Shown here: positions 1 to 64,000 of the stretch, piece after piece
Numbering within the stretch: position 1 is the stretch's first letter
Layout of the letters: each line of letters opens with the position of its first letter
DNA from: Xanthomonas theicola
GTDB taxonomy: Bacteria > Pseudomonadota > Gammaproteobacteria > Xanthomonadales > Xanthomonadaceae
Assembly (NCBI RefSeq): GCF_014236795.1
Contig: NZ_CP049017.1
Coordinates: forward strand, 3,450,001-3,514,000
Length of the DNA: 64,000 nucleotides
Direction of reading: 5' to 3'
Notes under the pieces: generated by a model
The model's input: the letters and a program-made list of their open reading frames with translations, nothing else
Told to the model about the DNA's origin: nothing
The model's database searches: none
Position numbers and translations under genes: made by a program

Positions 1-36
1 CCTGGCCCCCACCCAGAACCCGACGAGAGATTCCCC

Positions 37-1110
37 ATGGCCCCGCATACCGACGATCTGCGCATCCGCAAGATCGAACCGCTGATCCCGCCCGCCTATC
101 TGCTGTCGCTGCTGCCCTGTGACGAACAGGTCTCGCAGACCGTCGCCGCCTCGCACGCGGCGCTGCACGAAATCCTGCACGGCCGCGACGACCGCCTGGC
201 GGTGGTGATCGGCCCGTGCTCGATCCACGATCCGGTGGCGGCAATGGAGTACGCGCAACGCCTGCGCCCGCTGCGCGACACCTACGGCGACGCGCTGGAG
301 ATCGTGATGCGGGTGTACTTCGAGAAGCCGCGCACCACGGTCGGCTGGAAGGGCCTGATCAACGATCCCAACCTGGATGGCAGCTTCGACATCAACAAGG
401 GCCTGCGCCTGGCGCGCGGCCTGCTGCGCGACATCAACCGCCTCGGCCTGCCGGCCGGCGTGGAATTCCTCGACATCATCTCGCCGCAGTACATCGCCGA
501 CCTGGTGGCCTGGGGCGCGATCGGCGCGCGCACCACCGAAAGCCAGGTGCACCGCGAACTGGCTTCGGGGCTGTCGTGCCCGGTCGGGTTTAAGAACGGC
601 ACCAGCGGCGACGTCAAGATCGCGGTCGACGCGGTCGGCGCGGCCTCGCATCCGCATCACTTCCTGGCGGTGACCAAGGACGGGCAGACCGCGGTCGCCA
701 CCACCACCGGCAACCCCGATTGCCACGTGATCCTGCGCGGCGGCAAGCTGCCCAACTACGATGCGGCCAGCGTCGCCGCCGCCGGCCAGGTGCTGGAGAA
801 GGCCGGGTTGCCGGCACGGCTGATGGTCGATGCCAGCCACGCCAACAGCGGCAAGAACCCGGACAACCAGCCGAAGGTGATCGAGGACATCGCCGCGCAG
901 CTGGAAGCCGGGCAGACCCGCATCGTCGGCGCGATGGTGGAGAGCCACCTGGTCGGCGGCCGCCAGGAACTGGTCGACGGCCAGCCGCTGCGCTACGGGC
1001 AGAGCATCACCGACGGCTGCATCGACTGGGACAGCTCGGTGCAGGTGCTGGAGCGCCTGGCGCAGGCGGTGCGCGCACGGCGCCAGGCACGGCTTTCGCA
1101 GGCTGCCTGA
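37..1110 (+). CDS. aroG: 3-deoxy-7-phosphoheptulonate (DAHP) synthase, class I
   Basis: A 357-residue protein that condenses phosphoenolpyruvate with erythrose 4-phosphate in the first step of the shikimate pathway (cytosolic). The sequence shows the family landmarks: VIGPCSIHD near residue 57, RVYFEKPRTTVGWKGL near 90, GARTTESQ near 163, GFKNGTSGD near 185 and MVDASHANSGK near 264, all typical of the AroF/G/H type. Length matches the family (about 350). The ATG at 37 follows a purine-rich GACGAGAGA. Which feedback-control class (Phe, Tyr or Trp) it belongs to cannot be decided from motifs alone, so the symbol denotes the family. Confidence 0.93.
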   Translation: MAPHTDDLRIRKIEPLIPPAYLLSLLPCDEQVSQTVAASHAALHEILHGRDDRLAVVIGPCSIHDPVAAMEYAQRLRPLRDTYGDALEIVMRVYFEKPRTTVGWKGLINDPNLDGSFDINKGLRLARGLLRDINRLGLPAGVEFLDIISPQYIADLVAWGAIGARTTESQVHRELASGLSCPVGFKNGTSGDVKIAVDAVGAASHPHHFLAVTKDGQTAVATTTGNPDCHVILRGGKLPNYDAASVAAAGQVLEKAGLPARLMVDASHANSGKNPDNQPKVIEDIAAQLEAGQTRIVGAMVESHLVGGRQELVDGQPLRYGQSITDGCIDWDSSVQVLERLAQAVRARRQARLSQAA

Positions 1111-1233
1111 GCGGCGCGGTGACGCGGCAGGCACCGGGCCGGTGGTGCCCGTCGCCCGAAAGATTCGCCGCCATCGCGATGCCCGCCGCGGCCCGAGCAA
1201 AGCAGCAAGCACGAACCGCGCTTGCCGCTTTTT

Positions 1234-1366
1234 GTAGGAGCGGCTTCAGCCGCGACAAGCGAAGAAGCAATGCACTTCAGCTCAGGTGACAACAGAGGCT
1301 GAAGCCTCCTCCAAAGCGAACCTGGAAGGGGTCGCCCGCCTTTGTAGCAGCGGCTTCAGCCGCGAC
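1234..1366. repeat. Cluster of three GTAG-type REP hairpins in a gene-poor gap
   Basis: The gap between aroG and the GIY-YIG gene (1111-1677) has no convincing gene. It holds three short REP-like palindromes. Copies at 1234-1256 and 1344-1366 share the form GTAGSAGCGGCTTCAGCCGC, whose stem is GCGGCT/AGCCGC with a TC loop. The middle one (1295-1308, stem GAGGCT/AGCCTC) lies in the opposite orientation. Such GTAG-headed repeats are known in Stenotrophomonas, Xanthomonas and Pseudomonas, are mobilised by RAYT transposases, and often lie downstream of genes. No RAYT gene is visible in this window. Confidence 0.75.
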
Positions 1367-1677
1367 ATGCTGCGTCAACCAGAGCAGCCTGGCGCGTGCG
1401 GTGCGGTGCTGCGCCAGGCGCGTCCTATCGCAAGCGGCCGTGTGCGCGTGGCAGGTCGCAGGCAACACCCAGGGCGTCCGTTGCGTGTCGCCAAAAAAGA
1501 CCCGGCCGTGCCGTCGAATCCAAAGGGAGAGAGCCTCTTCATCGACGGCATCCGGCCGGTGGTGACGTTATGCGCCCGTGCCGTGGCTGCGGTTTGCCGG
1601 CGTGTGCCAGCGGCTGGCAAGGTGTTCGGGTTGCGTTAAAGCCGGTTTCGGGGCGGTTCAGCGCGCAGGCGACGTGC

Positions 1678-1989
1678 TCAGCGATCCGGCGTGCAGGTCG
1701 CGGCATATGCGCCGTCGGCCGTGGCCGCACAATCGGCGACGACCAGGAACGCCAGCTTGCGTCCGCGCGGCAGTTGCTTGATCGCCCACTCCGCGCGCGA
1801 GGCGGCCGCCCGATCTGGATAGGCGCGGCTGGCGAGCAGGCGCAGCGGCGGATGCGCGCGCGTGTACTTGGCGCCGGTGCCGCGCAGGTGCGCCTGGTAG
1901 CGCGCCTGCAGATCGGTGGTGATGCCCGCGTAATAGCTGCCGTTGCGGCATTCGAGCAGGTAGAGGAACCAGGGCGACGTGGAGGCCAT
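1678..1989 (-). CDS. GIY-YIG nuclease domain protein (UPF0213/YhbQ type)
   Basis: A protein of about 103 residues starting [20 protein letters not shown]. The modified GIY-YIG core is visible as [18 protein letters not shown], followed by [19 protein letters not shown] and [12 protein letters not shown], the layout of small stand-alone YhbQ-like proteins. The frame is open upstream to 2160, but the family starts just before the YLLEC strand, so ATG 1989 was chosen. Family members are believed to act in nucleic-acid metabolism and the exact substrate is unsettled. Confidence 0.85.
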
Positions 1990-2138
1990 CGGCGCATTAT
2001 CGGCAACTCGCGCCGCATTGCCAGCTGGCTGCGTGGTGTGCATGCAGGCTGCGGCCGCTGGCACCAGGCCCGCTCGGCGAACAACCTCTGCCCGGCGCTG
2101 TTCGCCGGGACGGGAGGGCATTCGGCGACAGGCGCAGC

Positions 2139-3302
2139 TCAGCGCGTGGGCCAATGCCATGCAGGACGATCGAGTTCGCGCAGGTCAGCCACGTCGCTCT
2201 GGCCGTGATCCTTGACCAGCATGTGGTGCAGGCAGTCCGGCTGCTGTTCCAGCGCGGCGATCAGCCGGCTGGCATGCGAGACCACGATGATCTGTGCGTG
2301 CCGTGCCGCCGCGCCGATCAGCCGTGCGAGCGCCGGCAGCAGATCCGGATGCAGGCTCGCCTCCGGTTCGTTGAGCACCAGCAGTTCCGGCGGGCGCGGT
2401 GTCAGCAGGGCGGCGATCCACAGCAGGTAGCGCAAGGTGCCGTCGGACAGTTCGGCAGCGGACAGCGGGCGCAGCAGGCCGTGCTGGCGCATCGCGATAT
2501 CGAAGCGTCCGGCGGCCACCTCGACCGACAGCGTCGCGCCCGGAAAGGCATCGTCGATGGCCTCGTGCAGTTGCTCCGCATCGCCGATCTCGAGAATGGT
2601 CTGCAGCGCCGCGGCAAGGTCGGCGCCGTCGTTGCTCAGCACCGGGGTATGCGTGCCGATCTGCGCCGTGCGTGCGGGCGCGGCCGCGTCGGTGCGGAAA
2701 TGATCGTAGAAGCGCCAGCGGCGGATGCTCTCGCGCACCGTGTGCATCTCGGGGCTGGCACGCGGATCGGAGAACTGCGCCAGCACGCTGTCGAAACTGG
2801 CGATGCCGGCGTCGGCGTCGACCCAGCGTCCGGCGTGATCGCGCATCCGCACCGCGGGTCCGCTGCGGTCCACCAGCAACGCCGCCGGCCGCAGGAATGG
2901 TCCGGCCCAGATGCATTCGCGCTTGATCTGCGGGTCCAGCGCGAACGCCGACGACGACGGCAGCGGCAACCCGAGGTCGATCGCATAGCCGAATTGATCG
3001 CTGGCATAGCCCAATTTCAGGCTGACGGACTGTTGCCGCACCGTGCCCTCGACCGGATGCTCGCCGCGCCTGACCGCGCGCCCGATTCTTTCCGGCCCCG
3101 CCCACAAGGCCGACGGCAGCCCTCCTTCGCGTGCGAGGGCGGCGATGACGGCGCCTTGCGCAGTCTCCGCGAGGAGTCGCAGTGCGCGGTAGACGTTCGA
3201 CTTTCCACTGCCGTTAGCACCTGTGATCAGTGTCAGCCCGGCGAGCGGCAGGACCAGTTCGCGCAGGGAGCGGTAGTTGGAGACGGCCAGGGAGGTCAGC
3301 AT
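2139..3302 (-). CDS. AAA family ATPase (RecF/SMC-like, AAA_21 type)
   Basis: A 387-residue soluble ATPase. The N-terminus has the RecF/OLD-like pattern [19 protein letters not shown], then the Walker A motif GANGSGKSN near residue 30. Toward the C-terminus are the ABC signature-like [16 protein letters not shown] and the Walker [15 protein letters not shown], then a [10 protein letters not shown] switch. No nuclease domain such as the TOPRIM of OLD proteins is visible, so it is a stand-alone ATPase. Similar proteins occur singly or in defence loci, but no partner gene is seen here. Confidence 0.85.
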
Positions 3303-3350
3303 CGGCGAAGGATACGTCGGTTGTGTGTCTGCGTGGCTTGGCGACGTCTA

Positions 3351-4325
<975 letters not shown>

Positions 4326-4363
4326 TCACGCGCCCCGCGCCGCGGCGCGGCGATAGTGGGGAA

Positions 4364-6574
4364 GTGCCGCCCTTCGCCCGCCTCTCGCCGAACGCCGCCC
4401 TCGAACGCTACCGGCGCTTGCCGCGTCCGTGGCGCCTGCTGGTGCGCGGACTGCTGATCACCTATCTGCTGTATCTGCTGCTGGGCAACGTGTTCCTCAA
4501 CACGCCGCTGTTCGACATGGCGACCAACCGCAAGCCGGAGAAGTTCCGCATGCAGACCGGGCCGGCGCTGACCATGCTGCCCGGCGTCGTCACCGCCTGG
4601 AACCTGCGCATGCGCGGCCATGTGCAGCGCAACGTATGGACCTTGCGCGCCGATCGCGCCAGCGCCCGCATCGCGTTGCTGCCGCTGTTGCACCGCCAGG
4701 TGCGCCTGCCGTGGCTGGAGGCGGTGAACATGATCGGCGAGATTGACCGCGTCGCCGACGCCATCCCGCCGCCGCCGCAGAGCGACCGGGGCTGGACCCT
4801 GCGCTTCGATGCGATCCACAGCGGCACGCTGCGCCGCGCGCGCATCGGCGCGCTGGCGATCGACGGCAAGGGCCATGGCACGGTGGGCTTCCTCAAGCAG
4901 ATCCGCGGCGGGCCGTCGGAACTGTTCCCCTCGCAGATCGTGTTCGACGACGCCAGCGTGCGCTACGGCAAGCGCCAGATCGCCGACCAGGCGCACCTAG
5001 ACGCGCGCTTCTCGTTTCCGCGCCACTACCGCGCGCAGGCGCCGGGCCTGCGCAAGCTCGGCATCGCCGACCTGGCGCTGCAGCTGCACGGACGCAGCGT
5101 GGCGCTGCGCATCGACACCGCCGGGGCGCAGACGCAGCTGAGCACTGAACCAGGACTCGGCCGCGTGGATGCGAACCTGCGCATGCTGCGCGGTGAACTG
5201 CAGCCGGGCAGCAAGCTCAATTGGCGGGTGCCACTGCACGCCGGCGTCGGCGCTACCGATCGCGGCGTGCTGGCGCTGCTGCTCGACGTCGATCGCGACA
5301 TGCGGCTGCGCGCGCGCCTGCCCGGCCAGGTCGATCCGCGCAGCATGCTCGATGCCGACCTGCGCATCGCCGGCCGCACGCTGCCCTTCACCGATCCGGC
5401 GGCGTTGCTGCCGCGGTTGTCCGGCAGCGTGCAGGCGCGCTGGCATTTCGAATCGCTGAACTGGATCGGCGACCTGCTGGTGCGCAAGCCGTGGTTCCGG
5501 CTCGACGGCGGCGGCGATGTGTCCACCGATCTGCGCCTGGCGCACGGCGCATTGCAGCCGGGCAGCCGCCTCGACGTGCCCGACGTCCAGGCCGTGGCCG
5601 ACGTACTGCGCCTGCGCATCCGCGGCCAGGCGCAGGCGAGCGGACGCATCGTCGGCAGCGCCGCGCAGCCGCGCACGCAGGTGAACGTGCGCATGCATAC
5701 GTTCGCGCTGGCGCCGGTGGCCGAGCCCAAGGCGATCTTCGTGCACGGCCAGGACCTGCGCCTGGACCTGGACGGCGACGGCACGCTGGCGACACTGCAC
5801 GACTCGCTGCAGGCGCGCCTGCGCTTCGACGACGCACGCGTGCCCGACCTGCGCGCCTACAACCGCTACCTGCCGGCGGCGCAGGTGCGCGTGCTCGGCG
5901 GCAGCGGATCGCTCAGCGGCGACCTGCAACTGGACGCATCCGGACAGGTCGGTGCAGGCAAGATACGCGTGCGCGGCCGCCAGGCGCAGCTGCAGGCCGC
6001 CGGGCTTGCCTTGGCGGGCGATCTCGACCTCGACGCGCGATTGCGGCGCGCGGAACTGCACGACAAGCGTTTCGATCTCAGCGGCAGCACGCTGCGCCTG
6101 CAGGGCGTGCGCTACGGCGACGGCGCCAAACAGCGCGACTGGTGGGCCACGCTGCGCGTGCCGCAGGGGCGCATCGCCGCGGCGCCGGCCACGCGGGCCG
6201 ATGCGCAGGTACAGATGCAACTGCGCGATGCCGGTCCGGTACTGGCGGTGTTCGCGCAGCGCAGCAATGCGCCGGCATGGCTGCTCAAGCTGGCCGATGC
6301 TGGGCAGTTGAATGCGCGTGGCCAGCTGCGCTGGCGCAAGGACGCGCTGTGGCTGGATCACCTGTCCGCGGAAAACCAGCGGTTGTCGCTGCGTGTGCGC
6401 CTGCGCGTCGGCGATGCCGGCACCCAGGGCGCACTGTATGCGCGCTGGGGCGTACTCGGCATCGGCGTGGCGCTGCGCGGCGAACAACGGCAGTGGCATC
6501 TGCTCGGAGCGCGCGAGTGGTACGAGCGACAGCCGGCGTGGCTGGCGGACAGCGCGGCCACGCCGGCGCCGTGA
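4364..6574 (+). CDS. Large membrane-anchored periplasmic protein, AsmA/TamB-like in character
   Basis: About 736 residues from the GTG at 4364. The frame is open from an ATG at 4253, but that part lies in the CoA-transferase remnant and is compositionally unlike the rest. An N-terminal hydrophobic helix (LLVRGLLITYLLYLLLG) is followed by a long beta-rich, Arg/Leu/Gly-rich region with repeating strands such as GSLSGDLQLDASGQVGAGKI. This is the look of AsmA/TamB/YdbH-type envelope proteins that bridge the inner and outer membrane. The family assignment is by architecture rather than a diagnostic motif. The start is not settled. Confidence 0.6.
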   Translation: MPPFARLSPNAALERYRRLPRPWRLLVRGLLITYLLYLLLGNVFLNTPLFDMATNRKPEKFRMQTGPALTMLPGVVTAWNLRMRGHVQRNVWTLRADRASARIALLPLLHRQVRLPWLEAVNMIGEIDRVADAIPPPPQSDRGWTLRFDAIHSGTLRRARIGALAIDGKGHGTVGFLKQIRGGPSELFPSQIVFDDASVRYGKRQIADQAHLDARFSFPRHYRAQAPGLRKLGIADLALQLHGRSVALRIDTAGAQTQLSTEPGLGRVDANLRMLRGELQPGSKLNWRVPLHAGVGATDRGVLALLLDVDRDMRLRARLPGQVDPRSMLDADLRIAGRTLPFTDPAALLPRLSGSVQARWHFESLNWIGDLLVRKPWFRLDGGGDVSTDLRLAHGALQPGSRLDVPDVQAVADVLRLRIRGQAQASGRIVGSAAQPRTQVNVRMHTFALAPVAEPKAIFVHGQDLRLDLDGDGTLATLHDSLQARLRFDDARVPDLRAYNRYLPAAQVRVLGGSGSLSGDLQLDASGQVGAGKIRVRGRQAQLQAAGLALAGDLDLDARLRRAELHDKRFDLSGSTLRLQGVRYGDGAKQRDWWATLRVPQGRIAAAPATRADAQVQMQLRDAGPVLAVFAQRSNAPAWLLKLADAGQLNARGQLRWRKDALWLDHLSAENQRLSLRVRLRVGDAGTQGALYARWGVLGIGVALRGEQRQWHLLGAREWYERQPAWLADSAATPAP

Positions 6575-6740
6575 GCGGCCGGCGCCGGCTGCGGCGCACG
6601 CACGCGGGACGGCACCAGGTGCAGGCCGGTCGCGCCGCGGCGCAGCAGACTGTACTGGGCAGTATCGTTTTGCAGTGCAGCGTGCAATGCGCAAAAAAAG
6701 CGCTCAGGATCGACCTGCATCCCGACGTGGGGGAGGGAGC

Positions 6741-6779
6741 AAAGCCCGCTGGCAGTTCGCTGCCAGCGGGCTTTTTTTT
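6741..6779 (+). terminator. Strong intrinsic terminator
   Basis: A perfect 15-bp stem (AAAGCCCGCTGGCAG and its complement) with a TTCG tetraloop, followed by a T8 tract. It lies 166 bp after the stop of the AsmA-like gene. The interval contains no evident ORF, so it may end that transcript or a short untranslated RNA. Confidence 0.9.
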
Positions 6780-6879
6780 GTTCTTCACCCAACATGAGTG
6801 GAGAGGCACACGACCGACTGGTCAGATTCGCTGGTGTCTAGGGCAGCAAACGGGAGGTCGCTTGTGGCCGAACAAGATT

Positions 6880-7470
6880 GTATGCCCCAGTTGGGCGGCT
6901 GGGCTGGGAGGGATGCCGTGTCGGCAAGTGGCGCCATGAGGTGCGCGGGGAGCAGCGCTGGCTGGTGATGGAACTGGACCGGTACCAGATGCGCAGCGGT
7001 ACTGCATGGGCTGCGGCGGCGTGGTGAATGCCATTCGCGACCGTACGATACGACACATCCGCGACCTGCCGGTGTTTGAAGACCCGGCGGCGTTGCATGT
7101 GCCTCGCCTGCGGCTAGTTTGCCGATTCTGCGGTCCGCGGCTGGAGCGACCGGATTGGCTGGAACCTATTGCCGGGTGACGCGGCGACTGGCCGACAGCG
7201 TGGCCCGGCTGTGCGCGGTGACGTCGGTGTTGCATGCCGCTGGCTGGCACCGGATCGACTGGAAGACGGCCAAGGCGATCGACACGCGGCACCTGGAGCG
7301 CAACCTTGGGGCCGGTGGACCTGGACGGGGTGCGCAGGCTGGCGATGGACGAGTTTGCGATCCAGCGGGGCCATCGCTAGACCGCCGTGGTGGTGGACGT
7401 GGAGCGCAAGCGTGGGCTGTGGGTGGGTCGGGGCCGCTCCCGGGCCGAGGTCGGGCCGTGCTTCGAACCT
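6880..7470 (+). pseudogene. ISL3-family transposase remnant
   Basis: Pieces in shifting frames match an ISL3 transposase in order: GWEGCRVGKWRHEVRGEQRW, then CMGCGGVVNAIRDRTIRHIR (zinc-finger region), DLPVFEDPAALHVPRLRL, CGPRLERPDWLEP, VTRRLADSVARLC, then LDGVRRLAMDEFAIQRGHR. A TAG at 7378-7380 replaces the Tyr expected after GHR. Similarity continues to GRSRAEVGPCFE and stops. The C-terminal half is missing. At least two frameshifts plus the stop make it dead. Confidence 0.8.
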
Positions 7471-7544
7471 GATTCCCCCCATCGCGCATCCAACGTTGCG
7501 AGCCGATAGGGCCGCGGTGGAGGGTGGAGGGCGGCGCAGATCGA

Positions 7545-8071
7545 TCATGGGATCCAGGCCGCCAGGTCCACGCGTCGGTTGAAGCGATGGCAGAACGCGC
7601 TCAGGTAGCGCTGTAGGGACTTCGGGGGCAAGGCGTGATGGCGCCATGCCAAGCATTCTGGATGGTGCCCAGCAGGGTGTCGACCCGGATGAGCGCCGGC
7701 TCTGTTGGCAGCGGCCGGCCCCGCGGTGTCCTCGCTCACTCCGAGCTGCCGGCGCAGCGCCAGGGCCGGGATGCCGTTCCGTGCTGGCTGAGCGAGTAGA
7801 TCGCCAGGAACCAGCTGCGCAACGGCGATGTGGCATCGGCGAACAAGGTGCCGCGCGTCGAGCAGGCCTGCTGTTGGCAGCGATTGCATTGGAGCAGGTC
7901 GCGGCTGTGCAACGGGCAAGACCGCCGATGTCCACACGCTGGGCAAAAGAAGCCTTGCGGCCATCGTTGTTCAAGTACGGCTTGCCGGCATCGGGCCTGG
8001 CTCCCCTAGGACCGCAAGAGCGCCGGCAGGCCCATGCCCGCTTGGAACCGGATCGGGTGCTTCTTGGCCAT
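7545..8071 (-). pseudogene. IS1595-family transposase remnant, internally deleted
   Basis: On the minus strand the start is MAKKHPIRFQAGMGLPALL (ATG 8071). A zinc-ribbon segment EQRWPQGFFCPACGHRR follows, then LFADATSPLRSWFLAIYSLS and GIPALALRRQLGVS, all typical of IS1595 transposases. The central catalytic region is missing and the sequence resumes with the C-terminal LQRYLSAFCHRFNRRVDLAA. Several frameshifts and an early stop are present. At about 530 bp it is roughly half the usual length. Confidence 0.8.
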
Positions 8072-8274
8072 CGTCGCACCACCTCTGTCGAATCAGCGGC
8101 TTGCCGCATCGACCCTCTCCGGCCCAGCGGAGGCGACGGATCGGGAATCAGGTCGCGGTAAGCCCGTCGCGACCGAACTCGCTCCCACATCGGTTGGTGG
8201 CACGCCCCGGCGTCCGCCCATAACAGGCCGTCCCGCGCAGGACTTGGCGCAGGCCGGGCCGCATGCGAAGGTAG

Positions 8275-9297
8275 GTGCATGGCACGTCTCCGGTTCCCCG
8301 GCCCTTCATGTTGCTGATGGCGTTGTTGCCGCTGGTGGCGTTCGGCGTGCTGGCCATGGTGCTGGCGCTGCTGCTGGGCGGCATGGTGTTGCTGCGCCGC
8401 AAGCCGTTCCTGCTGCTGCGCCTGGAAGGCCAGCATCTGCGCAGGGGCAGCGGCCTACGGCGCTGCCAGGCGCAGGTCGCCGAGCATCGCTGGACCTATC
8501 TGCGCCGCGCCGCGGCCGATCCCGCCGCGCCGAGTCTGCTGCTGGTGCACGGCTTCACCGGCAGCAAGGAGAACTGGCTGCCACTGGCGCATGCGCTCGG
8601 CGCCCGCTATCACCTGTTCATTCCCGATCTGCCGGGCTGGGCCGAGAGCCAGCGCATCGACGGCGTGGACTACGGCTTCGCCGCGCAGGCCGAGCGCCTG
8701 GCCGCGTTCGCCGCGCAGTGCGTGCGCGGTGTGGGCAGCGAATGCGTGCTGGTCGGGCATTCGATGGGCGGCGGCATCGCCGTGCTCGCTGCCGCGCGCC
8801 ATCCCGACCTGTTCGACCGCGTCGGCCTGCTCAACGCCGCCGGCGTGCGCTTTGCCGACAACGCCTTCGGCCAGGCGGTGCTGGACGGCGAGAACCCGTT
8901 CGCGGTGTACGACGCCGACTCGCTGCGTCGCTACATCGACACCGTGTTCCTGCTGGCGCCGAGCAAGCCGCGCATTCCGTCCTGGGCGGTGCCGTCGATC
9001 GTCGCCTGGCGTCGCGGCGAGGCCGGCTTCGAGCAGCAAGTGCTGGCGCGGATCGGACGCAGCGAGGAAGCCTTCCTGCCGTTCGAAGAAGCCGCGCGCA
9101 TCGGCCAGCCGGCGCTGCTGTTGAACTGCCGGCAGGACATGGTGATCGACGCCAGCGCGCTGGCGCTGTACGCCGGGCGCGTGCCGCAGGCGCTGCAGGT
9201 GCTGCTCGACGGCAGCGGCCACATGTCCATCGTCGAGAAACCGGACGCGATCGCGCAGGCGATCGAGAACCTGATCCAACGAGGAGTTCCCCGATGA
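8275..9297 (+). CDS. Membrane-anchored alpha/beta hydrolase
   Basis: A 340-residue protein with an N-terminal transmembrane segment (LLMALLPLVAFGVLAMVLALLLGGMVLL) and an alpha/beta-hydrolase domain. HGFTGSKENW supplies the oxyanion HG motif and GHSMGGG the nucleophile Ser. Asp in NCRQDMVID and His in GSGHMS complete a plausible triad. GTG 8275 has an AAGG nearby; ATG 8308 is an alternative start just before the membrane helix. Its stop overlaps the next gene's ATG (ATGA at 9294-9297), so the three genes to 10630 are probably co-transcribed. The substrate is not evident. Confidence 0.85.
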   Translation: MHGTSPVPRPFMLLMALLPLVAFGVLAMVLALLLGGMVLLRRKPFLLLRLEGQHLRRGSGLRRCQAQVAEHRWTYLRRAAADPAAPSLLLVHGFTGSKENWLPLAHALGARYHLFIPDLPGWAESQRIDGVDYGFAAQAERLAAFAAQCVRGVGSECVLVGHSMGGGIAVLAAARHPDLFDRVGLLNAAGVRFADNAFGQAVLDGENPFAVYDADSLRRYIDTVFLLAPSKPRIPSWAVPSIVAWRRGEAGFEQQVLARIGRSEEAFLPFEEAARIGQPALLLNCRQDMVIDASALALYAGRVPQALQVLLDGSGHMSIVEKPDAIAQAIENLIQRGVPR

Positions 9298-10016
9298 AAT
9301 GCATTCTGCTCGGCGCGCTGTGCGCCGTCGCCCTGGCCGGTTGCGGCGACCACGTGGCCGAGCGCAAGGCGCAGGCCGCAGCCGAGGCGCAGGCCAAGGC
9401 GCAGGCCGCCGACGACCTGGCCAAGCAATACGATGCTGCGGCGAAGTCCGGCAATTGGGACCTGGCGCGCATCCATGGCGCGGCGCTGCTGCAGCAGTAT
9501 CCCGGCTCGGACGCGGCTGCGCGCATCGAACCCGGCTATGCCGAGGTCAAGGCCAAGGGCGAGGCGGCACGCGAGCTGCGGCGCATGCAAGCCGCCTGGG
9601 AGTATTCGCAGGTGCCGGCCGGCAAGGGCACGCAGCGCTCGGCGATGCTGTACAGCCGCGACAAGGTCGATGTGGACGGCAGCGGCCCCAAGCCGGTGCA
9701 ACTGGTGTTCCGCGACCATCCGGAGTGGAAGCGCAGCGCCTACCTGGTGCTGCAGGCCGGCGATTTCCGCTGCGCCGGCGGCTGCAAGGTGCAGCTCAAG
9801 GCCGACGCTGCCGCGCCACGCGCGGCGGCTGCATGGCGGCCGAACACCGACGAGGCGATCGCGATGTTCATCAGCGACGACAAGGCGCTGTGGAAGCTGG
9901 CGCGCAAGACCACGGTGCTGCAGATCGAATTTCCGGTGAAGGCCGGCGGCGGTACGCGCACCGCGATGTTCGAGACCGGTGGCCTGGACGGATCGCAGAT
10001 GCCGGGATGGGATTGA
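9294..10016 (+). CDS. Predicted lipoprotein of unknown function
   Basis: A 240-residue protein with a lipoprotein signal: MKCILLGALCAVALAGCGD, with lipobox LAGC at about residue 17. An Ala/Gln-rich helical stretch (residues 20-50) leads into a globular domain with RSAMLYSRDKVDVDG, FRDHPEWKRSAYLVLQAGDF and a CAGGCK pair of cysteines. I do not recognise a named family. It is translationally coupled to the upstream hydrolase (4-nt overlap) and overlaps the downstream HAD gene by 10 nt. Confidence 0.8.
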   Translation: MKCILLGALCAVALAGCGDHVAERKAQAAAEAQAKAQAADDLAKQYDAAAKSGNWDLARIHGAALLQQYPGSDAAARIEPGYAEVKAKGEAARELRRMQAAWEYSQVPAGKGTQRSAMLYSRDKVDVDGSGPKPVQLVFRDHPEWKRSAYLVLQAGDFRCAGGCKVQLKADAAAPRAAAAWRPNTDEAIAMFISDDKALWKLARKTTVLQIEFPVKAGGGTRTAMFETGGLDGSQMPGWD

Positions 10017-10630
10017 ATGCGGCGGCGACCGGCGCACGCCTGCGCCAGGTGCGGCACTGGGTGTTCGACATGGACGGCACGCTGACCCGCGCCGTGCACG
10101 ATTTCGCGCTGATCCGCAGCGTGCTGCAGATTCCGGAACAGGCCGACATCCTGCAGCACCTGGCCGCGCTGCCGGTCGAGCAGGGCGCGGCCAAGCACGC
10201 CTGGCTGCTCGAGCACGAACGCGCGTTGGCCCTGGACGCCGTCGCCGCGCCCGGCGCGCCGTCGCTGCTGCGCACGCTGCACGCGGCCGGTTGTCGGCTG
10301 GCGGTGCTGACCCGCAATGCGCGGGAACTGGCGCGGTTGACCCTGCGCGAGATCGGGGTCGAGGACTTGTTCGAGGACGTCGCCATCCTTGGCCGCGACG
10401 AAGCGCCGCCCAAGCCGCATCCCGGCGGCCTGCAGCAGCTGGCCGCGCACTGGGGCGTGGCGCCGCATTCGCTGGCGATGGTCGGCGACCACGAATACGA
10501 CCTGCAGTGCGGGCGCCATGCCGGCGCGACGACGGTGCTGCTGCATCCGGACAACCCGTGGCCGGCGCTGGCCGACCTGCACTTCGCCGATTGCGCCGTG
10601 CTGCTGGCGTGGTGGCGCGGCGCGGCGTAG
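10007..10630 (+). CDS. HAD-superfamily phosphatase
   Basis: A 207-residue hydrolase with the HAD motifs in order: FDMDGTLT near residue 20 (nucleophile and acid/base Asp), LAVLTRN (motif II Thr), PPKPHPGGL (motif III Lys) and MVGDHEYDLQCG (motif IV). The size and the helical cap between motifs I and II fit phosphoglycolate-phosphatase-like enzymes. The start (ATGGGATTG at 10007) lies inside the end of the lipoprotein gene. The substrate is unknown. Confidence 0.87.
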   Translation: MGLNAAATGARLRQVRHWVFDMDGTLTRAVHDFALIRSVLQIPEQADILQHLAALPVEQGAAKHAWLLEHERALALDAVAAPGAPSLLRTLHAAGCRLAVLTRNARELARLTLREIGVEDLFEDVAILGRDEAPPKPHPGGLQQLAAHWGVAPHSLAMVGDHEYDLQCGRHAGATTVLLHPDNPWPALADLHFADCAVLLAWWRGAA

Positions 10631-10657
10631 CGGCCTCCCCTGAGTTGCAGGCCATGC

Positions 10658-11343
10658 CTAGTTGTCGCATCCCGGCCGATCATCTGGCCGCTTGTGGAAC
10701 AGGATCGGATGCTCCTGGCACCCGTTCTTCATGGCCTGCACAGGCGTTTTGCTGCGCAGCGCCGACTGCGGCAACGGGGGGGTGTACAAGGCCACATCGC
10801 GCAGCAAGGTCTGCTCCCTGTCTTCACGGCTGTGGAATCGGTGGGTCTTCAGAACGTCCGCCATGCGGCCGTTGAACCGCTCGACCATGCCGTTGGTTCT
10901 CGGGGTCCTGGGTTGGGTCAGCCGGTGCTCTATGCCCAGTTCCTGGCACAGTCGGTCGAACTCATGGTGGCCGCTGGGTTCGCGCTCCTTGCTGGCAAAC
11001 AGGCGATCCGTGAACTCCTTGCCGTTGTCGGTCAGCCTCTTGCTGATCTTGATCGGGCAGGCCTTGTGCAAGGCTCTCCGGAAGGCCTGTGCACTGGCGG
11101 TTGTCTTGTTGGCCTCGAGTTGTACGAACACCCCTCGTGTGGCCCGGTCGATGGCCACGAACAGGTAGCGTCGGCTGCTTTCATCCTGCATCTGCGGCAG
11201 GTACTTCACGTCCACATGCACATCGCCCGGCTCGTAGCTCTTGAATGTCCTGGGGGCCACCGCAGGCTCCTGGGGTTTGAGGGCGTTAAGGTTGCCCGCC
11301 CCAGGGCGGCGCAGGCGCCGGTCCAGGCCCGGGCGAGAGACAC
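10658..11343 (-). pseudogene. IS481-family transposase, N-terminally truncated
   Basis: The catalytic half of an IS481 transposase is intact: VDVKYLPQM (first Asp), LTDNGKEF (second Asp), GMVERFNG (Glu), and a natural end LFHKRPDDRPGCDN. The N-terminal helix-turn-helix region is absent. Homology begins at VSRPGLDRRLRRPGAGNL, where an IS3 element starts at about 11344 (TGAACCGCCCCGGG). The IS3 insertion probably removed or displaced the head. Confidence 0.82.
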
Positions 11344-11393
11344 TGAACCGCCCCGGGATACTTGGAATCTCCAACTGTTGAGAGGATGGCGTC

Positions 11394-11720
11394 ATGAGCA
11401 AGCAGGCAGTGACGTATTGCCCGGACGTGCGGGAGCGGGCAGTTGGGATGGTGCTGGAGCATCAAGGCGAGCACAGTTCGCCGTGGGCGGCGCTCGCGTC
11501 GATTGCCGGGAAGATCGGGTGCGCGGCCGAGACGTTGCGCTGGTGGGTGCGCCGGGCCGAGCGCGACCAAGGGTTGCGCCCAGGCCTGACGACGGAGGAG
11601 CGAGCGCGGATGAAGGCGTTGGAGCGGGAGAATCGGGAGCGGCGCCGGGCCAAGGAGATCCTGCGCAAGGCGTCGGCGTCCTTCGCCCAGGCGGGGCTGG
11701 ACCGCCGTTTCACGCCATGA
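11394..11720 (+). CDS. IS3-family transposase OrfA
   Basis: A 108-residue OrfA with the helix-turn-helix and leucine-zipper layout of IS3 elements. [18 protein letters not shown] leads, [15 protein letters not shown] is the recognition helix, and [20 protein letters not shown] is the zipper, followed by [12 protein letters not shown]. OrfA itself is undamaged. It is nonfunctional alone because OrfB is truncated. The element's left end is probably TGAACCGCCCC at 11344. Confidence 0.85.
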
Positions 11721-11967
11721 CGGGGTTGGTTGCGGCGCATCGCGCCACCGACGCAGTCGAGCCGATCTGCCGGGTGTTGGAGATGGCGCGGTCGAGGGTC
11801 TACAGCCATGCGGCCCGGGAGGCCGATCCCGACGCTCGCCCGGATCGCTGGAGGCGCAGATCCGCCGTGTCCGGGACCAGAACCGCCAGGTCGACGGTGT
11901 GCGCAAGGTGTGCAAGCAGTTGCTGCGGGAAGGCCGGCAGGTGGCGCGGTGCACGGTGGATCGCGCA
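11717..11967 (+). pseudogene. IS3-family transposase OrfB, truncated
   Basis: OrfB overlaps OrfA by a few bases (ATGACGG at 11717) and begins [20 protein letters not shown]. After VYSHAAREADP the frame shifts and the family sequence continues as GVRKVCKQLLREGRQVARC and then TVDR, where it stops abruptly at about 11967. The catalytic DDE core is missing. The sequence beyond belongs to an unrelated gene fragment on the other strand. Confidence 0.82.
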
Positions 11968-12340
11968 TGTCGCCCTGGACCACGAACAGATTGCCCTTGT
12001 CGCCCAGCACGACGTGGTCCGCGCGGTTCAGGGCGTTCGACGCGAGCGAGCCGTCCTTGCCCGGATGCATCGCGCTGTTGTCCCGGCATGCCGCCAGCGC
12101 GGCCCGGCTCAGTGCTCGCTGGCCTCGTCGTACGGCTTGCCGATGCTTTGGTCGATCCTGCCTACGCCGTCGCGGATCTGCCTGAGCAGCGCGTGGTTCT
12201 GGCTCGTCCAGCGCGCGGTTGTCGTCGGCCTTGATCGCCTTGCCGTCGCGTTGCAGGTCGGCGATTGTGCTGGTCTTCTGGCTGTTCGGCAGCGTCAGGC
12301 TCGGCGTTTGTTGGGCGGCTGGTGTTCTTCGATGAGGCCA
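11968..12340 (-). pseudogene. XVIPCD-domain (X-T4SS effector) fragment
   Basis: Minus-strand segments in two frames read NHALLRQIRDGVGRIDQSIG, KPYDEASEH, then after a frameshift LSRAALAACRDN and NRADHVVLGDKGNLFVVQGD. The pattern of a DHALL-type helix, DE-S-x-R, then a-DHVVL and F-VQG is the XVIPCD signal that targets effectors to the bacteria-killing Xanthomonas type IV secretion system. The toxin portion and the C-terminal tail are gone; the tail side abuts the truncated IS3 OrfB. The family call is by motif pattern, not alignment. Confidence 0.6.
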
Positions 12341-12482
12341 GGCGCCCGCCGGCCCGAAGAAGCGTATGTCCCACGGCATCCTCCACCGATGCGGACCGCG
12401 CGAGTGTAGACGCGGGGCCATGGCCCGCAAGCAGCCGCCAGGCCGGTTGCTCGCGGCGGCCTGGCGCCGCCGCAGACCGCGC

Positions 12483-14724
<2,242 letters not shown>

Positions 14725-14732
14725 TGATGAGG

Positions 14733-14883
14733 CCGGGAATGGAATGGGGAATGGGGAATCGAACATCCCATCCGCACCGACATTGCCGGCGCCACGTCCG
14801 CCACCGTGCCTGCGCCTGGGCCTGATCGAGCCGGGAGCGCGCTGTTGTTTTCCGATTCCCCATTCCCGATTCCCCATTCCCGG
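14733..14883. repeat. GGGAATGGGGAATCG inverted-repeat element between mreB and mreC
   Basis: Left arm 14733-14761 (CCGGGAATGGAATGGGGAAT and onward) and right arm 14852-14883 (CCGATTCCCCATTCCCGATT and onward) are near-inverse copies built from a GGGAAT/GGGGAATCG unit. They flank about 90 bp of unrelated sequence. The element occupies almost the entire mreB-mreC gap, so a transcript could fold a long hairpin there. The same class of repeat occurs at 30682-30812. Confidence 0.8.
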
Positions 14884-14892
14884 CTCTAGCCC

Positions 14893-16011
14893 GTGCCTCC
14901 CTACGCCGGTCCTCCCGTCACCGCCCGCCCGGGCGAAGCCGCCAGCACGCCGCGCCTGCTGGCCTACCTCGCGCTGGCGGTGGTGCTGATCGTGCTCGAT
15001 GCGCAGGCCGGCTGGCTGGCGCGCCTGCGCAGCCAGACCAACCTGCTGGTGCAGCCGGTCTGGGCGCTGGCCGGGCTGCCCGGCCGGCTCGGGTCGCAGG
15101 TGCAGGAGAACGCCGCCAGCCATGCGCAGTTGGTCAAGGAAAACCGCGCGCTGCGCAACGAACTGCTGATCGCCAAGGCGCGCCTGACCCGGCTGCAGAC
15201 CGCGGCGCTGGACAACGCGCAGTTGCGCGGGCTGCTGGGCGTGGCCGAACGCCGCGGCCTGGACGTGCAGCTGGCGCCTGTGCTGGACATCGACCTGGAC
15301 CCGACCCGGCAGCGCCTGGTGCTCGATGCCGGCAGCCGCGACGGCGTGCACGTCGGCCAGGCGGTGATCGACGCCGGCGGCCTGATGGGCCAGGTGATCG
15401 AGGTGACCCCGCTGCACTCCACGGTACTGCTGCTGACCGACCCGGACCACGCGGTGCCGGTGGTGGTGGCGCGCAACGGCGTGCGCCTGATCGTCTATGG
15501 CCGCGGCGACACCCTGGAACTGCGCAACGTGCCGCTCAGCGCCGGCGTCGAAGTCGGCGACGAGATCGTCACCTCGGGTTTGGGCGGGCGCTTCCCGGCC
15601 GGCTTCCCGGTCGGCACGGTGTCGGCGCTGCGCCCGGACGACACCCACGCCTTCCTGGTCGGCGCCCTGAAACCGGCGGCGAAGCTGGACCGGGGGCGGG
15701 ATGTGTTGCTGCTGAAGCCGGGACTCGGGACTCGGGACGCGGGACGCGGACGGCCGGGACCGGGGACCGGGGACCGGGGGCCCGGTAGCGGCAACAGCAA
15801 CGGCAATGACAGCAATGCGACGCATGGGCCGGCGCAAGGGCGTGGTTCTGTGGCCGCTGCGGCGGCAGCTTCTGCGCCGACCGCTGGCTCGGTATCCGAC
15901 CGGGCTTCCGCTGCTGACCGGGTCCCCGGTCCCCGGTCCCCGGTCCCCGGTCCCGGCCGTCCGCGTCCCGCGTCCCAAGTCCCGGCGGCTCCGCAGGAGC
16001 CGCCGCAATGA
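14893..16011 (+). CDS. mreC: Rod shape-determining protein MreC with a repeat-derived C-terminal extension
   Basis: A 372-residue protein from GTG 14893. A transmembrane helix (LLAYLALAVVLIVLDAQAGWL), a coiled coil (QLVKENRALRNELLIAKARL) and the beta-domain core (DAGSRDGVHVGQAVIDAGGL, TDPDHAVPVVVARNGVR, GDEIVTSGLGGRFPAGFPVG) are standard MreC, linking MreB to MreD and PBP2 in the periplasm. The core ends near residue 275. The remaining roughly 97 residues are Gly/Pro/Arg-rich, encoded by a palindromic repeat (15719-15984), and are not part of the family domain. The stop overlaps the mreD start. Confidence 0.93.
   Translation: MPPYAGPPVTARPGEAASTPRLLAYLALAVVLIVLDAQAGWLARLRSQTNLLVQPVWALAGLPGRLGSQVQENAASHAQLVKENRALRNELLIAKARLTRLQTAALDNAQLRGLLGVAERRGLDVQLAPVLDIDLDPTRQRLVLDAGSRDGVHVGQAVIDAGGLMGQVIEVTPLHSTVLLLTDPDHAVPVVVARNGVRLIVYGRGDTLELRNVPLSAGVEVGDEIVTSGLGGRFPAGFPVGTVSALRPDDTHAFLVGALKPAAKLDRGRDVLLLKPGLGTRDAGRGRPGPGTGDRGPGSGNSNGNDSNATHGPAQGRGSVAAAAAASAPTAGSVSDRASAADRVPGPRSPVPGPGRPRPASQVPAAPQEPPQ
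15719..15984. repeat. Palindromic GGGAC-type repeat element inside the mreC coding region
   Basis: Left arm 15719-15786, built of CGGGACTCGGGAC then GGGACCGGGGACC units, is the inverse of right arm 15918-15984, built of GGTCCCC units then GCGTCCCGCGTCCC. About 60 bp of the arms match. Between them lies roughly 130 bp encoding Asn/Ala-rich sequence. Similar units are a known intergenic repeat type in xanthomonads; here the whole element is translated in frame as the tail of MreC. Confidence 0.85.
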
Positions 16012-16493
16012 GCCGCCTGCGCAGCAAGGGCTGGGTGTTGCCGGTCAGCGTGGTCCTGGCGCTGGTACTGAGCCTGCTGCCGCTGCCGCTGGTGCTGCAG
16101 CCGCTGCGTCCATACTGGCTGGCGCTGGTGGTGGCGTACTGGGTCATCGAGACCCCGGACAAGGTCGGGCTGGGCTTCCCCTTCGCCGTCGGCGTGGTCG
16201 CCGACCTGCTGTACGGCGGGGTGCTCGGCGAGCAGGCGCTGCGGCTGGTGATCCTGAGCTTCATCCTGCAGCGCTTCCGCGCGCGCATCCGCTTCTTCCC
16301 GATGTCGCAGCAGGCGCTGGCGATCGGCGGGTTGCTGGTCAACGACCGCATCATCGCCGCAGCCGTGCACCTGGCGGTGGGCGAGCCGACGCTGCCGTGG
16401 AACTACTGGTGGGCGCCGTTGCTGGGCATGGCGCTGTGGCCGCCGCTGTTCGTGCTGCTGGACGCGCTGCGGCTGGGCCGGCGGAGCAAGTAG
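16008..16493 (+). CDS. mreD: Rod shape-determining protein MreD
   Basis: A 161-residue integral membrane protein of the elongasome. Hydrophobic segments include VLPVSVVLALVLSLLPLPLVL, PYWLALVVAYWVIETPDKVG and VGVVADLLYGGVLGEQAL, with the family-typical G-F-x-x-G-V-x-x-D-L-L-x-G pattern. The ATG at 16008 overlaps the mreC stop (ATGA), implying coupled translation. It ends one base before the mrdA start. Confidence 0.93.
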   Translation: MSRLRSKGWVLPVSVVLALVLSLLPLPLVLQPLRPYWLALVVAYWVIETPDKVGLGFPFAVGVVADLLYGGVLGEQALRLVILSFILQRFRARIRFFPMSQQALAIGGLLVNDRIIAAAVHLAVGEPTLPWNYWWAPLLGMALWPPLFVLLDALRLGRRSK

Positions 16494-16494
16494 C

Positions 16495-18558
16495 ATGGCC
16501 CTGAACGCGCCGCGCCGCATGCACAAGAACCCCCATGCCGAGGCCGAGCAGTTCCGGCGCCGCGCGGTGCTGGGCTTCCTCTGCGTGCTGAGCGCGCTGG
16601 TCGGGCTGGGCGCGTGGTACTTCAAGCTGCAGGTGCTGGACCACGACGTCTACGCGACGCGCTCGGACTCCAACCGCATCAAGCCGCGGCCGGTGGTGCC
16701 GGGGCGCGGCATGATCTACGACCGCAACGGCCGCTTGCTGGCCGAGAACGTGCCCGCGTTCCGGCTCGACGTGACCCCGGACAAAGTCGCCGACATGGAC
16801 GCGCTGCTGGCCGAACTGGGCAAGGTCATCGCGCTGTCGGCGGAGGACCTCGAGCGCTTCCAGGCCGCGCGCAAGGCCAGCCGCAGCTTCCGCCCGATCA
16901 CCCTGAAGCTGCGAGTCAGCGAGGAGGAACGCGCGCGTTTCGCGGTGGACCGCTGGCGCTTCCCCGGCGTGGAGCTGGAGCCGTACCTGACCCGCCACTA
17001 TCCCTACGCCGAGCTGTTCGCGCACATCATCGGCTACGTCGGCCGCATCGACGAGAAAGACCTGGAGATGCTCGGCGAAGGCAATGCCGCGCTGACCCAC
17101 ATCGGCAAGTCCGGGCTGGAACGCTATTACGAAGAGGCGCTGCGCGGCAGGGTCGGCTACGAGAAGGTCGAGACCAACGTGCAGGGCCGCGCGATCCGCA
17201 CCGTCGGCCGGGTGCCGGCGCAGTCCGGCGCCGACCTGCGCCTGTCCATCGACACCGACCTGCAGCGCGCGATGGTCGCCGCGTTCGGCAGCTACCAGGG
17301 CTCGGCGGTGGCGATCGATCCGCGCACCGGTGAGATCCTGGCGATGGTCAGCCTGCCGTCCTACGACCCCAATCTGTTCGTCAACGGCATTTCGCATGCC
17401 GACTTCCAGGCGCTCAACAGCGATCCGTCGCGGCCGCAGTTCAACCGGCTGGTGCTGGGCGGGGTGGCGCCGGGCTCGACCATCAAGCCGTTCATGGGCC
17501 TGGCCGGGCTGGACAGCGGCACGCGCCGTCCGCAGGACAAGATCCTGTCCACCGGCATGTTCTACCTGCCCGGGGTCAGTCGCGGCTGGGGCGACTCGCA
17601 CCGCGGCGGGCACGGCTGGACCGATCTGCGCAAGTCGATCTCGCAGTCGGTCAACACGTACTACTACAAGCTGGCCATCGACATGGGCATCACCAAGGTC
17701 GACCAGTACATGTCCCGCTACGGCTTCGGCGCGCCCACCGGCATCGACCTGATGGGCGAGAGCGGCGGCATCGTGCCGTCGCCGGCCTACAAGATGAAGA
17801 GCCGCAAGGAAGCGTGGTATCCCGGCGACACGGTCAACATCGCCATCGGCCAGGGCGACTGGAAAGTGACGCCGCTGCAACTGGTGCGCGCCGTGTCGGG
17901 CGTCGCCGACGGCCGGCTGCGCACCCCGCACCTGGTGATGGCCCGGCGCAGCGCATTCGACCAGCCGTGGGCGCCGGTGCCGCTCGGCGCGGGCAAGCCG
18001 ATCAGCGACAATCCCGACAATCTGCAGGCGGTGCGCGAGGGCATGATGGATACCATGCGCCCGGGCGGCAGCGGCTACTCGATCACCGTCGGCGCCCCAT
18101 ACCAGATGGCCGGCAAGACCGGCACCGCGCAGGTGGTCAGCCGCAAGGGTCTGGCCGCGGTGGATCCGCGCAGCCTGCCGATGCACCTGCGGCATCGGTC
18201 GCTGTTTGAAGGCTTCGCCCCGGCCCAGGCCCCGACCATCGCGCTGGCGATCGCGGTGGAGGGCGGCGGTTACGGCGCCAGTACCGCCGCGCCGATCGCG
18301 CGCAAGCTCTTCGATGCCTGGCTGCTCGGCCGCCTGCCCGCCGGCATCGAGCCGCTGGACAGCCTGCGCGGCGCTACCGCGTTCGGCAGCCAGCTGCACT
18401 ACGCCGAGGATCCGGGCTCGCGCGGCGCCGCCGACGCGATCGCGCTGGCGGCCGGTGAGTGCCCGGTGCTGATCGGCCCGGTCCAGGTGGACGCCGCCGC
18501 CGTGCCGCTGCAGGCCGCGCCGCCGCCGATTCCTGACGAGATCCCGGACGAGCGATGA
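16495..18558 (+). CDS. mrdA: Penicillin-binding protein 2 (elongation transpeptidase)
   Basis: A 687-residue class B PBP that cross-links peptidoglycan during lateral growth. A cytoplasmic N-terminus and one membrane helix (AVLGFLCVLSALVGLGAWYF) precede the dimerisation domain (PGRGMIYDRNGRLLAENVPA). The transpeptidase motifs are STIK at about residue 328 (nucleophile Ser), SVN at about 385 and KTGTAQV at about 541. The C-terminus past residue 640 is an Ala/Pro-rich tail. The stop overlaps rodA (ATGA), its glycosyltransferase partner. Confidence 0.95.
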   Translation: MALNAPRRMHKNPHAEAEQFRRRAVLGFLCVLSALVGLGAWYFKLQVLDHDVYATRSDSNRIKPRPVVPGRGMIYDRNGRLLAENVPAFRLDVTPDKVADMDALLAELGKVIALSAEDLERFQAARKASRSFRPITLKLRVSEEERARFAVDRWRFPGVELEPYLTRHYPYAELFAHIIGYVGRIDEKDLEMLGEGNAALTHIGKSGLERYYEEALRGRVGYEKVETNVQGRAIRTVGRVPAQSGADLRLSIDTDLQRAMVAAFGSYQGSAVAIDPRTGEILAMVSLPSYDPNLFVNGISHADFQALNSDPSRPQFNRLVLGGVAPGSTIKPFMGLAGLDSGTRRPQDKILSTGMFYLPGVSRGWGDSHRGGHGWTDLRKSISQSVNTYYYKLAIDMGITKVDQYMSRYGFGAPTGIDLMGESGGIVPSPAYKMKSRKEAWYPGDTVNIAIGQGDWKVTPLQLVRAVSGVADGRLRTPHLVMARRSAFDQPWAPVPLGAGKPISDNPDNLQAVREGMMDTMRPGGSGYSITVGAPYQMAGKTGTAQVVSRKGLAAVDPRSLPMHLRHRSLFEGFAPAQAPTIALAIAVEGGGYGASTAAPIARKLFDAWLLGRLPAGIEPLDSLRGATAFGSQLHYAEDPGSRGAADAIALAAGECPVLIGPVQVDAAAVPLQAAPPPIPDEIPDER

Positions 18559-19661
18559 AGGATTTCCTGCGCTGGCTGGCCGATCTCGGCGGCCGCTTCG
18601 CCCGCACCCTGGACTGGCCGCTGTGCCTGGCCCTGGCGGCGCTGATGGTGATCGGCCTGGCCGTGCTCAAGAGTGCCGGCGGCAACCATCTGATGATGGC
18701 GCAGGGCATCCGCTTCGCCACCGGCGCCGCGGCGATGTGGTGCCTGTCGCGGGTCTCGGCGCTGCGCCTGCGCGTCTGGACGCCGCTGATCTACGCGCTG
18801 TCGATGCTGCCGCTGCTAGCGGTGTTCGCGCTGGGCACCGGCAAGTATGGCCGACAGTGGCTGGATCTGAAGGTGTTCTACCTGCAGCCGGCCGAGTTGC
18901 TGAAGATCAGCATGCCGATGATGGTCGCCTGGTACCTGCACCGCGTGCCGCTGCCGCCGCGCCTGCCCACGGTGCTGGTCAGTGCGGCGATCATCGGCCT
19001 GCCGACCGTGCTGATCATGCTGCAGCCGGATTTCGGCACCGGCGTGCTGATCGCCGCCAGCGGCGGCTTCGTGCTGCTGCTGGCCGGGCTGCCGTGGTGG
19101 TGGGTGGGCATCGCGGTCGGCGGCGTCGCCGCGGCCGCGCCGGCGGCCTGGCTCTGGTTCCTGCGGCCGTACCAGAAGGACCGCATCATGATGTTCCTCG
19201 ATCCGGAGAACGACGCGCTGGGCGCGGGCTGGAACATCATCCAGTCCAAGATCGCGATCGGCTCCGGTGGCCTGCACGGCAAGGGCTGGGGCCTGGGCTC
19301 GCAGTCGCACCTGAACTTCATCCCCGAGCAGACCACCGATTTCGCGTTCTCGGTGCTCAGCGAGGAATTCGGCTGGATCGGCGTGGCCACGGTCCTGGTC
19401 CTGTACCTGGTGGTGATCGGGCGCTGCCTGTGGATCGCCGCGCAGGCGCGCGACACGTTCTCGCGGCTGCTCGCCGGCGCCATCGGCCTGGCCTTCTTCG
19501 TCTATGTGCTGGTCAACGGCGGCATGATCTCCGGGCTGCTGCCGGTGGTCGGGGTGCCGATGCCGTTGATGAGCTACGGCGGTACCTCCGCCGTGTCGCT
19601 GCTGGCCGGCCTGGGCCTGGTGATGGCGGTCAAGGCGCACCGTCCGGTGCACGGCTACTAG
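18555..19661 (+). CDS. rodA: Rod shape-determining protein RodA (SEDS glycosyltransferase)
   Basis: A 368-residue polytopic SEDS protein that polymerises lipid II with PBP2. The signature near the C-terminus, GLLPVVGVPMPLMSYGGTSA, and the internal LLIMLQPDFGTG-like stretch (VLIMLQPDFGTGVLIAASGG) are diagnostic; FIPEQTTDFAFSVLSEEFGW is also family-typical. ATG 18555 overlaps the mrdA stop. It is the last gene of the cluster. Confidence 0.95.
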   Translation: MKDFLRWLADLGGRFARTLDWPLCLALAALMVIGLAVLKSAGGNHLMMAQGIRFATGAAAMWCLSRVSALRLRVWTPLIYALSMLPLLAVFALGTGKYGRQWLDLKVFYLQPAELLKISMPMMVAWYLHRVPLPPRLPTVLVSAAIIGLPTVLIMLQPDFGTGVLIAASGGFVLLLAGLPWWWVGIAVGGVAAAAPAAWLWFLRPYQKDRIMMFLDPENDALGAGWNIIQSKIAIGSGGLHGKGWGLGSQSHLNFIPEQTTDFAFSVLSEEFGWIGVATVLVLYLVVIGRCLWIAAQARDTFSRLLAGAIGLAFFVYVLVNGGMISGLLPVVGVPMPLMSYGGTSAVSLLAGLGLVMAVKAHRPVHGY

Positions 19662-20066
19662 GGTGCGCCGGCCGTCCCGACTGTGGGCGACGCGCGTGTC
19701 CGCACGCGCCGCAGCACTGCCGTCAGCCGATGCCGCGCGGGGCGCTCTGCGCGACCGGCCGGCGCGTCGGCGGTCGTGGGCACTGGTTTAACCTCGAGCA
19801 AGCAGCCATGTGACCAACGATTGCAGCGCGTGTCGGCACGGCGGACAATTGGCGCCGATGCCAAGCCGCGGTGCCGCCTGGCGCGGCCTGTCGTGAGTGC
19901 AGGATCTGTTCCGGGCAAGCCATGCGCGGCATCCGTGCCGCCAGTCCGCGTCCGCCGTGGGAGCCAGCGCACGCCGATTCGGGTCCGCTCCAGTTCTGGC
20001 CTTAGCCCTTCTCCCGTCTGCCTGTGATTCCTGTCCGCTCGGCTGTGCCGGCATGGATGCGTGTCG
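19662..20066. other. Gap between rodA and the VirJ-like gene
   Basis: About 400 bp with no ORF showing family similarity, no intrinsic terminator with a T-run and no repeat that I can see. It may hold the promoter for the downstream pair. Confidence 0.5.
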
Positions 20067-21391
20067 ATGAAATTCCTGAAACGGTTGCTGCTGGCCGGCG
20101 TTGCGTTGGGCCTGAGTGGCTATGCGCTGGTCCGCTACTGCTTTCCATCCGGCACGCTGCACTGCGGCGGCTACGGCCGCGCCAGCGTGGTGCAGCCGGC
20201 GGTGCCGCCACAGGGCCTGGTGATCCTGCTCGCCAGCGGCACGCCGGCGCAGCGCCAGGCCGCGGCGGCGCCGATCGCCGCGACCGGCGCGCTGGTCGCG
20301 GTGGTCGACGGCGACCGCTATCTGGCGCGGCTGCGACACGACGGCATGGGCTGCGCGCACGCCTGGCACGATGCCGAGCGTCTGAGCCGGCGGTTGCAGC
20401 GCGACCTGCACGGCGAACACTATTTCCTGCCCGTGCTGGCCGGTGCCGGAACCGCCGCGACCCTGGCCGCGCGCATCGTCGGCGCTGCGCCCGCCGCGAC
20501 CCTGGGCGGCGCGATCGGCGTCGCCGCCGCGCCGACCGAAGTCTGTGCCGGCACCGCGGCCGCCGCGGTGGCGCAGGGCTTCGTCGACACCGTCGCGGCG
20601 CCGGCCGCCGGCGCGCCGGGCGCGGCGTTGGCCGCGCGCGTGGCCGCGCACCTGCATGCGCCGGCCAGCGGCGGTGCGCTCCACGACCTGCCGCTGATCG
20701 AACTGCCGGTGCGCGTGCCGGGCGCGCCGCTGGCGATCGTGCTGTCCGGCGACGGCGGCTGGCGCGATATCGACAAGGGCATGGCCGAGGCCCTGCAGCG
20801 TCGGGGCATCGCCGTGGTGGGCTGGGACAGCCTGCGCTACTTCTGGCGCAGCAAGCCGCCGGCGCAGGCCAGCGCCGACCTGCGCCGGGTCATCGGCCAC
20901 TACCGGCAGCGCTGGCACCCGCAAACGATCCTGCTGCTTGGCTATTCCTTCGGTGCCACCGCGATGCCGTTCATGTACAACCGGCTGCCGCCGGCGCAGC
21001 GCGCGCAGGTGGGACTGTTGGCGCTGTTCGGCCTCGGCCGCAAGGCCGATTTCCAGATCCGCGTGCGCAACTGGCTGGACCTGGGCGATGCCGACGACGC
21101 CAGGCCGGTGCTGCCGGAGATCGCGCGCATCCCCCCGTCGCAGCTGCTGTGCGTGTACGGCGACCAGGAAAAGGACACGCTGTGCCCGGTATTGCGCGAC
21201 AGCGGCGCGCAGATCGTGGCGTTGCACGGCGGCCACCATTTCGACCAGCATCCGGCCAGGCTGGCGACGATCGCAGGCGACAGCTCGCGGAGGGTGCCGG
21301 CAGTCCCATTGCTGCAATCGATGTTGAGTATGTTCGCGCGGCCAGCCTGCAGCCCTCCTTCCTGCAGACTCCACCTGGAGCTCTTCGATGA
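20067..21391 (+). CDS. AcvB/VirJ-family periplasmic hydrolase; 3' end uncertain
   Basis: An N-terminal signal or anchor (MKFLKRLLLAGVALGLSGYALV) and two alpha/beta-hydrolase-like halves. The C-terminal half carries the VirJ landmarks SGDGGWRDIDKGMAEAL, VGWDSLRYFW, GYSFGATAMPFMYNRLP (nucleophile Ser), CVYGDQEKDTLCP and GGHHFD. Agrobacterium AcvB/VirJ is a periplasmic lysyl-phosphatidylglycerol hydrolase needed for virulence. Family members end shortly after GGHHFD, but this frame has no stop until 23027. A one-base shift near 21280 would reach the TGA at 21389-21391, overlapping the next start, and that end is given here. Either an indel or a lost stop is present. Confidence 0.7.
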
Positions 21392-22812
21392 CATCCCATG
21401 CAACTTCCCTGGTTCTGGTTCTCGGCTGCCTGTTGGCGCTGGCGACACGCGACGCATCCGCCGCCACCGGCGATGCACGCATGGTCGCCGAGCCGACCGT
21501 CCCCCGCATCTGTGCGCAGACCGTCGGCGCCACGCTGCAGACGCGCGACCGCACTTTCAGCGCCGCCCAGGAGCAGAGCGCGCCGGATACCGCGCGCATC
21601 CAGGCCGCGCTGAACAGTTGCGGTGCCGCCGGTGGCCGCACCGCGGTGTTGCTGCGCGCCGGTGCAGGCAATGCCTTCCTCAGCGGACCGCTGACCATCG
21701 GCGACAACGTGACCCTGCTGATCGACGCCGGCGTGACCCTGTTCGGCTCGCGCAAGCCGTCCGACTATCAGATCGCCGGCGCCACCACCTGCGGCAAGGC
21801 CGCCGGCTCCAGCGGCGGCTGCCGTGCGCTGATCAACCTCAAGGGCAAGTCGCTGGGGGTGATGGGCGTGCGCAACGGCGCCGGCCGCCAGGGCACCATC
21901 GACGGCCGCGGCGACCTGCCGATGCTCGGCAGCAGCGACAGTTGGTGGCAGTTCGGGGAAAAGGCCAAGGCCGGCAAACTGATCCAGAGCAGCCCCGACC
22001 TGATCAAGGTGCAGAACGCCAGCGACGTGAGCTTCTACCACGTCAACTTGGTCAACGCGCCGTTTTTCCATCTGTTCGTGCACATCGCCGACGGCGTCAC
22101 CATCTGGGGCATACGGGTCAAGTCGCCGGCCAGCAGCCCCAACACCGATGGCCTGGACCTGGACAGCGTCACCAACGCCACCTTGCACGACAACGACGTG
22201 ATGGGCGGCGACGACGGCGTGGCGATCAAGACCATCGCCTCCCAATCGGCCAACATCACCGTGCGCAACTCGCGCTTCTACGGCACCCATGGCATTTCCA
22301 TCGGCAGCGAGGTGATGTACGGCGTCAGCAACATCCTGATCGACGGCAACCGCCTGGTCGGCAGCGACGCCAGCGGCACGCCCAGCACCGACAGCAACGG
22401 CCTGCGGATCAAGACCGGCCTGGCCAAGGGCGGCGCGGTCAGCGACGTCACCTACCGCAACACCTGCCTGTTCGGCGTGGCCAATGCGCTGGTCGTCAAC
22501 CCGCTGTACAGCGGCGGCCACAGCGGCCATGTGCCGGCCTTCACCGAAATTGTGGTCAATGGCCTCATGGTGCAGGATTCGCCGAAGGGCAAGGGCAATA
22601 CGGTGCAGGGCTACAACGCTTCGGCGCCGCTGGACCTGGTGCTGGCCAACGTGTCGGCGGACGTTACCGTGCTCAAGGCGAACAACGCGCGCATCGGCGT
22701 GTACCGGTCCAACCTGCAGTTGACCGCCGACAGCAACGCCACCATTCATGCGACCACGCTCGCCGGCGCGGTGCCGGCGTGCAGCAGCAAGCCGGCGTTC
22801 CCGGCGCTGTAG
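21388..22812 (+). CDS. Secreted polygalacturonase (glycoside hydrolase family 28)
   Basis: A 474-residue enzyme with a Sec signal peptide (residues 1-25, ending DASAAT). All four GH28 active-site motifs are present in the beta-helix: SPNTDGLDLD, GGDDGVAIK, GTHGISIGS and LRIKTG. It hydrolyses alpha-1,4-galacturonan in plant pectin and is expected to be exported. ATG 21388 has GGAG eight bases upstream. The gene lies directly after the VirJ-like gene and both may be virulence-related. Confidence 0.93.
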   Translation: MTSHATSLVLVLGCLLALATRDASAATGDARMVAEPTVPRICAQTVGATLQTRDRTFSAAQEQSAPDTARIQAALNSCGAAGGRTAVLLRAGAGNAFLSGPLTIGDNVTLLIDAGVTLFGSRKPSDYQIAGATTCGKAAGSSGGCRALINLKGKSLGVMGVRNGAGRQGTIDGRGDLPMLGSSDSWWQFGEKAKAGKLIQSSPDLIKVQNASDVSFYHVNLVNAPFFHLFVHIADGVTIWGIRVKSPASSPNTDGLDLDSVTNATLHDNDVMGGDDGVAIKTIASQSANITVRNSRFYGTHGISIGSEVMYGVSNILIDGNRLVGSDASGTPSTDSNGLRIKTGLAKGGAVSDVTYRNTCLFGVANALVVNPLYSGGHSGHVPAFTEIVVNGLMVQDSPKGKGNTVQGYNASAPLDLVLANVSADVTVLKANNARIGVYRSNLQLTADSNATIHATTLAGAVPACSSKPAFPAL

Positions 22813-23143
22813 CGCCGGTCCAGACGCGGTCGGCCGGGCCGCGCATGGCGCGTGCGCGGCAGGGAAGGACGAGTGCGCCGATGCCGACAGGCGCGCGGCC
22901 ATGCGGTGCCGCCGATGCCGACAACCGCGCCCCGGTCGACATGGCGGACAGCGACGCGCCGTTGCAGCGGCGCGGCGGCGCGCAACCCGGGCCGCCGGCG
23001 GCCAACCACCGGCGGCCTTTCCGATAGAGCCGGTGTGTTCAAAGTTGATCCAGTTACATGATGGCCGCCTGCGCCGCTACTGCCGGCGCCGCCACCAACG
23101 CGGCACGCCGGGCAGGCGAATAGACTGCGAGCCGGCCGACTAT
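22813..23143. other. Gene-poor gap after the polygalacturonase gene
   Basis: About 330 bp without a supported gene, terminator or repeat. Confidence 0.5.
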
Positions 23144-23417
23144 TCACAAAGCGGTCGCGCCGATGGGAAGATGCAAAACGGCAGGCGACCAAGTTCGTAA
23201 TAGTTCATCAGCATCTGATCGATGCCGTAAGCGCCGATCATCCCGATCACGATGCCAAACGTCGCCAGAATGAAACCCTTGGCCTGAAAACGGCGCAATA
23301 TCTGACGCCGGGTGGCTTCCCAGTGCCCATCCAATTCCGATCTGTCTACTGCACTGCCAGACCCAGAAGCAGCCGGGCCGAATATGCCAAGAGCTGTCAC
23401 CGCTAGAAGCCGGGCTA
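23144..23417 (-). pseudogene. FtsX/MacB-like ABC transporter permease, C-terminal fragment
   Basis: Stitching two frames gives VTALGIFG, then WVWQCSRQIGIGWALG, ATRRQILRRFQAKGF, ILATFGIVIGMIGAYGIDQM and LMNYYELGRLP plus LPIGATAL. This is the last transmembrane region of a MacB-type permease (R-QIG-R-ALGATR then G--lG---AY--NQ). At least two frameshifts are needed. The rest of the gene is absent, cut by the IS5 remnant that begins at 23418. Confidence 0.72.
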
Positions 23418-24272
23418 GAGCGTGTCACGAATTTCGAACCGCCCAGCGATTGTGGATGGATGAAGCCTGCTCGCGCGCATCCAACCGACGTCTCCGACGA
23501 ACAGCGAGCCTTTGCCGCTCCTTACCCGACGCTGATGGATCCGCAGGCCCGGCAACGCCAGTACGAGTTGCGTTGATGTGCAACGCCTTGCGCTGGATGG
23601 GCCGCGCTGGTGCGCCCTGGTGCTTGATTGCTCACGGGTTCCCACCATGGGAGGCGGCGTACCAGCAGACTCAACGCTGGCTGCAGGCCGGTTGCGGTGA
23701 GGCGATGGTCAACGGTCTGCACTCGGTGCTGCGTGTGGCCCAAGGCAAGCAAGGGCAACCCAGCGCAGTGATCCTGGATGATCGCACGCTGCAATCCACG
23801 TGCGAGAGCGGACCGCGAGCAGGCAACGACGGCTGCAAGCGCAAGGAAGGCAGCAAGGTGCAGATGGCCTTGGACACGCTTGGCCACTGCCCGCTATGCA
23901 GGTCACGCCGGCCAACGAACAAGAGCGTGCGCAAGCGCGGTCGCTGGCACAGGAGGTTCAGCACGCGACCGGCGACACGGTAGAGGTGCCCTTTGTGGAT
24001 CAAGGCGACACCGGACAAGAGCCGGCCCAGGCGGCGCAAGAGGAAGGCATGGAACTGCATGGGGCCAAGCTGCCTGAAGCCAAGAAGGGCTTGGTCCTGT
24101 TGCCGCGCCGCTGGGTGATTGAACGCAAGCTTTGGCTGGGTCGACCGATTCCGACGACCGGCACGCGACGACGAGCGCCTGTCGCATACGCTGGCCGGCC
24201 TGCACTTCGTGGTCTTCACCATCCCTCATGCTCGGCAATGCTGCTTCCATACTCAAAAGTTCAAACACGCTC
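23418..24272 (+). mobile_element. IS5-family element, degenerate
   Basis: Imperfect terminal inverted repeats GAGCGTGTCACGAATTT (left) and GAGCGTGTTTGAACTTT (right, complemented) bound an 855-bp element that contains a broken transposase gene. No convincing target duplication remains. Confidence 0.75.
23456..24245 (+). pseudogene. IS5-family transposase, frameshifted
   Basis: The reading starts MDEA at 23456. It continues in changing frames with CNALRWMGRAGAPWCLI, FPPWEAAYQQTQRWLQAGCG, AVILDDRTLQSTCESGPRAG, VTPANEQERAQARSLAQEVQ, VDQGDTGQEPAQAA, LPEAKKGLVLLPRRWVIER and LAGLHFVVF. The order matches a complete IS5 transposase, but there are several frameshifts. The GYTG-type motif has become GDTG, so it is nonfunctional. 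Confidence 0.82.
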
Positions 24273-24518
24273 CGGGTGCGGGTAGCGGTCACGCCGGATG
24301 AACGTGAACATCGCTTGTTCCGTCCTTCCCGTCCGTCGAGCGAGGCAGTGGCGTCCGTTGCCGCCGCCGCCGCGGGGCTGGCGTCCGCCGCCAGCGGCCT
24401 TATTGCGTTGCACGCGCTGGGAAGAATGCTGCAGGTGCACTTGTGACGAGATACAAAGTCCTTTATTTCTTATGATGTTATTGGTGGAAATTCATCTCGA
24501 CTCTGCTAACCTGCTGGC

Positions 24519-25655
24519 ATGATTCCACGCCCGCTGATTTGCCTGATCACGCTTGGCCTGGTCGCATGTGCGACCCAGCCCAAGGCTCCGCCGCCGCCGC
24601 CGCCGGTCGATGCGCCGTCGCAATCCACGCCGAGCCCGGCGCCGCCGGCCGGGACCGCGCCCGAAGGGGCGCCGGCGCCGCCGGTCGACCTGACCCCGGT
24701 GCCGTTCGAGATCGCGCGCGCCAACTTCGTCCGCGACACCGCCGCCAAGTACGGCCTGGACCCGGCGCAGATCGAGACGACCCTGGCACAGGCGCAGTTC
24801 AAGGATCCGATCGTGGCGGCGATGTCGCGTCCGGCCGAGCGGGTCAAGCTGTGGAACGAGTACCGGCCGATACTCGTCAGCCAGGCACGGATTGACGGCG
24901 GCCGCGCGTTCCTGGCCACGCACCGTGACGAATTGCTGCGGGTGCAGGCGCGGACCGGCGTGCCTGCCGAGATCATCGCCGCGATCATCGGGGTGGAGAC
25001 CAACTACGGCAAGAACACCGGCAGCTACCGCGTGCTCGATGCGCTGTACACGCTGGCGTTCCGCTATCCGCGCAGCGGCGATCCGGCCAAGCTCGAACGC
25101 GAGGTGCGCCGCGAACTGTTCTTCCGCGACGAGCTCGGCCAGCTATTCGCGCTCGGCCGCGAAGAGAACCTGGACATCACCACCCTGATCGGCAGCTACG
25201 CCGGCGCGATGGGCCTGGCCCAGTTCATGCCGTCCAGCTACCGCCAGTTCGCGGTCGACGGCGATGGCGACGGCAAGCGCAACCTGTTCACCGACTACGA
25301 CGACGTGTTCTCCTCGATCGCCAACTACTTCGTCAAGAAGGGCGGCTGGGTGCGCGACGGCCTGGTCGCGGTGCCGGCCACGCTGCGTCCCGGCGCCGAG
25401 GAATTCACGCCGAGCGACTGGACTCCGAGCCATTCGCTGGCCGACCTGGCCGCGCGCGGTTACCAGCCGACCGTGCCGGTGCCGGCCGACGCCACCGCTA
25501 CCCCGATCGCGCTCGACGGCAGCGCCGGCAAGCAGTACTGGCTGGGCTTCCAGAACTACTACGCGATCACCCGCTACAACATCTCCAAGATGTATGCGAT
25601 GGCCGTGTACCAGTTGTCCCAGGCCATCGCCGGCAAGGAGTTACCACCGGCATGA
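24519..25655 (+). CDS. mltB: Membrane-bound lytic murein transglycosylase B
   Basis: A 378-residue outer-membrane lipoprotein. The lipobox is LGLVAC (Cys at about 17), followed by a Pro/Ala-rich linker to about residue 62. The SLT-B catalytic domain contains IAAIIGVETNYGKNTGSYRV, whose Glu is the catalytic acid, then SYAGAMGLAQFMPSSYRQFA and the Ca-binding-like DGDGDGKRNLF loop. The gene cleaves glycan strands to 1,6-anhydromuropeptides. Its end overlaps the rlpA start by 4 nt, so the two are an operon. Confidence 0.93.
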   Translation: MIPRPLICLITLGLVACATQPKAPPPPPPVDAPSQSTPSPAPPAGTAPEGAPAPPVDLTPVPFEIARANFVRDTAAKYGLDPAQIETTLAQAQFKDPIVAAMSRPAERVKLWNEYRPILVSQARIDGGRAFLATHRDELLRVQARTGVPAEIIAAIIGVETNYGKNTGSYRVLDALYTLAFRYPRSGDPAKLEREVRRELFFRDELGQLFALGREENLDITTLIGSYAGAMGLAQFMPSSYRQFAVDGDGDGKRNLFTDYDDVFSSIANYFVKKGGWVRDGLVAVPATLRPGAEEFTPSDWTPSHSLADLAARGYQPTVPVPADATATPIALDGSAGKQYWLGFQNYYAITRYNISKMYAMAVYQLSQAIAGKELPPA

Positions 25656-27022
25656 ACCAGAACGCGCTGCTCCGGATCGTTCCCGTCGTCGCCCTGCTGG
25701 CGCTGGCCGCCTGCAGCAGCGCCCCGAAGAAGACCGCCGCCGGCGCCGCAGCGCCCGGGGTCAGGGTGGAAGGCCGCGGTCCGGTGCACGTCGCCACCGG
25801 CTGCCCGTCCACCTCGCCGTATGCGCCGGCCAAGGAAGACCCATCCAAGCGCGGCAACTACACCGCCGGCGGCCTGTATGCGCCGGGCGTCAGCGACAGC
25901 ACCCCCGACTATGTGCCTAATGTCGCCTGCATCCCCGAGCCGCTGGTCACCGACGAGCCGCGTTCGGCGATCGGCAACCGCTCGCCGTACCAAGTGCTGG
26001 GCCGCGCCTATACGATCATCGACGACCCGCACGGCTACGTCGAACGCGGCACCGCCTCGTACTACGGCAGCAAGTTCCACGGCCGGCTGACCTCCAACCG
26101 CGAGGTCTACGACATGTACGCGTTCACTGCCGCGCACAAGACCTTGCCGCTGCCCAGCTTCGCCCTGGTCACCAACCTGGACAACGGCGAGTCGGTGGTG
26201 GTGCGGGTCAACGATCGCGGCCCGTTCCACGATGGCCGGGTCATCGACCTGAGCTACGCGGCGGCGGTCAAGCTCGGCATCACCGGCAAGGGCACCGGTC
26301 GGGTCGAAGTGCGCGGGCTGACCCCGGCCGACAACGGCAACCTGCTCGCCTCGCGCCGTGCCGACAAGCAGGTCGCGGCCGGCGCCGCGCTGGCCAGCGC
26401 GGCGGGGACGGGCGGCGCGGTGCGGCGCGCCACGGACATGGATAAGCTGGTCAAGGCATTGCCGGCCAGGCCGGCGACGGTCGCGGCGGCCGGCGTGCCG
26501 GTGCGCCGCGACGCCGCGCCGACTGCCGCCAGTGCGAAAGCGGCCGCTGCCGCCATGCCGGAAGGCGAGCGCTGGCGCTACCGTGTGCAGGCCGATGCCG
26601 ACACCGCGGCCAATGCCGACCATTTCGACAACTGGATGAAATCGCGCGGGGTGCGCGTGGCCACCGGTAAGCCGGCCAAGGTCGATGCGGCCGTGGCCGT
26701 CGCGCCGGCGGTCGTCGCGGCCCCGGCGCCGGCTGCTGCTGCACTGCCGGCAACCCGCGCGGTCGCCGACAGTGCGCCGTCGCACGGCCCGCTCGGCATC
26801 CTGCTGCAGGTGGCCAGTTTCGCCAGCCGCGAGAACGCCAACCGCGCGCTGTCGCAGCTGGCCTCGGCCGGCATCGTTGGCGCCAGCGTCAGCGACATCG
26901 TGTCCGGCGGGCGTACGCTGTGGCGGCTGCGGGTCGCGGCCGAGAACCACGGCCGTGCCACCGAGCTGGCCAGCCGTATCGCCGGTCTCGGCTTGGGGCA
27001 CCCGCAGATCGTCAAGAACTGA
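25652..27022 (+). CDS. rlpA: Septal ring lytic transglycosylase RlpA-family lipoprotein
   Basis: A 456-residue lipoprotein with lipobox ALAAC (Cys about 22). The double-psi beta-barrel domain at about 125-230 carries the family signature ERGTASYYGSKFHGRLTSN, FALVTNLDNGESVVVRVNDR and GPFHDGRVIDLSYAAA. A long low-complexity Ala-rich linker leads to a C-terminal SPOR domain (ILLQVASFASRENANRAL) that binds denuded glycans. It acts on glycan strands lacking stem peptides at division sites. Confidence 0.92.
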   Translation: MNQNALLRIVPVVALLALAACSSAPKKTAAGAAAPGVRVEGRGPVHVATGCPSTSPYAPAKEDPSKRGNYTAGGLYAPGVSDSTPDYVPNVACIPEPLVTDEPRSAIGNRSPYQVLGRAYTIIDDPHGYVERGTASYYGSKFHGRLTSNREVYDMYAFTAAHKTLPLPSFALVTNLDNGESVVVRVNDRGPFHDGRVIDLSYAAAVKLGITGKGTGRVEVRGLTPADNGNLLASRRADKQVAAGAALASAAGTGGAVRRATDMDKLVKALPARPATVAAAGVPVRRDAAPTAASAKAAAAAMPEGERWRYRVQADADTAANADHFDNWMKSRGVRVATGKPAKVDAAVAVAPAVVAAPAPAAAALPATRAVADSAPSHGPLGILLQVASFASRENANRALSQLASAGIVGASVSDIVSGGRTLWRLRVAAENHGRATELASRIAGLGLGHPQIVKN

Positions 27023-27232
27023 GCAGCCGGGAACGCACGGTCCCGGATGCGGTGGCGCCTTGCCGCGGGCATCCCGGCGCTGTCCCTGCCGCGGCGCCCG
27101 CGCCGCTACGCGGCCACGATGGCTTAACCCAGGCTCCTCCTGCGCTGCCGCGGGCCGCTGTGCGGGCGCCGGGCGGCCCTACAATGCTTGCCGTTCACCA
27201 CCGGCCCTCGGGCCTGCCAGGAGCCGTCTTAG

Positions 27233-28438
27233 ATGAAATTCCGCTTCGCCGCCGCCGTCGTGGCAACCTTCGCCATCGGCCTGGTTTCCGCGCAGACCCC
27301 CGGCCCGGTACCGGCATCGCCTGCCGCCGCCGTTCCCGCCGCCGTGGCGATTCCGCCGGCGCCCAAGCCGGCGGTGTCCAAGTCCTGGCTTTTGATGGAC
27401 TACGCCACCGGCCAGGTGCTGGCCGGCGAGAACGAGCACGCGCAGGTGGCTCCGGCCAGCATCACCAAGGTGATGACTTCGTACGTGGTCGCCGCCGAGC
27501 TGAAGCTGGGCAAGATCAAGCGCGACGATCAGGTCATGCTCAGCGAGCGCGCCTGGCGCGAGGGCGGAGCGGGTACCGACGGCAGCTACAGCGGCTTCCC
27601 GGTCAACCAGACCGCGCGCCTGGAGGACATGGAAAAAGGCATGGCGATCCAGTCCGGCAACGACGCGGCGATCGCGCTGGCCGAGCACACCGCCGGCAGC
27701 GAAGAAGCCTTCGCGGCGCTGATGAACAACTACGCGGCCAAGCTCGGCATGACCGGCTCGCACTTCGTCAACGCCCACGGCCTGTCCGCCGACGGCCACT
27801 ACACCACCGCCTACGACTTGGCGCTGCTGGGGCGGGCGATGGTGCGCGACTATCCCGACACCTACGCCTACAACAAGATCAAGGAATTCAAGGTCGGCGA
27901 CATCACCCAGCAGAACCGCAACCTGCTGCTGTGGCGCGACCCCAGCGTCGACGGCATCAAGACCGGGCACACCTCCGAGGCCGGCTACTGCCTGCTCAGC
28001 TCGGCGCAGCGGGGCGACCAGCGCCTGATCGCGGTGGTGATGGGCGACAGTTCCGAAAGGCAGCGCGCCGAGGACAGTCTGGCCCTGCTGAATTGGGGCT
28101 TCCGTTTCTACGAGACCCATCGCCTGTACGAGCCGGGCAAGCAGGTCGCGCAACGGCGCGTGTGGAAGGGCACCGAGAAGGACGTGCTGCTGGGCGTGGC
28201 GCAGCCGCTGCTGGTCGGCGTGCCGCGCGGCCGCTACAACGAGCTGAAGCCGTCGATCGACGTGCCCAAGACCCTGGAAGCGCCGATCAGGCAGGGCCAG
28301 CCGATCGGCATGGTGAAGGTATCGCTGGACGGCAAGGTGGTCGCGCAGGCGCCGCTGGTGGCGCTGAAGGCGGTAGAGGAAGCCGGCTTCTTCAAGCGCC
28401 TGTGGGACAGCTTCTGGATGTGGTGGGAAGCCGAGTGA
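27233..28438 (+). CDS. dacC: D-alanyl-D-alanine carboxypeptidase (PBP5/6 family)
   Basis: A 401-residue low-molecular-mass PBP with a Sec signal (FRFAAAVVATFAIGLVSAQ). Motifs are SITK at about residue 76 (nucleophile Ser), SGND at about 141 and KTGH at about 243. A C-terminal beta domain ends in an amphipathic anchor, FFKRLWDSFWMWWEAE, the typical membrane tether. It removes the terminal D-Ala of pentapeptides. The start lies 210 bp after rlpA, so it may have its own promoter. Confidence 0.94.
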   Translation: MKFRFAAAVVATFAIGLVSAQTPGPVPASPAAAVPAAVAIPPAPKPAVSKSWLLMDYATGQVLAGENEHAQVAPASITKVMTSYVVAAELKLGKIKRDDQVMLSERAWREGGAGTDGSYSGFPVNQTARLEDMEKGMAIQSGNDAAIALAEHTAGSEEAFAALMNNYAAKLGMTGSHFVNAHGLSADGHYTTAYDLALLGRAMVRDYPDTYAYNKIKEFKVGDITQQNRNLLLWRDPSVDGIKTGHTSEAGYCLLSSAQRGDQRLIAVVMGDSSERQRAEDSLALLNWGFRFYETHRLYEPGKQVAQRRVWKGTEKDVLLGVAQPLLVGVPRGRYNELKPSIDVPKTLEAPIRQGQPIGMVKVSLDGKVVAQAPLVALKAVEEAGFFKRLWDSFWMWWEAE

Positions 28439-28486
28439 TCCAAACGGCCGGTGAAGAGCCGGCCTTGAGACTCGCTTTGATCCGGC

Positions 28487-28520
28487 AATGGCAGCGCCCC
28501 GTCAGGGGCGTTGCCATTTT
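28487..28520 (+). terminator. Intrinsic terminator after dacC
   Basis: A 14-bp stem AATGGCAGCGCCCC / GGGGCGTTGCCATT with loop GTCA and a short TTTT tail, 49 bp past the dacC stop. The U-tract is brief, so efficiency is uncertain. Confidence 0.75.
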
Positions 28521-28758
28521 CGGTTGCAAGCGGCCCGTGGCAGCCGCTGCCTGTGCAGGCGCTTGAGGTTGAGACAGGTATCGGCAGGACCGTTTCTGTT
28601 GCGGCGCTTGCGCCACCGGGGCGCTGCTGGGCACAGTGCAGGCGGCTGGTGGTAAAAGGGCGCACAGGAGAGTGTGGCGCAGCCGGCGGACAAGGGCTAG
28701 GCTGGATCGTGTGCGGCATGGCCGTACCTGCGCCCCGCTCGCTGCATGAGGATGGACC

Positions 28759-29465
28759 GTGCCTAAGCTGTTGCGCGCGTGGTTGCTGTCGTTCTTGCTG
28801 CTGGCCTGCACCGGCTGCGGATTGTCGCTGCCGCCGCCTTTGCGGCAGTCCGACTACAACCTGCCTTCGTTCGGAGTGGAACGGAGCGGGGCGCTCGCGG
28901 CGCAGGGCCGGCAGGCGCTGGGCGCGGCGCAGGCCGCGGCCGAGTGCGGCGAGGGCGGATCGAAGGCGATGCGGCGGCGCTGGGGGCGGCCGCCTTGCGG
29001 CCGGCCGGTGCGGTCTTGCCGCCGGGGCTGGGCGCGCCGGCCCAGGCCGAGGCCGAGCGGCTGGCGCAGGTCGGCGCGAATGCGCGGTAGCGCGGGCGGG
29101 CCGATGCGGCGCACGCGGTGCATGCGGCGGCCGAGCAGGCGCAGGCCCTTCACCTGGGCGCGCGCATGGCGGGTGGCGCGCTGGAGGCGGTGGCCGACCA
29201 GGTGGGCCGGCTGCAGCACGACGCCGTCGCCGCGGCGGGCGGCGCGGCCGACACCACCCTGGACGTGGCCGGGCGCCATGCCCAGGCGGCGTCGGCGCAG
29301 TTGCCTGGGATGTACGCCGCGCAGGGCGCCGCCACCGCAGCGGTGGTCGGCGTGGCGACCCTGCTCAGTCCGGCGACGTTGCACGGGATGGGCAATCTGG
29401 CCAGGACGGGCGTCTTCGCAAGCCAGGCAGGGGCCAGCGCGAGGGAAGCCACCGGCGCCACCTGA
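28759..29465 (+). pseudogene. Broken lipoprotein / effector-associated ORF upstream of the XVIPCD gene
   Basis: GTG 28759 opens a frame with a lipoprotein-type signal (LLRAWLLSFLLLACTGCG). After about 70 residues (near 28965) sensible composition moves to another frame: GDAAALGAAALRPAGAVLPP, a TAG at 29088-29090, then HAAAEQAQALHLGARMAGG, AADTTLDVAGRHAQAASAQL and AATAAVVGVATLLSP, ending at TGA 29463-29465. That stop overlaps the ATG of the downstream gene. Whether this was one lipoprotein, or an immunity lipoprotein followed by an effector N-terminus, cannot be decided. No named family recognised. Confidence 0.5.
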
Positions 29466-30387
29466 TGACCGAGACGGTGGTGCCGAGCCTGGAGGCGCGG
29501 ATCCAGGACCTCGCGCGCACGGCGCGCCAGCAGATGGCGCCCGGGCGGGCCGGCCCGGCGGCGGCAGGCTTGCCGGGCGTCCCGGCGGGTGGAGCGGATG
29601 CGCAGGCCGAACCCGTGCCGGCGCTGTCGCCCGGCGCTGCACCGGAACCGGCCGCGCCGCGCGCCGCTCCTGGGCCGCTGCCGGCGGACCTGCGCGACCC
29701 GGCCCATCCCGGCCACGCTGCGTTCAAGCGCAGCTTGCGCGAAGTGCATTACATGGAAGCCGGGCAGGACATCGCGTCCGGCCCGCACAGCCAGAAGGTG
29801 GCGGCCGGGCTGCTGGTGGCGGCCGAGCGCGAAGGCCAGCGCCTCACCAACGTGAGCATGGGCGCCGATGGCCAGGTGCAAGGGTTGCAGGGCTTCAGCG
29901 CCTTCGATACGCCGAAAACGGTGCGCATCGATCCACGCCAGGCGCAATCGGTGGAGATGCAGGACTACGCCAGGCAGTGGACGCACCTGCTCGGCCAGGC
30001 GCCGCCGGCCGAGCGCACGGCGGCGCAGGCGCAGGGCATCGCCGCGCTGTCGGCGGCCGATCGGGCGATGTTCGCGCGCATCCGCCAGGACGTGCCGGCG
30101 CACATCGGCGACGATCACATCGCGCAAGCGATGTTGAACGCCAAGCGGGAGGGCGTCGCCGAGGCGGGCAAGATCGACCGCGTGCAGATGGCGGGCGAGA
30201 AGGTGTGGGTGTCCGGCACGACGCCCGGCTTGCGCGCCGCCACGGACGTGTCGCAGCAGGCGGCGCCGATGCACGATACGGTGCAGCAGGCGCAGGCGCT
30301 GGATCAGCAGCGCGAGCGGCAGGTGGCATGGAGGCGCAGCAGCGGCAGGACCGCCAGAGTGGCCGCGGCAGCCCGGTCATGGGGTGA
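29465..30387 (+). pseudogene. XVIPCD-type X-T4SS effector, frameshifted at the 3' end
   Basis: Starting at ATG 29465, the protein has a Pro/Ala-rich head and then DPAHPGHAAFKRSLREVHYM, KVAAGLLVAAEREGQRLTNV, SMGADGQVQGLQGFSAFDTP and KTVRIDPRQAQSVEMQDYAR. This is the layout of the conserved C-terminal region of Xanthomonas type IV effectors. A Gln-rich end follows. Without correction the frame runs on to 30664. Inserting one base near 30328 yields the Q-rich ending MEAQQRQDRQSGRGSPVMG with a stop at 30385-30387. No toxic enzymatic domain is visible, so it may already be a remnant. Confidence 0.55.
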
Positions 30388-30681
30388 AGCAGGTCTTGCG
30401 GCTGCTGGTGGCAGCATGAGGGCCGTGGGCAATGGCTGCTTCGCCTGCATCGCGTGCCGCCGCCGCCGTGCGCCGCGTTCGTGCGCGACAGCCGCGGCAG
30501 ACCGGGGCCGTGGCCGGGGGAGCGTGCGGCGCCACGGGATTGGCGCCGCGCGCGCCTCACCATGTGTAGTCGACGTTGGCGTAGGCGAATGCGCCGTTGA
30601 AGCCGAACGGCAAAGTCAAGCGCGAGCCCTGGCGACGGGGCGAGGCGACGGTTGCGTTCCGTGACGCTCGAGCCTCTTGCT

Positions 30682-30812
30682 GTTGGGGATGGGGAATCGA
30701 GAATGGGGGGAGCGGCGGCTCCTGCATTTGTCGTGCCGCTCGACTCTCACAGCCGAACTTGCCGGTGGGAAGAGGGAGCCTCTGCGTTCCCACTCCCAAT
30801 CCCCACTCCCGG
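30682..30812. repeat. GGGAAT/GGGGAATCG-type inverted repeat near lpxR
   Basis: Left arm 30682-30711 (GTTGGGGATGGGGAATCGAG and onward) and right arm 30785-30812 (CGTTCCCACTCCCAATCCCC and onward) are imperfect inverse copies around about 75 bp. It abuts the 3' end of lpxR. The remaining gap 30388-30681 shows no gene. Confidence 0.65.
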
Positions 30813-30814
30813 CG

Positions 30815-31870
30815 TCAAAGACGCCGGCTGATCGTGAAGCTGCCGAACACCGGGGTCTGCTTCTGCAGATCGAATTCGCGGGTGCTCCAGTAGCGCGCCA
30901 GCGCCAGTTTCCACCTCCCGCGGATCACCGCCAAGCCGAGTCCGACCTCACCTACGAAAGGGCGCTTCTTCACGCTGTGGCTGTCGCGGAAGGTGTTGCC
31001 GTCCAGGGTGATGTCGCGCAGCACCCAGCGCGCGTCGCTGCTCAGGAACAGGTGCGCCGACCAGCCGCGGCCCAGGCCGTCGCGGGGCGGGGCGGTGTTC
31101 TCGCCGGCCGGGCGCAGTGGCGAGCTGCCGAAGTCGTCCGGCAGCTTCCAGCCGAAGCGCACCTCGGCGCCGGCATTGGCATGCGTCTCCAACGTGCCCA
31201 GCGCGCCGCCCCAATGGCGGATCGCGTCCCAGCCCCAGCCGTCGGCGTTGACCGCCGCCTCGCCGGGCCAGCGGCGCATGCGTTCGTGCAGCACGCGGAA
31301 CACCGGTTCGTCGTGCAACTGGTTGTCCCAGCCGAGGAACTTGGCGTTGCCGAGCAGCTCGTGCACCGCGTCCTGCACCTGCTTGCCCTGCGCGGATGGG
31401 CCAACCATGCCCAGCGCCAGCTGGGTGGTGCGCAGGCGGTCCTGGTTGCGCGCGTTGTAGCCGATGTTCACCAGCAGCACGCCGACATAGGGGCGGTCGT
31501 CCTTGATCGGGCCGCGGCGGGTCTTGTCGGTCGGGGTGAAGATGGCCTGGCCGAAACTGAACACCATGTTCTGTTGCTTGGACGCGCCCGGGCGCAGCCA
31601 TTCCAGGTAGCGGTTGAGCGCACGCGCCAGCCGCGGCAGGCAGGGATCGTCGATATAGTCGGTCAGGTTCGGCGATACCAGAGTCGCACCGAAGCCGTTG
31701 GTATAGCCCTGGTCCTGGCCGGCGCCGCCGAGCAGGTCGTTGTCGGCCCGGAAGTTCCCTGTGGGCGGCGTGTCCTCCAGCGTGCTGGTGGAGCAGCGGT
31801 CGGCGGCGGCGGGCAGCGAGGCGATGGCGAGCGGGACGGCGAAGGCGAGAGGCAGGCGCGCTGACGGCAT
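30815..31870 (-). CDS. lpxR: Lipid A deacylase LpxR family outer-membrane protein
   Basis: A 351-residue protein with a signal peptide (LPLAFAVPLAIASLPAAADR) and a beta-barrel-like body. Family landmarks are FRADNDLLGGAGQDQGYTNG near the mature N-terminus (catalytic-site Asn/Asp region), KDDRPYVGVLLVNIGYN, and HNH-poor barrel strands such as GALGTLETHANAGAEVRFGW. LpxR removes the 3'-acyloxyacyl group of lipid A, altering host recognition. Called from the DUF2219-like pattern; enzymatic activity is inferred. Confidence 0.85.
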   Translation of the reverse strand: MPSARLPLAFAVPLAIASLPAAADRCSTSTLEDTPPTGNFRADNDLLGGAGQDQGYTNGFGATLVSPNLTDYIDDPCLPRLARALNRYLEWLRPGASKQQNMVFSFGQAIFTPTDKTRRGPIKDDRPYVGVLLVNIGYNARNQDRLRTTQLALGMVGPSAQGKQVQDAVHELLGNAKFLGWDNQLHDEPVFRVLHERMRRWPGEAAVNADGWGWDAIRHWGGALGTLETHANAGAEVRFGWKLPDDFGSSPLRPAGENTAPPRDGLGRGWSAHLFLSSDARWVLRDITLDGNTFRDSHSVKKRPFVGEVGLGLAVIRGRWKLALARYWSTREFDLQKQTPVFGSFTISRRL

Positions 31871-32125
31871 GGACGACGTCCGGTGCGAAAGGGAGGGAAA
31901 GGGAGGAGAAGCGAGGCGACGCTAGCGTGCGTGCTGCGCGTGTGCCGTGAAGCCGTGTGCAGGCGGCAAGCGGCCGCCAGGCAGGCGGCGACGACCGGCC
32001 GGGAGGGCCGTTGGCCGGACCGCGTCGTTCCGCTGCGGCCGCCGGCCGGGCCGGCGCGGCCGTGCGCCCCTGCGGCGCCCCGGCGCGGCCTTGGGTTTGC
32101 CCGGCGCCGGCCCGATAATGCCGCC

Positions 32126-32404
32126 ATGGACATCGCCTCCGATAACCCCGAACACGGTTTCCAGTTCCCCGGTGTCTTCGAGCTCAGCGCGATGGGCGCG
32201 GCTACCGCCGGACTGGAGGCCGAGTTGCCGCGCCTGCTCGCCCAGGCCGGCGTGGACGTGCTGGAAGAACGCGTCAGCTGGAAGCATTCGTCCAACGGCA
32301 AGTACGTGTCGGTGCGGATCGCCTTCCGTGCCGCCGACCGTTCCCAGTACGACGCCGCACACCAGGCGCTGCGCACGCACCCGGAAGTGAAGTGGACGCT
32401 GTAG
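32126..32404 (+). CDS. ybeD: DUF493 family protein YbeD
   Basis: A 92-residue ACT-like protein with [20 protein letters not shown] and [13 protein letters not shown], ending HPEVKWTL as in E. coli YbeD. It lies directly upstream of lipB, the same order as in many gammaproteobacteria, and overlaps it by 13 nt. Its role is uncertain; a regulatory function near lipoate synthesis is only suggested by context. Confidence 0.9.
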
Positions 32405-33108
32405 CGGACGCCGCCAACGCCGCACGCGCGCCCGAAGCGCCGGCGCTGCCGCCGTGCCGGGTGCGCGATCTCGGCCGCCACCCCTACGCGCCGGTGTGGC
32501 GGGCGATGCAGCGCTTCACCGATGTGCGCGACGAGGCCAGTGCCGACGAGCTGTGGGTGGTCGAGCACGAGCCGGTGTTCACCCTCGGTCAGGCCGGCAA
32601 GCCCGAGCACGTGCTGGCGCCCGGCGACATCCCGGTGCTGCACGTGGACCGCGGCGGCCAGGTCACCTACCACGGCCCGGGCCAGTTGGTGGTGTATCCG
32701 CTGCTGGACCTGCGCCGGCTCCGCATCGGAGTGCGCGACTACGTGTGTCGGATCGAGCAGGCGATCATCGATACGCTGGACGAATGGAACATCCTCGGCC
32801 AGCGCCGCGACGGCGCGCCCGGCGTCTACGTCGGCACCGCCAAGGTCGCCGCGCTCGGCATCCGCGTGCGCCGCGGCTGCACCTTCCACGGCCTGTCGTT
32901 CAACGTGGCGATGGACCTGGGCCCATTCCAGCGCATCAACCCGTGCGGTTACCAGGGCCTGCAGGTGACCTCGGTGCTAGACTTGGGCGGTCCTTCCGGC
33001 ATGCAGGCCGTCAAACCGGTGCTGCTGGCCCAGCTGGCGCGCCAGTTCGGGCTGATCCTGCAGCCGCTCGACGCCCTGCCCGACCTCACGCCCACGCACG
33101 CGGCCTGA
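32392..33108 (+). CDS. lipB: Octanoyl-[ACP]:protein N-octanoyltransferase LipB
   Basis: A 238-residue enzyme transferring octanoyl from ACP to lipoyl domains. It has the signature [18 protein letters not shown], Lys151 in [12 protein letters not shown], and the acyl-thioester Cys185 in NPCGYQGL, which form the Cys/Lys dyad. GTG 32392 inside the end of ybeD is the likely start, as no later start leaves the family N-terminus intact. It is followed 22 bp later by lipA. Confidence 0.94.
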
Positions 33109-33130
33109 CCGCCTGCCCGCCGACGACGCC

Positions 33131-34192
33131 ATGACCCAGCCCAGCGCACGCACCATCCCCTTGCAGGTCGTTTCCGGCGACAGCGCGCCCGCGCCGCTGC
33201 AGGCCGGCGTCAAGCAAGTGGGCGGGGACAAGATCAATCGCTCGCCGGTGCAGTTCGCCGACGCGCCGATGTTGCGCAAGCCGTCCTGGATCCGGGTGCG
33301 GATCCCGTCCGGCAACGCGGTGCAGAACCTCAAGGCCAGGCTGCGCGAGAACCGCCTGGTCACGGTCTGCGAGGAAGCCAGCTGCCCGAACATCCACGAG
33401 TGCTTCAGCCACGGCACCGCCACCTTCATGATCCTGGGCGAGGTCTGCACCCGCCGCTGCTCATTCTGCGACGTCGCCCACGGCCGGCCCAAGCCGCCGG
33501 ACGCCGGTGAGCCGGCCAGCCTGGCGCAGACCGTGGCCGACATGGGCCTGCGCTACGTGGTGGTGACCAGCGTCGACCGCGACGACTTGCGCGACGGCGG
33601 CGCCCAGCACTTCGCCGACTGCATCGGCGCGATCCGCTCTGCCGCGCCGGCCACCCGCATCGAGATCCTGACCCCGGACTTCCGCGGCAAGGGCCGCATG
33701 GACCGCGCGCTGGAGATCCTGGCGACCAATCCGCCGGACGTGTTCAACCACAACATCGAGACGGTGCCGGACCTGTATCCGAACGTGCGTCCCGGCGCCG
33801 ACTACCAGTGGTCGCTGACCCTGCTGCAGAAGTTCAAGGCGCAGCATCCTGCCATCGCCACCAAGTCCGGGATCATGCTCGGCCTGGGCGAGAGCCTGGA
33901 GCAGGTGCAGGCCACGCTGCGCGACCTGCGCGCGCACGACGTGGACATGGTCACCATCGGCCAGTACCTGCAGCCCACCGCGTACCACCACCCGGTGATG
34001 CGCTACTGGACGCCGGAGGAGTACAAGGCGCTGGAGGTCTACGGCTACGAGCTGGGCTTCGGCCACGTCGCCTCCGGGCCGATGGTCCGCTCCTCCTACC
34101 ACGCCGATCGTCAGGCCGCCGGGGCCGGCGTCGCTGTGAATTCCAGCGCTAGATCGGACTCTCCATCGCTCCATCGGAATGTACAACAATAA
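33131..34192 (+). CDS. lipA: Lipoyl synthase LipA with a non-homologous C-terminal tail
   Basis: A 353-residue radical SAM enzyme inserting two sulfurs into octanoyl groups. The auxiliary cluster motif [12 protein letters not shown] and the radical-[11 protein letters not shown] are present, as are [25 protein letters not shown] and the C-terminal [12 protein letters not shown] (Ser cluster ligand). Orthologues end just after AAGAGVA. Here about 15 further residues ([18 protein letters not shown] region) follow to TAA 34190-34192. This indicates that the natural stop was displaced by a rearrangement near 34139. Confidence 0.94.
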
Positions 34193-34305
34193 ATCGGAAT
34201 GGAGCGATGCCGGAACGCATACCGCCCATCAAGGAATTCCCCGACGACGGCCGGGCTTGACGGATCGAAGGACCCGGTGCGGTCACGCATACGGAGCATG
34301 AGCCG

Positions 34306-34869
34306 GTGATCGACGTTCACCTCACTCCTGATTCTCTGTTCAATTTAACCAACAACAGACCCCCAACGCCCGCAGCGCCTGAACGTAAGCAGGCACGAGT
34401 TGGTATTGGCCAACTCCCTTGCCTCAAGATTGGCTCCCACTGGCGGAACACGCGGGCGCAACCAATGCAAGCGGGTGTTCGCCGTATGCTGCGAGGCACC
34501 AACGTTACGGAGGGTGGGACACAACTTGTAAGGTTGGGTCATTCGTTCGGACGGCTTGAAGGAAAGAAGGCGGGACAGAACTGGCTGATCCCGCCTTTCA
34601 GGTATCCATTTCCACGAGAGATCGTGGACTCCAAATGCATTGCCATTGGGCATGATGGCGATCCTTACGGGATTCTGTTGCCCGTCACCGAAGCTATCCG
34701 CCTCCACTATGCCGCATCTACTGACTTGGCACACGTCATGTTCAGTGATGCGTTGCAGCTTGACAAAAACCATGTAATCGATTCGGAGTTCAGCGGACTC
34801 GCTGGCGCCCCGAATCAGCACATGAGTTGTGGCACTTCGGCGATGGCTAGTGTGCTGTCTCAGAAATAA
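34306..34869 (+). pseudogene. Hypothetical protein gene truncated by an IS630 remnant
   Basis: A 187-residue frame in lower-GC sequence. The more conserved-looking part is LIPPFRYPFPREIVDSKCIA, IGHDGDPYGILLPVTEAIRL and HYAASTDLAHVMFSDALQ. The last residues (SVLSQK) come from the IS630 end that starts at 34850. Removing the element and one TA copy restores an ending ASRFRRVARL and a stop at about 35110. No family recognised. It could also start at the internal Met of MQAGVRRML. Confidence 0.5.
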
Positions 34870-35079
34870 TATCCCTCACGCTTGCGATGCCATTGCTTCG
34901 CGGGCTCGCTGAATTTTGTTCAAGATGTCTTCCCCTTTGGCGTTCCAAACGTAGCGAGTGGGCTGTGCTCTTCGGGTGTCAGGGTAATGTTCTGCGAGTT
35001 CATCTGCCCGTCTCCGGTCTGTTGCTGACAGGGGAAGCATAGACAATTTTTAGGAAACGTTATTTTTGAGACGGAACAC
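34850..35079 (-). mobile_element. IS630-family remnant (230 bp, internally deleted, MITE-like)
   Basis: Both ends are present: GTGTGCTGTCTCAGAAATAA (left) and GTGTTCCGTCTCAAAAATAA (right, complemented), each flanked by TA (34848-34849 and 35080-35081), the IS630 target duplication. Inside, the minus strand encodes only the end of a transposase (PTRYVWNAKGEDILNKIQRA), nearly the same as in the element at 43609-44778. About 80 percent of a full element has been lost. Confidence 0.85.
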
Positions 35080-35255
35080 TAGTAGATTCCGAAGGGTGGC
35101 ACGGCTATGATGCGGCAAGGCGTGCAGTTCGCTATGGTGCGGGAGGCGTTTTGACGTCACCTTCACGAATGGGCTCCCTGGAATCCGGCGCCCAACACTG
35201 GAACTTAGCATTTCATCATATGTTTGGATCAAAAATTCACGTGGCGTGATGGGCT

Positions 35256-35684
35256 ATGGTGCACAGACCGACTACAGGCTTTTTCAGACCCTTCCTGCTC
35301 TTTTGGGCTTCCCTATCAATTGCAACAGGATGCGCCGCTATGAACGACTCCAACGAGTCCCGCTCTGATGCTTTCCGGCCAGTGCAATCCAGCGCTGAGG
35401 CCAAGGCGCAGCTTGCCGGTTGGATCGCCCCAGGCATACCTATCTCGGACGCGGTACGGAAACTTACGTCAAAGGGCTTTGCTTGCGAAACGACGATGCC
35501 CCTATCGCCGGACGCGCAGTCGTCCGTGGTTTGCTCTTATCTAACTCCGCCGCCGCCGCCTCCAGAGAAGCGGCTTGTGACCCCAATGACACCCGTCACA
35601 TGGATCGTCACGTTGAACTCTAAGGACGGAGCCACGATCAGCGGCTTTCAAGCGGCGCGCTCCCCTAAAGAAATCGGAGAGTGA
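35256..35684 (+). CDS. Small lipoprotein, possible immunity-type protein
   Basis: A 142-residue protein with an N-terminal lipoprotein signal (FLLFWASLSIATGCAAM, lipobox ATGC at about residue 26). The mature part has GWIAPGIPISDAVRKLTSKG, a lone FACETTM cysteine, SVVCSYL, and a PPPPPP run. Small two-cysteine lipoproteins of this kind resemble the immunity partners (X-Tfi) of Xanthomonas type IV effectors, but this is only a likeness. It is 3 bp upstream of the next gene, so co-transcribed. Unusually AT-rich codons for the window. Confidence 0.7.
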   Translation: MVHRPTTGFFRPFLLFWASLSIATGCAAMNDSNESRSDAFRPVQSSAEAKAQLAGWIAPGIPISDAVRKLTSKGFACETTMPLSPDAQSSVVCSYLTPPPPPPEKRLVTPMTPVTWIVTLNSKDGATISGFQAARSPKEIGE

Positions 35685-35687
35685 GAA

Positions 35688-36728
35688 ATGCCAGACGACC
35701 AAGCCAAGATCATCGTAGGAGCAAGCCCCGTTGCCGCTGATCGACGGCATACTTATCTCCTTTTTGAACGATCCGATGGTAGTCAAATTGTCGTTCGCGG
35801 CGGTCCGGATGCGCGTGCAGAAGGCAACGACCTTGCCAACCTCGCAGAAAGCACGCTGCTAGGTTCCGACAAGTTCGGCAACATTCGTGTTGATGCCGCT
35901 CCCTACATCCCCCCATACAATGCTGTCTATCAAAGACAAGCTGACGGGTCCATTCGCCCCCTGCCCGCAGATCAAGCCAACCCCGACGATCCCTCGCTTG
36001 TCAGAGATTCCAAAGGGAAGCCTGTAGAACAATCGGAAGCCGCCCCGGATTGGCCGCTTCCCGGCGAGAAGCACGAGCGCGCTATCGTTTGGAAAGGAAC
36101 AGATCAAGAGATTGAAAGGAAGCTGAGTTCTGCGCTGACGGCGGGCCAGCAAATTAACGATGCCAAGCTCGAATATTCGCCCCTGTACAACAACAGCAAC
36201 GGCGTGACAGGCCTTTTGTTGAAATCGGCCGGCGTGAAACCATCGTTGCCGCTAGACAAGAACGGGCAGCAGGTGGATGCGCCTAATTTCGGCGAAAACC
36301 TGTATCAGAACGTTGGTCTAGCCTCTAACCGGAGCGGCTATTCGTTCGACGGCAAGCAGTGGCGCGACGACGATGATCGGAAGATCAAGCCTCCCCACTC
36401 GGGGGAGCCCGTTGTCCCGCTTGATCCTAACGAGAAGGAAAAATCTCGCTCAGGTTCTTTCGATAGCAGCTATAACGCCCAGCCTGACAGAATGCAGCAA
36501 GGCAAGCAGGCTTTCAGTACCGGCGATCCAGACCTCGACCGACTGGCCGCCGCGCTGGCCGCCGACGACGACGACGCTTTTTCCAAAGTATGCGATCAGA
36601 TCGAGCAATCGCCACAAGTACAGGCATACGAACAATGGGGGCGCGAACTGGCTGCCTTCGAGCAAAGACAAGAACTCCAGCAGCAAGAGGTGGCTCGCCA
36701 AGTGCAAGGCCCCGTGATGACACGCTAA
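35688..36728 (+). CDS. Polar protein with Q-rich tail, effector-like, unknown function
   Basis: A 346-residue soluble protein without signal peptide. The N-terminal half has YLLFERSDGSQIVVRGGPDA and DAAPYIPPYNAVYQ; the middle has KLEYSPLYNNSNGVTGLLLK, an NSN pattern seen in some toxin hydrolase-like domains. The C-terminal region (DPDLDRLAAALAADDDDAF, then ELAAFEQRQELQQQEVARQ ending GPVMTR) is Q-rich. That ending resembles the SPVMG ending of the XVIPCD gene at 29465, but the XVIPCD core motif is absent. No catalytic Cys triad visible. Between a lipoprotein gene and a coiled-coil gene; function unknown. Confidence 0.7.
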   Translation: MPDDQAKIIVGASPVAADRRHTYLLFERSDGSQIVVRGGPDARAEGNDLANLAESTLLGSDKFGNIRVDAAPYIPPYNAVYQRQADGSIRPLPADQANPDDPSLVRDSKGKPVEQSEAAPDWPLPGEKHERAIVWKGTDQEIERKLSSALTAGQQINDAKLEYSPLYNNSNGVTGLLLKSAGVKPSLPLDKNGQQVDAPNFGENLYQNVGLASNRSGYSFDGKQWRDDDDRKIKPPHSGEPVVPLDPNEKEKSRSGSFDSSYNAQPDRMQQGKQAFSTGDPDLDRLAAALAADDDDAFSKVCDQIEQSPQVQAYEQWGRELAAFEQRQELQQQEVARQVQGPVMTR

Positions 36729-36753
36729 CTTTCACCATCACCGAGGGTCGTTC

Positions 36754-37320
36754 ATGTCTAGCGAGAAAGAGCTATCCGAACTGATTGTGTCGCTGCAAAA
36801 CACGCTCAAGCTGCAATCCGCGCTAATCGCGAAATTCGAGCAGCGCGAAGCGCGCATGCAAGCCGCCTTCGATCAGCGGATGCAGGCGTTACAAAACGAG
36901 GTCACACAGGTACATCGCCGGGTTGATGGCATCGTCGGCGATGCCAGTTCCCAGATCGCCAAGGAAGCCAAGAATGCCGTAGCTCCCGTCGCGGCGCAGT
37001 ACGACCGTGACGTATCGGCCACGTCTGCGCAGCTACAAAAGGCGAACAAGACGGTGTGGATGTGGTTCGGTGCCGCAGGCGCCATTCTGCTGCTGGTGCT
37101 GCTCGTTGGCTGGGCCGTGCTGGGCTATTACCGGCGCGAGCTGGCATCAACGAAAGAAGAACTGCGACGCTATGAGAATGCCGTGCCTATCGTGCAAGCG
37201 TTCTATGCCTCCGATGCGGTCGTTTGCGACGGGCGTATTTGCTCGAACAACGATCCCAATGGGAAGCGCGTAGGAGACAAGCGCCAGTATCGGCAAGCGA
37301 AGCCGCGACCATCGCAGTGA
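36754..37320 (+). CDS. Coiled-coil, single-pass membrane protein (mobilisation-protein-like)
   Basis: A 188-residue protein: a predicted coiled coil over residues 1-100 (LQSALIAKFEQREARMQAAF, MQALQNEVTQVHRRVDGIVG), one membrane helix (MWFGAAGAILLLVLLVGWAVLG), a short charged stretch, then a cysteine-containing end (DAVVCDGRICSNNDPNGKRV) finishing KRQYRQAKPRPSQ. The layout resembles plasmid mobilisation or relaxation accessory proteins. No relaxase gene is near. It is 25 bp after the preceding gene and probably in the same operon. Confidence 0.7.
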   Translation: MSSEKELSELIVSLQNTLKLQSALIAKFEQREARMQAAFDQRMQALQNEVTQVHRRVDGIVGDASSQIAKEAKNAVAPVAAQYDRDVSATSAQLQKANKTVWMWFGAAGAILLLVLLVGWAVLGYYRRELASTKEELRRYENAVPIVQAFYASDAVVCDGRICSNNDPNGKRVGDKRQYRQAKPRPSQ

Positions 37321-37495
37321 CGCGCTCAATCGGGAGCGCCAATTCACGATGGGAGCCCCCGCATGATGTTATGTGTCGCGTCCCGGATGATTACATAGAC
37401 TCTAAGCGCTATCCACTCTTCATGCTTCGACGTCCCCCCGGTTTTGAGTAGCACGGCGATTTGGAGTCCAATCCCCAACGAGACGGAGATTGGAC

Positions 37496-37759
37496 GTGAA
37501 GAAGCGCTTTTCCGAAGAGCAGATCATCGGCTTCCTGCGTGAGGCCGAAGCCGGCGTGGCGGTGAAGGACCTGTGCCGGCGGCACGGGTTCAGCGAGGCC
37601 TCCTACTACCTGTGGCGCAGCAAGTTCGGCGGCATGAGCGTGCCGGAGGCCAAGCGGCTCAAGGAGCTGGAGGCGGAGAACACGCGGCTGAAGAAGCTGC
37701 TGGCCGAGCAGCTGTTCGAGAACGACGTCATCAAGGACGCCCTGCGAAAAAAGTGGTGA
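37496..37759 (+). CDS. IS3-family transposase OrfA
   Basis: An 87-residue helix-turn-helix and leucine-zipper protein starting at GTG 37496 ([58 protein letters not shown]). It ends in a run of six A residues (GAAAAAAGTGG), a usual -1 frameshift site from which an OrfAB fusion would be made. Confidence 0.9.
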
Positions 37760-38601
37760 CCGCACCGGCGCGCAGGATGCTGGTGCGGCACCTGATGGAG
37801 CGCGGGCTCCCTGAGCGGCGGGCGCTGGCCGTGGTGCGGATGAGCGCCAGCGCGCTGCGCTACGTCCCACGTCCGGATCGCAACGTCGAGCTGCGCGAGC
37901 GGATCCTGGCGCTAGCGCAGCGGCACAAGCGCTACGGCGTCGGGATGATCTATCTGAAGCTGCGGCAGGAGCAGTGGCCGGTGAACTACAAGCGGGTGGA
38001 ACGGCTGTATCAGGAGGCCAGGTTGCAGGTGCGCCGGCGCAAGCGGAAGAAGGTGCTGCTGGGCGAGCGCCAACCGTTGCTTCGGCCTGGAACCGCCAAC
38101 CAGGTCTGGTCGATGGACTTCGTGTTCGACCGCACCGCCGAGGGCCGGGTGCTCAAGGCCCTGACCATCGTCGACGATGCCACGCACGAGGCGGTGGCGA
38201 TCGAGGTGGAGCGGGCCATCTCCGGCCACGGCGTGGCCCGGGTGCTGGATCGGCTGGCGCTGACACGGGGTCTGCCGCAGGTGATCCGCACCGACAACGG
38301 CAAGGAGTTCTGCGGCAAGACGATGGTGACGTGGGCCCACGAGCGCGGTGTGCAGCTGCGCTTGATCCAGCCAGGCAAGCCGAACCAGAACGCCTACATC
38401 GAGAGCTTCAACGGCCGCCTGCGCGACGAATGCCTCAACGAGCACTGGTTCCCGAGGCTGCTGCACGCCCGCACCGAGATCGAGACCTGGCGACGGGAAT
38501 ATAACGAGGAGCGACCGAAGAAGATCTTGGGCGGCCTGACCCCGGCCGCCTATGCCCAACAGCTAGCGGCCAAAGCCGCTACGATGAAACCCGGACTCTA
38601 A
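37756..38601 (+). CDS. IS3-family transposase OrfB (DDE integrase)
   Basis: A 281-residue catalytic subunit overlapping OrfA by 4 nt. DDE residues lie in [19 protein letters not shown] and [20 protein letters not shown]. The end MKPGL stops at a TAA that is part of the IS5 target CTAA (38598-38601). No internal damage seen; probably intact or only trimmed at the last residues. Confidence 0.9.
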
Positions 38602-39763
38602 GGATGGTCTGAACAACTCCCTCTGATCCTGCGACAATCGTACAAAGCCCAACAGGACAACGACGATGCAATTGTCTTTCGGCGACGCGGAGTACAACGG
38701 CAAGCGCAAGCAGACGCGGCGCGAAAGGTTGCTGGCCGAGATGGATCAGGTGGTGCCGTGGAAAGACCTGCTGGCGCTGATCGCGCCGCACTATCCGAAG
38801 TCGGGCCATCCGGGCCGTCAGCCGTACCCGCTGGAGACAATGCTGCGCATCCACTTTCTGCAGCAGTGGTACGCACTGAGCGACCCGGGCGCGGAAGAAG
38901 CCTTGTACGACACGGCGTCGATGCGCCGTTTCGCCAGGATCGGCGGGTTGGATGAGGTGCCGGACGAGACCACGATCCTCAACTTCCGCCGGTTGCTGGA
39001 GACGCACGATCTGGCGCGCACGCTGTTCAACCGGGTCAACGCGCACCTATCGCGCAAGGGCCAGAGCCTGCGCGGCGGCACCATCGTGGACGCCACGATC
39101 ATTGCCGCGCCCAGCTCGACCAAGAACAAGAACGGCGAGCGCGACCCGGAAATGCACCAGACCAAGAAGGGCAATCAGTACTACTTCGGGATGAAAGCGC
39201 ACATCGGCGTGGACGATGAGTCCGGGCTGGTGCACCACTTGGAATGCACGGCGGCCAACGCCGCAGATATCACCCAGGCGCACAAGCTGCTGCACGGCAA
39301 GGAAGACACGGTATGCGGCGACAGCGGCTACACCGGGCTGGCCAAGCGCGAGGAGATGGCGAGCAAGCGCAAGCTGCGCTATCTGATCGCGGAGAAGCCC
39401 TCGAAGCTGAAGCAGATCAAGAGCAAGCGCGAATTGAAGTGGGCACAGCGCTGGGAGCACGCCAAGGCCAGCCTGAGGGCGAAGGTGGAGCATCCGTTCC
39501 GGGTGATCAAGCGCCAGTTTGGCTACGTCAAGGTGCGCTATCGCGGCCTGGCGAAGAACACGGCGCAAGTGCTGACGCTGTTTGCGCTGTCGAACCTGTG
39601 GCTGAAGCGAAAGCAGTTGCTGCCTGTCGTGGGGAGGGTGTGCCTGTAATCCGGGAAATACCCCGGAAATGCGCCGGAAACGGCGAAAAACCGAGGGTCT
39701 GAGCGCCGTGGGCGTGGTCGATATGGCTTGCCTCATCCTCCGACCGCGTTGATCAGACTATCC
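38602..39763 (+). mobile_element. IS5-family element, tandem copy 1
   Basis: 1162 bp, beginning GGATGGTCTGAACAACTCC and ending in GATCAGACTATCC (inverted ends GGATGGTCTGAAC / GGATAGTCTGATC). Flanked by CTAA on both sides. The right CTAA (39764-39767) is shared with copy 2. Confidence 0.92.
38666..39649 (+). CDS. IS5-family transposase (copy 1)
   Basis: A 327-residue intact transposase. N-terminal MQLSFGDAEYNGKRKQTRR and the IS5 group segment HPGRQPYPLETMLRIHFLQQ are followed by DDE residues in GTIVDATIIAAPSS, VCGDSGYTG and the RAKVEHPFRVIKRQFG Y-2-R-3-E region. The reading frame is undamaged, so the element is potentially active. Confidence 0.92.
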   Translation: MQLSFGDAEYNGKRKQTRRERLLAEMDQVVPWKDLLALIAPHYPKSGHPGRQPYPLETMLRIHFLQQWYALSDPGAEEALYDTASMRRFARIGGLDEVPDETTILNFRRLLETHDLARTLFNRVNAHLSRKGQSLRGGTIVDATIIAAPSSTKNKNGERDPEMHQTKKGNQYYFGMKAHIGVDDESGLVHHLECTAANAADITQAHKLLHGKEDTVCGDSGYTGLAKREEMASKRKLRYLIAEKPSKLKQIKSKRELKWAQRWEHAKASLRAKVEHPFRVIKRQFGYVKVRYRGLAKNTAQVLTLFALSNLWLKRKQLLPVVGRVCL

Positions 39764-39767
39764 CTAA

Positions 39768-40929
39768 GGATGGTCTGAACAACTCCCTCTGATCCTGCGA
39801 CAATCGTACAAAGCCCAACAGGACAACGACGATGCAATTGTCTTTCGGCGACGCGGAGTACAACGGCAAGCGCAAGCAGACGCGGCGCGAAAGGTTGCTG
39901 GCCGAGATGGATCAGGTGGTGCCGTGGAAAGACCTGCTGGCGCTGATCGCGCCGCACTATCCGAAGTCGGGCCATCCGGGCCGTCAGCCGTACCCGCTGG
40001 AGACAATGCTGCGCATCCACTTTCTGCAGCAGTGGTACGCACTGAGCGACCCGGGCGCGGAAGAAGCCTTGTACGACACGGCGTCGATGCGCCGTTTCGC
40101 CAGGATCGGCGGGTTGGATGAGGTGCCGGACGAGACCACGATCCTCAACTTCCGCCGGTTGCTGGAGACGCACGATCTGGCGCGCACGCTGTTCAACCGG
40201 GTCAACGCGCACCTATCGCGCAAGGGCCAGAGCCTGCGCGGCGGCACCATCGTGGACGCCACGATCATTGCCGCGCCCAGCTCGACCAAGAACAAGAACG
40301 GCGAGCGCGACCCGGAAATGCACCAGACCAAGAAGGGCAATCAGTACTACTTCGGGATGAAAGCGCACATCGGCGTGGACGATGAGTCCGGGCTGGTGCA
40401 CCACTTGGAATGCACGGCGGCCAACGCCGCAGATATCACCCAGGCGCACAAGCTGCTGCACGGCAAGGAAGACACGGTATGCGGCGACAGCGGCTACACC
40501 GGGCTGGCCAAGCGCGAGGAGATGGCGAGCAAGCGCAAGCTGCGCTATCTGATCGCGGAGAAGCCCTCGAAGCTGAAGCAGATCAAGAGCAAGCGCGAAT
40601 TGAAGTGGGCACAGCGCTGGGAGCACGCCAAGGCCAGCCTGAGGGCGAAGGTGGAGCATCCGTTCCGGGTGATCAAGCGCCAGTTTGGCTACGTCAAGGT
40701 GCGCTATCGCGGCCTGGCGAAGAACACGGCGCAAGTGCTGACGCTGTTTGCGCTGTCGAACCTGTGGCTGAAGCGAAAGCAGTTGCTGCCTGTCGTGGGG
40801 AGGGTGTGCCTGTAATCCGGGAAATACCCCGGAAATGCGCCGGAAACGGCGAAAAACCGAGGGTCTGAGCGCCGTGGGCGTGGTCGATATGGCTTGCCTC
40901 ATCCTCCGACCGCGTTGATCAGACTATCC
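39768..40929 (+). mobile_element. IS5-family element, tandem copy 2
   Basis: An apparently exact 1162-bp duplicate of the element at 38602-39763, in the same orientation and separated from it by only CTAA. Right flank CTAA at 40930-40933. I saw no base difference when comparing the copies by eye. Confidence 0.92.
39832..40815 (+). CDS. IS5-family transposase (copy 2)
   Basis: Identical 327-residue translation to the transposase at 38666. Same DDE motifs (VDATII, GDSGYTG, VEHPFRVIKR). Intact. Confidence 0.92.
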   Translation: MQLSFGDAEYNGKRKQTRRERLLAEMDQVVPWKDLLALIAPHYPKSGHPGRQPYPLETMLRIHFLQQWYALSDPGAEEALYDTASMRRFARIGGLDEVPDETTILNFRRLLETHDLARTLFNRVNAHLSRKGQSLRGGTIVDATIIAAPSSTKNKNGERDPEMHQTKKGNQYYFGMKAHIGVDDESGLVHHLECTAANAADITQAHKLLHGKEDTVCGDSGYTGLAKREEMASKRKLRYLIAEKPSKLKQIKSKRELKWAQRWEHAKASLRAKVEHPFRVIKRQFGYVKVRYRGLAKNTAQVLTLFALSNLWLKRKQLLPVVGRVCL

Positions 40930-41041
40930 CTAAAGAGCCCCGCTACTGAAAGCGGGGGGACGTCGGGGCCATGCCGGCAATTGTGCCACTCCCGATACAG
41001 CTTTCAAGTTGGTTTTGTTAGAGGCTCTTACGTAAATATCC

Positions 41042-41062
41042 CCCGGCAAAGCCGGGGGCTTT
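41042..41062. repeat. Hairpin at the IS200 right side
   Basis: CCCCCGGCAAAGCCGGGGGC is a compact hairpin with a short T-run (CTTTAG) on the plus side. A matching hairpin, CCCCGGCAGAGCCGGGG, occurs at about 41655-41672. They plausibly mark the two ends of the IS200-type element, whose transposase recognises subterminal hairpins. The stretch 40934-41041 holds a further G/C hairpin (CCCCGCTACTGAAAGCGGGG) and no gene. Confidence 0.6.
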
Positions 41063-41137
41063 AGAGATGTGAGCCGCTCAAAGCGGCTGCGGGAGCGCTA
41101 CGCGCCTCCCTTGTTAGGGCCACCTGAAGGTGGCCGA

Positions 41138-41569
41138 CTACCTCAGCAACTGCAATTGGTCCAAGCGCCGATCTTCCGCCTCTTGGTTCTGGATGTATGC
41201 CCCGATCAACCCTTCATCCCGACCTACCCTCGTAACGAAGTAACCTCGCGCCCAGAAGCTCTGCCCTACAAAGTTCCGCTTCCGCTCCACATACACCCGC
41301 GCTAGGTGGATGGCGCTCTTGCCCTTGATATAGCCCACCACCTGCGACACCGCCTACTTCGGCGGAATCTTCAACAGCATATGGACGTGATCTGGCATCA
41401 GATGGCCCTCCTCGACCCGGCTCTCCTTCTGCTCGGCCAATCGCCGGAACACCTCTCCTAGATGCTTCCTCAGACCCACATACAGTGTCTTACGGCGACA
41501 CTTCGGTATGAACACAACGTGGTACAGACACTCCCACCTGGTGTGACTTAAGCTCTCAAACTCATCCAT
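41138..41569 (-). pseudogene. tnpA: IS200/IS605 TnpA transposase with an amber codon
   Basis: Begins MDEFESLSHTRWECLYHVVF (ATG 41569), contains the HUH motif MPDHVHMLLKIPP and later GKSAIHLARVYVERKRNFVG, QSFWARGYFVTRVGRDEG and the catalytic Tyr region GAYIQNQEAEDRRLDQ. A TAG at 41351-41353 replaces a Tyr after IPPK; the rest of the frame is intact to 41138. So a single nonsense mutation inactivates it unless suppressed. It is on the opposite strand to the IS5 copies. Confidence 0.88.
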
Positions 41570-41696
41570 CTCGGTTTCTCCGTCTCGTGTGCTTGGCCGC
41601 TCACGTTGCGGAGTCTCCGGGATGGACTCCCGGATACGTCAAACTTCTACTGCCTCCCCGGCAGAGCCGGGGGAACTCTCAGGTTGGTTTAGAAAT

Positions 41697-41738
41697 GAAA
41701 AACGCCCCAAATTGAACGGGCGTCCAACTTCTGGGGCG
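41697..41738 (-). terminator. Intrinsic terminator of the PNGase A-like gene
   Basis: On the minus strand CGCCCC...GGGGCG encloses an inner TTGGACGCCCGTTCAA hairpin and is followed by TTTTTCATTT, 42 bp past the stop at 41780. A plausible factor-independent terminator. Confidence 0.75.
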
Positions 41739-41779
41739 CAGTTGATAGCTGAGGCTCTTTTCACGCCCCCCGCTCCGAC

Positions 41780-43540
41780 TCAGAAAATGCGCGGATATTC
41801 CGTCCTCGACGTGTCGGGCGATCCGTCGGGATGGGTGAACCACGACGACCGGTTTCGCCCCTGCGGACAAGCGCCGCCATCCGTCGCTGCGGTCAGTACA
41901 CCTGCCGCAGTAGCGATGTCACGGCTGTAGCAATTGCCCAAATTGTCCTTGAAACGGAATTCCTGGATGCTACGTTGTGCGGTATTGCCAGTGATCCTAC
42001 CCTCGGTCAAGTTGAGCGTATCGGCTGTGTCGATGATGTTGTCGATGTCGCTGCGGTAGATCAGGAGGCGGCCCAGCTTCTTGCTGAACTGTCGCGAGAA
42101 GCCCTGGGTTACCGCGCTAGGTTTGACCATTTTGCCTGCGCCTTCGAAGGTGGTGCCTAAGCTCGCGACCAGAGGATAGTCGAAGTGAGTCTCCGTCGTC
42201 ACGGCGATGCCGAGGGGGCCTTGCCGGGTCGTCGTCGTGCTGTCAACGGTCGACAGTTGGTCGACGTCTTTCTGGAAATGCAGCGGGCCTTTCTGGTCAT
42301 GCACCGAATCGGTCTGTGTATTGCGGAACGTCACAGTCTGATTCACGTCAGTGATGATCCGACCCTGCGAGGTGTCGACGTATCCGGCCACACGAAAGCT
42401 GCGAGAGGCATGCGTGGTGGTCGAGTTGCCCGTGACGCCATCCGCATTGGTGACATGCTTGTCTACGGACGCCACGGCTGGCTGGCCCTGCAAGGTGTTG
42501 GCGACGACGGCACCCGTAACCACCTTGCGCGCATGGTCGAGGTGCACGAATAGATTGCCAATGACGGCGAAGTCGCGGTTGGCGCCGGTGACAACGATGG
42601 CCAGCGCATGCGGTCTGCCATCGTTGAGCACGGCGGCGAACGGCGTCAGGTCGACGCGGTAAGGTAGAAAATTGAGTGCCTGCACGCCTGGCGTCGGCTG
42701 CCACATGTACGGGTCGATACCGCCGGTGAATATCCACGGATACACCGGCGCGACTCCCACCTGCTGCCCATCGATGGAGACCTGCACTTCACGATACGGC
42801 CCCGCGGCACAGCCCTGCCCCTGGTCGCAGGAAAACCAGAACTCCCCCTGCCCCTGCCCCTGTGCATACACGTCAAGATAGGCGCGCTCTACGTTCGTGG
42901 GTAAGGTGAGTGTGCGTGACAGCACGCCGGTACCGCCCACGGCGCTGTCGGACAATGGGAACACCGCGTCGGGCGCGTCCACCTTCGGAGCCAAGATGTT
43001 GGCCGGATAGAAGACCAACCGGGCCGAGCCGCTGATGATGCCGGTATAGGTGTCATCGACGACGTTTTCCAGGATTGCCTGGCCGCTTTGTGGCTGGCTC
43101 AGCAAACTGGCGAAGTCGCTGACGTCGCGTTCGATGTGCCAACTAGGCGACACGGTGGGGGAGGGCTCCTGTGTCGTCCCGAAGTAGATATTCGCGCCCC
43201 CCAGCCATAACGACGCGGTACGGTCGAATTGGTGGCCTGCCGTCACCGCGAAGTCGGCCTCAAGCACGACCTTCGACCACGACGTGCCGCAACCAGCGGG
43301 CGGCGCATAGGTGAAGGGATGGTTGGAAAAATCACGAAAGGTAAAGCCGCTGAACAGCTCGACAGTGCAAGCTTTGCCTGGTGGCCTGGGCACAGTGGGA
43401 TCGGCTGTTGCGACGTTCGCGGACCCCACGGTGAAACTCGGTGGCGTCGCAGCCAGGGCGGCATGCACCGAACACGTCGCGATGCAGCCGAACAACCCTA
43501 CCCACAAGCGCTTACGGCCTGCATCGTTGATAAACGCCAT
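41780..43540 (-). CDS. Secreted peptide-N4-asparagine amidase A (PNGase A)-like protein
   Basis: A 586-residue protein with a Sec signal (RLWVGLFGCIATCSVHAALA). The mature part follows the PNGase A pattern: CTVELFSGFTFRDFSNHPFT, WSKVVLEADFAVTAGHQFDR, TASLWLGGANIYFGTTQEPS, PSWHIERDVSDFASLL, LENVVDDTYTGIISGSARLV and FYPANI. The C-terminal half (about 300-586) is Thr/Ser-rich and less conserved. PNGase A releases N-glycans from glycoproteins and is mainly known in plants, fungi and a few bacteria. ATG 43540 has GGAGGGCGG upstream and is preferred over ATG 43585. Export and activity are inferred. Confidence 0.78.
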   Translation of the reverse strand: MAFINDAGRKRLWVGLFGCIATCSVHAALAATPPSFTVGSANVATADPTVPRPPGKACTVELFSGFTFRDFSNHPFTYAPPAGCGTSWSKVVLEADFAVTAGHQFDRTASLWLGGANIYFGTTQEPSPTVSPSWHIERDVSDFASLLSQPQSGQAILENVVDDTYTGIISGSARLVFYPANILAPKVDAPDAVFPLSDSAVGGTGVLSRTLTLPTNVERAYLDVYAQGQGQGEFWFSCDQGQGCAAGPYREVQVSIDGQQVGVAPVYPWIFTGGIDPYMWQPTPGVQALNFLPYRVDLTPFAAVLNDGRPHALAIVVTGANRDFAVIGNLFVHLDHARKVVTGAVVANTLQGQPAVASVDKHVTNADGVTGNSTTTHASRSFRVAGYVDTSQGRIITDVNQTVTFRNTQTDSVHDQKGPLHFQKDVDQLSTVDSTTTTRQGPLGIAVTTETHFDYPLVASLGTTFEGAGKMVKPSAVTQGFSRQFSKKLGRLLIYRSDIDNIIDTADTLNLTEGRITGNTAQRSIQEFRFKDNLGNCYSRDIATAAGVLTAATDGGACPQGRNRSSWFTHPDGSPDTSRTEYPRIF

Positions 43541-43608
43541 ACGCCCGCCCTCCCCGAATGTGCCCCTGTTAACTGAGCGTAACATAACAGCCGAGGCAGT
43601 GTCAGCTA

Positions 43609-44778
43609 GTGTACTGTTCTCGAATCAACATTTCACCGATCTTGGCTACACTTGCAGTGTCATCCAACGTTCGGAGAAGCGCCGATGAGCACTGCCAAAA
43701 TCGTCCTTACCCCAGAAGAACATGCCGAGCTAAGCCGGCGCGTGCGATCAGCCACCATCAGCCAGCGCGATGGTCGTCGGGCACGAGTTATCCTGTTAGC
43801 GTCCCAAGGTTGTGCGCGAGCTGGAATCGGCAGGCTGGCGGGACTCTCACTTCCCGTTATCACCGGTTGGTGTCAACGCTTCCAGGCTGAACGACTGGAC
43901 GGTTTAATCGACAAGCCGGGCCGGGGCCGTAAGCCTTGTTTGCCGGTTGAAGCCGTGCAGCGCGTCATTGAGCAAGTCACTAAACCGCACATTGGCGAAC
44001 CTCGATGGAGCTGTCGCAGCATGGCCCGAGCGGCGGGGATTTCGGCAACCAGCGTACATAAGATCTGGGCGGCTAATGACTTGAAACCGCACTTGACCCG
44101 CACTTTCAAACGGTCCAATGACCCGAACTTCGAAGAGAAATTCTGGGACGTTATCGGCCTCTATCTCAACCCGCCAGAGAAGGCCCTGGTGCTCTGCTGC
44201 GATGAAAAGAGCCAGGTGCAAGCGCTTGAACGTACCCAGCCCGGATTGCCCCTGGGGATTGGCCGCATCCGCACACAATCGCACGACTACGTACGCCATG
44301 GCACCGTCACGTTGTTCGCCGCGCTAGATTATCTTCAGGGCCGTTTGATCAGTAGTATTGAGTGCCAGCACCGGCATCAGGCGTGGTTGGATTTCCTTAA
44401 GAAGATCAACCGAGAAACACCCAAGCACCTTCAACTGCATTTGATTGTCGACAACTACGCCACCCACAAGCATCCAAAGGTGAAGGCGTGGCTGGAAAAG
44501 CACAAACGCTTGCACATGCATTTCACGCCGACTTCCAGTTCATGGATGAACATGATCGAGCGCTTTTTTCGGGACATCACAGTGTATTTGCGCGATGGTA
44601 GTTTCGGGTCGATACGCGAACTGGAAACTTCAATTGCGACGTTTCCAGCACTTCGAAATGCTCAACCGACGCGGTATGTCTGGAACGCCAAGGGCGAAGA
44701 TATTTTGAACAAAATTCAGCGCGCCGTGAGGCGATGGCGTCACAGGCTCATGGGTAATTTATTTCGAGAACGGCACAC
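43609..44778 (+). mobile_element. IS630-family element
   Basis: 1170 bp between TA duplications (43607-43608 and 44779-44780). Ends GTGTACTGTTCTCGAATCAA and GTGTGCCGTTCTCGAAATAA (complement). It is inserted in the TA of the TAG stop codon of the neighbouring glycosyltransferase gene. Confidence 0.88.
43685..44757 (+). CDS. IS630-family transposase, C-terminus frameshifted
   Basis: From ATG 43685 the reading has an N-terminal HTH region (MSTAKIVLTPEEHAELSRRV) and DDE residues in VLCCDEKSQVQALE, LIVDNYATHKHPK and SWMNMIERFFRDI. The end KGEDILNKIQRA is followed by a shift: as written, the frame runs on past the element to 44890. Adding one base near 44730 restores the expected EAMASQAHG and TAA at 44755-44757. 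The catalytic core is intact, so activity is possible. Confidence 0.85.
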
Positions 44779-45491
44779 TAGCGCCCGCGGCGCGGGCCGT
44801 ACCAGAAACCGAGCGCGTCGCGCGAGTGCAGCAGCCCGCGGCCGCGGCGCAGCAGTTGCAGCAGCAGGCCCAGGTGCTCGCGCTTGCTGAAGCTGCGCAG
44901 CTTGCGGTCGGAGGTGTGCACCGGCTCGCGCAGGATCACGAAGCGGCCACGCCGGGCCAGCGCGCGGCTCAGCACCACGTCCTCGCCGGCGTAGTAGCGT
45001 TCGTCGAAGCCGGCGGCGGCGGTGAACGCGCTGCGCGTGCAGAACAGGAAACAGCCTGGGGCGATGCCGGTGCGGCGGAACAGCCAGCCGAACAGTGCCT
45101 GCACCGCGCGTTCGTGCCAGGCGACGTCGCCGAGCAGTCGCACCTGCGCGCCGCCGCCGACCGCGCCGGTGTGCAGTGCGCGCAGCGCCGCCGCCAGCAG
45201 TGGCGTGTTGACGCGGGTATCGGCATCGACGAACAGCAGGTAGCGGCCGTTGCTGGCGGCGGCGCCGGCGTTGCGCGTGGCGGCGATGTGCCGCAGCCGC
45301 ACCTCCAGCACCCGCGCGCCATGGCGGCGCGCGATCTGCGCGGTGTCGTCGCTGCAGGCATCGGCGACGACCAGGGTCTCGCAGTCCAGCCGCAATGCCT
45401 GCGCGGCGACATGCAGCGACGCCAGGGTGTCGCCGATCAGGGCGGCTTCGTCGTGGGCGGGGACGATGAACGAGATCACGCCCCGCATCAT
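44778..45491 (-). CDS. Family 2 glycosyltransferase
   Basis: About 237 residues starting MMRGVISFIVPAHDEAALIG (45491; an upstream in-frame ATG at 45515 adds Arg-rich residues). GT-A features are IVPAHDEAAL, ADACSDDTAQIARRHG and the DXD motif FVDADTRVN. ERYYAGEDVVLSRALARRG and HTSDRKLRSFSKR follow. Polymer or lipid substrate unknown. Its stop lies exactly at the IS630 insertion point, so it was convergent with lipA before the island entered. Confidence 0.85.
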   Translation of the reverse strand: MMRGVISFIVPAHDEAALIGDTLASLHVAAQALRLDCETLVVADACSDDTAQIARRHGARVLEVRLRHIAATRNAGAAASNGRYLLFVDADTRVNTPLLAAALRALHTGAVGGGAQVRLLGDVAWHERAVQALFGWLFRRTGIAPGCFLFCTRSAFTAAAGFDERYYAGEDVVLSRALARRGRFVILREPVHTSDRKLRSFSKREHLGLLLQLLRRGRGLLHSRDALGFWYGPRRGR

Positions 45492-45585
45492 GCGACGCCG
45501 GCGTGGCGCGGGCAAATCGGCCCGCGCCGCGTGCCGGCCGGCGCAGGCGCGCTGCCCATACGGGCCTGACGCAGGCCGGCGTGGG

Positions 45586-46581
<996 letters not shown>

Positions 46582-46822
46582 CGGAAAGCTCCTGTGTGCG
46601 AAGTGGGAAAACAGATGCGGGGGAGAAACGCGGTGCGTCCTGTGTCCTCGCATGCCGAGACAGGCCGCAATCGCAGTGCGGTGACGGGTTGTCGCGATCG
46701 CGCGGGATCCTTGTCCGATCCCGAGACCGAATCGCGCAGGGATTCGCAACACGCGACGACCATGCCACGACCGGCGTTTGCGCCGGGTCGGCGCCGCGTT
46801 CCGCCACCTGCCGGCGCCCTGC

Positions 46823-47905
46823 TCAGGGCCAGGGCGAGCGCGGCCGCAGGCGGGTGCCGCCGGACACCAGTTGCCGCGGCATCGGCAGGCGCATGAACGC
46901 GTGCGGGAACGGCGGCGCCACCGCGCTGGCCGCGTCCAGCCGCTGCAGCTGTGGTGCACCCAGGCACAATGCCAGCGCGCCGAGGTTGTCGTCCAGCTGC
47001 GCCAGCGTGCGTGCGCCGACGATCGGGATCGCGCCGTCGCCCGGCCGCTGCAGCAGCCAGGCCAGCGCCACCTGGGCCGGCGAACGGCCGATCTCCACGG
47101 CGACCTGCTCGACCGCCTCGGCAATGTCCAGTGCGCGCTCGGTCAGCATCTGGTGCGCATGCGCGGTATCGCCGCGCCCGCTGCCGGGCTGGCCGAGCGC
47201 GGCGCGGCGCTGCACCGCGGCCAGGTCCTGGCGGCTGTACTTGCCGGTGAGGATGCCCATGGCCAGCGGTGACCAGGCCAGCACGCCCAAGCCCAGCGCC
47301 TCGGCCACCGGCACCAGCTCGGCTTCGACCGTGCGCTGCGCCAGACTGTATTCGATCTGCAGCGCCACCAGCGGCGACCAGCCGCGCAGGTCGGCCAGGG
47401 TCTGCATCCGCGCCACCTGCCAGGCCGGGGTGTCGGAGATGCCGGCGTAGACGATCTTGCCGGCGCTGGCCAGGTCGTCGAAGCCGCGCATCACTTCCTG
47501 CACCGGCGTGGTCTCATCCCAGATGTGCAGGTACAGCAGGTCCAGGTAGTCGGTGCGCAACCGCTTTAGGCTGGCTTCGACCGACTGCAGCAGGTTCTTG
47601 CGGTGGTTGCCGCCGCCGTTGGGATCGCCGGGGAAGGGATTGAGCGTGTACTTGCTGGCGATCACCAGGCGCTCGCGGCGGCCCGCGGTGAATGTGCCGA
47701 GCAGGCGTTCGGCGTTGCCGTCGGCATAGGTGTTGGCGGTGTCGACGAAATTGCCGCCGAGTTCGATGTAGCGCGCGAACAGGCGCCCGGCCTCGGCAGC
47801 GTCGGCGCCCCAGCCCCGGTCGTGGCCGAAGGTCATCGTGCCCAGCGCGACCGGACTGACGCGCAGGCCGGAACGTCCGAGCAGGCGGTAGTGATCCAGC
47901 GACAT
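46823..47905 (-). CDS. Aldo/keto reductase (second paralogue)
   Basis: A 360-residue AKR starting [20 protein letters not shown]. Active-site pattern: [51 protein letters not shown] and cofactor end [19 protein letters not shown]. It is divergent from the LysR regulator at 47985, with 79 bp between, a classical arrangement for LysR control of the neighbour. Confidence 0.9.
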
Positions 47906-47984
47906 GGGACGACTCCAGAACCAGGGGAGCGCTCACTCTAGGGCTGGTCGCGGGGCCGATAAATCCGCAGAATCGGAATCCCGT

Positions 47985-48908
47985 ATGAAGCAGCACTTCA
48001 CAATGGCTGGCCATTCCCTGTCCGCGGTGATCGCCTTCGCGCGGGTCGCGCATCATGCCAGCTTCACCCGCGCCGCCAGCGAGCTGTCGGTGTCGCCCTC
48101 GGCGCTGTCGCAGACAGTGCGTGCGCTGGAGGCCCGGCTCGGGGTGCGGCTGCTGCACCGGACCACGCGCCGGGTCGGCCTCACCGAGCAGGGCGCGCAC
48201 TTCCTGCAGCAGGTCGCGCCCGGGCTGCGGCAGATCGACGCCGCGTTCCAGGACCTGGACCTGCGGCGCGACCGTCCCGCCGGCCACCTGCGCATCACTT
48301 TGCCGCGGGTGGCCGCCGACCTGCTGGTGCTGCCACAACTGCCGGCGTTCGTGGCGCGCTATCCGCAGGTGCAGGTGGAACTGTCGATCGATCCGGCGCT
48401 GACCGACCTGGTGGCCAGCGGCTGTGATGCCGGCATCCGCCTTGGCGAATGCCTGGCGCGCGACATGGTGGCGTTGCCGATCGGGCCGCCGCAGCGACAG
48501 GCGATCGTCGCCACCCCCGACTACTTTCGCCGCCATGCGCCGCCGCAACAGCCGCAGGATCTGGCCGCGCATCGCTGCATCCGCCACCGCGGCAGCAGCG
48601 GACGCGTCTGGGCCTGGGAGTTCACCCGCGACGGCCGCGACTTCCGCGTGGACGTGGAGGGCGCGCTGCTGGTCAACGACAGCGACGTGGCGCTGGGCAT
48701 GGCGCGGGCCGGACTGGGCATGGCGCAACTGTTCGACGCGGCCGTGGCCGACGATGTGGCGGCGGGCCGGCTGGTGCGGGTGCTGGAAGATTGGCAACGG
48801 CCGTTCTCCGGCTTCCACATCTACTACCCGGCGCGCGAGCATCTGCCGCCGAAGCTGCGCGTGTTCGTCGACCATCTGCGCGTGGCCGACGCGTCGGTGG
48901 CGGCATAG
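47985..48908 (+). CDS. LysR-family transcriptional regulator
   Basis: A 307-residue regulator. The winged HTH reads VIAFARVAHHASFTRAASEL then SPSALSQTVRALEARLGVRL LHRTTRR, at about residues 14-70. The effector domain begins after RPAGHLRITLPRVAADLLVL. Starts at 47985 (ATG) or 48003 are both possible; 47985 is given because it precedes the HTH by a normal distance. Divergent from the aldo/keto reductase at 47905 and the likely regulator of it. Confidence 0.9.
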   Translation: MKQHFTMAGHSLSAVIAFARVAHHASFTRAASELSVSPSALSQTVRALEARLGVRLLHRTTRRVGLTEQGAHFLQQVAPGLRQIDAAFQDLDLRRDRPAGHLRITLPRVAADLLVLPQLPAFVARYPQVQVELSIDPALTDLVASGCDAGIRLGECLARDMVALPIGPPQRQAIVATPDYFRRHAPPQQPQDLAAHRCIRHRGSSGRVWAWEFTRDGRDFRVDVEGALLVNDSDVALGMARAGLGMAQLFDAAVADDVAAGRLVRVLEDWQRPFSGFHIYYPAREHLPPKLRVFVDHLRVADASVAA

Positions 48909-49570
48909 GCCCGCCACCGGAACCTGCAGGAGCGGCCGCGATGCACGGCGCGTGCCGGCAGTCGCGCTGTAGCAATCCGGCCTCGCAACCGTGGCAGGCA
49001 ATGGATTGGCACTCAGCGACCTCGGGCGCAGAGTTATTCCAGGAAAGGGGTTGCGCACTGTGCAGCGTCAACGGAATCACATTGAGGCGGATTATGCATA
49101 ATAATGCGTAATAAACTGGTCTGGCTGGGCGCGCTCGCGCTGATCGTCATCGTGGGCGCCGTCTTGATGCAGCGCGCCGGGAAGAATGAAACGCCGGAGC
49201 GCGAGATCGCTGCCGCCGAAAAAATCGCCTCGTCTGGGACGTCACCTGCCGGTGGTGCCGATCCGGCTGCAACGGCGCAGTCCCCGGGTCCGCCGCCTCC
49301 GCTGAAAACCCAGCGCGTCAGACATCCATTCCCGGACGTCCCTCGGACAAGAGAGGGAATGAGCTTCGAAAACGATCCGTCAGGTGCGGAAAGCAAGGCG
49401 GAGCAGGCATGGCTGGACCGCCACGGTTACCCGAACGAGAAGCAATGGGAAGCCGATGCGCTGGCGCCGGAAGTGCTCTTGCGACAAGCGACCGAGGCCG
49501 GCAATAGGGCCGCCCAGGCGATGCTCGATGCGAGGTTGCTGCCCGCCGATGTCACCGCGCAACAGCGGGC

Positions 49571-50637
49571 GGTCTCAAGATTCAAGTGCAACACGTGATT
49601 TGAACGCTGCGATGTCCGCTTCCATTGCCTCGCTAGGCGTCTTCCAGCCAAGTGTCTGGCGAGGGCGAGTGTTCATCAGCAACGCGATGTGATTGAGGTA
49701 TTCCTGGCTGACGGCGGATAGGTCCGCCCCCTTGGGCAGGAACTGGCGAAGTAGACCGTTGGTGTTCTCATTGCTTCCGCGCTGCCACGGTGCGTGCGGA
49801 TCGGCAAACCACAGGTCGATGTTCAACCGTTCCATCAGCTCGGCATAGCGCGTCATTTCGGTGCCACGGTCATAGGTCAAGCTGGTTCGCATGGATGCGG
49901 GGAGCTTCTTCATCTGACGGGTGAAACCTTCCGGTGCGTCTGTGGCGGTGCAGCCGTCCATCCGGCACAGCACCACAAAACGCGTCTTGCGCTCCACCAG
50001 GGTGCCAATACAGGAACGATTGAACGCTCCCTTGATCAAGTCACCTTCCCAATGTCCTGGGACCAACCGCTGTTGCACCTCTTCGGGTCGGTGCACGATC
50101 CGCGGTTCCTCAGGCACCCAGCTGCGTTTGGCGGCGGTCGTGCGCCGTGATCCCCGGGACGGCCTGCGCTGGCGCAACGCCTCCACAAGCTCCTTTTTCA
50201 GGCCGCCGCGCGGGTGCGCGTAGATCGTGGCGTAGATGGTTTCGTGACTGACGCGCTGGGCAGGATCATCCGGGGACATGAGGAGCAGCTTGGCAGCAAT
50301 CTGCTGGGGCGACCAGCGCCACAGCACCAGATGATCGCGCACCATCTGGAATAAATCCGTTCCCGGTGTCAGCCGTCGCCGCCGAACGCTGTGCTGACGT
50401 CCTGTCCGGTAACGCATGGCCGCCTCTCGAGCACGGTAGACCGTGGCTTGCTGCCTGGCCAGCTCCCTGCTCGATGTCGACGGGCTTCTATCCAGCAGCC
50501 TGGATATCGAGCGTAAGCTCTGACCACGTCGCGTTTCGATTTGGAGTACCGCGCGCTCTTCTGCGCTCAGGTGGAGATAGCTTCTTGACATGCATACACC
50601 CTACTGGCTGAGAGGGTGTCGCGCTTGGAAGTTGAGT
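49571..50637 (-). mobile_element. IS30-family element
   Basis: Imperfect terminal inverted repeats, about 23 bp: GTCTCAAGATTCAAGTGCAA (left) and GACTCAACTTCCAAGCGCGA (right, complemented). Exact ends and the target duplication are uncertain by a few bases. Contains an intact transposase gene on the minus strand. Confidence 0.8.
49575..50591 (-). CDS. IS30-family transposase
   Basis: A 338-residue intact protein. N-terminal HTH: YLHLSAEERAVLQIETRRGQ and SISRLLDRSPSTSSRELARQ. DDE region: PGHWEGDLIKGAF, TYDRGTEMTRYAELMERL and APWQRGSNENTNGLLRQF, with the ending NTRPRQTLGWKTPSEAM typical of IS30. Possibly functional. Confidence 0.92.
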   Translation of the reverse strand: MSRSYLHLSAEERAVLQIETRRGQSLRSISRLLDRSPSTSSRELARQQATVYRAREAAMRYRTGRQHSVRRRRLTPGTDLFQMVRDHLVLWRWSPQQIAAKLLLMSPDDPAQRVSHETIYATIYAHPRGGLKKELVEALRQRRPSRGSRRTTAAKRSWVPEEPRIVHRPEEVQQRLVPGHWEGDLIKGAFNRSCIGTLVERKTRFVVLCRMDGCTATDAPEGFTRQMKKLPASMRTSLTYDRGTEMTRYAELMERLNIDLWFADPHAPWQRGSNENTNGLLRQFLPKGADLSAVSQEYLNHIALLMNTRPRQTLGWKTPSEAMEADIAAFKSRVALES

Positions 50638-50959
50638 CTAAGGCGTCTCGTCAAGGCCGGTGCCGAGGGTAACCTGTTCGCTCCGAGCCTGCTTGCGTCC
50701 TATCAGGGCGGAAGCAGCAAGGGCGATCCTGTGGCGGCGTATGCGCTTTCGCGCGTCGTTGAAATGCGCGGCGATGCCCGGGCTGGAATAGCCAGGGAGC
50801 TGATGATCGCCAAGCCGCTTTCGGTCCCGCAAAGAATGCTGGGCGAAGAAGAGGCATTGCGCCTGAATCAAGCGATCGATCAGATGTATATTTCCAGGCT
50901 CGGCGTCGCGCCGGTTCTGGACAAGCACCCCATCGGGGGCCGGTAGTTGGCGTTATCAA

Positions 50960-51328
50960 GGAGTGATGTGCGAGTTGGCCACGTGGCGCTGAGCGCGTTG
51001 TGGGCGCGCCGCGTGGGAGATGATTCTCGGGCAAGGCAGGTTGCGCGCATCGTGGCGGTTTTTTTGATGCGATCCGCGCAAGCGTTCGGCCATCAGATAA
51101 TCGTAGGCGGCAATGCAGAGCGTGGCGTGATGGTGGAAACCACGCCAACCACGACCCTCGTCGTGGGTCCAAACCGAACTCCTGCTTCAGGTCCTGATCA
51201 TCGCGTTCGATCCGCCAGCGCGCTTTGACCGTGTTCACCAGCGCCCTGCGCGACCGGTTCGCCGGCAGGTTGGACAGCAAGTATCGGGTCGGCTTGTCTC
51301 GCCTTTGGGCCATTCGATCAACCACCAT
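50960..51328 (-). pseudogene. IS701/IS4-like transposase, C-terminal remnant
   Basis: Minus-strand segment RYLLSNLPANRSRRALVNTV, KARWRIERDDQDLKQEFGLD and then, with shifts, WLAWFPPSRHALHCRLRLSD and LPENHLPRGAPTTRSAP. These match the final third of IS701-type DDE transposases (catalytic Glu in RWRIERDDQDLKQE). Upstream catalytic parts are missing. Confidence 0.72.
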
Positions 51329-51384
51329 TCTTCCTGGCGCAAGCGATCACCTTGTGCTGCACGCACCCGCGCGGCCGCAAAGCG

Positions 51385-51846
51385 CCCCGACGAAGATCGC
51401 CGTGCAGACCGACGCGCCTGACCAACATCCCACGTTTGCGGTGATCGAACCGGTACGCGGCTTGGACGATGCCTCGCTCAAGGACTGGATTGCGCGCCGC
51501 TTGGCGCCGGAGTGCGAGGTCGACCGCGATGGCCTGGCGTGTTTCGGTCGGCTCGAAGAGGCCGGGCATGCCCACACCACGCTGCAGGCCGGGGGGCCTG
51601 CGGCCACCGAAGCGCCCGGGGCGCGGTGGGTCGACGTGGTGCTGGCCAATCTCAAGCGCGATCCGCGGGGTCTATCACCCGATCCGGCAGGCCCAGTATG
51701 CCCGGCGCTACCTGGCCGAGGCCGCCGACCGCTTCAACCGACGGTTCCGGCTGCGCGAGTTGCTGCCGCCATTGGCCATCGCCGTGTTGCGCTGCAAGCC
51801 CTGCCCGGAACCACTTCTGCGTGCGGCGAGCAATTCCCATTACTGA
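51385..51846 (+). pseudogene. IS1595-family transposase, C-terminal half remnant
   Basis: Reads KIAVQTDAPDQHPTFAVIEP, VRGLDDASLKDWIARRLAPE, CEVDRDGLACFGRLEEAGHA and RWVDVVLANLKR, the ISXO2-like DDE domain. After a frameshift come YARRYLAEAADRFNRRFRLR and LLPPLA. The N-terminal zinc ribbon is absent. It is oriented opposite to the adjacent IS701 remnant. It is the part missing from the remnant at 7545-8071, but a separate locus. Confidence 0.75.
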
Positions 51847-51871
51847 AAGTCAGGGATAATCAGGAAACGAC

Positions 51872-51897
51872 AAAAGCCCGGCCGGAACCAGGCTTTT
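51872..51897 (-). terminator. Intrinsic terminator downstream of rpsI
   Basis: AAAAGCCCGG / CCAGGCTTTT (one G-U pair) around a CCGGAA-type loop, 50 bp past the rpsI stop on the minus strand. Symmetric A and T flanks mean it could work in both directions. Confidence 0.8.
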
Positions 51898-51946
51898 GCG
51901 TATTTCCCAGGGGAATCCCGAAGGATTCCACGCCAGGCGCGGTGGA

Positions 51947-52339
51947 TCAGCGCTTGGAGAACTGGGTCGCGCGGCGGGCCTTGTGCAGACCGACCTTCTT
52001 GCGCTCGACCTCGCGGGCGTCGCGGGTCATGAAGCCGGCCTTGCGCAGCTCCGACTTCAGGGTCTCGTCGTACTCCACCAGCGCGCGGGCGATGCCCAGG
52101 CGGATCGCTCCAGCCTGGCCGGTGGTGCCGCCGCCGGCGGCGGTGACGAAGATATCGAAGCTCTCGGTGTTCTTGGTCAGCTCCAGCGGCTGGCGCACGA
52201 TCATGCGCGCGGTCTCACGGCCAAAGAACTCGTCCAACGGGCGGTCGTTGACGGTGATGTTGCCGGTACCCTTGCGCAGAAACACGCGGGCGGTGGAGGA
52301 CTTGCGGCGGCCGGTGCCGTAGTTTTGCGTGATCGCCAT
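51947..52339 (-). CDS. rpsI: 30S ribosomal protein S9
   Basis: A 130-residue protein with [58 protein letters not shown] and the conserved C-terminus [10 protein letters not shown], whose tail contacts P-site tRNA. It follows rplM with a 3-bp gap, the universal L13-S9 operon. Confidence 0.97.
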
Positions 52340-52342
52340 GAT

Positions 52343-52771
52343 TTAGATATCCAGAACTTGCGGCTGCTGGGCGGTATGCGGATGCTCAGAGCCCTTGTAG
52401 ACCTTGAGCTTGCGGTACATGGCGCGACCCAGCGGACCCTTTGGCAGCATGCCCTTGACCGCGATCTCGATGACGCGCTCGGGGTGACGCTCCAGCGCCT
52501 GCGCCAGGGTCTCGGTCTTCAGGTTGCCGATGTAGCCGGTGAAACGATGGTACTTCTTGTCGTTGAGCTTGTTGCCGGTGACCGCGATCTGCTCGGCGTT
52601 GATCACCACCAGGTAATCGCCGGTGTCGACATGCGGGGTGTAGACCGGCTTGTGCTTGCCGCGCAGACGGCGGGCCAGTTCAGTGGAAAGCCGGCCCAGC
52701 GTTTTGCCGGCGGCGTCGACGAGATACCAGTCGCGCTGGACGGTCTCGGACTTAGCTGTGAAGGTGCTCAT
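52343..52771 (-). CDS. rplM: 50S ribosomal protein L13
   Basis: A 142-residue protein: [59 protein letters not shown], and [23 protein letters not shown] 52771 gives the standard length; the frame is open to 53065 but the family starts at MSTF. First gene of the rplM-rpsI operon. Confidence 0.97.
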
Positions 52772-52985
52772 TGAAAGACTCGATTGGTCGGGCGGATTCA
52801 GGCCGCTCGCTGCCTGAACTTTGCCACGCGTTGTGAATTGCAAAAACGCAAGAGGGGAAATTCTACGCAGCTGCGGCGGCGCATGCAAGCCCACCCCTGC
52901 CGTGGACACCGGCACCGACCGGCGCGCTTGGCTTCGCCGCGGCCGGAGGGGAGAATCGAGCCCCCCGTCGCCCCAGCTCTCCCCC

Positions 52986-53627
52986 ATGACCACTTCCCGC
53001 CTACACACCCCGCTCGACCGCGCCCTGGTCGAGGCCCAGCGCGCGCTGGAGACGGTCTTCGGCAACCCGCCGGCGCAGCGACCCTACCCGGCCGCCGCCG
53101 CCGACGTGGTGCTGGCGACGAACGAACGCCGGCATGCCGCCGGACTGATGCGCATCAACCATGTAGGAGAGGTCTGCGCGCAGGGTCTGTACTTCGGCCA
53201 GGCCGCGGTCGCCCGTGATCCGGCGACGCGCGCGCACCTGTTGCACGCGGCACAGGAAGAAACCGACCATCTGGCCTGGTGCGCGGCGCGGTTGCGCGAA
53301 CTGGACAGCCGCCCGAGCCTGTTCAATCCGGTCTGGTACGCCGGCAGCTATGCGATCGGCACGCTGGCCGGACTGCGCGGCGATGGCTGGAACCTCGGTT
53401 TCGTGGTGGAGACCGAGCGCCAGGTCGAGGCGCACCTAGACGAGCACCTGCAGACGCTGCCGTCGGCCGACCTGCGCAGCCGAGACGTGCTGAAGGTGAT
53501 GAAGGCCGACGAGGCGCGCCACGCCGAGCAGGCCGAACAGGCCGGGGCGCGGAAGCTGCCGCTGCCGCTGCCGACGCTGATGGCGGCCGCCTCACGGCTG
53601 ATGAAGGCCGTGGCCTATCGGCTGTAG
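52986..53627 (+). CDS. coq7: Demethoxyubiquinone hydroxylase (Coq7 type)
   Basis: A 213-residue di-iron carboxylate hydroxylase of ubiquinone biosynthesis. Iron-ligand segments: [46 protein letters not shown] and [16 protein letters not shown], giving the paired E-x-x-H motifs. Start [18 protein letters not shown] at 52986; the frame is open upstream but not conserved. Divergent from rplM with 214 bp between. Confidence 0.94.
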
Positions 53628-53846
53628 CTGCGCAGGCGTGCGGCGGCGGCAGGCGGCGCAAGGGCCTGCGTCGCGGCGCTATTGGCAATGCAGGCGCCGT
53701 CGGGGTAAAGTGAACGAAAGCTGACTTGATCCACGTCAGCTTTCCACCTGCATGCAGGACCGCCGGGCTCCCCGATCCGGCGCTGTTCGCACCCGATTTG
53801 CACCATCCCGCCACGGCATGCTCGTGCACGCCTTGCCTACAGACCA

Positions 53847-54359
53847 ATGTCCACTCGTTCCCGCCATCTTCCGTCGTCGCTGGCCCGCTGGCTCTCGCGC
53901 CTGCTGTTCGCAACGCTGTTCGCGCTCAGCGGCGGCGCGCTGTTGTACCACCTGCTCGGTGACTATCGCCATGCCAGCGCTATCCTGCGCGACCATTCGG
54001 TGGCAACCGTGCCGGTGATCGCCGACCATGGCGCCTTCGACGGGCATTTCGGGCCGCTGCTGCGCTATCGCTTCCACTATGTATTCCAGAGCAAGGGCCA
54101 GTTGCACCGCGGCGCGTTCGAGGCCAGCGGCGCCGAGGCCCGGGCGCTGCTGCTGGATGGCGCCACCGTGGAGATCGCCTACGCCAATGCCGACCCGGGG
54201 CGCTTCGGCCGCCTCGACCAGTTGCAGTACGCCGGCAACCTTGGCGGGCTGCTCACCCGCCTGGCGATCGCGCTGTCGATCGCCGCGCTGCTGCCCGCGA
54301 TCGCGCATCAAGCGTTGATCGGGCGCGTGCTCGGCGCGCGGCGTACCGCCGTGGCCTGA
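53847..54359 (+). CDS. DUF3592-like membrane protein
   Basis: A 170-residue protein with two predicted membrane segments (LSRLLFATLFALSGGALLYHLL and LLTRLAIALSIAALLPAIAHQAL) flanking an extracytoplasmic beta domain with ATVPVIADHGAFDGHF, LRYRFHYVFQSKGQL and ATVEIAYANADPGRFGRL. The V-Y-x-a-dP-x--r pattern is typical of DUF3592. Function unknown. Confidence 0.75.
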   Translation: MSTRSRHLPSSLARWLSRLLFATLFALSGGALLYHLLGDYRHASAILRDHSVATVPVIADHGAFDGHFGPLLRYRFHYVFQSKGQLHRGAFEASGAEARALLLDGATVEIAYANADPGRFGRLDQLQYAGNLGGLLTRLAIALSIAALLPAIAHQALIGRVLGARRTAVA

Positions 54360-54446
54360 ATTGCCCGGCCGCGCCGCCGTCGCTGCCGGACGCCGCCTGG
54401 CGACGGCGCAGGCGTCTTCCCGCGCCCTGGGCAGGCGTGGCAGCGC

Positions 54447-54764
54447 TCAGGACTGGACCAGTTTCAGGCCGATCGCGCCGGCCACGATCAGGCCGATGCA
54501 GGCCAACCGCGCCGGCGAGGCGCCGTCGCCGAACAGCGCGATGCCCAGCGCTGCGGTGCCCAGCGCGCCGATCCCGGTCCAAATCGCATACGCCGTTCCC
54601 AGCGGGATGTGCTCCAGCGCCTTGGTCAGCAGCCACAGACTCAGGCCGGCGCCGGCCACGGTGGCCACGGTCGGCCAGGGCCGGGTGAAGCCTTCGCTGT
54701 ACTTGAGGGCGAGGGCGAAGGCGATTTCGAACACACCTGCGAGCAGCAGATAGAGCCATGACAT
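54447..54764 (-). CDS. sugE: SMR-family guanidinium exporter SugE/Gdx
   Basis: A 105-residue protein with four transmembrane helices. MSWLYLLLAGVFEIAFALAL holds the essential Glu and KYSEGFTR follows. LGTAYAIWTGIGALGTAALG is the signature of the SugE/Gdx branch rather than EmrE. These proteins export guanidinium with protons. A candidate regulatory hairpin lies just before the ATG. Confidence 0.9.
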   Translation of the reverse strand: MSWLYLLLAGVFEIAFALALKYSEGFTRPWPTVATVAGAGLSLWLLTKALEHIPLGTAYAIWTGIGALGTAALGIALFGDGASPARLACIGLIVAGAIGLKLVQS

Positions 54765-54766
54765 TG

Positions 54767-54784
54767 TCTGTCTCCGTAGACAAA
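54767..54784 (-). promoter_or_regulatory. Hairpin with ACGG loop immediately upstream of sugE
   Basis: On the minus strand TTTGTCTACGGAGACAGA forms a 7-bp stem with an ACGG tetraloop. It ends 2 nt before the sugE ATG and contains the likely Shine-Dalgarno GGAG. An ACGG-loop hairpin at this position is half of a guanidine-II (mini-ykkC) riboswitch. The expected first hairpin with an ACGR loop was not found, so the class call is tentative. Confidence 0.45.
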
Positions 54785-54821
54785 TAAAAACAAAAACGGC
54801 CCGATGTCTACAATCGGGCCG
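54785..54821 (-). terminator. Terminator between speD and sugE
   Basis: On the minus strand CGGCCCGAT-TGTAGAC-ATCGGGCCG (54797-54821) is followed by TTTTTGTTTTTATTT. It is 62 bp past the speD stop and would end its transcript. Its loop is complementary to the sugE leader hairpin. Confidence 0.9.
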
Positions 54822-54882
54822 CCGTCGCCAGGAAGCGCCGCGCGACGCGGCGGGCCAGCCGTCCCGACGCGCGTGACGTTTT

Positions 54883-55677
54883 TTATTCGGCCAGGTTACG
54901 GCCGTGGAACAGTTCCTCGATCTCGCGCTTGAGCAGCGCTTCGATGCGCATGCGTTCCTTGAAAGAGAGGTTCTTGGCCTTTTCCTCGAACAGGTACTGG
55001 TCCAGGTCGAAGTCCTTCAGGTGCATCTTGGTGTGGAAGATGTTCTCCTGATAGACGTTGACGTCGAACATCTCGTAGCGCGCCTTGATGTTCTTGGACA
55101 GGAAGTTCTGGATCGAGTTGATCTTGTGGTCGATGTAGTGCTTCTTGCCCTTCACGTCGCGGGTGAAGCCGCGGACGCGGTAATCCATGATCACGATGTC
55201 CGATTCCAGCCGCTCGATCAGGTAGTTGAGCGTTTTCAGCGGCGAAATCACCCCGCAGGTGGCCACGTCGATGTCGGCGCGGAAGGTCGCGATGCCGTGT
55301 TGCGGATGGGTTTCCGGGTAGGTGTGGACGGTGATGTGGCTCTTGTCCATGTGCGCGACCACCGCGTCGGAGATGATCTCCTTGCCGGCCGCCTTCTTGT
55401 CGATCACCGGCTCCTCGGAAATCAGGATGGTCACCGACGCGCCCTGCGGATCGTAGTCCTGGCGGGCGATATTGAGGATGTTGGCGCCGATGATCTCGGC
55501 CACGTCGGTGAGGATCTGGGTCAGGCGGTCGGCGTCGTACTGCTCATCGATGTACTCAATGTAGCGCTGGCGCTCCTCTTCGGAGATCGCGTAGCAGACG
55601 TCGTAGATGTTGAAGCTCAATGCCTTGGTGAGGTTGTTGAAACCTTGCAGCCTCAGGCGAGGCAACGGCTTGACCAC
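54883..55677 (-). CDS. speD: S-adenosylmethionine decarboxylase proenzyme
   Basis: A 264-residue polyamine-pathway enzyme that makes decarboxylated SAM. The self-cleavage site is visible: [20 protein letters not shown], with cleavage between Lys112 and Ser113 forming the pyruvoyl group. [20 protein letters not shown] and [19 protein letters not shown] are typical of the long gammaproteobacterial form. Lies divergent to clp. Confidence 0.96.
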
Positions 55678-55827
55678 GGCGCGGATCCTCTAAAAAGATG
55701 ATGGGGGGGAGAAAGGGATGCAATTATGGGCCAAACACGCCCATAGCGGAACGTGCGATATGGCGCGCGTTTGCCGCAGACAACATGTCCCGTTAAGCTT
55801 CGACAATCACGCAGTAGCGAAACCGCC

Positions 55828-56517
55828 ATGAGCCCCGGAAACACCTCCACCGCGTCACCTGTGCGCATCGCTCCAAGTCCTCTGACATTGGACACCACCA
55901 CCATCGATCGCTTCCTGGCTCACAGTCACCGCCGCCGCTATCCGGCGCGGACCGACGTGTTCAGGCCCGGCGATCCTGCCGGAACCATGTATTACGTCGT
56001 CAGCGGCTCGGTCAGCATCATCGCCGAGGAAGACGACGACCGCGAACTGGTCCTGGGCTATTTCGGCAGCGGCGAGTTTGTCGGCGAGATGGGCCTGTTC
56101 ATCGAGTCCGACCAGCGCGAGGTGATTCTGCGCACTCGCACTCCGTGCGAGTTGGCCGAGATCAGCTACGAGCGGTTGCATCAATTGTTCTTGGGCTTGC
56201 TGTCGGCCGATGCGCCGCGGGTGCTGTACGCGATCGGCGTGCAGTTGTCCAAGCGCCTGCTCGATACCTCGCGCAAGGCCAGCCGCCTGGCGTTCCTCGA
56301 CGTCACCGACCGCATCGTGCGCACCTTGCACGATCTGGCCCAGGAGCCGGAGGCGATGAGCCATCCGCAGGGCATGCAACTGCGCGTGTCGCGGCAGGAA
56401 CTGGCGCGCCTAGTCGGTTGCTCGCGCGAGATGGCCGGCCGCGTGCTGAAGAAGCTGCAGGTCGACGGCCTCCTGCACGCCCGCGGCAAGACCGTGGTGC
56501 TGTACGGCGCGCGTTGA
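55828..56517 (+). CDS. clp: CRP-like c-di-GMP-responsive global regulator Clp
   Basis: A 229-residue CRP-family regulator starting MSPGNTSTASPVR. Cyclic-nucleotide domain: HSHRRRYPARTDVFRPGDPA, GSVSIIAEEDDDRELVLGYF and FGSGEFVGEMGLF. The HTH reads RVSRQELARLVGCSREMAGR then VLKKLQ. Xanthomonas Clp controls extracellular enzymes and EPS, and loses DNA binding upon c-di-GMP. It may act on the polygalacturonase gene here; I did not find a clear Clp site. An IS630 begins 30 bp after the stop. Confidence 0.95.
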   Translation: MSPGNTSTASPVRIAPSPLTLDTTTIDRFLAHSHRRRYPARTDVFRPGDPAGTMYYVVSGSVSIIAEEDDDRELVLGYFGSGEFVGEMGLFIESDQREVILRTRTPCELAEISYERLHQLFLGLLSADAPRVLYAIGVQLSKRLLDTSRKASRLAFLDVTDRIVRTLHDLAQEPEAMSHPQGMQLRVSRQELARLVGCSREMAGRVLKKLQVDGLLHARGKTVVLYGAR

Positions 56518-56547
56518 GCGCACGACCGTGGCCGCTGCGCCGCGTTA

Positions 56548-57727
56548 GTGCGGTGTCTCACAAACAATATGAACCATGTAGCAACTTGGCAGTCGAAGTG
56601 TTTTCCGTGTAAGAGACGATAGCGATGGCTCGCACGGGACGCCCCGTCACGAAGCTGCAGATCACTGATGCCGAGTGCGCGGAACTGAAGGGCCGCCTGC
56701 GAATACGCAAGGCGCCGGAGGACGAGAAACTACGCATGCGGATCGTGTTGGGTTGCGCAGCAGGGGAGCCGGGAAACGTGATCGCTGAGCGCTTGCAGAC
56801 CACGATCCAGACGGTATCCAAGTGGAGGCGACGCTACGAGGCCTACCGATTGGCCGGGCTGACGGATGCTCCGCGTACAGGACGTCCGCGCAGCGCAGAC
56901 GATGAACAGGTCCAGCAGATTGTGGACAAGGTCCGCCAGAGCGCGCCAGCAAACGCCACGCATTGGAGCGTGCGCCAAATGAGCCGGCAGACCGGCGTTT
57001 CGCCAGCCACGGTGCAACGCATCTGGCATGCCTTCGGTCTCAAGCCGCACTTGCAAGAGACCTTCAAACTGTCCACGGATCCGCATTGCGTGGACAAGGG
57101 GCGTGATGTGGTGGGGGCTGTACCTGGCTCCGCCGGACCGTGCGCTGGTGTTGTGCGTCGATGGGAAGAGCCAGATCCCGGCGCTCAACCGCCCCCAGCC
57201 CGGCTTGCCGCTGAGCTTTGGCAAGCCAGCCACGCGCGCCCATGACTACCGGCGTCATGGGACGACCGCGCTGTTTGCAGCATTGGATGTAGCCACCGGC
57301 AAGGTCATCGGACAGCTCAAGCCCCGCCGCCGCAGCGTGGAATGTCTCCGGTTCCTGAAAACCATCGAGGCCACTGTGCCGGGCAAGCAGGAGATCCATT
57401 TGATCATGGACAACTACGGTATGCACAAGACGGAGAAGGTCCGTGCCTGGTTGGCGGCCCATCCCCGCTACCACGTCCGCTTCACTCCGACCTCGGCCTC
57501 ATGGCTCAACCTGGTCGAACGCTTCTTCAGTCAGCTCAGTGAGCAGTGGATCAAGCGTGGCGCCCACACCAGCGTCAACGATTTGGAGCAGGCCATCAAA
57601 GACTGCATCGGCCGCCACAAAGAGAATCCGAAGCCTTTTGTCTGGCGCAAGAGCGCTGATTCCAGCATCGCCCGCGTCGCACGGGCGGCCGCTAAACTTA
57701 GTCAATATTTTTTGTGAGACGCCACAC
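56548..57727 (+). mobile_element. IS630-family element downstream of clp
   Basis: 1180 bp between TA duplications (56546-56547, 57728-57729). Inverted ends GTGCGGTGTCTCACAAACAA and GTGTGGCGTCTCACAAAAAA (complement). Distinct from the 43609 element but the same family. Confidence 0.9.
56625..57717 (+). pseudogene. IS630-family transposase with a G-run frameshift
   Basis: The first part (ATG 56625) has RPVTKLQITDAECAELKGRL, an HTH (GNVIAERLQTTIQTVSKWRR) and SVRQMSRQTGVSPATVQRIW, HAFGLKPHLQETF. After a G5 run at 57113-57117 the frame shifts. The catalytic core continues in another frame with LYLAPPDRALVLCVDGKSQI (the usual DEKS is DGKS), LIMDNYGMHKTEKVRAWLA and SWLNLVERFFSQLS to 57717. One base removed from the run rejoins the frame. 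Probably inactive. Confidence 0.85.
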
Positions 57728-57747
57728 TAGCGACTGCCGGCCCGCTC

Positions 57748-58089
57748 TCAATGGGACGCGCGGTCGCGGTGCCAGCCGCGGTGCTTGATGTCCAGGTACA
57801 GGCTGTAGAAGGCGGTGAAGGCGGGAAACAGGTTCTGCAGCACGCCGACCGAGTCCTGCTTGGCCGAGAACATGAAGTAGCTCAGCGTCATCAGGCTGCC
57901 GACCACGCTCATGTACCAAAACACGCGCGGGATCACCGGCTTGCCGGCGCGCTTGGAGGCAACGAACTGCACCAGCCAGCGGCCACCGAACATCAGTGCG
58001 CCGACATAGCCGATCAGCTTCCAGCCGGTGACGTACAGGCCGGTCCAGTAGAGCATCTGGATCGGTTCGTTGAGCAGTTGCGCCACCAT
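57748..58089 (-). CDS. LAB_N (lipid-A-disaccharide synthase N-terminal-like) membrane protein
   Basis: A 113-residue protein with about three membrane helices: WKLIGYVGALMFGGRWLVQF, VIPRVFWYMSVVGSLMTLSY and LFPAFTAFYSLYLDIKH. The G-x-x-x-F-x-x-R-W-x-x-Q pattern and the P-x-x-F-W-x-S-x-x-G motif define LAB_N proteins, usually paired with a GT2 enzyme. It starts one base after the GT2 stop, so the two are coupled. A flippase or scaffold role is only inferred. Confidence 0.85.
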   Translation of the reverse strand: MVAQLLNEPIQMLYWTGLYVTGWKLIGYVGALMFGGRWLVQFVASKRAGKPVIPRVFWYMSVVGSLMTLSYFMFSAKQDSVGVLQNLFPAFTAFYSLYLDIKHRGWHRDRASH

Positions 58090-58090
58090 C

Positions 58091-58813
58091 TCAGCGCTCC
58101 TGCACGTCGGTGCGGCGGCTGCGCGCGATCAGCCAGGCCACGCCGCGCAGGTCGCGGATGCCGACCAGCGCACGGTTGAGGTTGTTGTACTTGGACACGC
58201 CCGCGGTGCGATGGCGATGGTGCACCGGGACGCTCAGGGTCTGCCAGCCGGCGCGCTGCATCAGCGCCGGCAGGTAGCGGTGCATGTGGTCGAAGTACGG
58301 CAGGTCCAGGAACGCGGCGCGCTCGAACAGCTTGATGCCGCAGCCGGTGTCGGGGGTGTCGTCGCGCAGCATGCGCATGCGGATCGCGTTGGCCCACTTG
58401 GAGGCCCAGCGTTTGCTGCCCGAGTCCTGCCGCGACACGCGCCAGCCGGCGAACAGCTTGACCCGCGCGGCGGCGGCCGCACGCGCGGCGAGCAGCCTGG
58501 GGATGTCGGCCGGGTCGTTCTGGCCGTCGCCGTCGAGGGTGGCGATCCAGGCGCCGCGCGCGGCCTTGACTCCGTTGCGCACCGCGGTGCTCTGCCCGCT
58601 CTGGGCGACGTGGTGCAGCACCCGCAGCTCCGGGGTGCCCGCCTTCAGCCCCTCCAGCACGGCCAGGGTGTCGTCGCGCGAATGGTCGTCGACATAGACG
58701 ATCTCGAAGTCGATCACCCCGCGCAGCGCGGCGACGATCTCGGCCACCAGCGGCGGCACGTTGTCGCGCTCGTTGAACACCGGGACGACGACGGAAAGGG
58801 AGGGCTGGCTCAT
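58091..58813 (-). CDS. Family 2 glycosyltransferase (DPM1/ArnC-like)
   Basis: A 240-residue cytosolic-face enzyme starting MSQPSLSVVVPVFNERDNVP. Sugar-nucleotide binding: VYVDDHSRDDTLAVLEGL; DXD-type ATLDGDGQNDP; end segment VPVHHRHRTAGVSKYNNLNR as in dolichyl- or undecaprenyl-phosphate glycosyltransferases. With the LAB_N gene it probably modifies a polyprenyl-phosphate sugar used for lipid A or glycans. The next gene, an epimerase, could supply the donor. Confidence 0.88.
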   Translation of the reverse strand: MSQPSLSVVVPVFNERDNVPPLVAEIVAALRGVIDFEIVYVDDHSRDDTLAVLEGLKAGTPELRVLHHVAQSGQSTAVRNGVKAARGAWIATLDGDGQNDPADIPRLLAARAAAAARVKLFAGWRVSRQDSGSKRWASKWANAIRMRMLRDDTPDTGCGIKLFERAAFLDLPYFDHMHRYLPALMQRAGWQTLSVPVHHRHRTAGVSKYNNLNRALVGIRDLRGVAWLIARSRRTDVQER

Positions 58814-58921
58814 GGCTCGACTAGGCTCGACGGCAACGCAATGGGGAAGACGCGGGAACACCGGCAACGGCGCAAAAAGACCGCGCATTGTGCCCTGGGC
58901 CGGTGACCCGGGGCTGAAGCG

Positions 58922-59887
58922 TCAGGCCGCGGCACCGAAGTACGCGCGGCACCACTGCACCACCTGCGGCAATCCGGCCTCGATCGGCGTGCTCGGATCG
59001 AAACCGAACGCCGCGCGGGCGCGCGCAGTATCGGCCATCGTCTCGATCATGTCGCCTGGCTGCATCGGCTTGTATACCTTCTCGGCGGCGCGGCCGGCGG
59101 CGGCCTCGATCACGCCGATGAAGCGCTCCAGCTCGACCGGCGTGTGGTTGCCCAGGTTGAACACGCGGTGCGGCACGGCGTCCGTCGAGGGGTGGTCGAG
59201 CGCGCCGAGCAGGCCGGCGACGATGTCGGCGACGAAGGTGAAGTCGCGGCGCATGCGGCCGTGGTTGAATACCTCGATCGGGCGCCCGGCCAGCACCGCG
59301 CGGCTGAACAGCAGCGGCGCCATGTCCGGCCGGCCCCACGGGCCGTACACGGTGAAGAAGCGCAGGCCGGTGGCGCGCAGGCCATACAACTGCGCGTAGG
59401 TGTAGGCCATCAGCTCGTTGGCCGCCTTGGTCGCCGCGTACAGCGAGCGCGGCTGGTCGATGCGCTGGTCCTCGGAGAACGGCGCAGTCGCCGAATCGCC
59501 GTACACCGAGCTGCTGGACGCATAGGCCAGGTGCTGCACGCCGCGGTGCCGGCACAGTTCCAGCACGTTGACGAAGCCGGCCAGGTTGCTGTCGACGTAG
59601 GCGTAGGGGTTCTGCAGCGAATGGCGCACGCCGGCCTGCGCGGCCAGATGCACCACGCGCGCGGGCCGGACCTCGTCGAACAGCGCGGTCAGGCCGTCGC
59701 GGTCGGTGAGGTCGAGCCGGCGGATGTCCAGCTGCGGGCACAGCGCGGCGACGCGGTCGCGCTTGAGCTGCGGGTTGTAGTAGTCGTTGTAGTTGTCCAG
59801 CCCGACCACGGCTTCGCCGCGCGCGGCCAGCGCACGGCAGGTGTAGGCGCCGACGAAGCCGGCGGCGCCGGTAACGAGGATGGTCAT
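58922..59887 (-). CDS. NAD-dependent epimerase (UDP-glucuronate 4-epimerase-like)
   Basis: A 321-residue SDR. Cofactor motif TGAAGFVGAYTCRAL; GLDNYNDYYNPQLKRDRV and VVHLAAQAGVRHSLQNPYAY are typical of UDP-GlcA 4-epimerases. The catalytic YxxxK is SLYAATKAANELMAYTY and FFTVYGPWGRPDMAPLLF follows. Substrate is by similarity; related 4,6-dehydratases were considered but lack the fit. The stop is 108 bp from the GT2 gene. Confidence 0.85.
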   Translation of the reverse strand: MTILVTGAAGFVGAYTCRALAARGEAVVGLDNYNDYYNPQLKRDRVAALCPQLDIRRLDLTDRDGLTALFDEVRPARVVHLAAQAGVRHSLQNPYAYVDSNLAGFVNVLELCRHRGVQHLAYASSSSVYGDSATAPFSEDQRIDQPRSLYAATKAANELMAYTYAQLYGLRATGLRFFTVYGPWGRPDMAPLLFSRAVLAGRPIEVFNHGRMRRDFTFVADIVAGLLGALDHPSTDAVPHRVFNLGNHTPVELERFIGVIEAAAGRAAEKVYKPMQPGDMIETMADTARARAAFGFDPSTPIEAGLPQVVQWCRAYFGAAA

Positions 59888-60362
59888 GGCAGCGATCCTG
59901 GATCGTCCGAGGGAACAGAGTGGCGGAGAAGGCGCAATCTCCGAGACGGACCGACGGCGTGCTTCGCCGCCTCGGCACGGCGGGGTGCGATGCGCGGCCG
60001 CGGCCGCGGCCGCGGCAGGTCGGGGACGCGCGCGGTCCTCGGCAGCGCCGGCACCTCGGCGGGCGCGGTGGCGGCGATGAATGCGTGGAAGAGGCCCGAT
60101 ATCGGCCGCAGGCGCTGCGCGACCCGCGCGCCGATGCGTTCGGCGCCGGCCTCGCCGCATGCCGGCGCGACATCCTTGCTCCGCGTGCGCGGCGGGAGCG
60201 CGCCCCCGCCGGGGCGGCGGATGGCGTCGTGCGGGTTGCTCATGCATTGCTCCGGTTCGCGGCCACGGATCGCCGCTGGCATCGCTCCGTTCCGGAGCGG
60301 GCGGGCTTCCCATGGTCTGCACCGTGGTTCCTCGGGACGGTCCTCGATGCTCAGGCAGGGCC
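59888..60362. other. Gene-poor, very GC-rich gap
   Basis: About 475 bp. It has a CGGCCG-type low-complexity run at 59996-60022 and no reading frame with family similarity or a terminator. Confidence 0.5.
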
Positions 60363-61286
60363 TCAGCCCTGCCGCGCGCGCAGCCGCTCGAGCACGCCGT
60401 CGAGCGTGTCCAGGTCGGTGTAGTGGATCACCAGCTTGCCCTTGCCGCCGCGGCCGTGGGCGATGGCAACCTTGGTGCCGAGCGCTTCGGACAACTCGGT
60501 CTCCAGCGAGGCGATGTCGGCCTGCGGGACGACGCGGCCGGGCTTGGCCCTGCGGTTGCTGGGCACCTTGCCGGCGGCGAACTGTTGCGCGCGGTGCTCG
60601 ACCTCGCGCACCGACCAACCCTGGTCGGCAGCATCGGAAGCCAGGCGGCTGGCCAGTTCCGGCGACAGCGTCAGCAGTGCGCGCGCATGGCCCATCTCCA
60701 GGCGTCCGGCCTCGAGCAGCGCGCGGATCGCCGGCGGCAGCTCCAGCAGGCGCAGCAGATTGGACACCGAGGCGCGCGAGCGGCCCACCGCTGCGGCGGC
60801 CTCGGCGTGGGTCAGCGCGAATTCGTCGATCAGCCGCTGCAGCGCCTGCGCTTCCTCCAGCGGATTGAGGTCCTCGCGCTGGATGTTCTCGATCAGCGCC
60901 ATGGCGATGACGGTGCGGTCGTCGAGCTCGCGCACCACCACCGGCACTTCGCCCAGCCCGGCCAGCTGCGAGGCGCGCCAGCGGCGTTCGCCGGCGACGA
61001 TCTCGAACCTGCCCGGCTCCAGCTCGCGCGCGACGATCGGCTGGATCACGCCCTGCGCCTTGATCGACTCGGCCAGCTCCTGCAGCTTGCTCTCGTCCAT
61101 TTCCTGGCGCGGCTGGTACTTGCCGGGCTGCAGCTGCCCGATCGGCAACTGGCGCAGGCGCTCGCTGGGCTGCGCGGCGTCGCTCGGCAGCGGCGCCGCC
61201 GCACCGCCCTTGGGGCCCAGCAGGGCTTCCAGGCCGCGGCCCAGGCCGCGCTTCTTCGCTCCGAGAGCGGGCGGCTTGGCGGTCAT
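60363..61286 (-). CDS. parB: Chromosome-partitioning protein ParB
   Basis: A 307-residue CTPase and DNA-binding protein starting MTAKPPALGAKKRGLGRGLE. The N-terminal domain has LPIGQLQPGKYQPRQEMDES, GVIQPIVARELEPGRFEIVA, GERRWRASQLAGL and the CTP-box IENIQREDLNPLEEA. The HTH follows with EAAAAVGRSRASVSNLLRLL. The C-terminal dimerisation region ends LDGVLERLRARQG. Coupled to parA by a 4-nt overlap. A parS site was not identified here. Confidence 0.95.
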   Translation of the reverse strand: MTAKPPALGAKKRGLGRGLEALLGPKGGAAAPLPSDAAQPSERLRQLPIGQLQPGKYQPRQEMDESKLQELAESIKAQGVIQPIVARELEPGRFEIVAGERRWRASQLAGLGEVPVVVRELDDRTVIAMALIENIQREDLNPLEEAQALQRLIDEFALTHAEAAAAVGRSRASVSNLLRLLELPPAIRALLEAGRLEMGHARALLTLSPELASRLASDAADQGWSVREVEHRAQQFAAGKVPSNRRAKPGRVVPQADIASLETELSEALGTKVAIAHGRGGKGKLVIHYTDLDTLDGVLERLRARQG

Positions 61287-62083
61287 GCGATGGTCTCCAC
61301 GGCAGGGGCGGCCTTGTTGCGCTCGTTGCGGCGGCGCACGATCTCGCCGGCCAGCCCGAGGTAGGCGACGCCGCCGCGCGAGGCGCGGTCGTAACCGACG
61401 ATGCTCTGGCCGTGGCTGGGCGCCTCGGCCAGGCGCACGTTGCGCGGCACGATGGTGCGGAACACCTTGTCGCCGAAATGGTTGGTCAGTTCCGCCGACA
61501 CCGCGTTGGCCAGGTTGTTGCGCACGTCGAACATGGTGCGCAGCACGCCCTCGATCTCCAGCGCTGGATTGAGGTCGGCGCGCAGCGCGTCGATGGTCTC
61601 CAGCAGCGCGGTCAGCCCTTCCAGCGCGTAGTACTCGCACTGCATCGGCACGATGATCGAATCCGCTGCGGTCAGCGCGTTCAGGGTCAGCAGCGACAGC
61701 GCCGGCGGGCAATCGATCAGGATGAAGTCGTACTCCGCGCGCAACGGCGCCAGCGCGGTCTTCAGCCGCTGCTCGCGCGCCGGCTGGTCCATCAGTTGGA
61801 TCTCCGCGGCAGTCAGGTCGATGTTGCCGGGCAGCAGGTCGAAGCCCTCCGGCGCGGTCACCCGGATCTGCGCGGCGCTGCTTTCGCCCAGCAGCACCTC
61901 GCAGGTGGACGCGGCCACCTCGCGCTTGTCGATGCCGCTGCCCATCGTCGCGTTGCCCTGCGAATCCAGGTCCACCAGCAGCACGCGCTGCCGCTGGCGC
62001 GCGAGCGCCGCCGCCAGGTTGACCGCCGTGGTGGTCTTGCCGACGCCGCCCTTCTGGTTGGCGATGGCGATGATGCGGGCCAT
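61283..62083 (-). CDS. parA: Chromosome-partitioning ATPase ParA
   Basis: A 266-residue Walker-type ATPase. MARIIAIANQKGGVGKTTTA is the deviant Walker A; LLVDLDSQGNATMGSGI is A'; IDCPPALSLLTLNAL is Walker B. With ParB it segregates origins. Start 62083 was chosen over an in-frame ATG at 62119 because homologues begin MARIIAIAN. Followed by parB, as expected near the origin of replication in many proteobacteria. Confidence 0.95.
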   Translation of the reverse strand: MARIIAIANQKGGVGKTTTAVNLAAALARQRQRVLLVDLDSQGNATMGSGIDKREVAASTCEVLLGESSAAQIRVTAPEGFDLLPGNIDLTAAEIQLMDQPAREQRLKTALAPLRAEYDFILIDCPPALSLLTLNALTAADSIIVPMQCEYYALEGLTALLETIDALRADLNPALEIEGVLRTMFDVRNNLANAVSAELTNHFGDKVFRTIVPRNVRLAEAPSHGQSIVGYDRASRGGVAYLGLAGEIVRRRNERNKAAPAVETIA

Positions 62084-62183
62084 GCGGGAGCCTCGTCGGC
62101 GATAGGTGGGACGGGGCATTATGCGGTCACACCCCCCCGCGGCGGAAATCGGCGCCGGCGCCGGGCCGTTGGTGCCGGCCCGC

Positions 62184-62825
62184 TCAGCCGCGTTCGACCA
62201 CCACCAGGTGGCGGTCGGCGCCCAGGCCCGGCACCTGCAGCCGGTGCACCGCCTGCGCCGCCCAGCCCGGCGGCAGCGCGGCGATCTCCTCGACCGGCCG
62301 CACCCCCTTCAGTGCCAGCAGGCGCCCGCCCGGGCGCAGCAGATGGCCGCCGACGGCGACGATGCCGGCCAGCGTGTCCAGCGCGCGCGCAGTCACCACG
62401 TCGTAGGCGCCGGGCTCGTCCAGCGCCTCGGCGCGCGATTGGGCCACGCGCGCGTTGTCCAGGCGCAACTGGCGCACCGCCTCGCGGAGGAAGCGCGCCT
62501 TCTTGCCGTTGCTCTCGACCAGGGTCACGCGCAGCCGCGGCCGCGCGATCGCCAACGGGATGCCGGGCAGCCCGGGGCCGGTGCCCAGGTCGGCGAGCGT
62601 GCCTTCGGCCACGAACGGCTGCATCGCCAGCGAGTCGAGCAGGTGGCGGGTCACCATCTCATGCGGATCGCGGACCGCGGTGAGGTTGTAGGTGCGGTTC
62701 CAGCGCGCCAGCAGCGCCAGGTAGGCCAGCAGCGGCGGCGCCAGGGCGGCGGCGTCCAGGGCCTGCGCGCGCAGGCCCTGGTCGAGGTTGGCGCGGACCG
62801 AGTCGGGAAGAGAGGCGTCGTTCAT
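62184..62825 (-). CDS. rsmG: 16S rRNA (guanine527-N7)-methyltransferase RsmG
   Basis: A 213-residue SAM-dependent enzyme starting [21 protein letters not shown] site: [20 protein letters not shown] and [19 protein letters not shown]; typical [20 protein letters not shown]. RsmG-ParA-ParB order is standard. Loss of it gives low-level streptomycin resistance in other bacteria. Confidence 0.95.
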
Positions 62826-63004
62826 CGCCCGATTATCGCAGGTGCCGCCAAGGTCTCCGCCATGCAACGGAGATCATCGCGGCCGGCGATCCGGCGCGGT
62901 CGCTCGCGATCGTGGCGCATCGGCAGGCCCGCAGTCCGGATGGCATGTCGGCCGCTGCCGAAGCCGCTCTTGCAAGGCACGGTATTGGTGGCGGCCCGGC
63001 CGCG

Positions 63005-63598
63005 CTACGCCGGCGCCAGTGGATGCCAGGCCAGCGCGGCGCGGTAGCCGGGCGCGGCCGGCCATTCGTGCAGGCGCCAGCGCGCCGCCGCCCCCAGGGC
63101 CGGGTCGCACCAGGCCAGCTGCAGGGCGCCGGCGGCGTCCTCGGCGAAGCGCAGCCGGTGCAGCCCGAACGCCAGTCCATGGCCGTGCGCCTTCAGCAGT
63201 GCTTCCTTGGCGCACCACAGGCGGAAGAACAGCGCCTCGCGTGCCGGCGCCGCCAGCGCCTGCAGCGCGGCGACCTCGTCGGGATGGAAGAAGCGCTGCG
63301 CCAGTTCCAGCAGTCGCGGCCGCGCGCGCTGGCGCTCGATGTCCACGCCCAGCCGCGCGTGCGCGCCGAGCGCCACCAGCAGATAGTCGCCGCTGTGGCT
63401 CCAGCCGGTGCCGACGTGCGCCAGCGGTGCGTGCAGCCACGGCCGGCCGCGTTCGTCGCGGCGCAGCGGCAATTGCGCCTCCGGCGTGGCCAGTTCGGCG
63501 GCGAGCAGGCGCCGCGCCTGCGCTTCGCCCGGCGTGCGCGGCGGGTGCCGGCGCAGCCACAACGCGACCGGGCCGAAGCGCCAATCCGGCCGCTGCAT
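63005..63598 (-). CDS. 4'-phosphopantetheinyl transferase (Sfp type)
   Basis: A 197-residue enzyme starting MQRPDWRFGPVALWLRRHPP. P1-P3 motifs: LAHVGTGWSHSGDYLLVALG, LGVDIERQRARPRL (Mg-binding Asp/Glu) and RLWCAKEALLKAHGHGL. It activates carrier proteins of fatty-acid, PKS or NRPS systems; no such cluster is within this window. The frame is open to 63721 but residues before Met at 63598 are not family-like. Confidence 0.9.
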   Translation of the reverse strand: MQRPDWRFGPVALWLRRHPPRTPGEAQARRLLAAELATPEAQLPLRRDERGRPWLHAPLAHVGTGWSHSGDYLLVALGAHARLGVDIERQRARPRLLELAQRFFHPDEVAALQALAAPAREALFFRLWCAKEALLKAHGHGLAFGLHRLRFAEDAAGALQLAWCDPALGAAARWRLHEWPAAPGYRAALAWHPLAPA

Positions 63599-63757
63599 GC
63601 GCGGGGTTTCCCCGCCGCACGCGCTCACGCTGCGTCCACCAAGCGCGCCGCGCGCCGCGCCGTGCGCGCCTGGATACACGGCCGCTTCACGGCAGCGCTC
63701 CTTAAATGGCCCGCACCCCACCGCTCCCGGTGCGGGCAGAAGCGAGGAATCTTAGCG

Positions 63758-64000
63758 ATGGGCATCATCATCTGGTTGATCGTCGGCGGCATCGTGGGCT
63801 GGCTGGCCAGCATCATCATGCGCCGTGACGCACAGCAGGGCATCATCCTGAACATCGTCGTCGGCATCGTCGGCGCGTTGATCGCCGGCTGGTTGTTTGG
63901 TGGCGGCATCAACCAGGCGATCACGCTGTGGACGTTCCTGTACTCGTTGATCGGCGCCATCATCCTGCTGGCCATCGTCAACCTGTTCACCCGCGGCCGC
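63758..64000 (+). CDS. GlsB/YeaQ/YmgE-family membrane protein (runs off the window)
   Basis: Only the first 81 residues are present. They are highly hydrophobic with Gly-rich helices: MGIIIWLIVGGIVGWLASII, MRRDAQQGIILNIVVGIVGA and LIAGWLFGGG. The pattern is the transglycosylase-associated protein family, small membrane proteins of uncertain role. A GCCCGCACC/GGTGCGGGC hairpin (63709-63737) precedes it. Confidence 0.88.
   Translation, partial: MGIIIWLIVGGIVGWLASIIMRRDAQQGIILNIVVGIVGALIAGWLFGGGINQAITLWTFLYSLIGAIILLAIVNLFTRGR

What the first reader, a model, noticed from the sequence alone, without database searches (positions are those of the whole stretch)
15719..15984. C-terminal quarter of MreC is a translated palindromic intergenic-type repeat
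MreC's conserved beta core ends near residue 275. The following roughly 97 residues come entirely from an inverted-repeat element (arms 15719-15786 and 15918-15984, GGGAC/GGGGACC units), kept in frame through to an ATGA overlap with mreD. A repeat normally found between genes has been captured as protein sequence of an essential cell-shape gene. The mRNA could also fold a very long stem just before mreD. The repeat class is established in xanthomonads; the coding capture is read directly from this sequence.
Basis: partly seen in the sequence, partly recalled or inferred. Interest (0 to 1): 0.7.

Follow-up and report, generated by a model that had tools for sequence, protein, structure and literature searches.

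The report
Palindromic repeat cassette inside MreC tail
In Xanthomonas bacteria, a DNA repeat that usually fills the gaps between genes sits inside the coding region of a cell-shape gene, where it is read as a floppy protein tail that can differ strongly between close relatives whose neighbouring genes are almost the same.

Summary
The repeat is real. mreC (14893-16011) reads without a stop through two arms (15726-15785, 15925-15984, 95% complementary) into an ATGA overlap with mreD. The arms are G-rich heptamer repeats: a heptamer probe hits this genome 476 times, the reversed control never.

Two corrections. Only about half of the 97-residue tail is repeat. The coding tail and mreC/mreD overlap also occur in repeat-free relatives, so repeats entered an existing variable tail.

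Translation is well supported: 114 of 115 distinct tails stay open to the mreD overlap (7-208 residues), and dN/dS has a median of about 0.43. Arms are present in 30 of 35 named Xanthomonas loci, in changing heptamer flavours that usually match between arms.

New here: in two near-identical operon pairs, this cassette and the heptamer-bracketed mreB-mreC spacer are by far the most diverged stretches of the ~3 kb compared. Tail genealogy is decoupled from the coding flanks. 18 of 41 Stenotrophomonas tails carry a different repeat (SMAG-like) there. The mreD ribosome-binding site lies in a conserved hairpin.

Best reading: a repeat cassette tolerated in a disordered tail, constrained mainly to keep frame; an RNA role is a live rival. 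Intragenic palindromic repeats are a known kind; this is a new variant.

The parts
13678..14724 (+). mreB (upstream gene of the operon)
   Evidence: ORF ending at 14724; start placed at 13678 by script; named from operon context and recall, not from a family search
14734..14763 (+). G-rich heptamer arm of the mreB-mreC spacer element (GGGAATG/GGGAATC flavour)
   Evidence: sequence read by eye; spacer listing
14852..14883 (+). C-rich heptamer arm of the mreB-mreC spacer element, ending 9 nt before the mreC GTG
   Evidence: sequence; pattern hits 14857-14881 on the - strand
14893..15717 (+). mreC codons 1-275, ending with the barrel core
   Evidence: Pfam MreC 130-275; TIGR00219 21-277; PDB 7eft_A match 21-274
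15717..15786 (+). first arm, G-rich heptamers (GGGACTC, GGGACGC, GGGACCG), translated as ..PGLGTRDAGRGRPGPGTGDRGPG..
   Evidence: inverted repeats I1/I2; pattern hits
15787..15916 (+). non-repeat interior of the cassette, translated (G/N/S/A/P-rich)
   Evidence: variable among relatives
15917..15986 (+). second arm, C-rich heptamers, translated as ..RVPGPRSPVPGPGRPRPASQVPA..
   Evidence: inverted repeats I1/I2; pattern hits on the - strand
15983..16005 (+). small hairpin CGGCGGCTCC-GCA-GGAGCCGCCG holding the mreD ribosome-binding site GGAG (15996-15999)
   Evidence: fold; 452 of 520 cells paired in 52 loci against 34-42% when slid
16008..16011 (+). ATGA overlap: mreC stop / mreD start
   Evidence: 114 of 115 distinct tails end in such an overlap
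16008..16493 (+). mreD
   Evidence: ORF; Pfam MreD, TIGR03426

Best explanation
The end of mreC is a disordered, translated extension that is older than the repeat. In Xanthomonas it hosts one copy of the genus' abundant G-rich heptamer inverted repeat, the element that elsewhere brackets intergenic spacers gene edge to gene edge. SHOWN: the tail is kept in frame up to the mreD overlap; the repeat belongs to a genome-wide population; whole cassettes (arms and interior) differ between near-identical operons and follow the genealogy of the flanking coding DNA poorly. INFERRED: the repeat is tolerated here because the tail is little constrained as protein and most GGGANNN heptamers contain no stop in any frame. 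Cassettes turn over as units by recombination, or by hairpin-templated repair at the repeat, which would also keep the two arms matched. Selection mainly removes changes that break the frame, because MreD translation is coupled to ribosomes arriving at the ATGA through a hairpin that covers the mreD ribosome-binding site. Disorder of the tail is itself inferred from composition and length variation; the one structure prediction was uninformative.
For: Frame: 114 of 115 distinct tails (from 144 readable of 158 loci) end in an in-frame xTGA overlap, while 78 and 77 of 114 have stops in the other two frames. For the same 114 loci the mreB-stop to core-end distance falls in residue classes 63/37/14 mod 3, so the spacer keeps no frame. 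dN/dS of 18 hand-picked alignable tail pairs: median about 0.43, range 0.20-1.25. Element: 50 of 114 tails have a G arm then a C arm; own arms pair at mean score 19.7 against 14.9 +/- 0.6 when permuted between loci; majority flavour matches in 42 of 50, and on the core+mreD tree arm flavours change together, e.g. on average 8.7 same, 0.0 opposite and 1.3 unchanged of 10 supported independent pairs for AAT. Cassette turnover: L044/L147 differ at 4 columns in 900 nt of mreB, 3 in 822 of core and 2 in 901 of mreD+downstream, but at 46 columns of the 172-nt spacer and 240 of the tail; L014/L017 are similar. The 20 kb around L044/L147 is 98.7% identical outside the heptamer islands and 74% inside. 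Within groups, Spearman tail-versus-adjacent-core identity is 0.34 (18 loci) and 0.11 (33 loci), against 0.37-0.78 among coding segments. Paired arms are absent in the two genus genomes with almost no heptamers (13 and 6 hits; L020/L019). SD hairpin. Stop-free units: 57 of 64 heptamers on the G strand, 61 of 64 on the C strand.
Against: No expression, proteomic or RNA-structure data. Decoupling could partly reflect fast saturating evolution: Stenotrophomonas tails, without heptamers, are also decoupled (0.21 over 32 chosen loci), though their heptamer-free spacer is coupled (0.75). Outside Xanthomonas, heptamer abundance does not predict arms in MreC: of 13 other family genomes with 100 or more hits, 11 gave a readable MreC tail and 2 (G020, G085) have both arms; G034 with 487, G060 with 501 and G064 with 566 hits have none. 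A within-genome control for arm matching is weak: own-locus pairing beats cross-locus in 26, loses in 13 and ties in 5 of 44 (some spacers wrongly delimited there). For the AC flavour the sign test is not significant (5.0/0.0/1.0 of 6, p 0.0625). The tree uses recombining genes. In the 20-kb comparisons other windows without heptamers also drop (80% and 90.5% in the first pair, several near 90% in the second), and two other heptamer islands of the second pair are only mildly diverged (92-95%). SD-hairpin position 5 is a G-A mismatch in 23 of 52, relatedness is not corrected for, and the hairpin region alone folds no better than 22 of 200 shuffles (z -1.35). By eye the X. albilineans-type loci lack both the arms and this hairpin, so these losses are not independent.
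Confidence: 0.57

Rival explanations
1. Functional RNA element: the arms form a long stem (or the G arm a G-quadruplex) in the mre mRNA that sets stability, processing or the MreC:MreD ratio, and is kept by selection through compensatory exchange of both arms.
For: Predicted stem z -10.9; arm flavours change together; arms in 30 of 35 named Xanthomonas loci, counting L032 and the frame-shifted L104, although heptamer-rich genomes outside the genus mostly lack them; a second palindrome class at the same junction in Stenotrophomonas; SD hairpin next to it.
Against: No paired arms in X. albilineans-type genomes, which lack the genome-wide repeats too; X. chitinilytica has none and X. populi and X. 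prunicola match the pattern only on the C side; matched arms also follow from whole-cassette exchange; distances of 100-500 nt between arms under translation make a stable stem doubtful (inference).
Confidence: 0.27
2. The tail is a functional protein segment (periplasmic linker or binding region) and the repeat peptides are what is selected.
For: Open frame in 114 of 115; dN/dS mostly below 1 (17 of 18 pairs); the 367-residue MreC chain of PDB 7eft also extends about 98 residues beyond the matched core (organism not shown there).
Against: Tail length 7-208 aa, no invariant or nearly invariant residue after L274 in 29 aligned proteins, different repeat peptides in different species, dN/dS much higher than in the core.
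Confidence: 0.1
3. A heptamer-based switch: unit gain or loss shifts the tail out of frame and uncouples MreD, giving reversible variation.
For: Units of 7 nt inside a coding region upstream of a gene with an overlapping start; one tail (L104/L155, X. phaseoli) reads out of frame.
Confidence: 0.03
4. The tail is not translated: mreC ends near the core in the cell and mreD is translated independently.
For: Tail codon usage scores like non-coding (-0.75, against 0.50-0.64 for four of the genes the score was trained on), as expected of repeat DNA.
Against: No stop codon in any of the 114 in-frame tails, and the overlap is kept.
Confidence: 0.02

Closest known systems
GGGNATC G-quadruplex heptamer repeats of Xanthomonas (Rehm et al. 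2015, PMC4692102; abstract, Results and Discussion read)
   Same: 7-nt G-rich units, convergent inverted pairs, spread genome-wide, next to gene ends, mostly intergenic; MreC arms of other species contain GGGAATC itself.
   Different: In this genome the MreC arms use GGGACTC/GGGACGC/GGGACCG and no GGGAATC; both arms and the interior are translated. The sections read mention neither mreC nor exchange of whole cassettes.
Intragenic REPs (GTAG/CGTC families; PMC3733652, passages read) and SMAG of Stenotrophomonas (PMC2613905, passages read)
   Same: Palindromic intergenic repeats found as protein sequence; 18 of 41 Stenotrophomonas MreC tails hold a translated SMAG-like unit near their end.
   Different: REPs are single 20-40 bp palindromes with a tetranucleotide tag; the Xanthomonas element is a pair of heptamer arrays around a variable interior.
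Rickettsia palindromic elements (RPE) in protein genes (mentioned in passages of PMC3733652; otherwise recalled)
   Same: In-frame palindromic repeat DNA inside genes.
   Different: RPEs are insertions in several unrelated proteins; here one gene junction is occupied across most of a genus and its content differs between close relatives.
Translational coupling by ribosome-binding-site sequestration (recalled)
   Same: Hairpin over the downstream RBS and a 4-nt stop/start overlap.
   Different: Not tested experimentally here.

Membership tests
Xanthomonas GGGNATC heptamer repeats (Rehm 2015) | tandem units, perfect GGGAATC or GGGANTN, with at least one GGGAATC | tested here: not met
   MreC arms in this genome: GGGACTC, GGGACGC, GGGACCG; arms of other species and the mreB-mreC element do contain GGGAATC
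Xanthomonas GGGNATC heptamer repeats (Rehm 2015) | 7-nt G-rich unit, genome-wide, often convergent inverted pairs near gene ends | tested here: met
   476 hits against 0 control; convergent pairs close to gene ends in 20 sampled stretches
Xanthomonas GGGNATC heptamer repeats (Rehm 2015) | forms a G-quadruplex | not testable with these tools
   four G-tracts in tandem are present in the arm; no biophysics possible
GTAG REP / SMAG | short stem-loop with a GTAG tag | tested here: not met
   the arms in this window are heptamer arrays without such a unit; SMAG-like units occur in Stenotrophomonas tails instead, 18 of 41
Rickettsia palindromic elements | the same element inserted in frame in many unrelated genes | tested here: inconclusive
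   of 22 co-directional genes sampled, 5 have the G arm among their last codons and 2 stop inside it; none reads more than 30 nt past it
MreC | MreC barrel core | tested here: met
   PF04085 residues 130-275, E 4.1e-41; TIGR00219 E 1.5e-49
RBS-sequestering translational coupling | conserved pairing over the RBS next to a stop/start overlap | tested here: met
   87% of cells paired in 52 loci, 34-42% when slid; changes on both sides at positions 8 and 10; relatedness not corrected for
RBS-sequestering translational coupling | downstream translation depends on upstream translation | not testable with these tools
   needs reporters

The most novel reading that the evidence does not exclude
Heptamer inverted repeats in xanthomonads delimit exchangeable cassettes that recombination swaps or spares as units, independent of the genes on either side. 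One such cassette lies inside a cell-shape protein expected to be essential, so its C-terminus is rewritten wholesale between close relatives while reading frame and coupling to mreD are preserved. Stenotrophomonas has put another repeat family in the same slot.
Probability: 0.4. Interest if true: 0.75.

Novelty: new variant of a known kind. Interest (0 to 1): 0.56.

Why it matters
It gives a concrete, testable view of an abundant repeat of unknown function: it brackets variable islands whose history is largely decoupled from the conserved genes between them. It shows how intergenic-type repeat DNA can become part of a core cell-shape protein without breaking it, because the heptamers are mostly free of stops and the host tail is little constrained. 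It offers a natural system, with many species and matched near-identical operons, for separating RNA, DNA and protein roles of palindromic repeats.

Tried and rejected
Tried without use: AlphaFold2 on a 29-sequence alignment gave mean pLDDT 48, with the barrel core itself mostly below 40, so it says nothing on tail disorder. Rfam found nothing at gathering thresholds in 13500-19800. The promoter/terminator scan of 14600-16600 found no promoter and two terminator-like sites, both on the minus strand. The within-genome cross-locus control was weak. My first mod-3 control for the mreB-mreC spacer used a wrong mreB end in some loci (37/54/23, not used; the same flaw enlarged some spacers); it was corrected (63/37/14). 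The column 'in frame' undercounts Xanthomonas because duplicates of earlier loci are marked false there; one search shows 34 of 35 named Xanthomonas loci in frame.

Rows dropped: of 158 loci, 14 were not readable by the tail script (L029, L087, L110, L118, L120-L129); L118 and L120-L129 were looked at again, where L120 was misplaced. L068 ([Pseudomonas] hibiscicola) is outside the 41 Stenotrophomonas. MreC was not found in G052, G054 and G067. The genome stretches were chosen from the first plus-strand places listed (first 1.17 Mb), not at random; of 23 co-directional arms, one fell under the score cut-off.

Change of odds: on rechecking the calls I added that only 2 of 11 evaluable heptamer-rich family genomes outside Xanthomonas have the arms, and lowered the best explanation from 0.60 to 0.57 and raised the RNA rival from 0.25 to 0.27.

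Considered and rejected: a newly read-through mreC stop (overlap and tail are older); an intrinsic terminator (no T run after the arms); a heptamer switch (one probably erroneous case); a GTAG REP in this genome's arms (no such unit).

Full report
What is in the sequence. mreC starts with GTG at 14893 and runs to a TGA at 16009-16011 that overlaps the mreD ATG at 16008. The MreC fold ends at residue 274-277 by Pfam, TIGRFAM and the best PDB match, leaving a tail of about 97 residues. The tail DNA holds two arms, 15726-15785 and 15925-15984, 60 nt and 95% complementary. The arms are a mosaic of GGGACTC, GGGACGC and GGGACCG heptamers with a shared non-heptamer piece in the middle (sequence). About 43 residues between the arms, and the last 7 or so, are not arm sequence. 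The RNA is predicted to fold far better than shuffles (z -10.9).

The repeat family. The probe GGGANNNGGGANNNGGGA hits this genome 476 times, and the reversed control never. Counting the window's genome, 18 of 20 genus genomes have 476-926 hits; two small ones (3.5 and 3.7 Mb) have 6 and 13. The family matches the heptamer repeats of Rehm et al. 2015 (PMC4692102, abstract, Results and Discussion read), with one strict criterion unmet in this copy (no GGGAATC). That paper reports 89-93% intergenic location, 70 and 75 convergent pairs in two species and no known function.

Where the arms usually sit. In 20 stretches of this genome, taken from the first listed plus-strand places, I found 40 arms. 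Of 22 with a co-directional gene (above a codon-score cut-off) on the G-arm's outer side, the stop lies 2-20 nt before the arm in 15, inside it in 2, 14-24 nt after it in 5 and further on in none. Of 16 C arms listed, 14 end 5-20 nt from the next gene boundary and 2 at 66-67 nt (genes called by a simple codon score, not annotation). So the element tends to bracket intergenic spacers edge to edge, and short translation of the first arm is not rare. Full translation of both arms and the interior, as in mreC, was not seen among these 22.

Is the tail coding? From 158 MreC loci, 144 were readable by my script and gave 115 distinct tails. 114 stay open to an in-frame overlap with mreD, with tails of 7 to 208 residues, while 78 and 77 of 114 have stops in the other two frames. 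Over 18 hand-picked alignable pairs the tail dN/dS median is about 0.43 (0.20-1.25), against 0-0.24 for the core. The tail is therefore very probably translated, and weakly constrained.

Which came first? Stenotrophomonas has a P/A-rich tail to the same overlap: 41 of 41 readable named loci in frame, none with both heptamer arms. In 33 further loci of the family and order, the mreD start lies at offset -1 from the mreC stop in 24, with tails of 0-85 aa in the 32 that were placed properly (L120 was misplaced; the other offsets may partly come from taking the first possible start). The tail and overlap look older; the repeat is an invader of coding DNA.

Distribution. Of 35 named Xanthomonas loci, 28 have both arms by a strict pattern. 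L032 has them by alignment score (as L014), and L104 has the second arm beyond its shifted stop, making 30. X. sp. GPE 39, X. albilineans and X. chitinilytica lack paired arms; X. populi and X. prunicola match only on the C side. Heptamer abundance alone does not decide it: of 13 family genomes outside Xanthomonas with 100 or more hits, 11 gave a readable MreC tail, and only G020 (L022) and G085 (L111), the two closest in MreC (83-84% identity), have both arms.

Arms change together. Majority flavour (AAT, ATT or AC) agrees in 42 of 50 tails. Own-arm pairing scores 19.7 on average, against 14.9 +/- 0.6 when arms are permuted between loci, maximum 17.4 in 10,000 permutations. Permutation ignores relatedness; on a tree of core plus mreD, supported independent pairs give on average 8.7 same, 0.0 opposite and 1.3 unchanged of 10 for AAT, 7.6/0.0/1.4 of 9 for ATT and 5.0/0.0/1.0 of 6 for AC, the last not significant. 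A within-genome comparison with the mreB-mreC element is weaker: 26 for, 13 against and 5 ties of 44.

Cassette turnover. L044 and L147 differ at 4 columns in 900 nt of mreB, 3 in 822 of core and 2 in 901 of mreD-and-downstream. They also differ at 46 columns of the 172-nt mreB-mreC spacer (starting 7 nt after the mreB stop) and at 240 columns of the tail (from 29 nt after the core to 20 nt before mreD). L014 and L017 show 1/900, 14/822 and 8/901 against 24 columns of a 169-nt spacer and 133 of a 263-nt tail. Over 20 kb the first pair is 98.7% identical outside the heptamer islands and 74% inside; a heptamer-free window at 80%, one at 90.5% and a gap of about 2 kb also occur. The second pair is mostly 95-100% over about 17 kb with several windows near 90%, then unrelated; its other two islands are only mildly diverged (windows at 92-95%), so not every island behaves alike. 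The tail of L147 is 89% identical to that of X. bromi L077, whose core+mreD is 94%, so it looks like an existing allele and not fresh mutation. Nearest neighbours by core and by tail disagree in 47 of 53 loci (two of these are from other genera, and noise adds to the count). Spearman tail against adjacent core is 0.34 (18 loci of the window's genus group) and 0.11 (33 other Xanthomonas loci); coding segments correlate at 0.37-0.78. As a control, the Stenotrophomonas spacer follows the core (0.75), but the Stenotrophomonas tail does not (0.21; 32 chosen loci); hence tail decoupling is not specific to heptamers, while spacer decoupling (0.18 and 0.03 in Xanthomonas) tracks them.

A second repeat in the same slot. 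In Stenotrophomonas, 18 of 41 named tails carry a SMAG-like palindrome (consensus GTAGTGCCGGCCGCTGGCCGGCA, PMC2613905, passages read) in the last 75 nt, 14 of them ending exactly 29 nt before the end of the gene, 15 of 18 with the GTAG tag. One S. maltophilia genome has 378 copies of the core with at most one mismatch. Intragenic REPs are already described (PMC3733652, passages read; 'mrec' does not occur in its main text).

The junction with mreD. Of 53 loci tested (arm-bearing ones plus L014, L038, L047; two are from other genera), 52 have a GGAG site, starting 12 nt (49) or 9 nt (3) before the mreD start, in a stem of up to 10 pairs; L037 has none. 452 of 520 cells pair, against 34-42% when slid; positions 8 and 10 change on both sides, but position 5 is a G-A mismatch in 23. 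This fits translational coupling, which was not tested.

Mechanism, with steps marked. Shown: translation frame, repeat identity, cassette-wise differences, decoupling. Inferred: exchange by recombination or repair at the palindrome, tolerance by a disordered tail, and selection for frame through MreD coupling. Which side moved, cassette or flanks, cannot be told. Heptamers suit this because 57 of 64 GGGANNN units have no stop on the G strand and 61 of 64 none on the C strand when in tandem.

Literature. Seven searches of the open-licence PMC library were run; only one search used the word MreC, and it listed two papers, neither opened, neither about this by title. No listing showed a paper on repeats in the MreC tail. 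Most subscription papers are not held, so this is weak evidence of absence.

Noticed in passing
14734-14883: The mreB-mreC spacer carries its own heptamer inverted repeat of another flavour (GGGAATG/GGGAATC), ending 9 nt before the mreC GTG; by eye no clear ribosome-binding site precedes mreC.
   Followed up: partly
G001, G016 (L020, L019): Two small-genome Xanthomonas (X. albilineans type) have almost no heptamer repeats genome-wide (13 and 6 hits against 476-926), so whatever makes or keeps them may be missing there.
   Followed up: no
L159, L165, L168, L171, L175: Five genes of this genome have the first heptamer arm among their last codons, with the stop 14-24 nt after it.
   Followed up: partly
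Stenotrophomonas loci, e.g. L078, L080, L065: A translated SMAG-like REP lies near the end of MreC, most often ending 29 nt before the end of the gene.
   Followed up: yes
   Followed up: partly
G075: In this family genome the reversed control pattern is far commoner (185) than the heptamer probe (25), which hints at a different G-rich heptamer class.
   Followed up: no
G034 (L023), G060 (L121), G064 (L129): Family genomes with 487, 501 and 566 heptamer hits but no arms in MreC; in G034 the hits are strongly strand-asymmetric (88/399).
   Followed up: no
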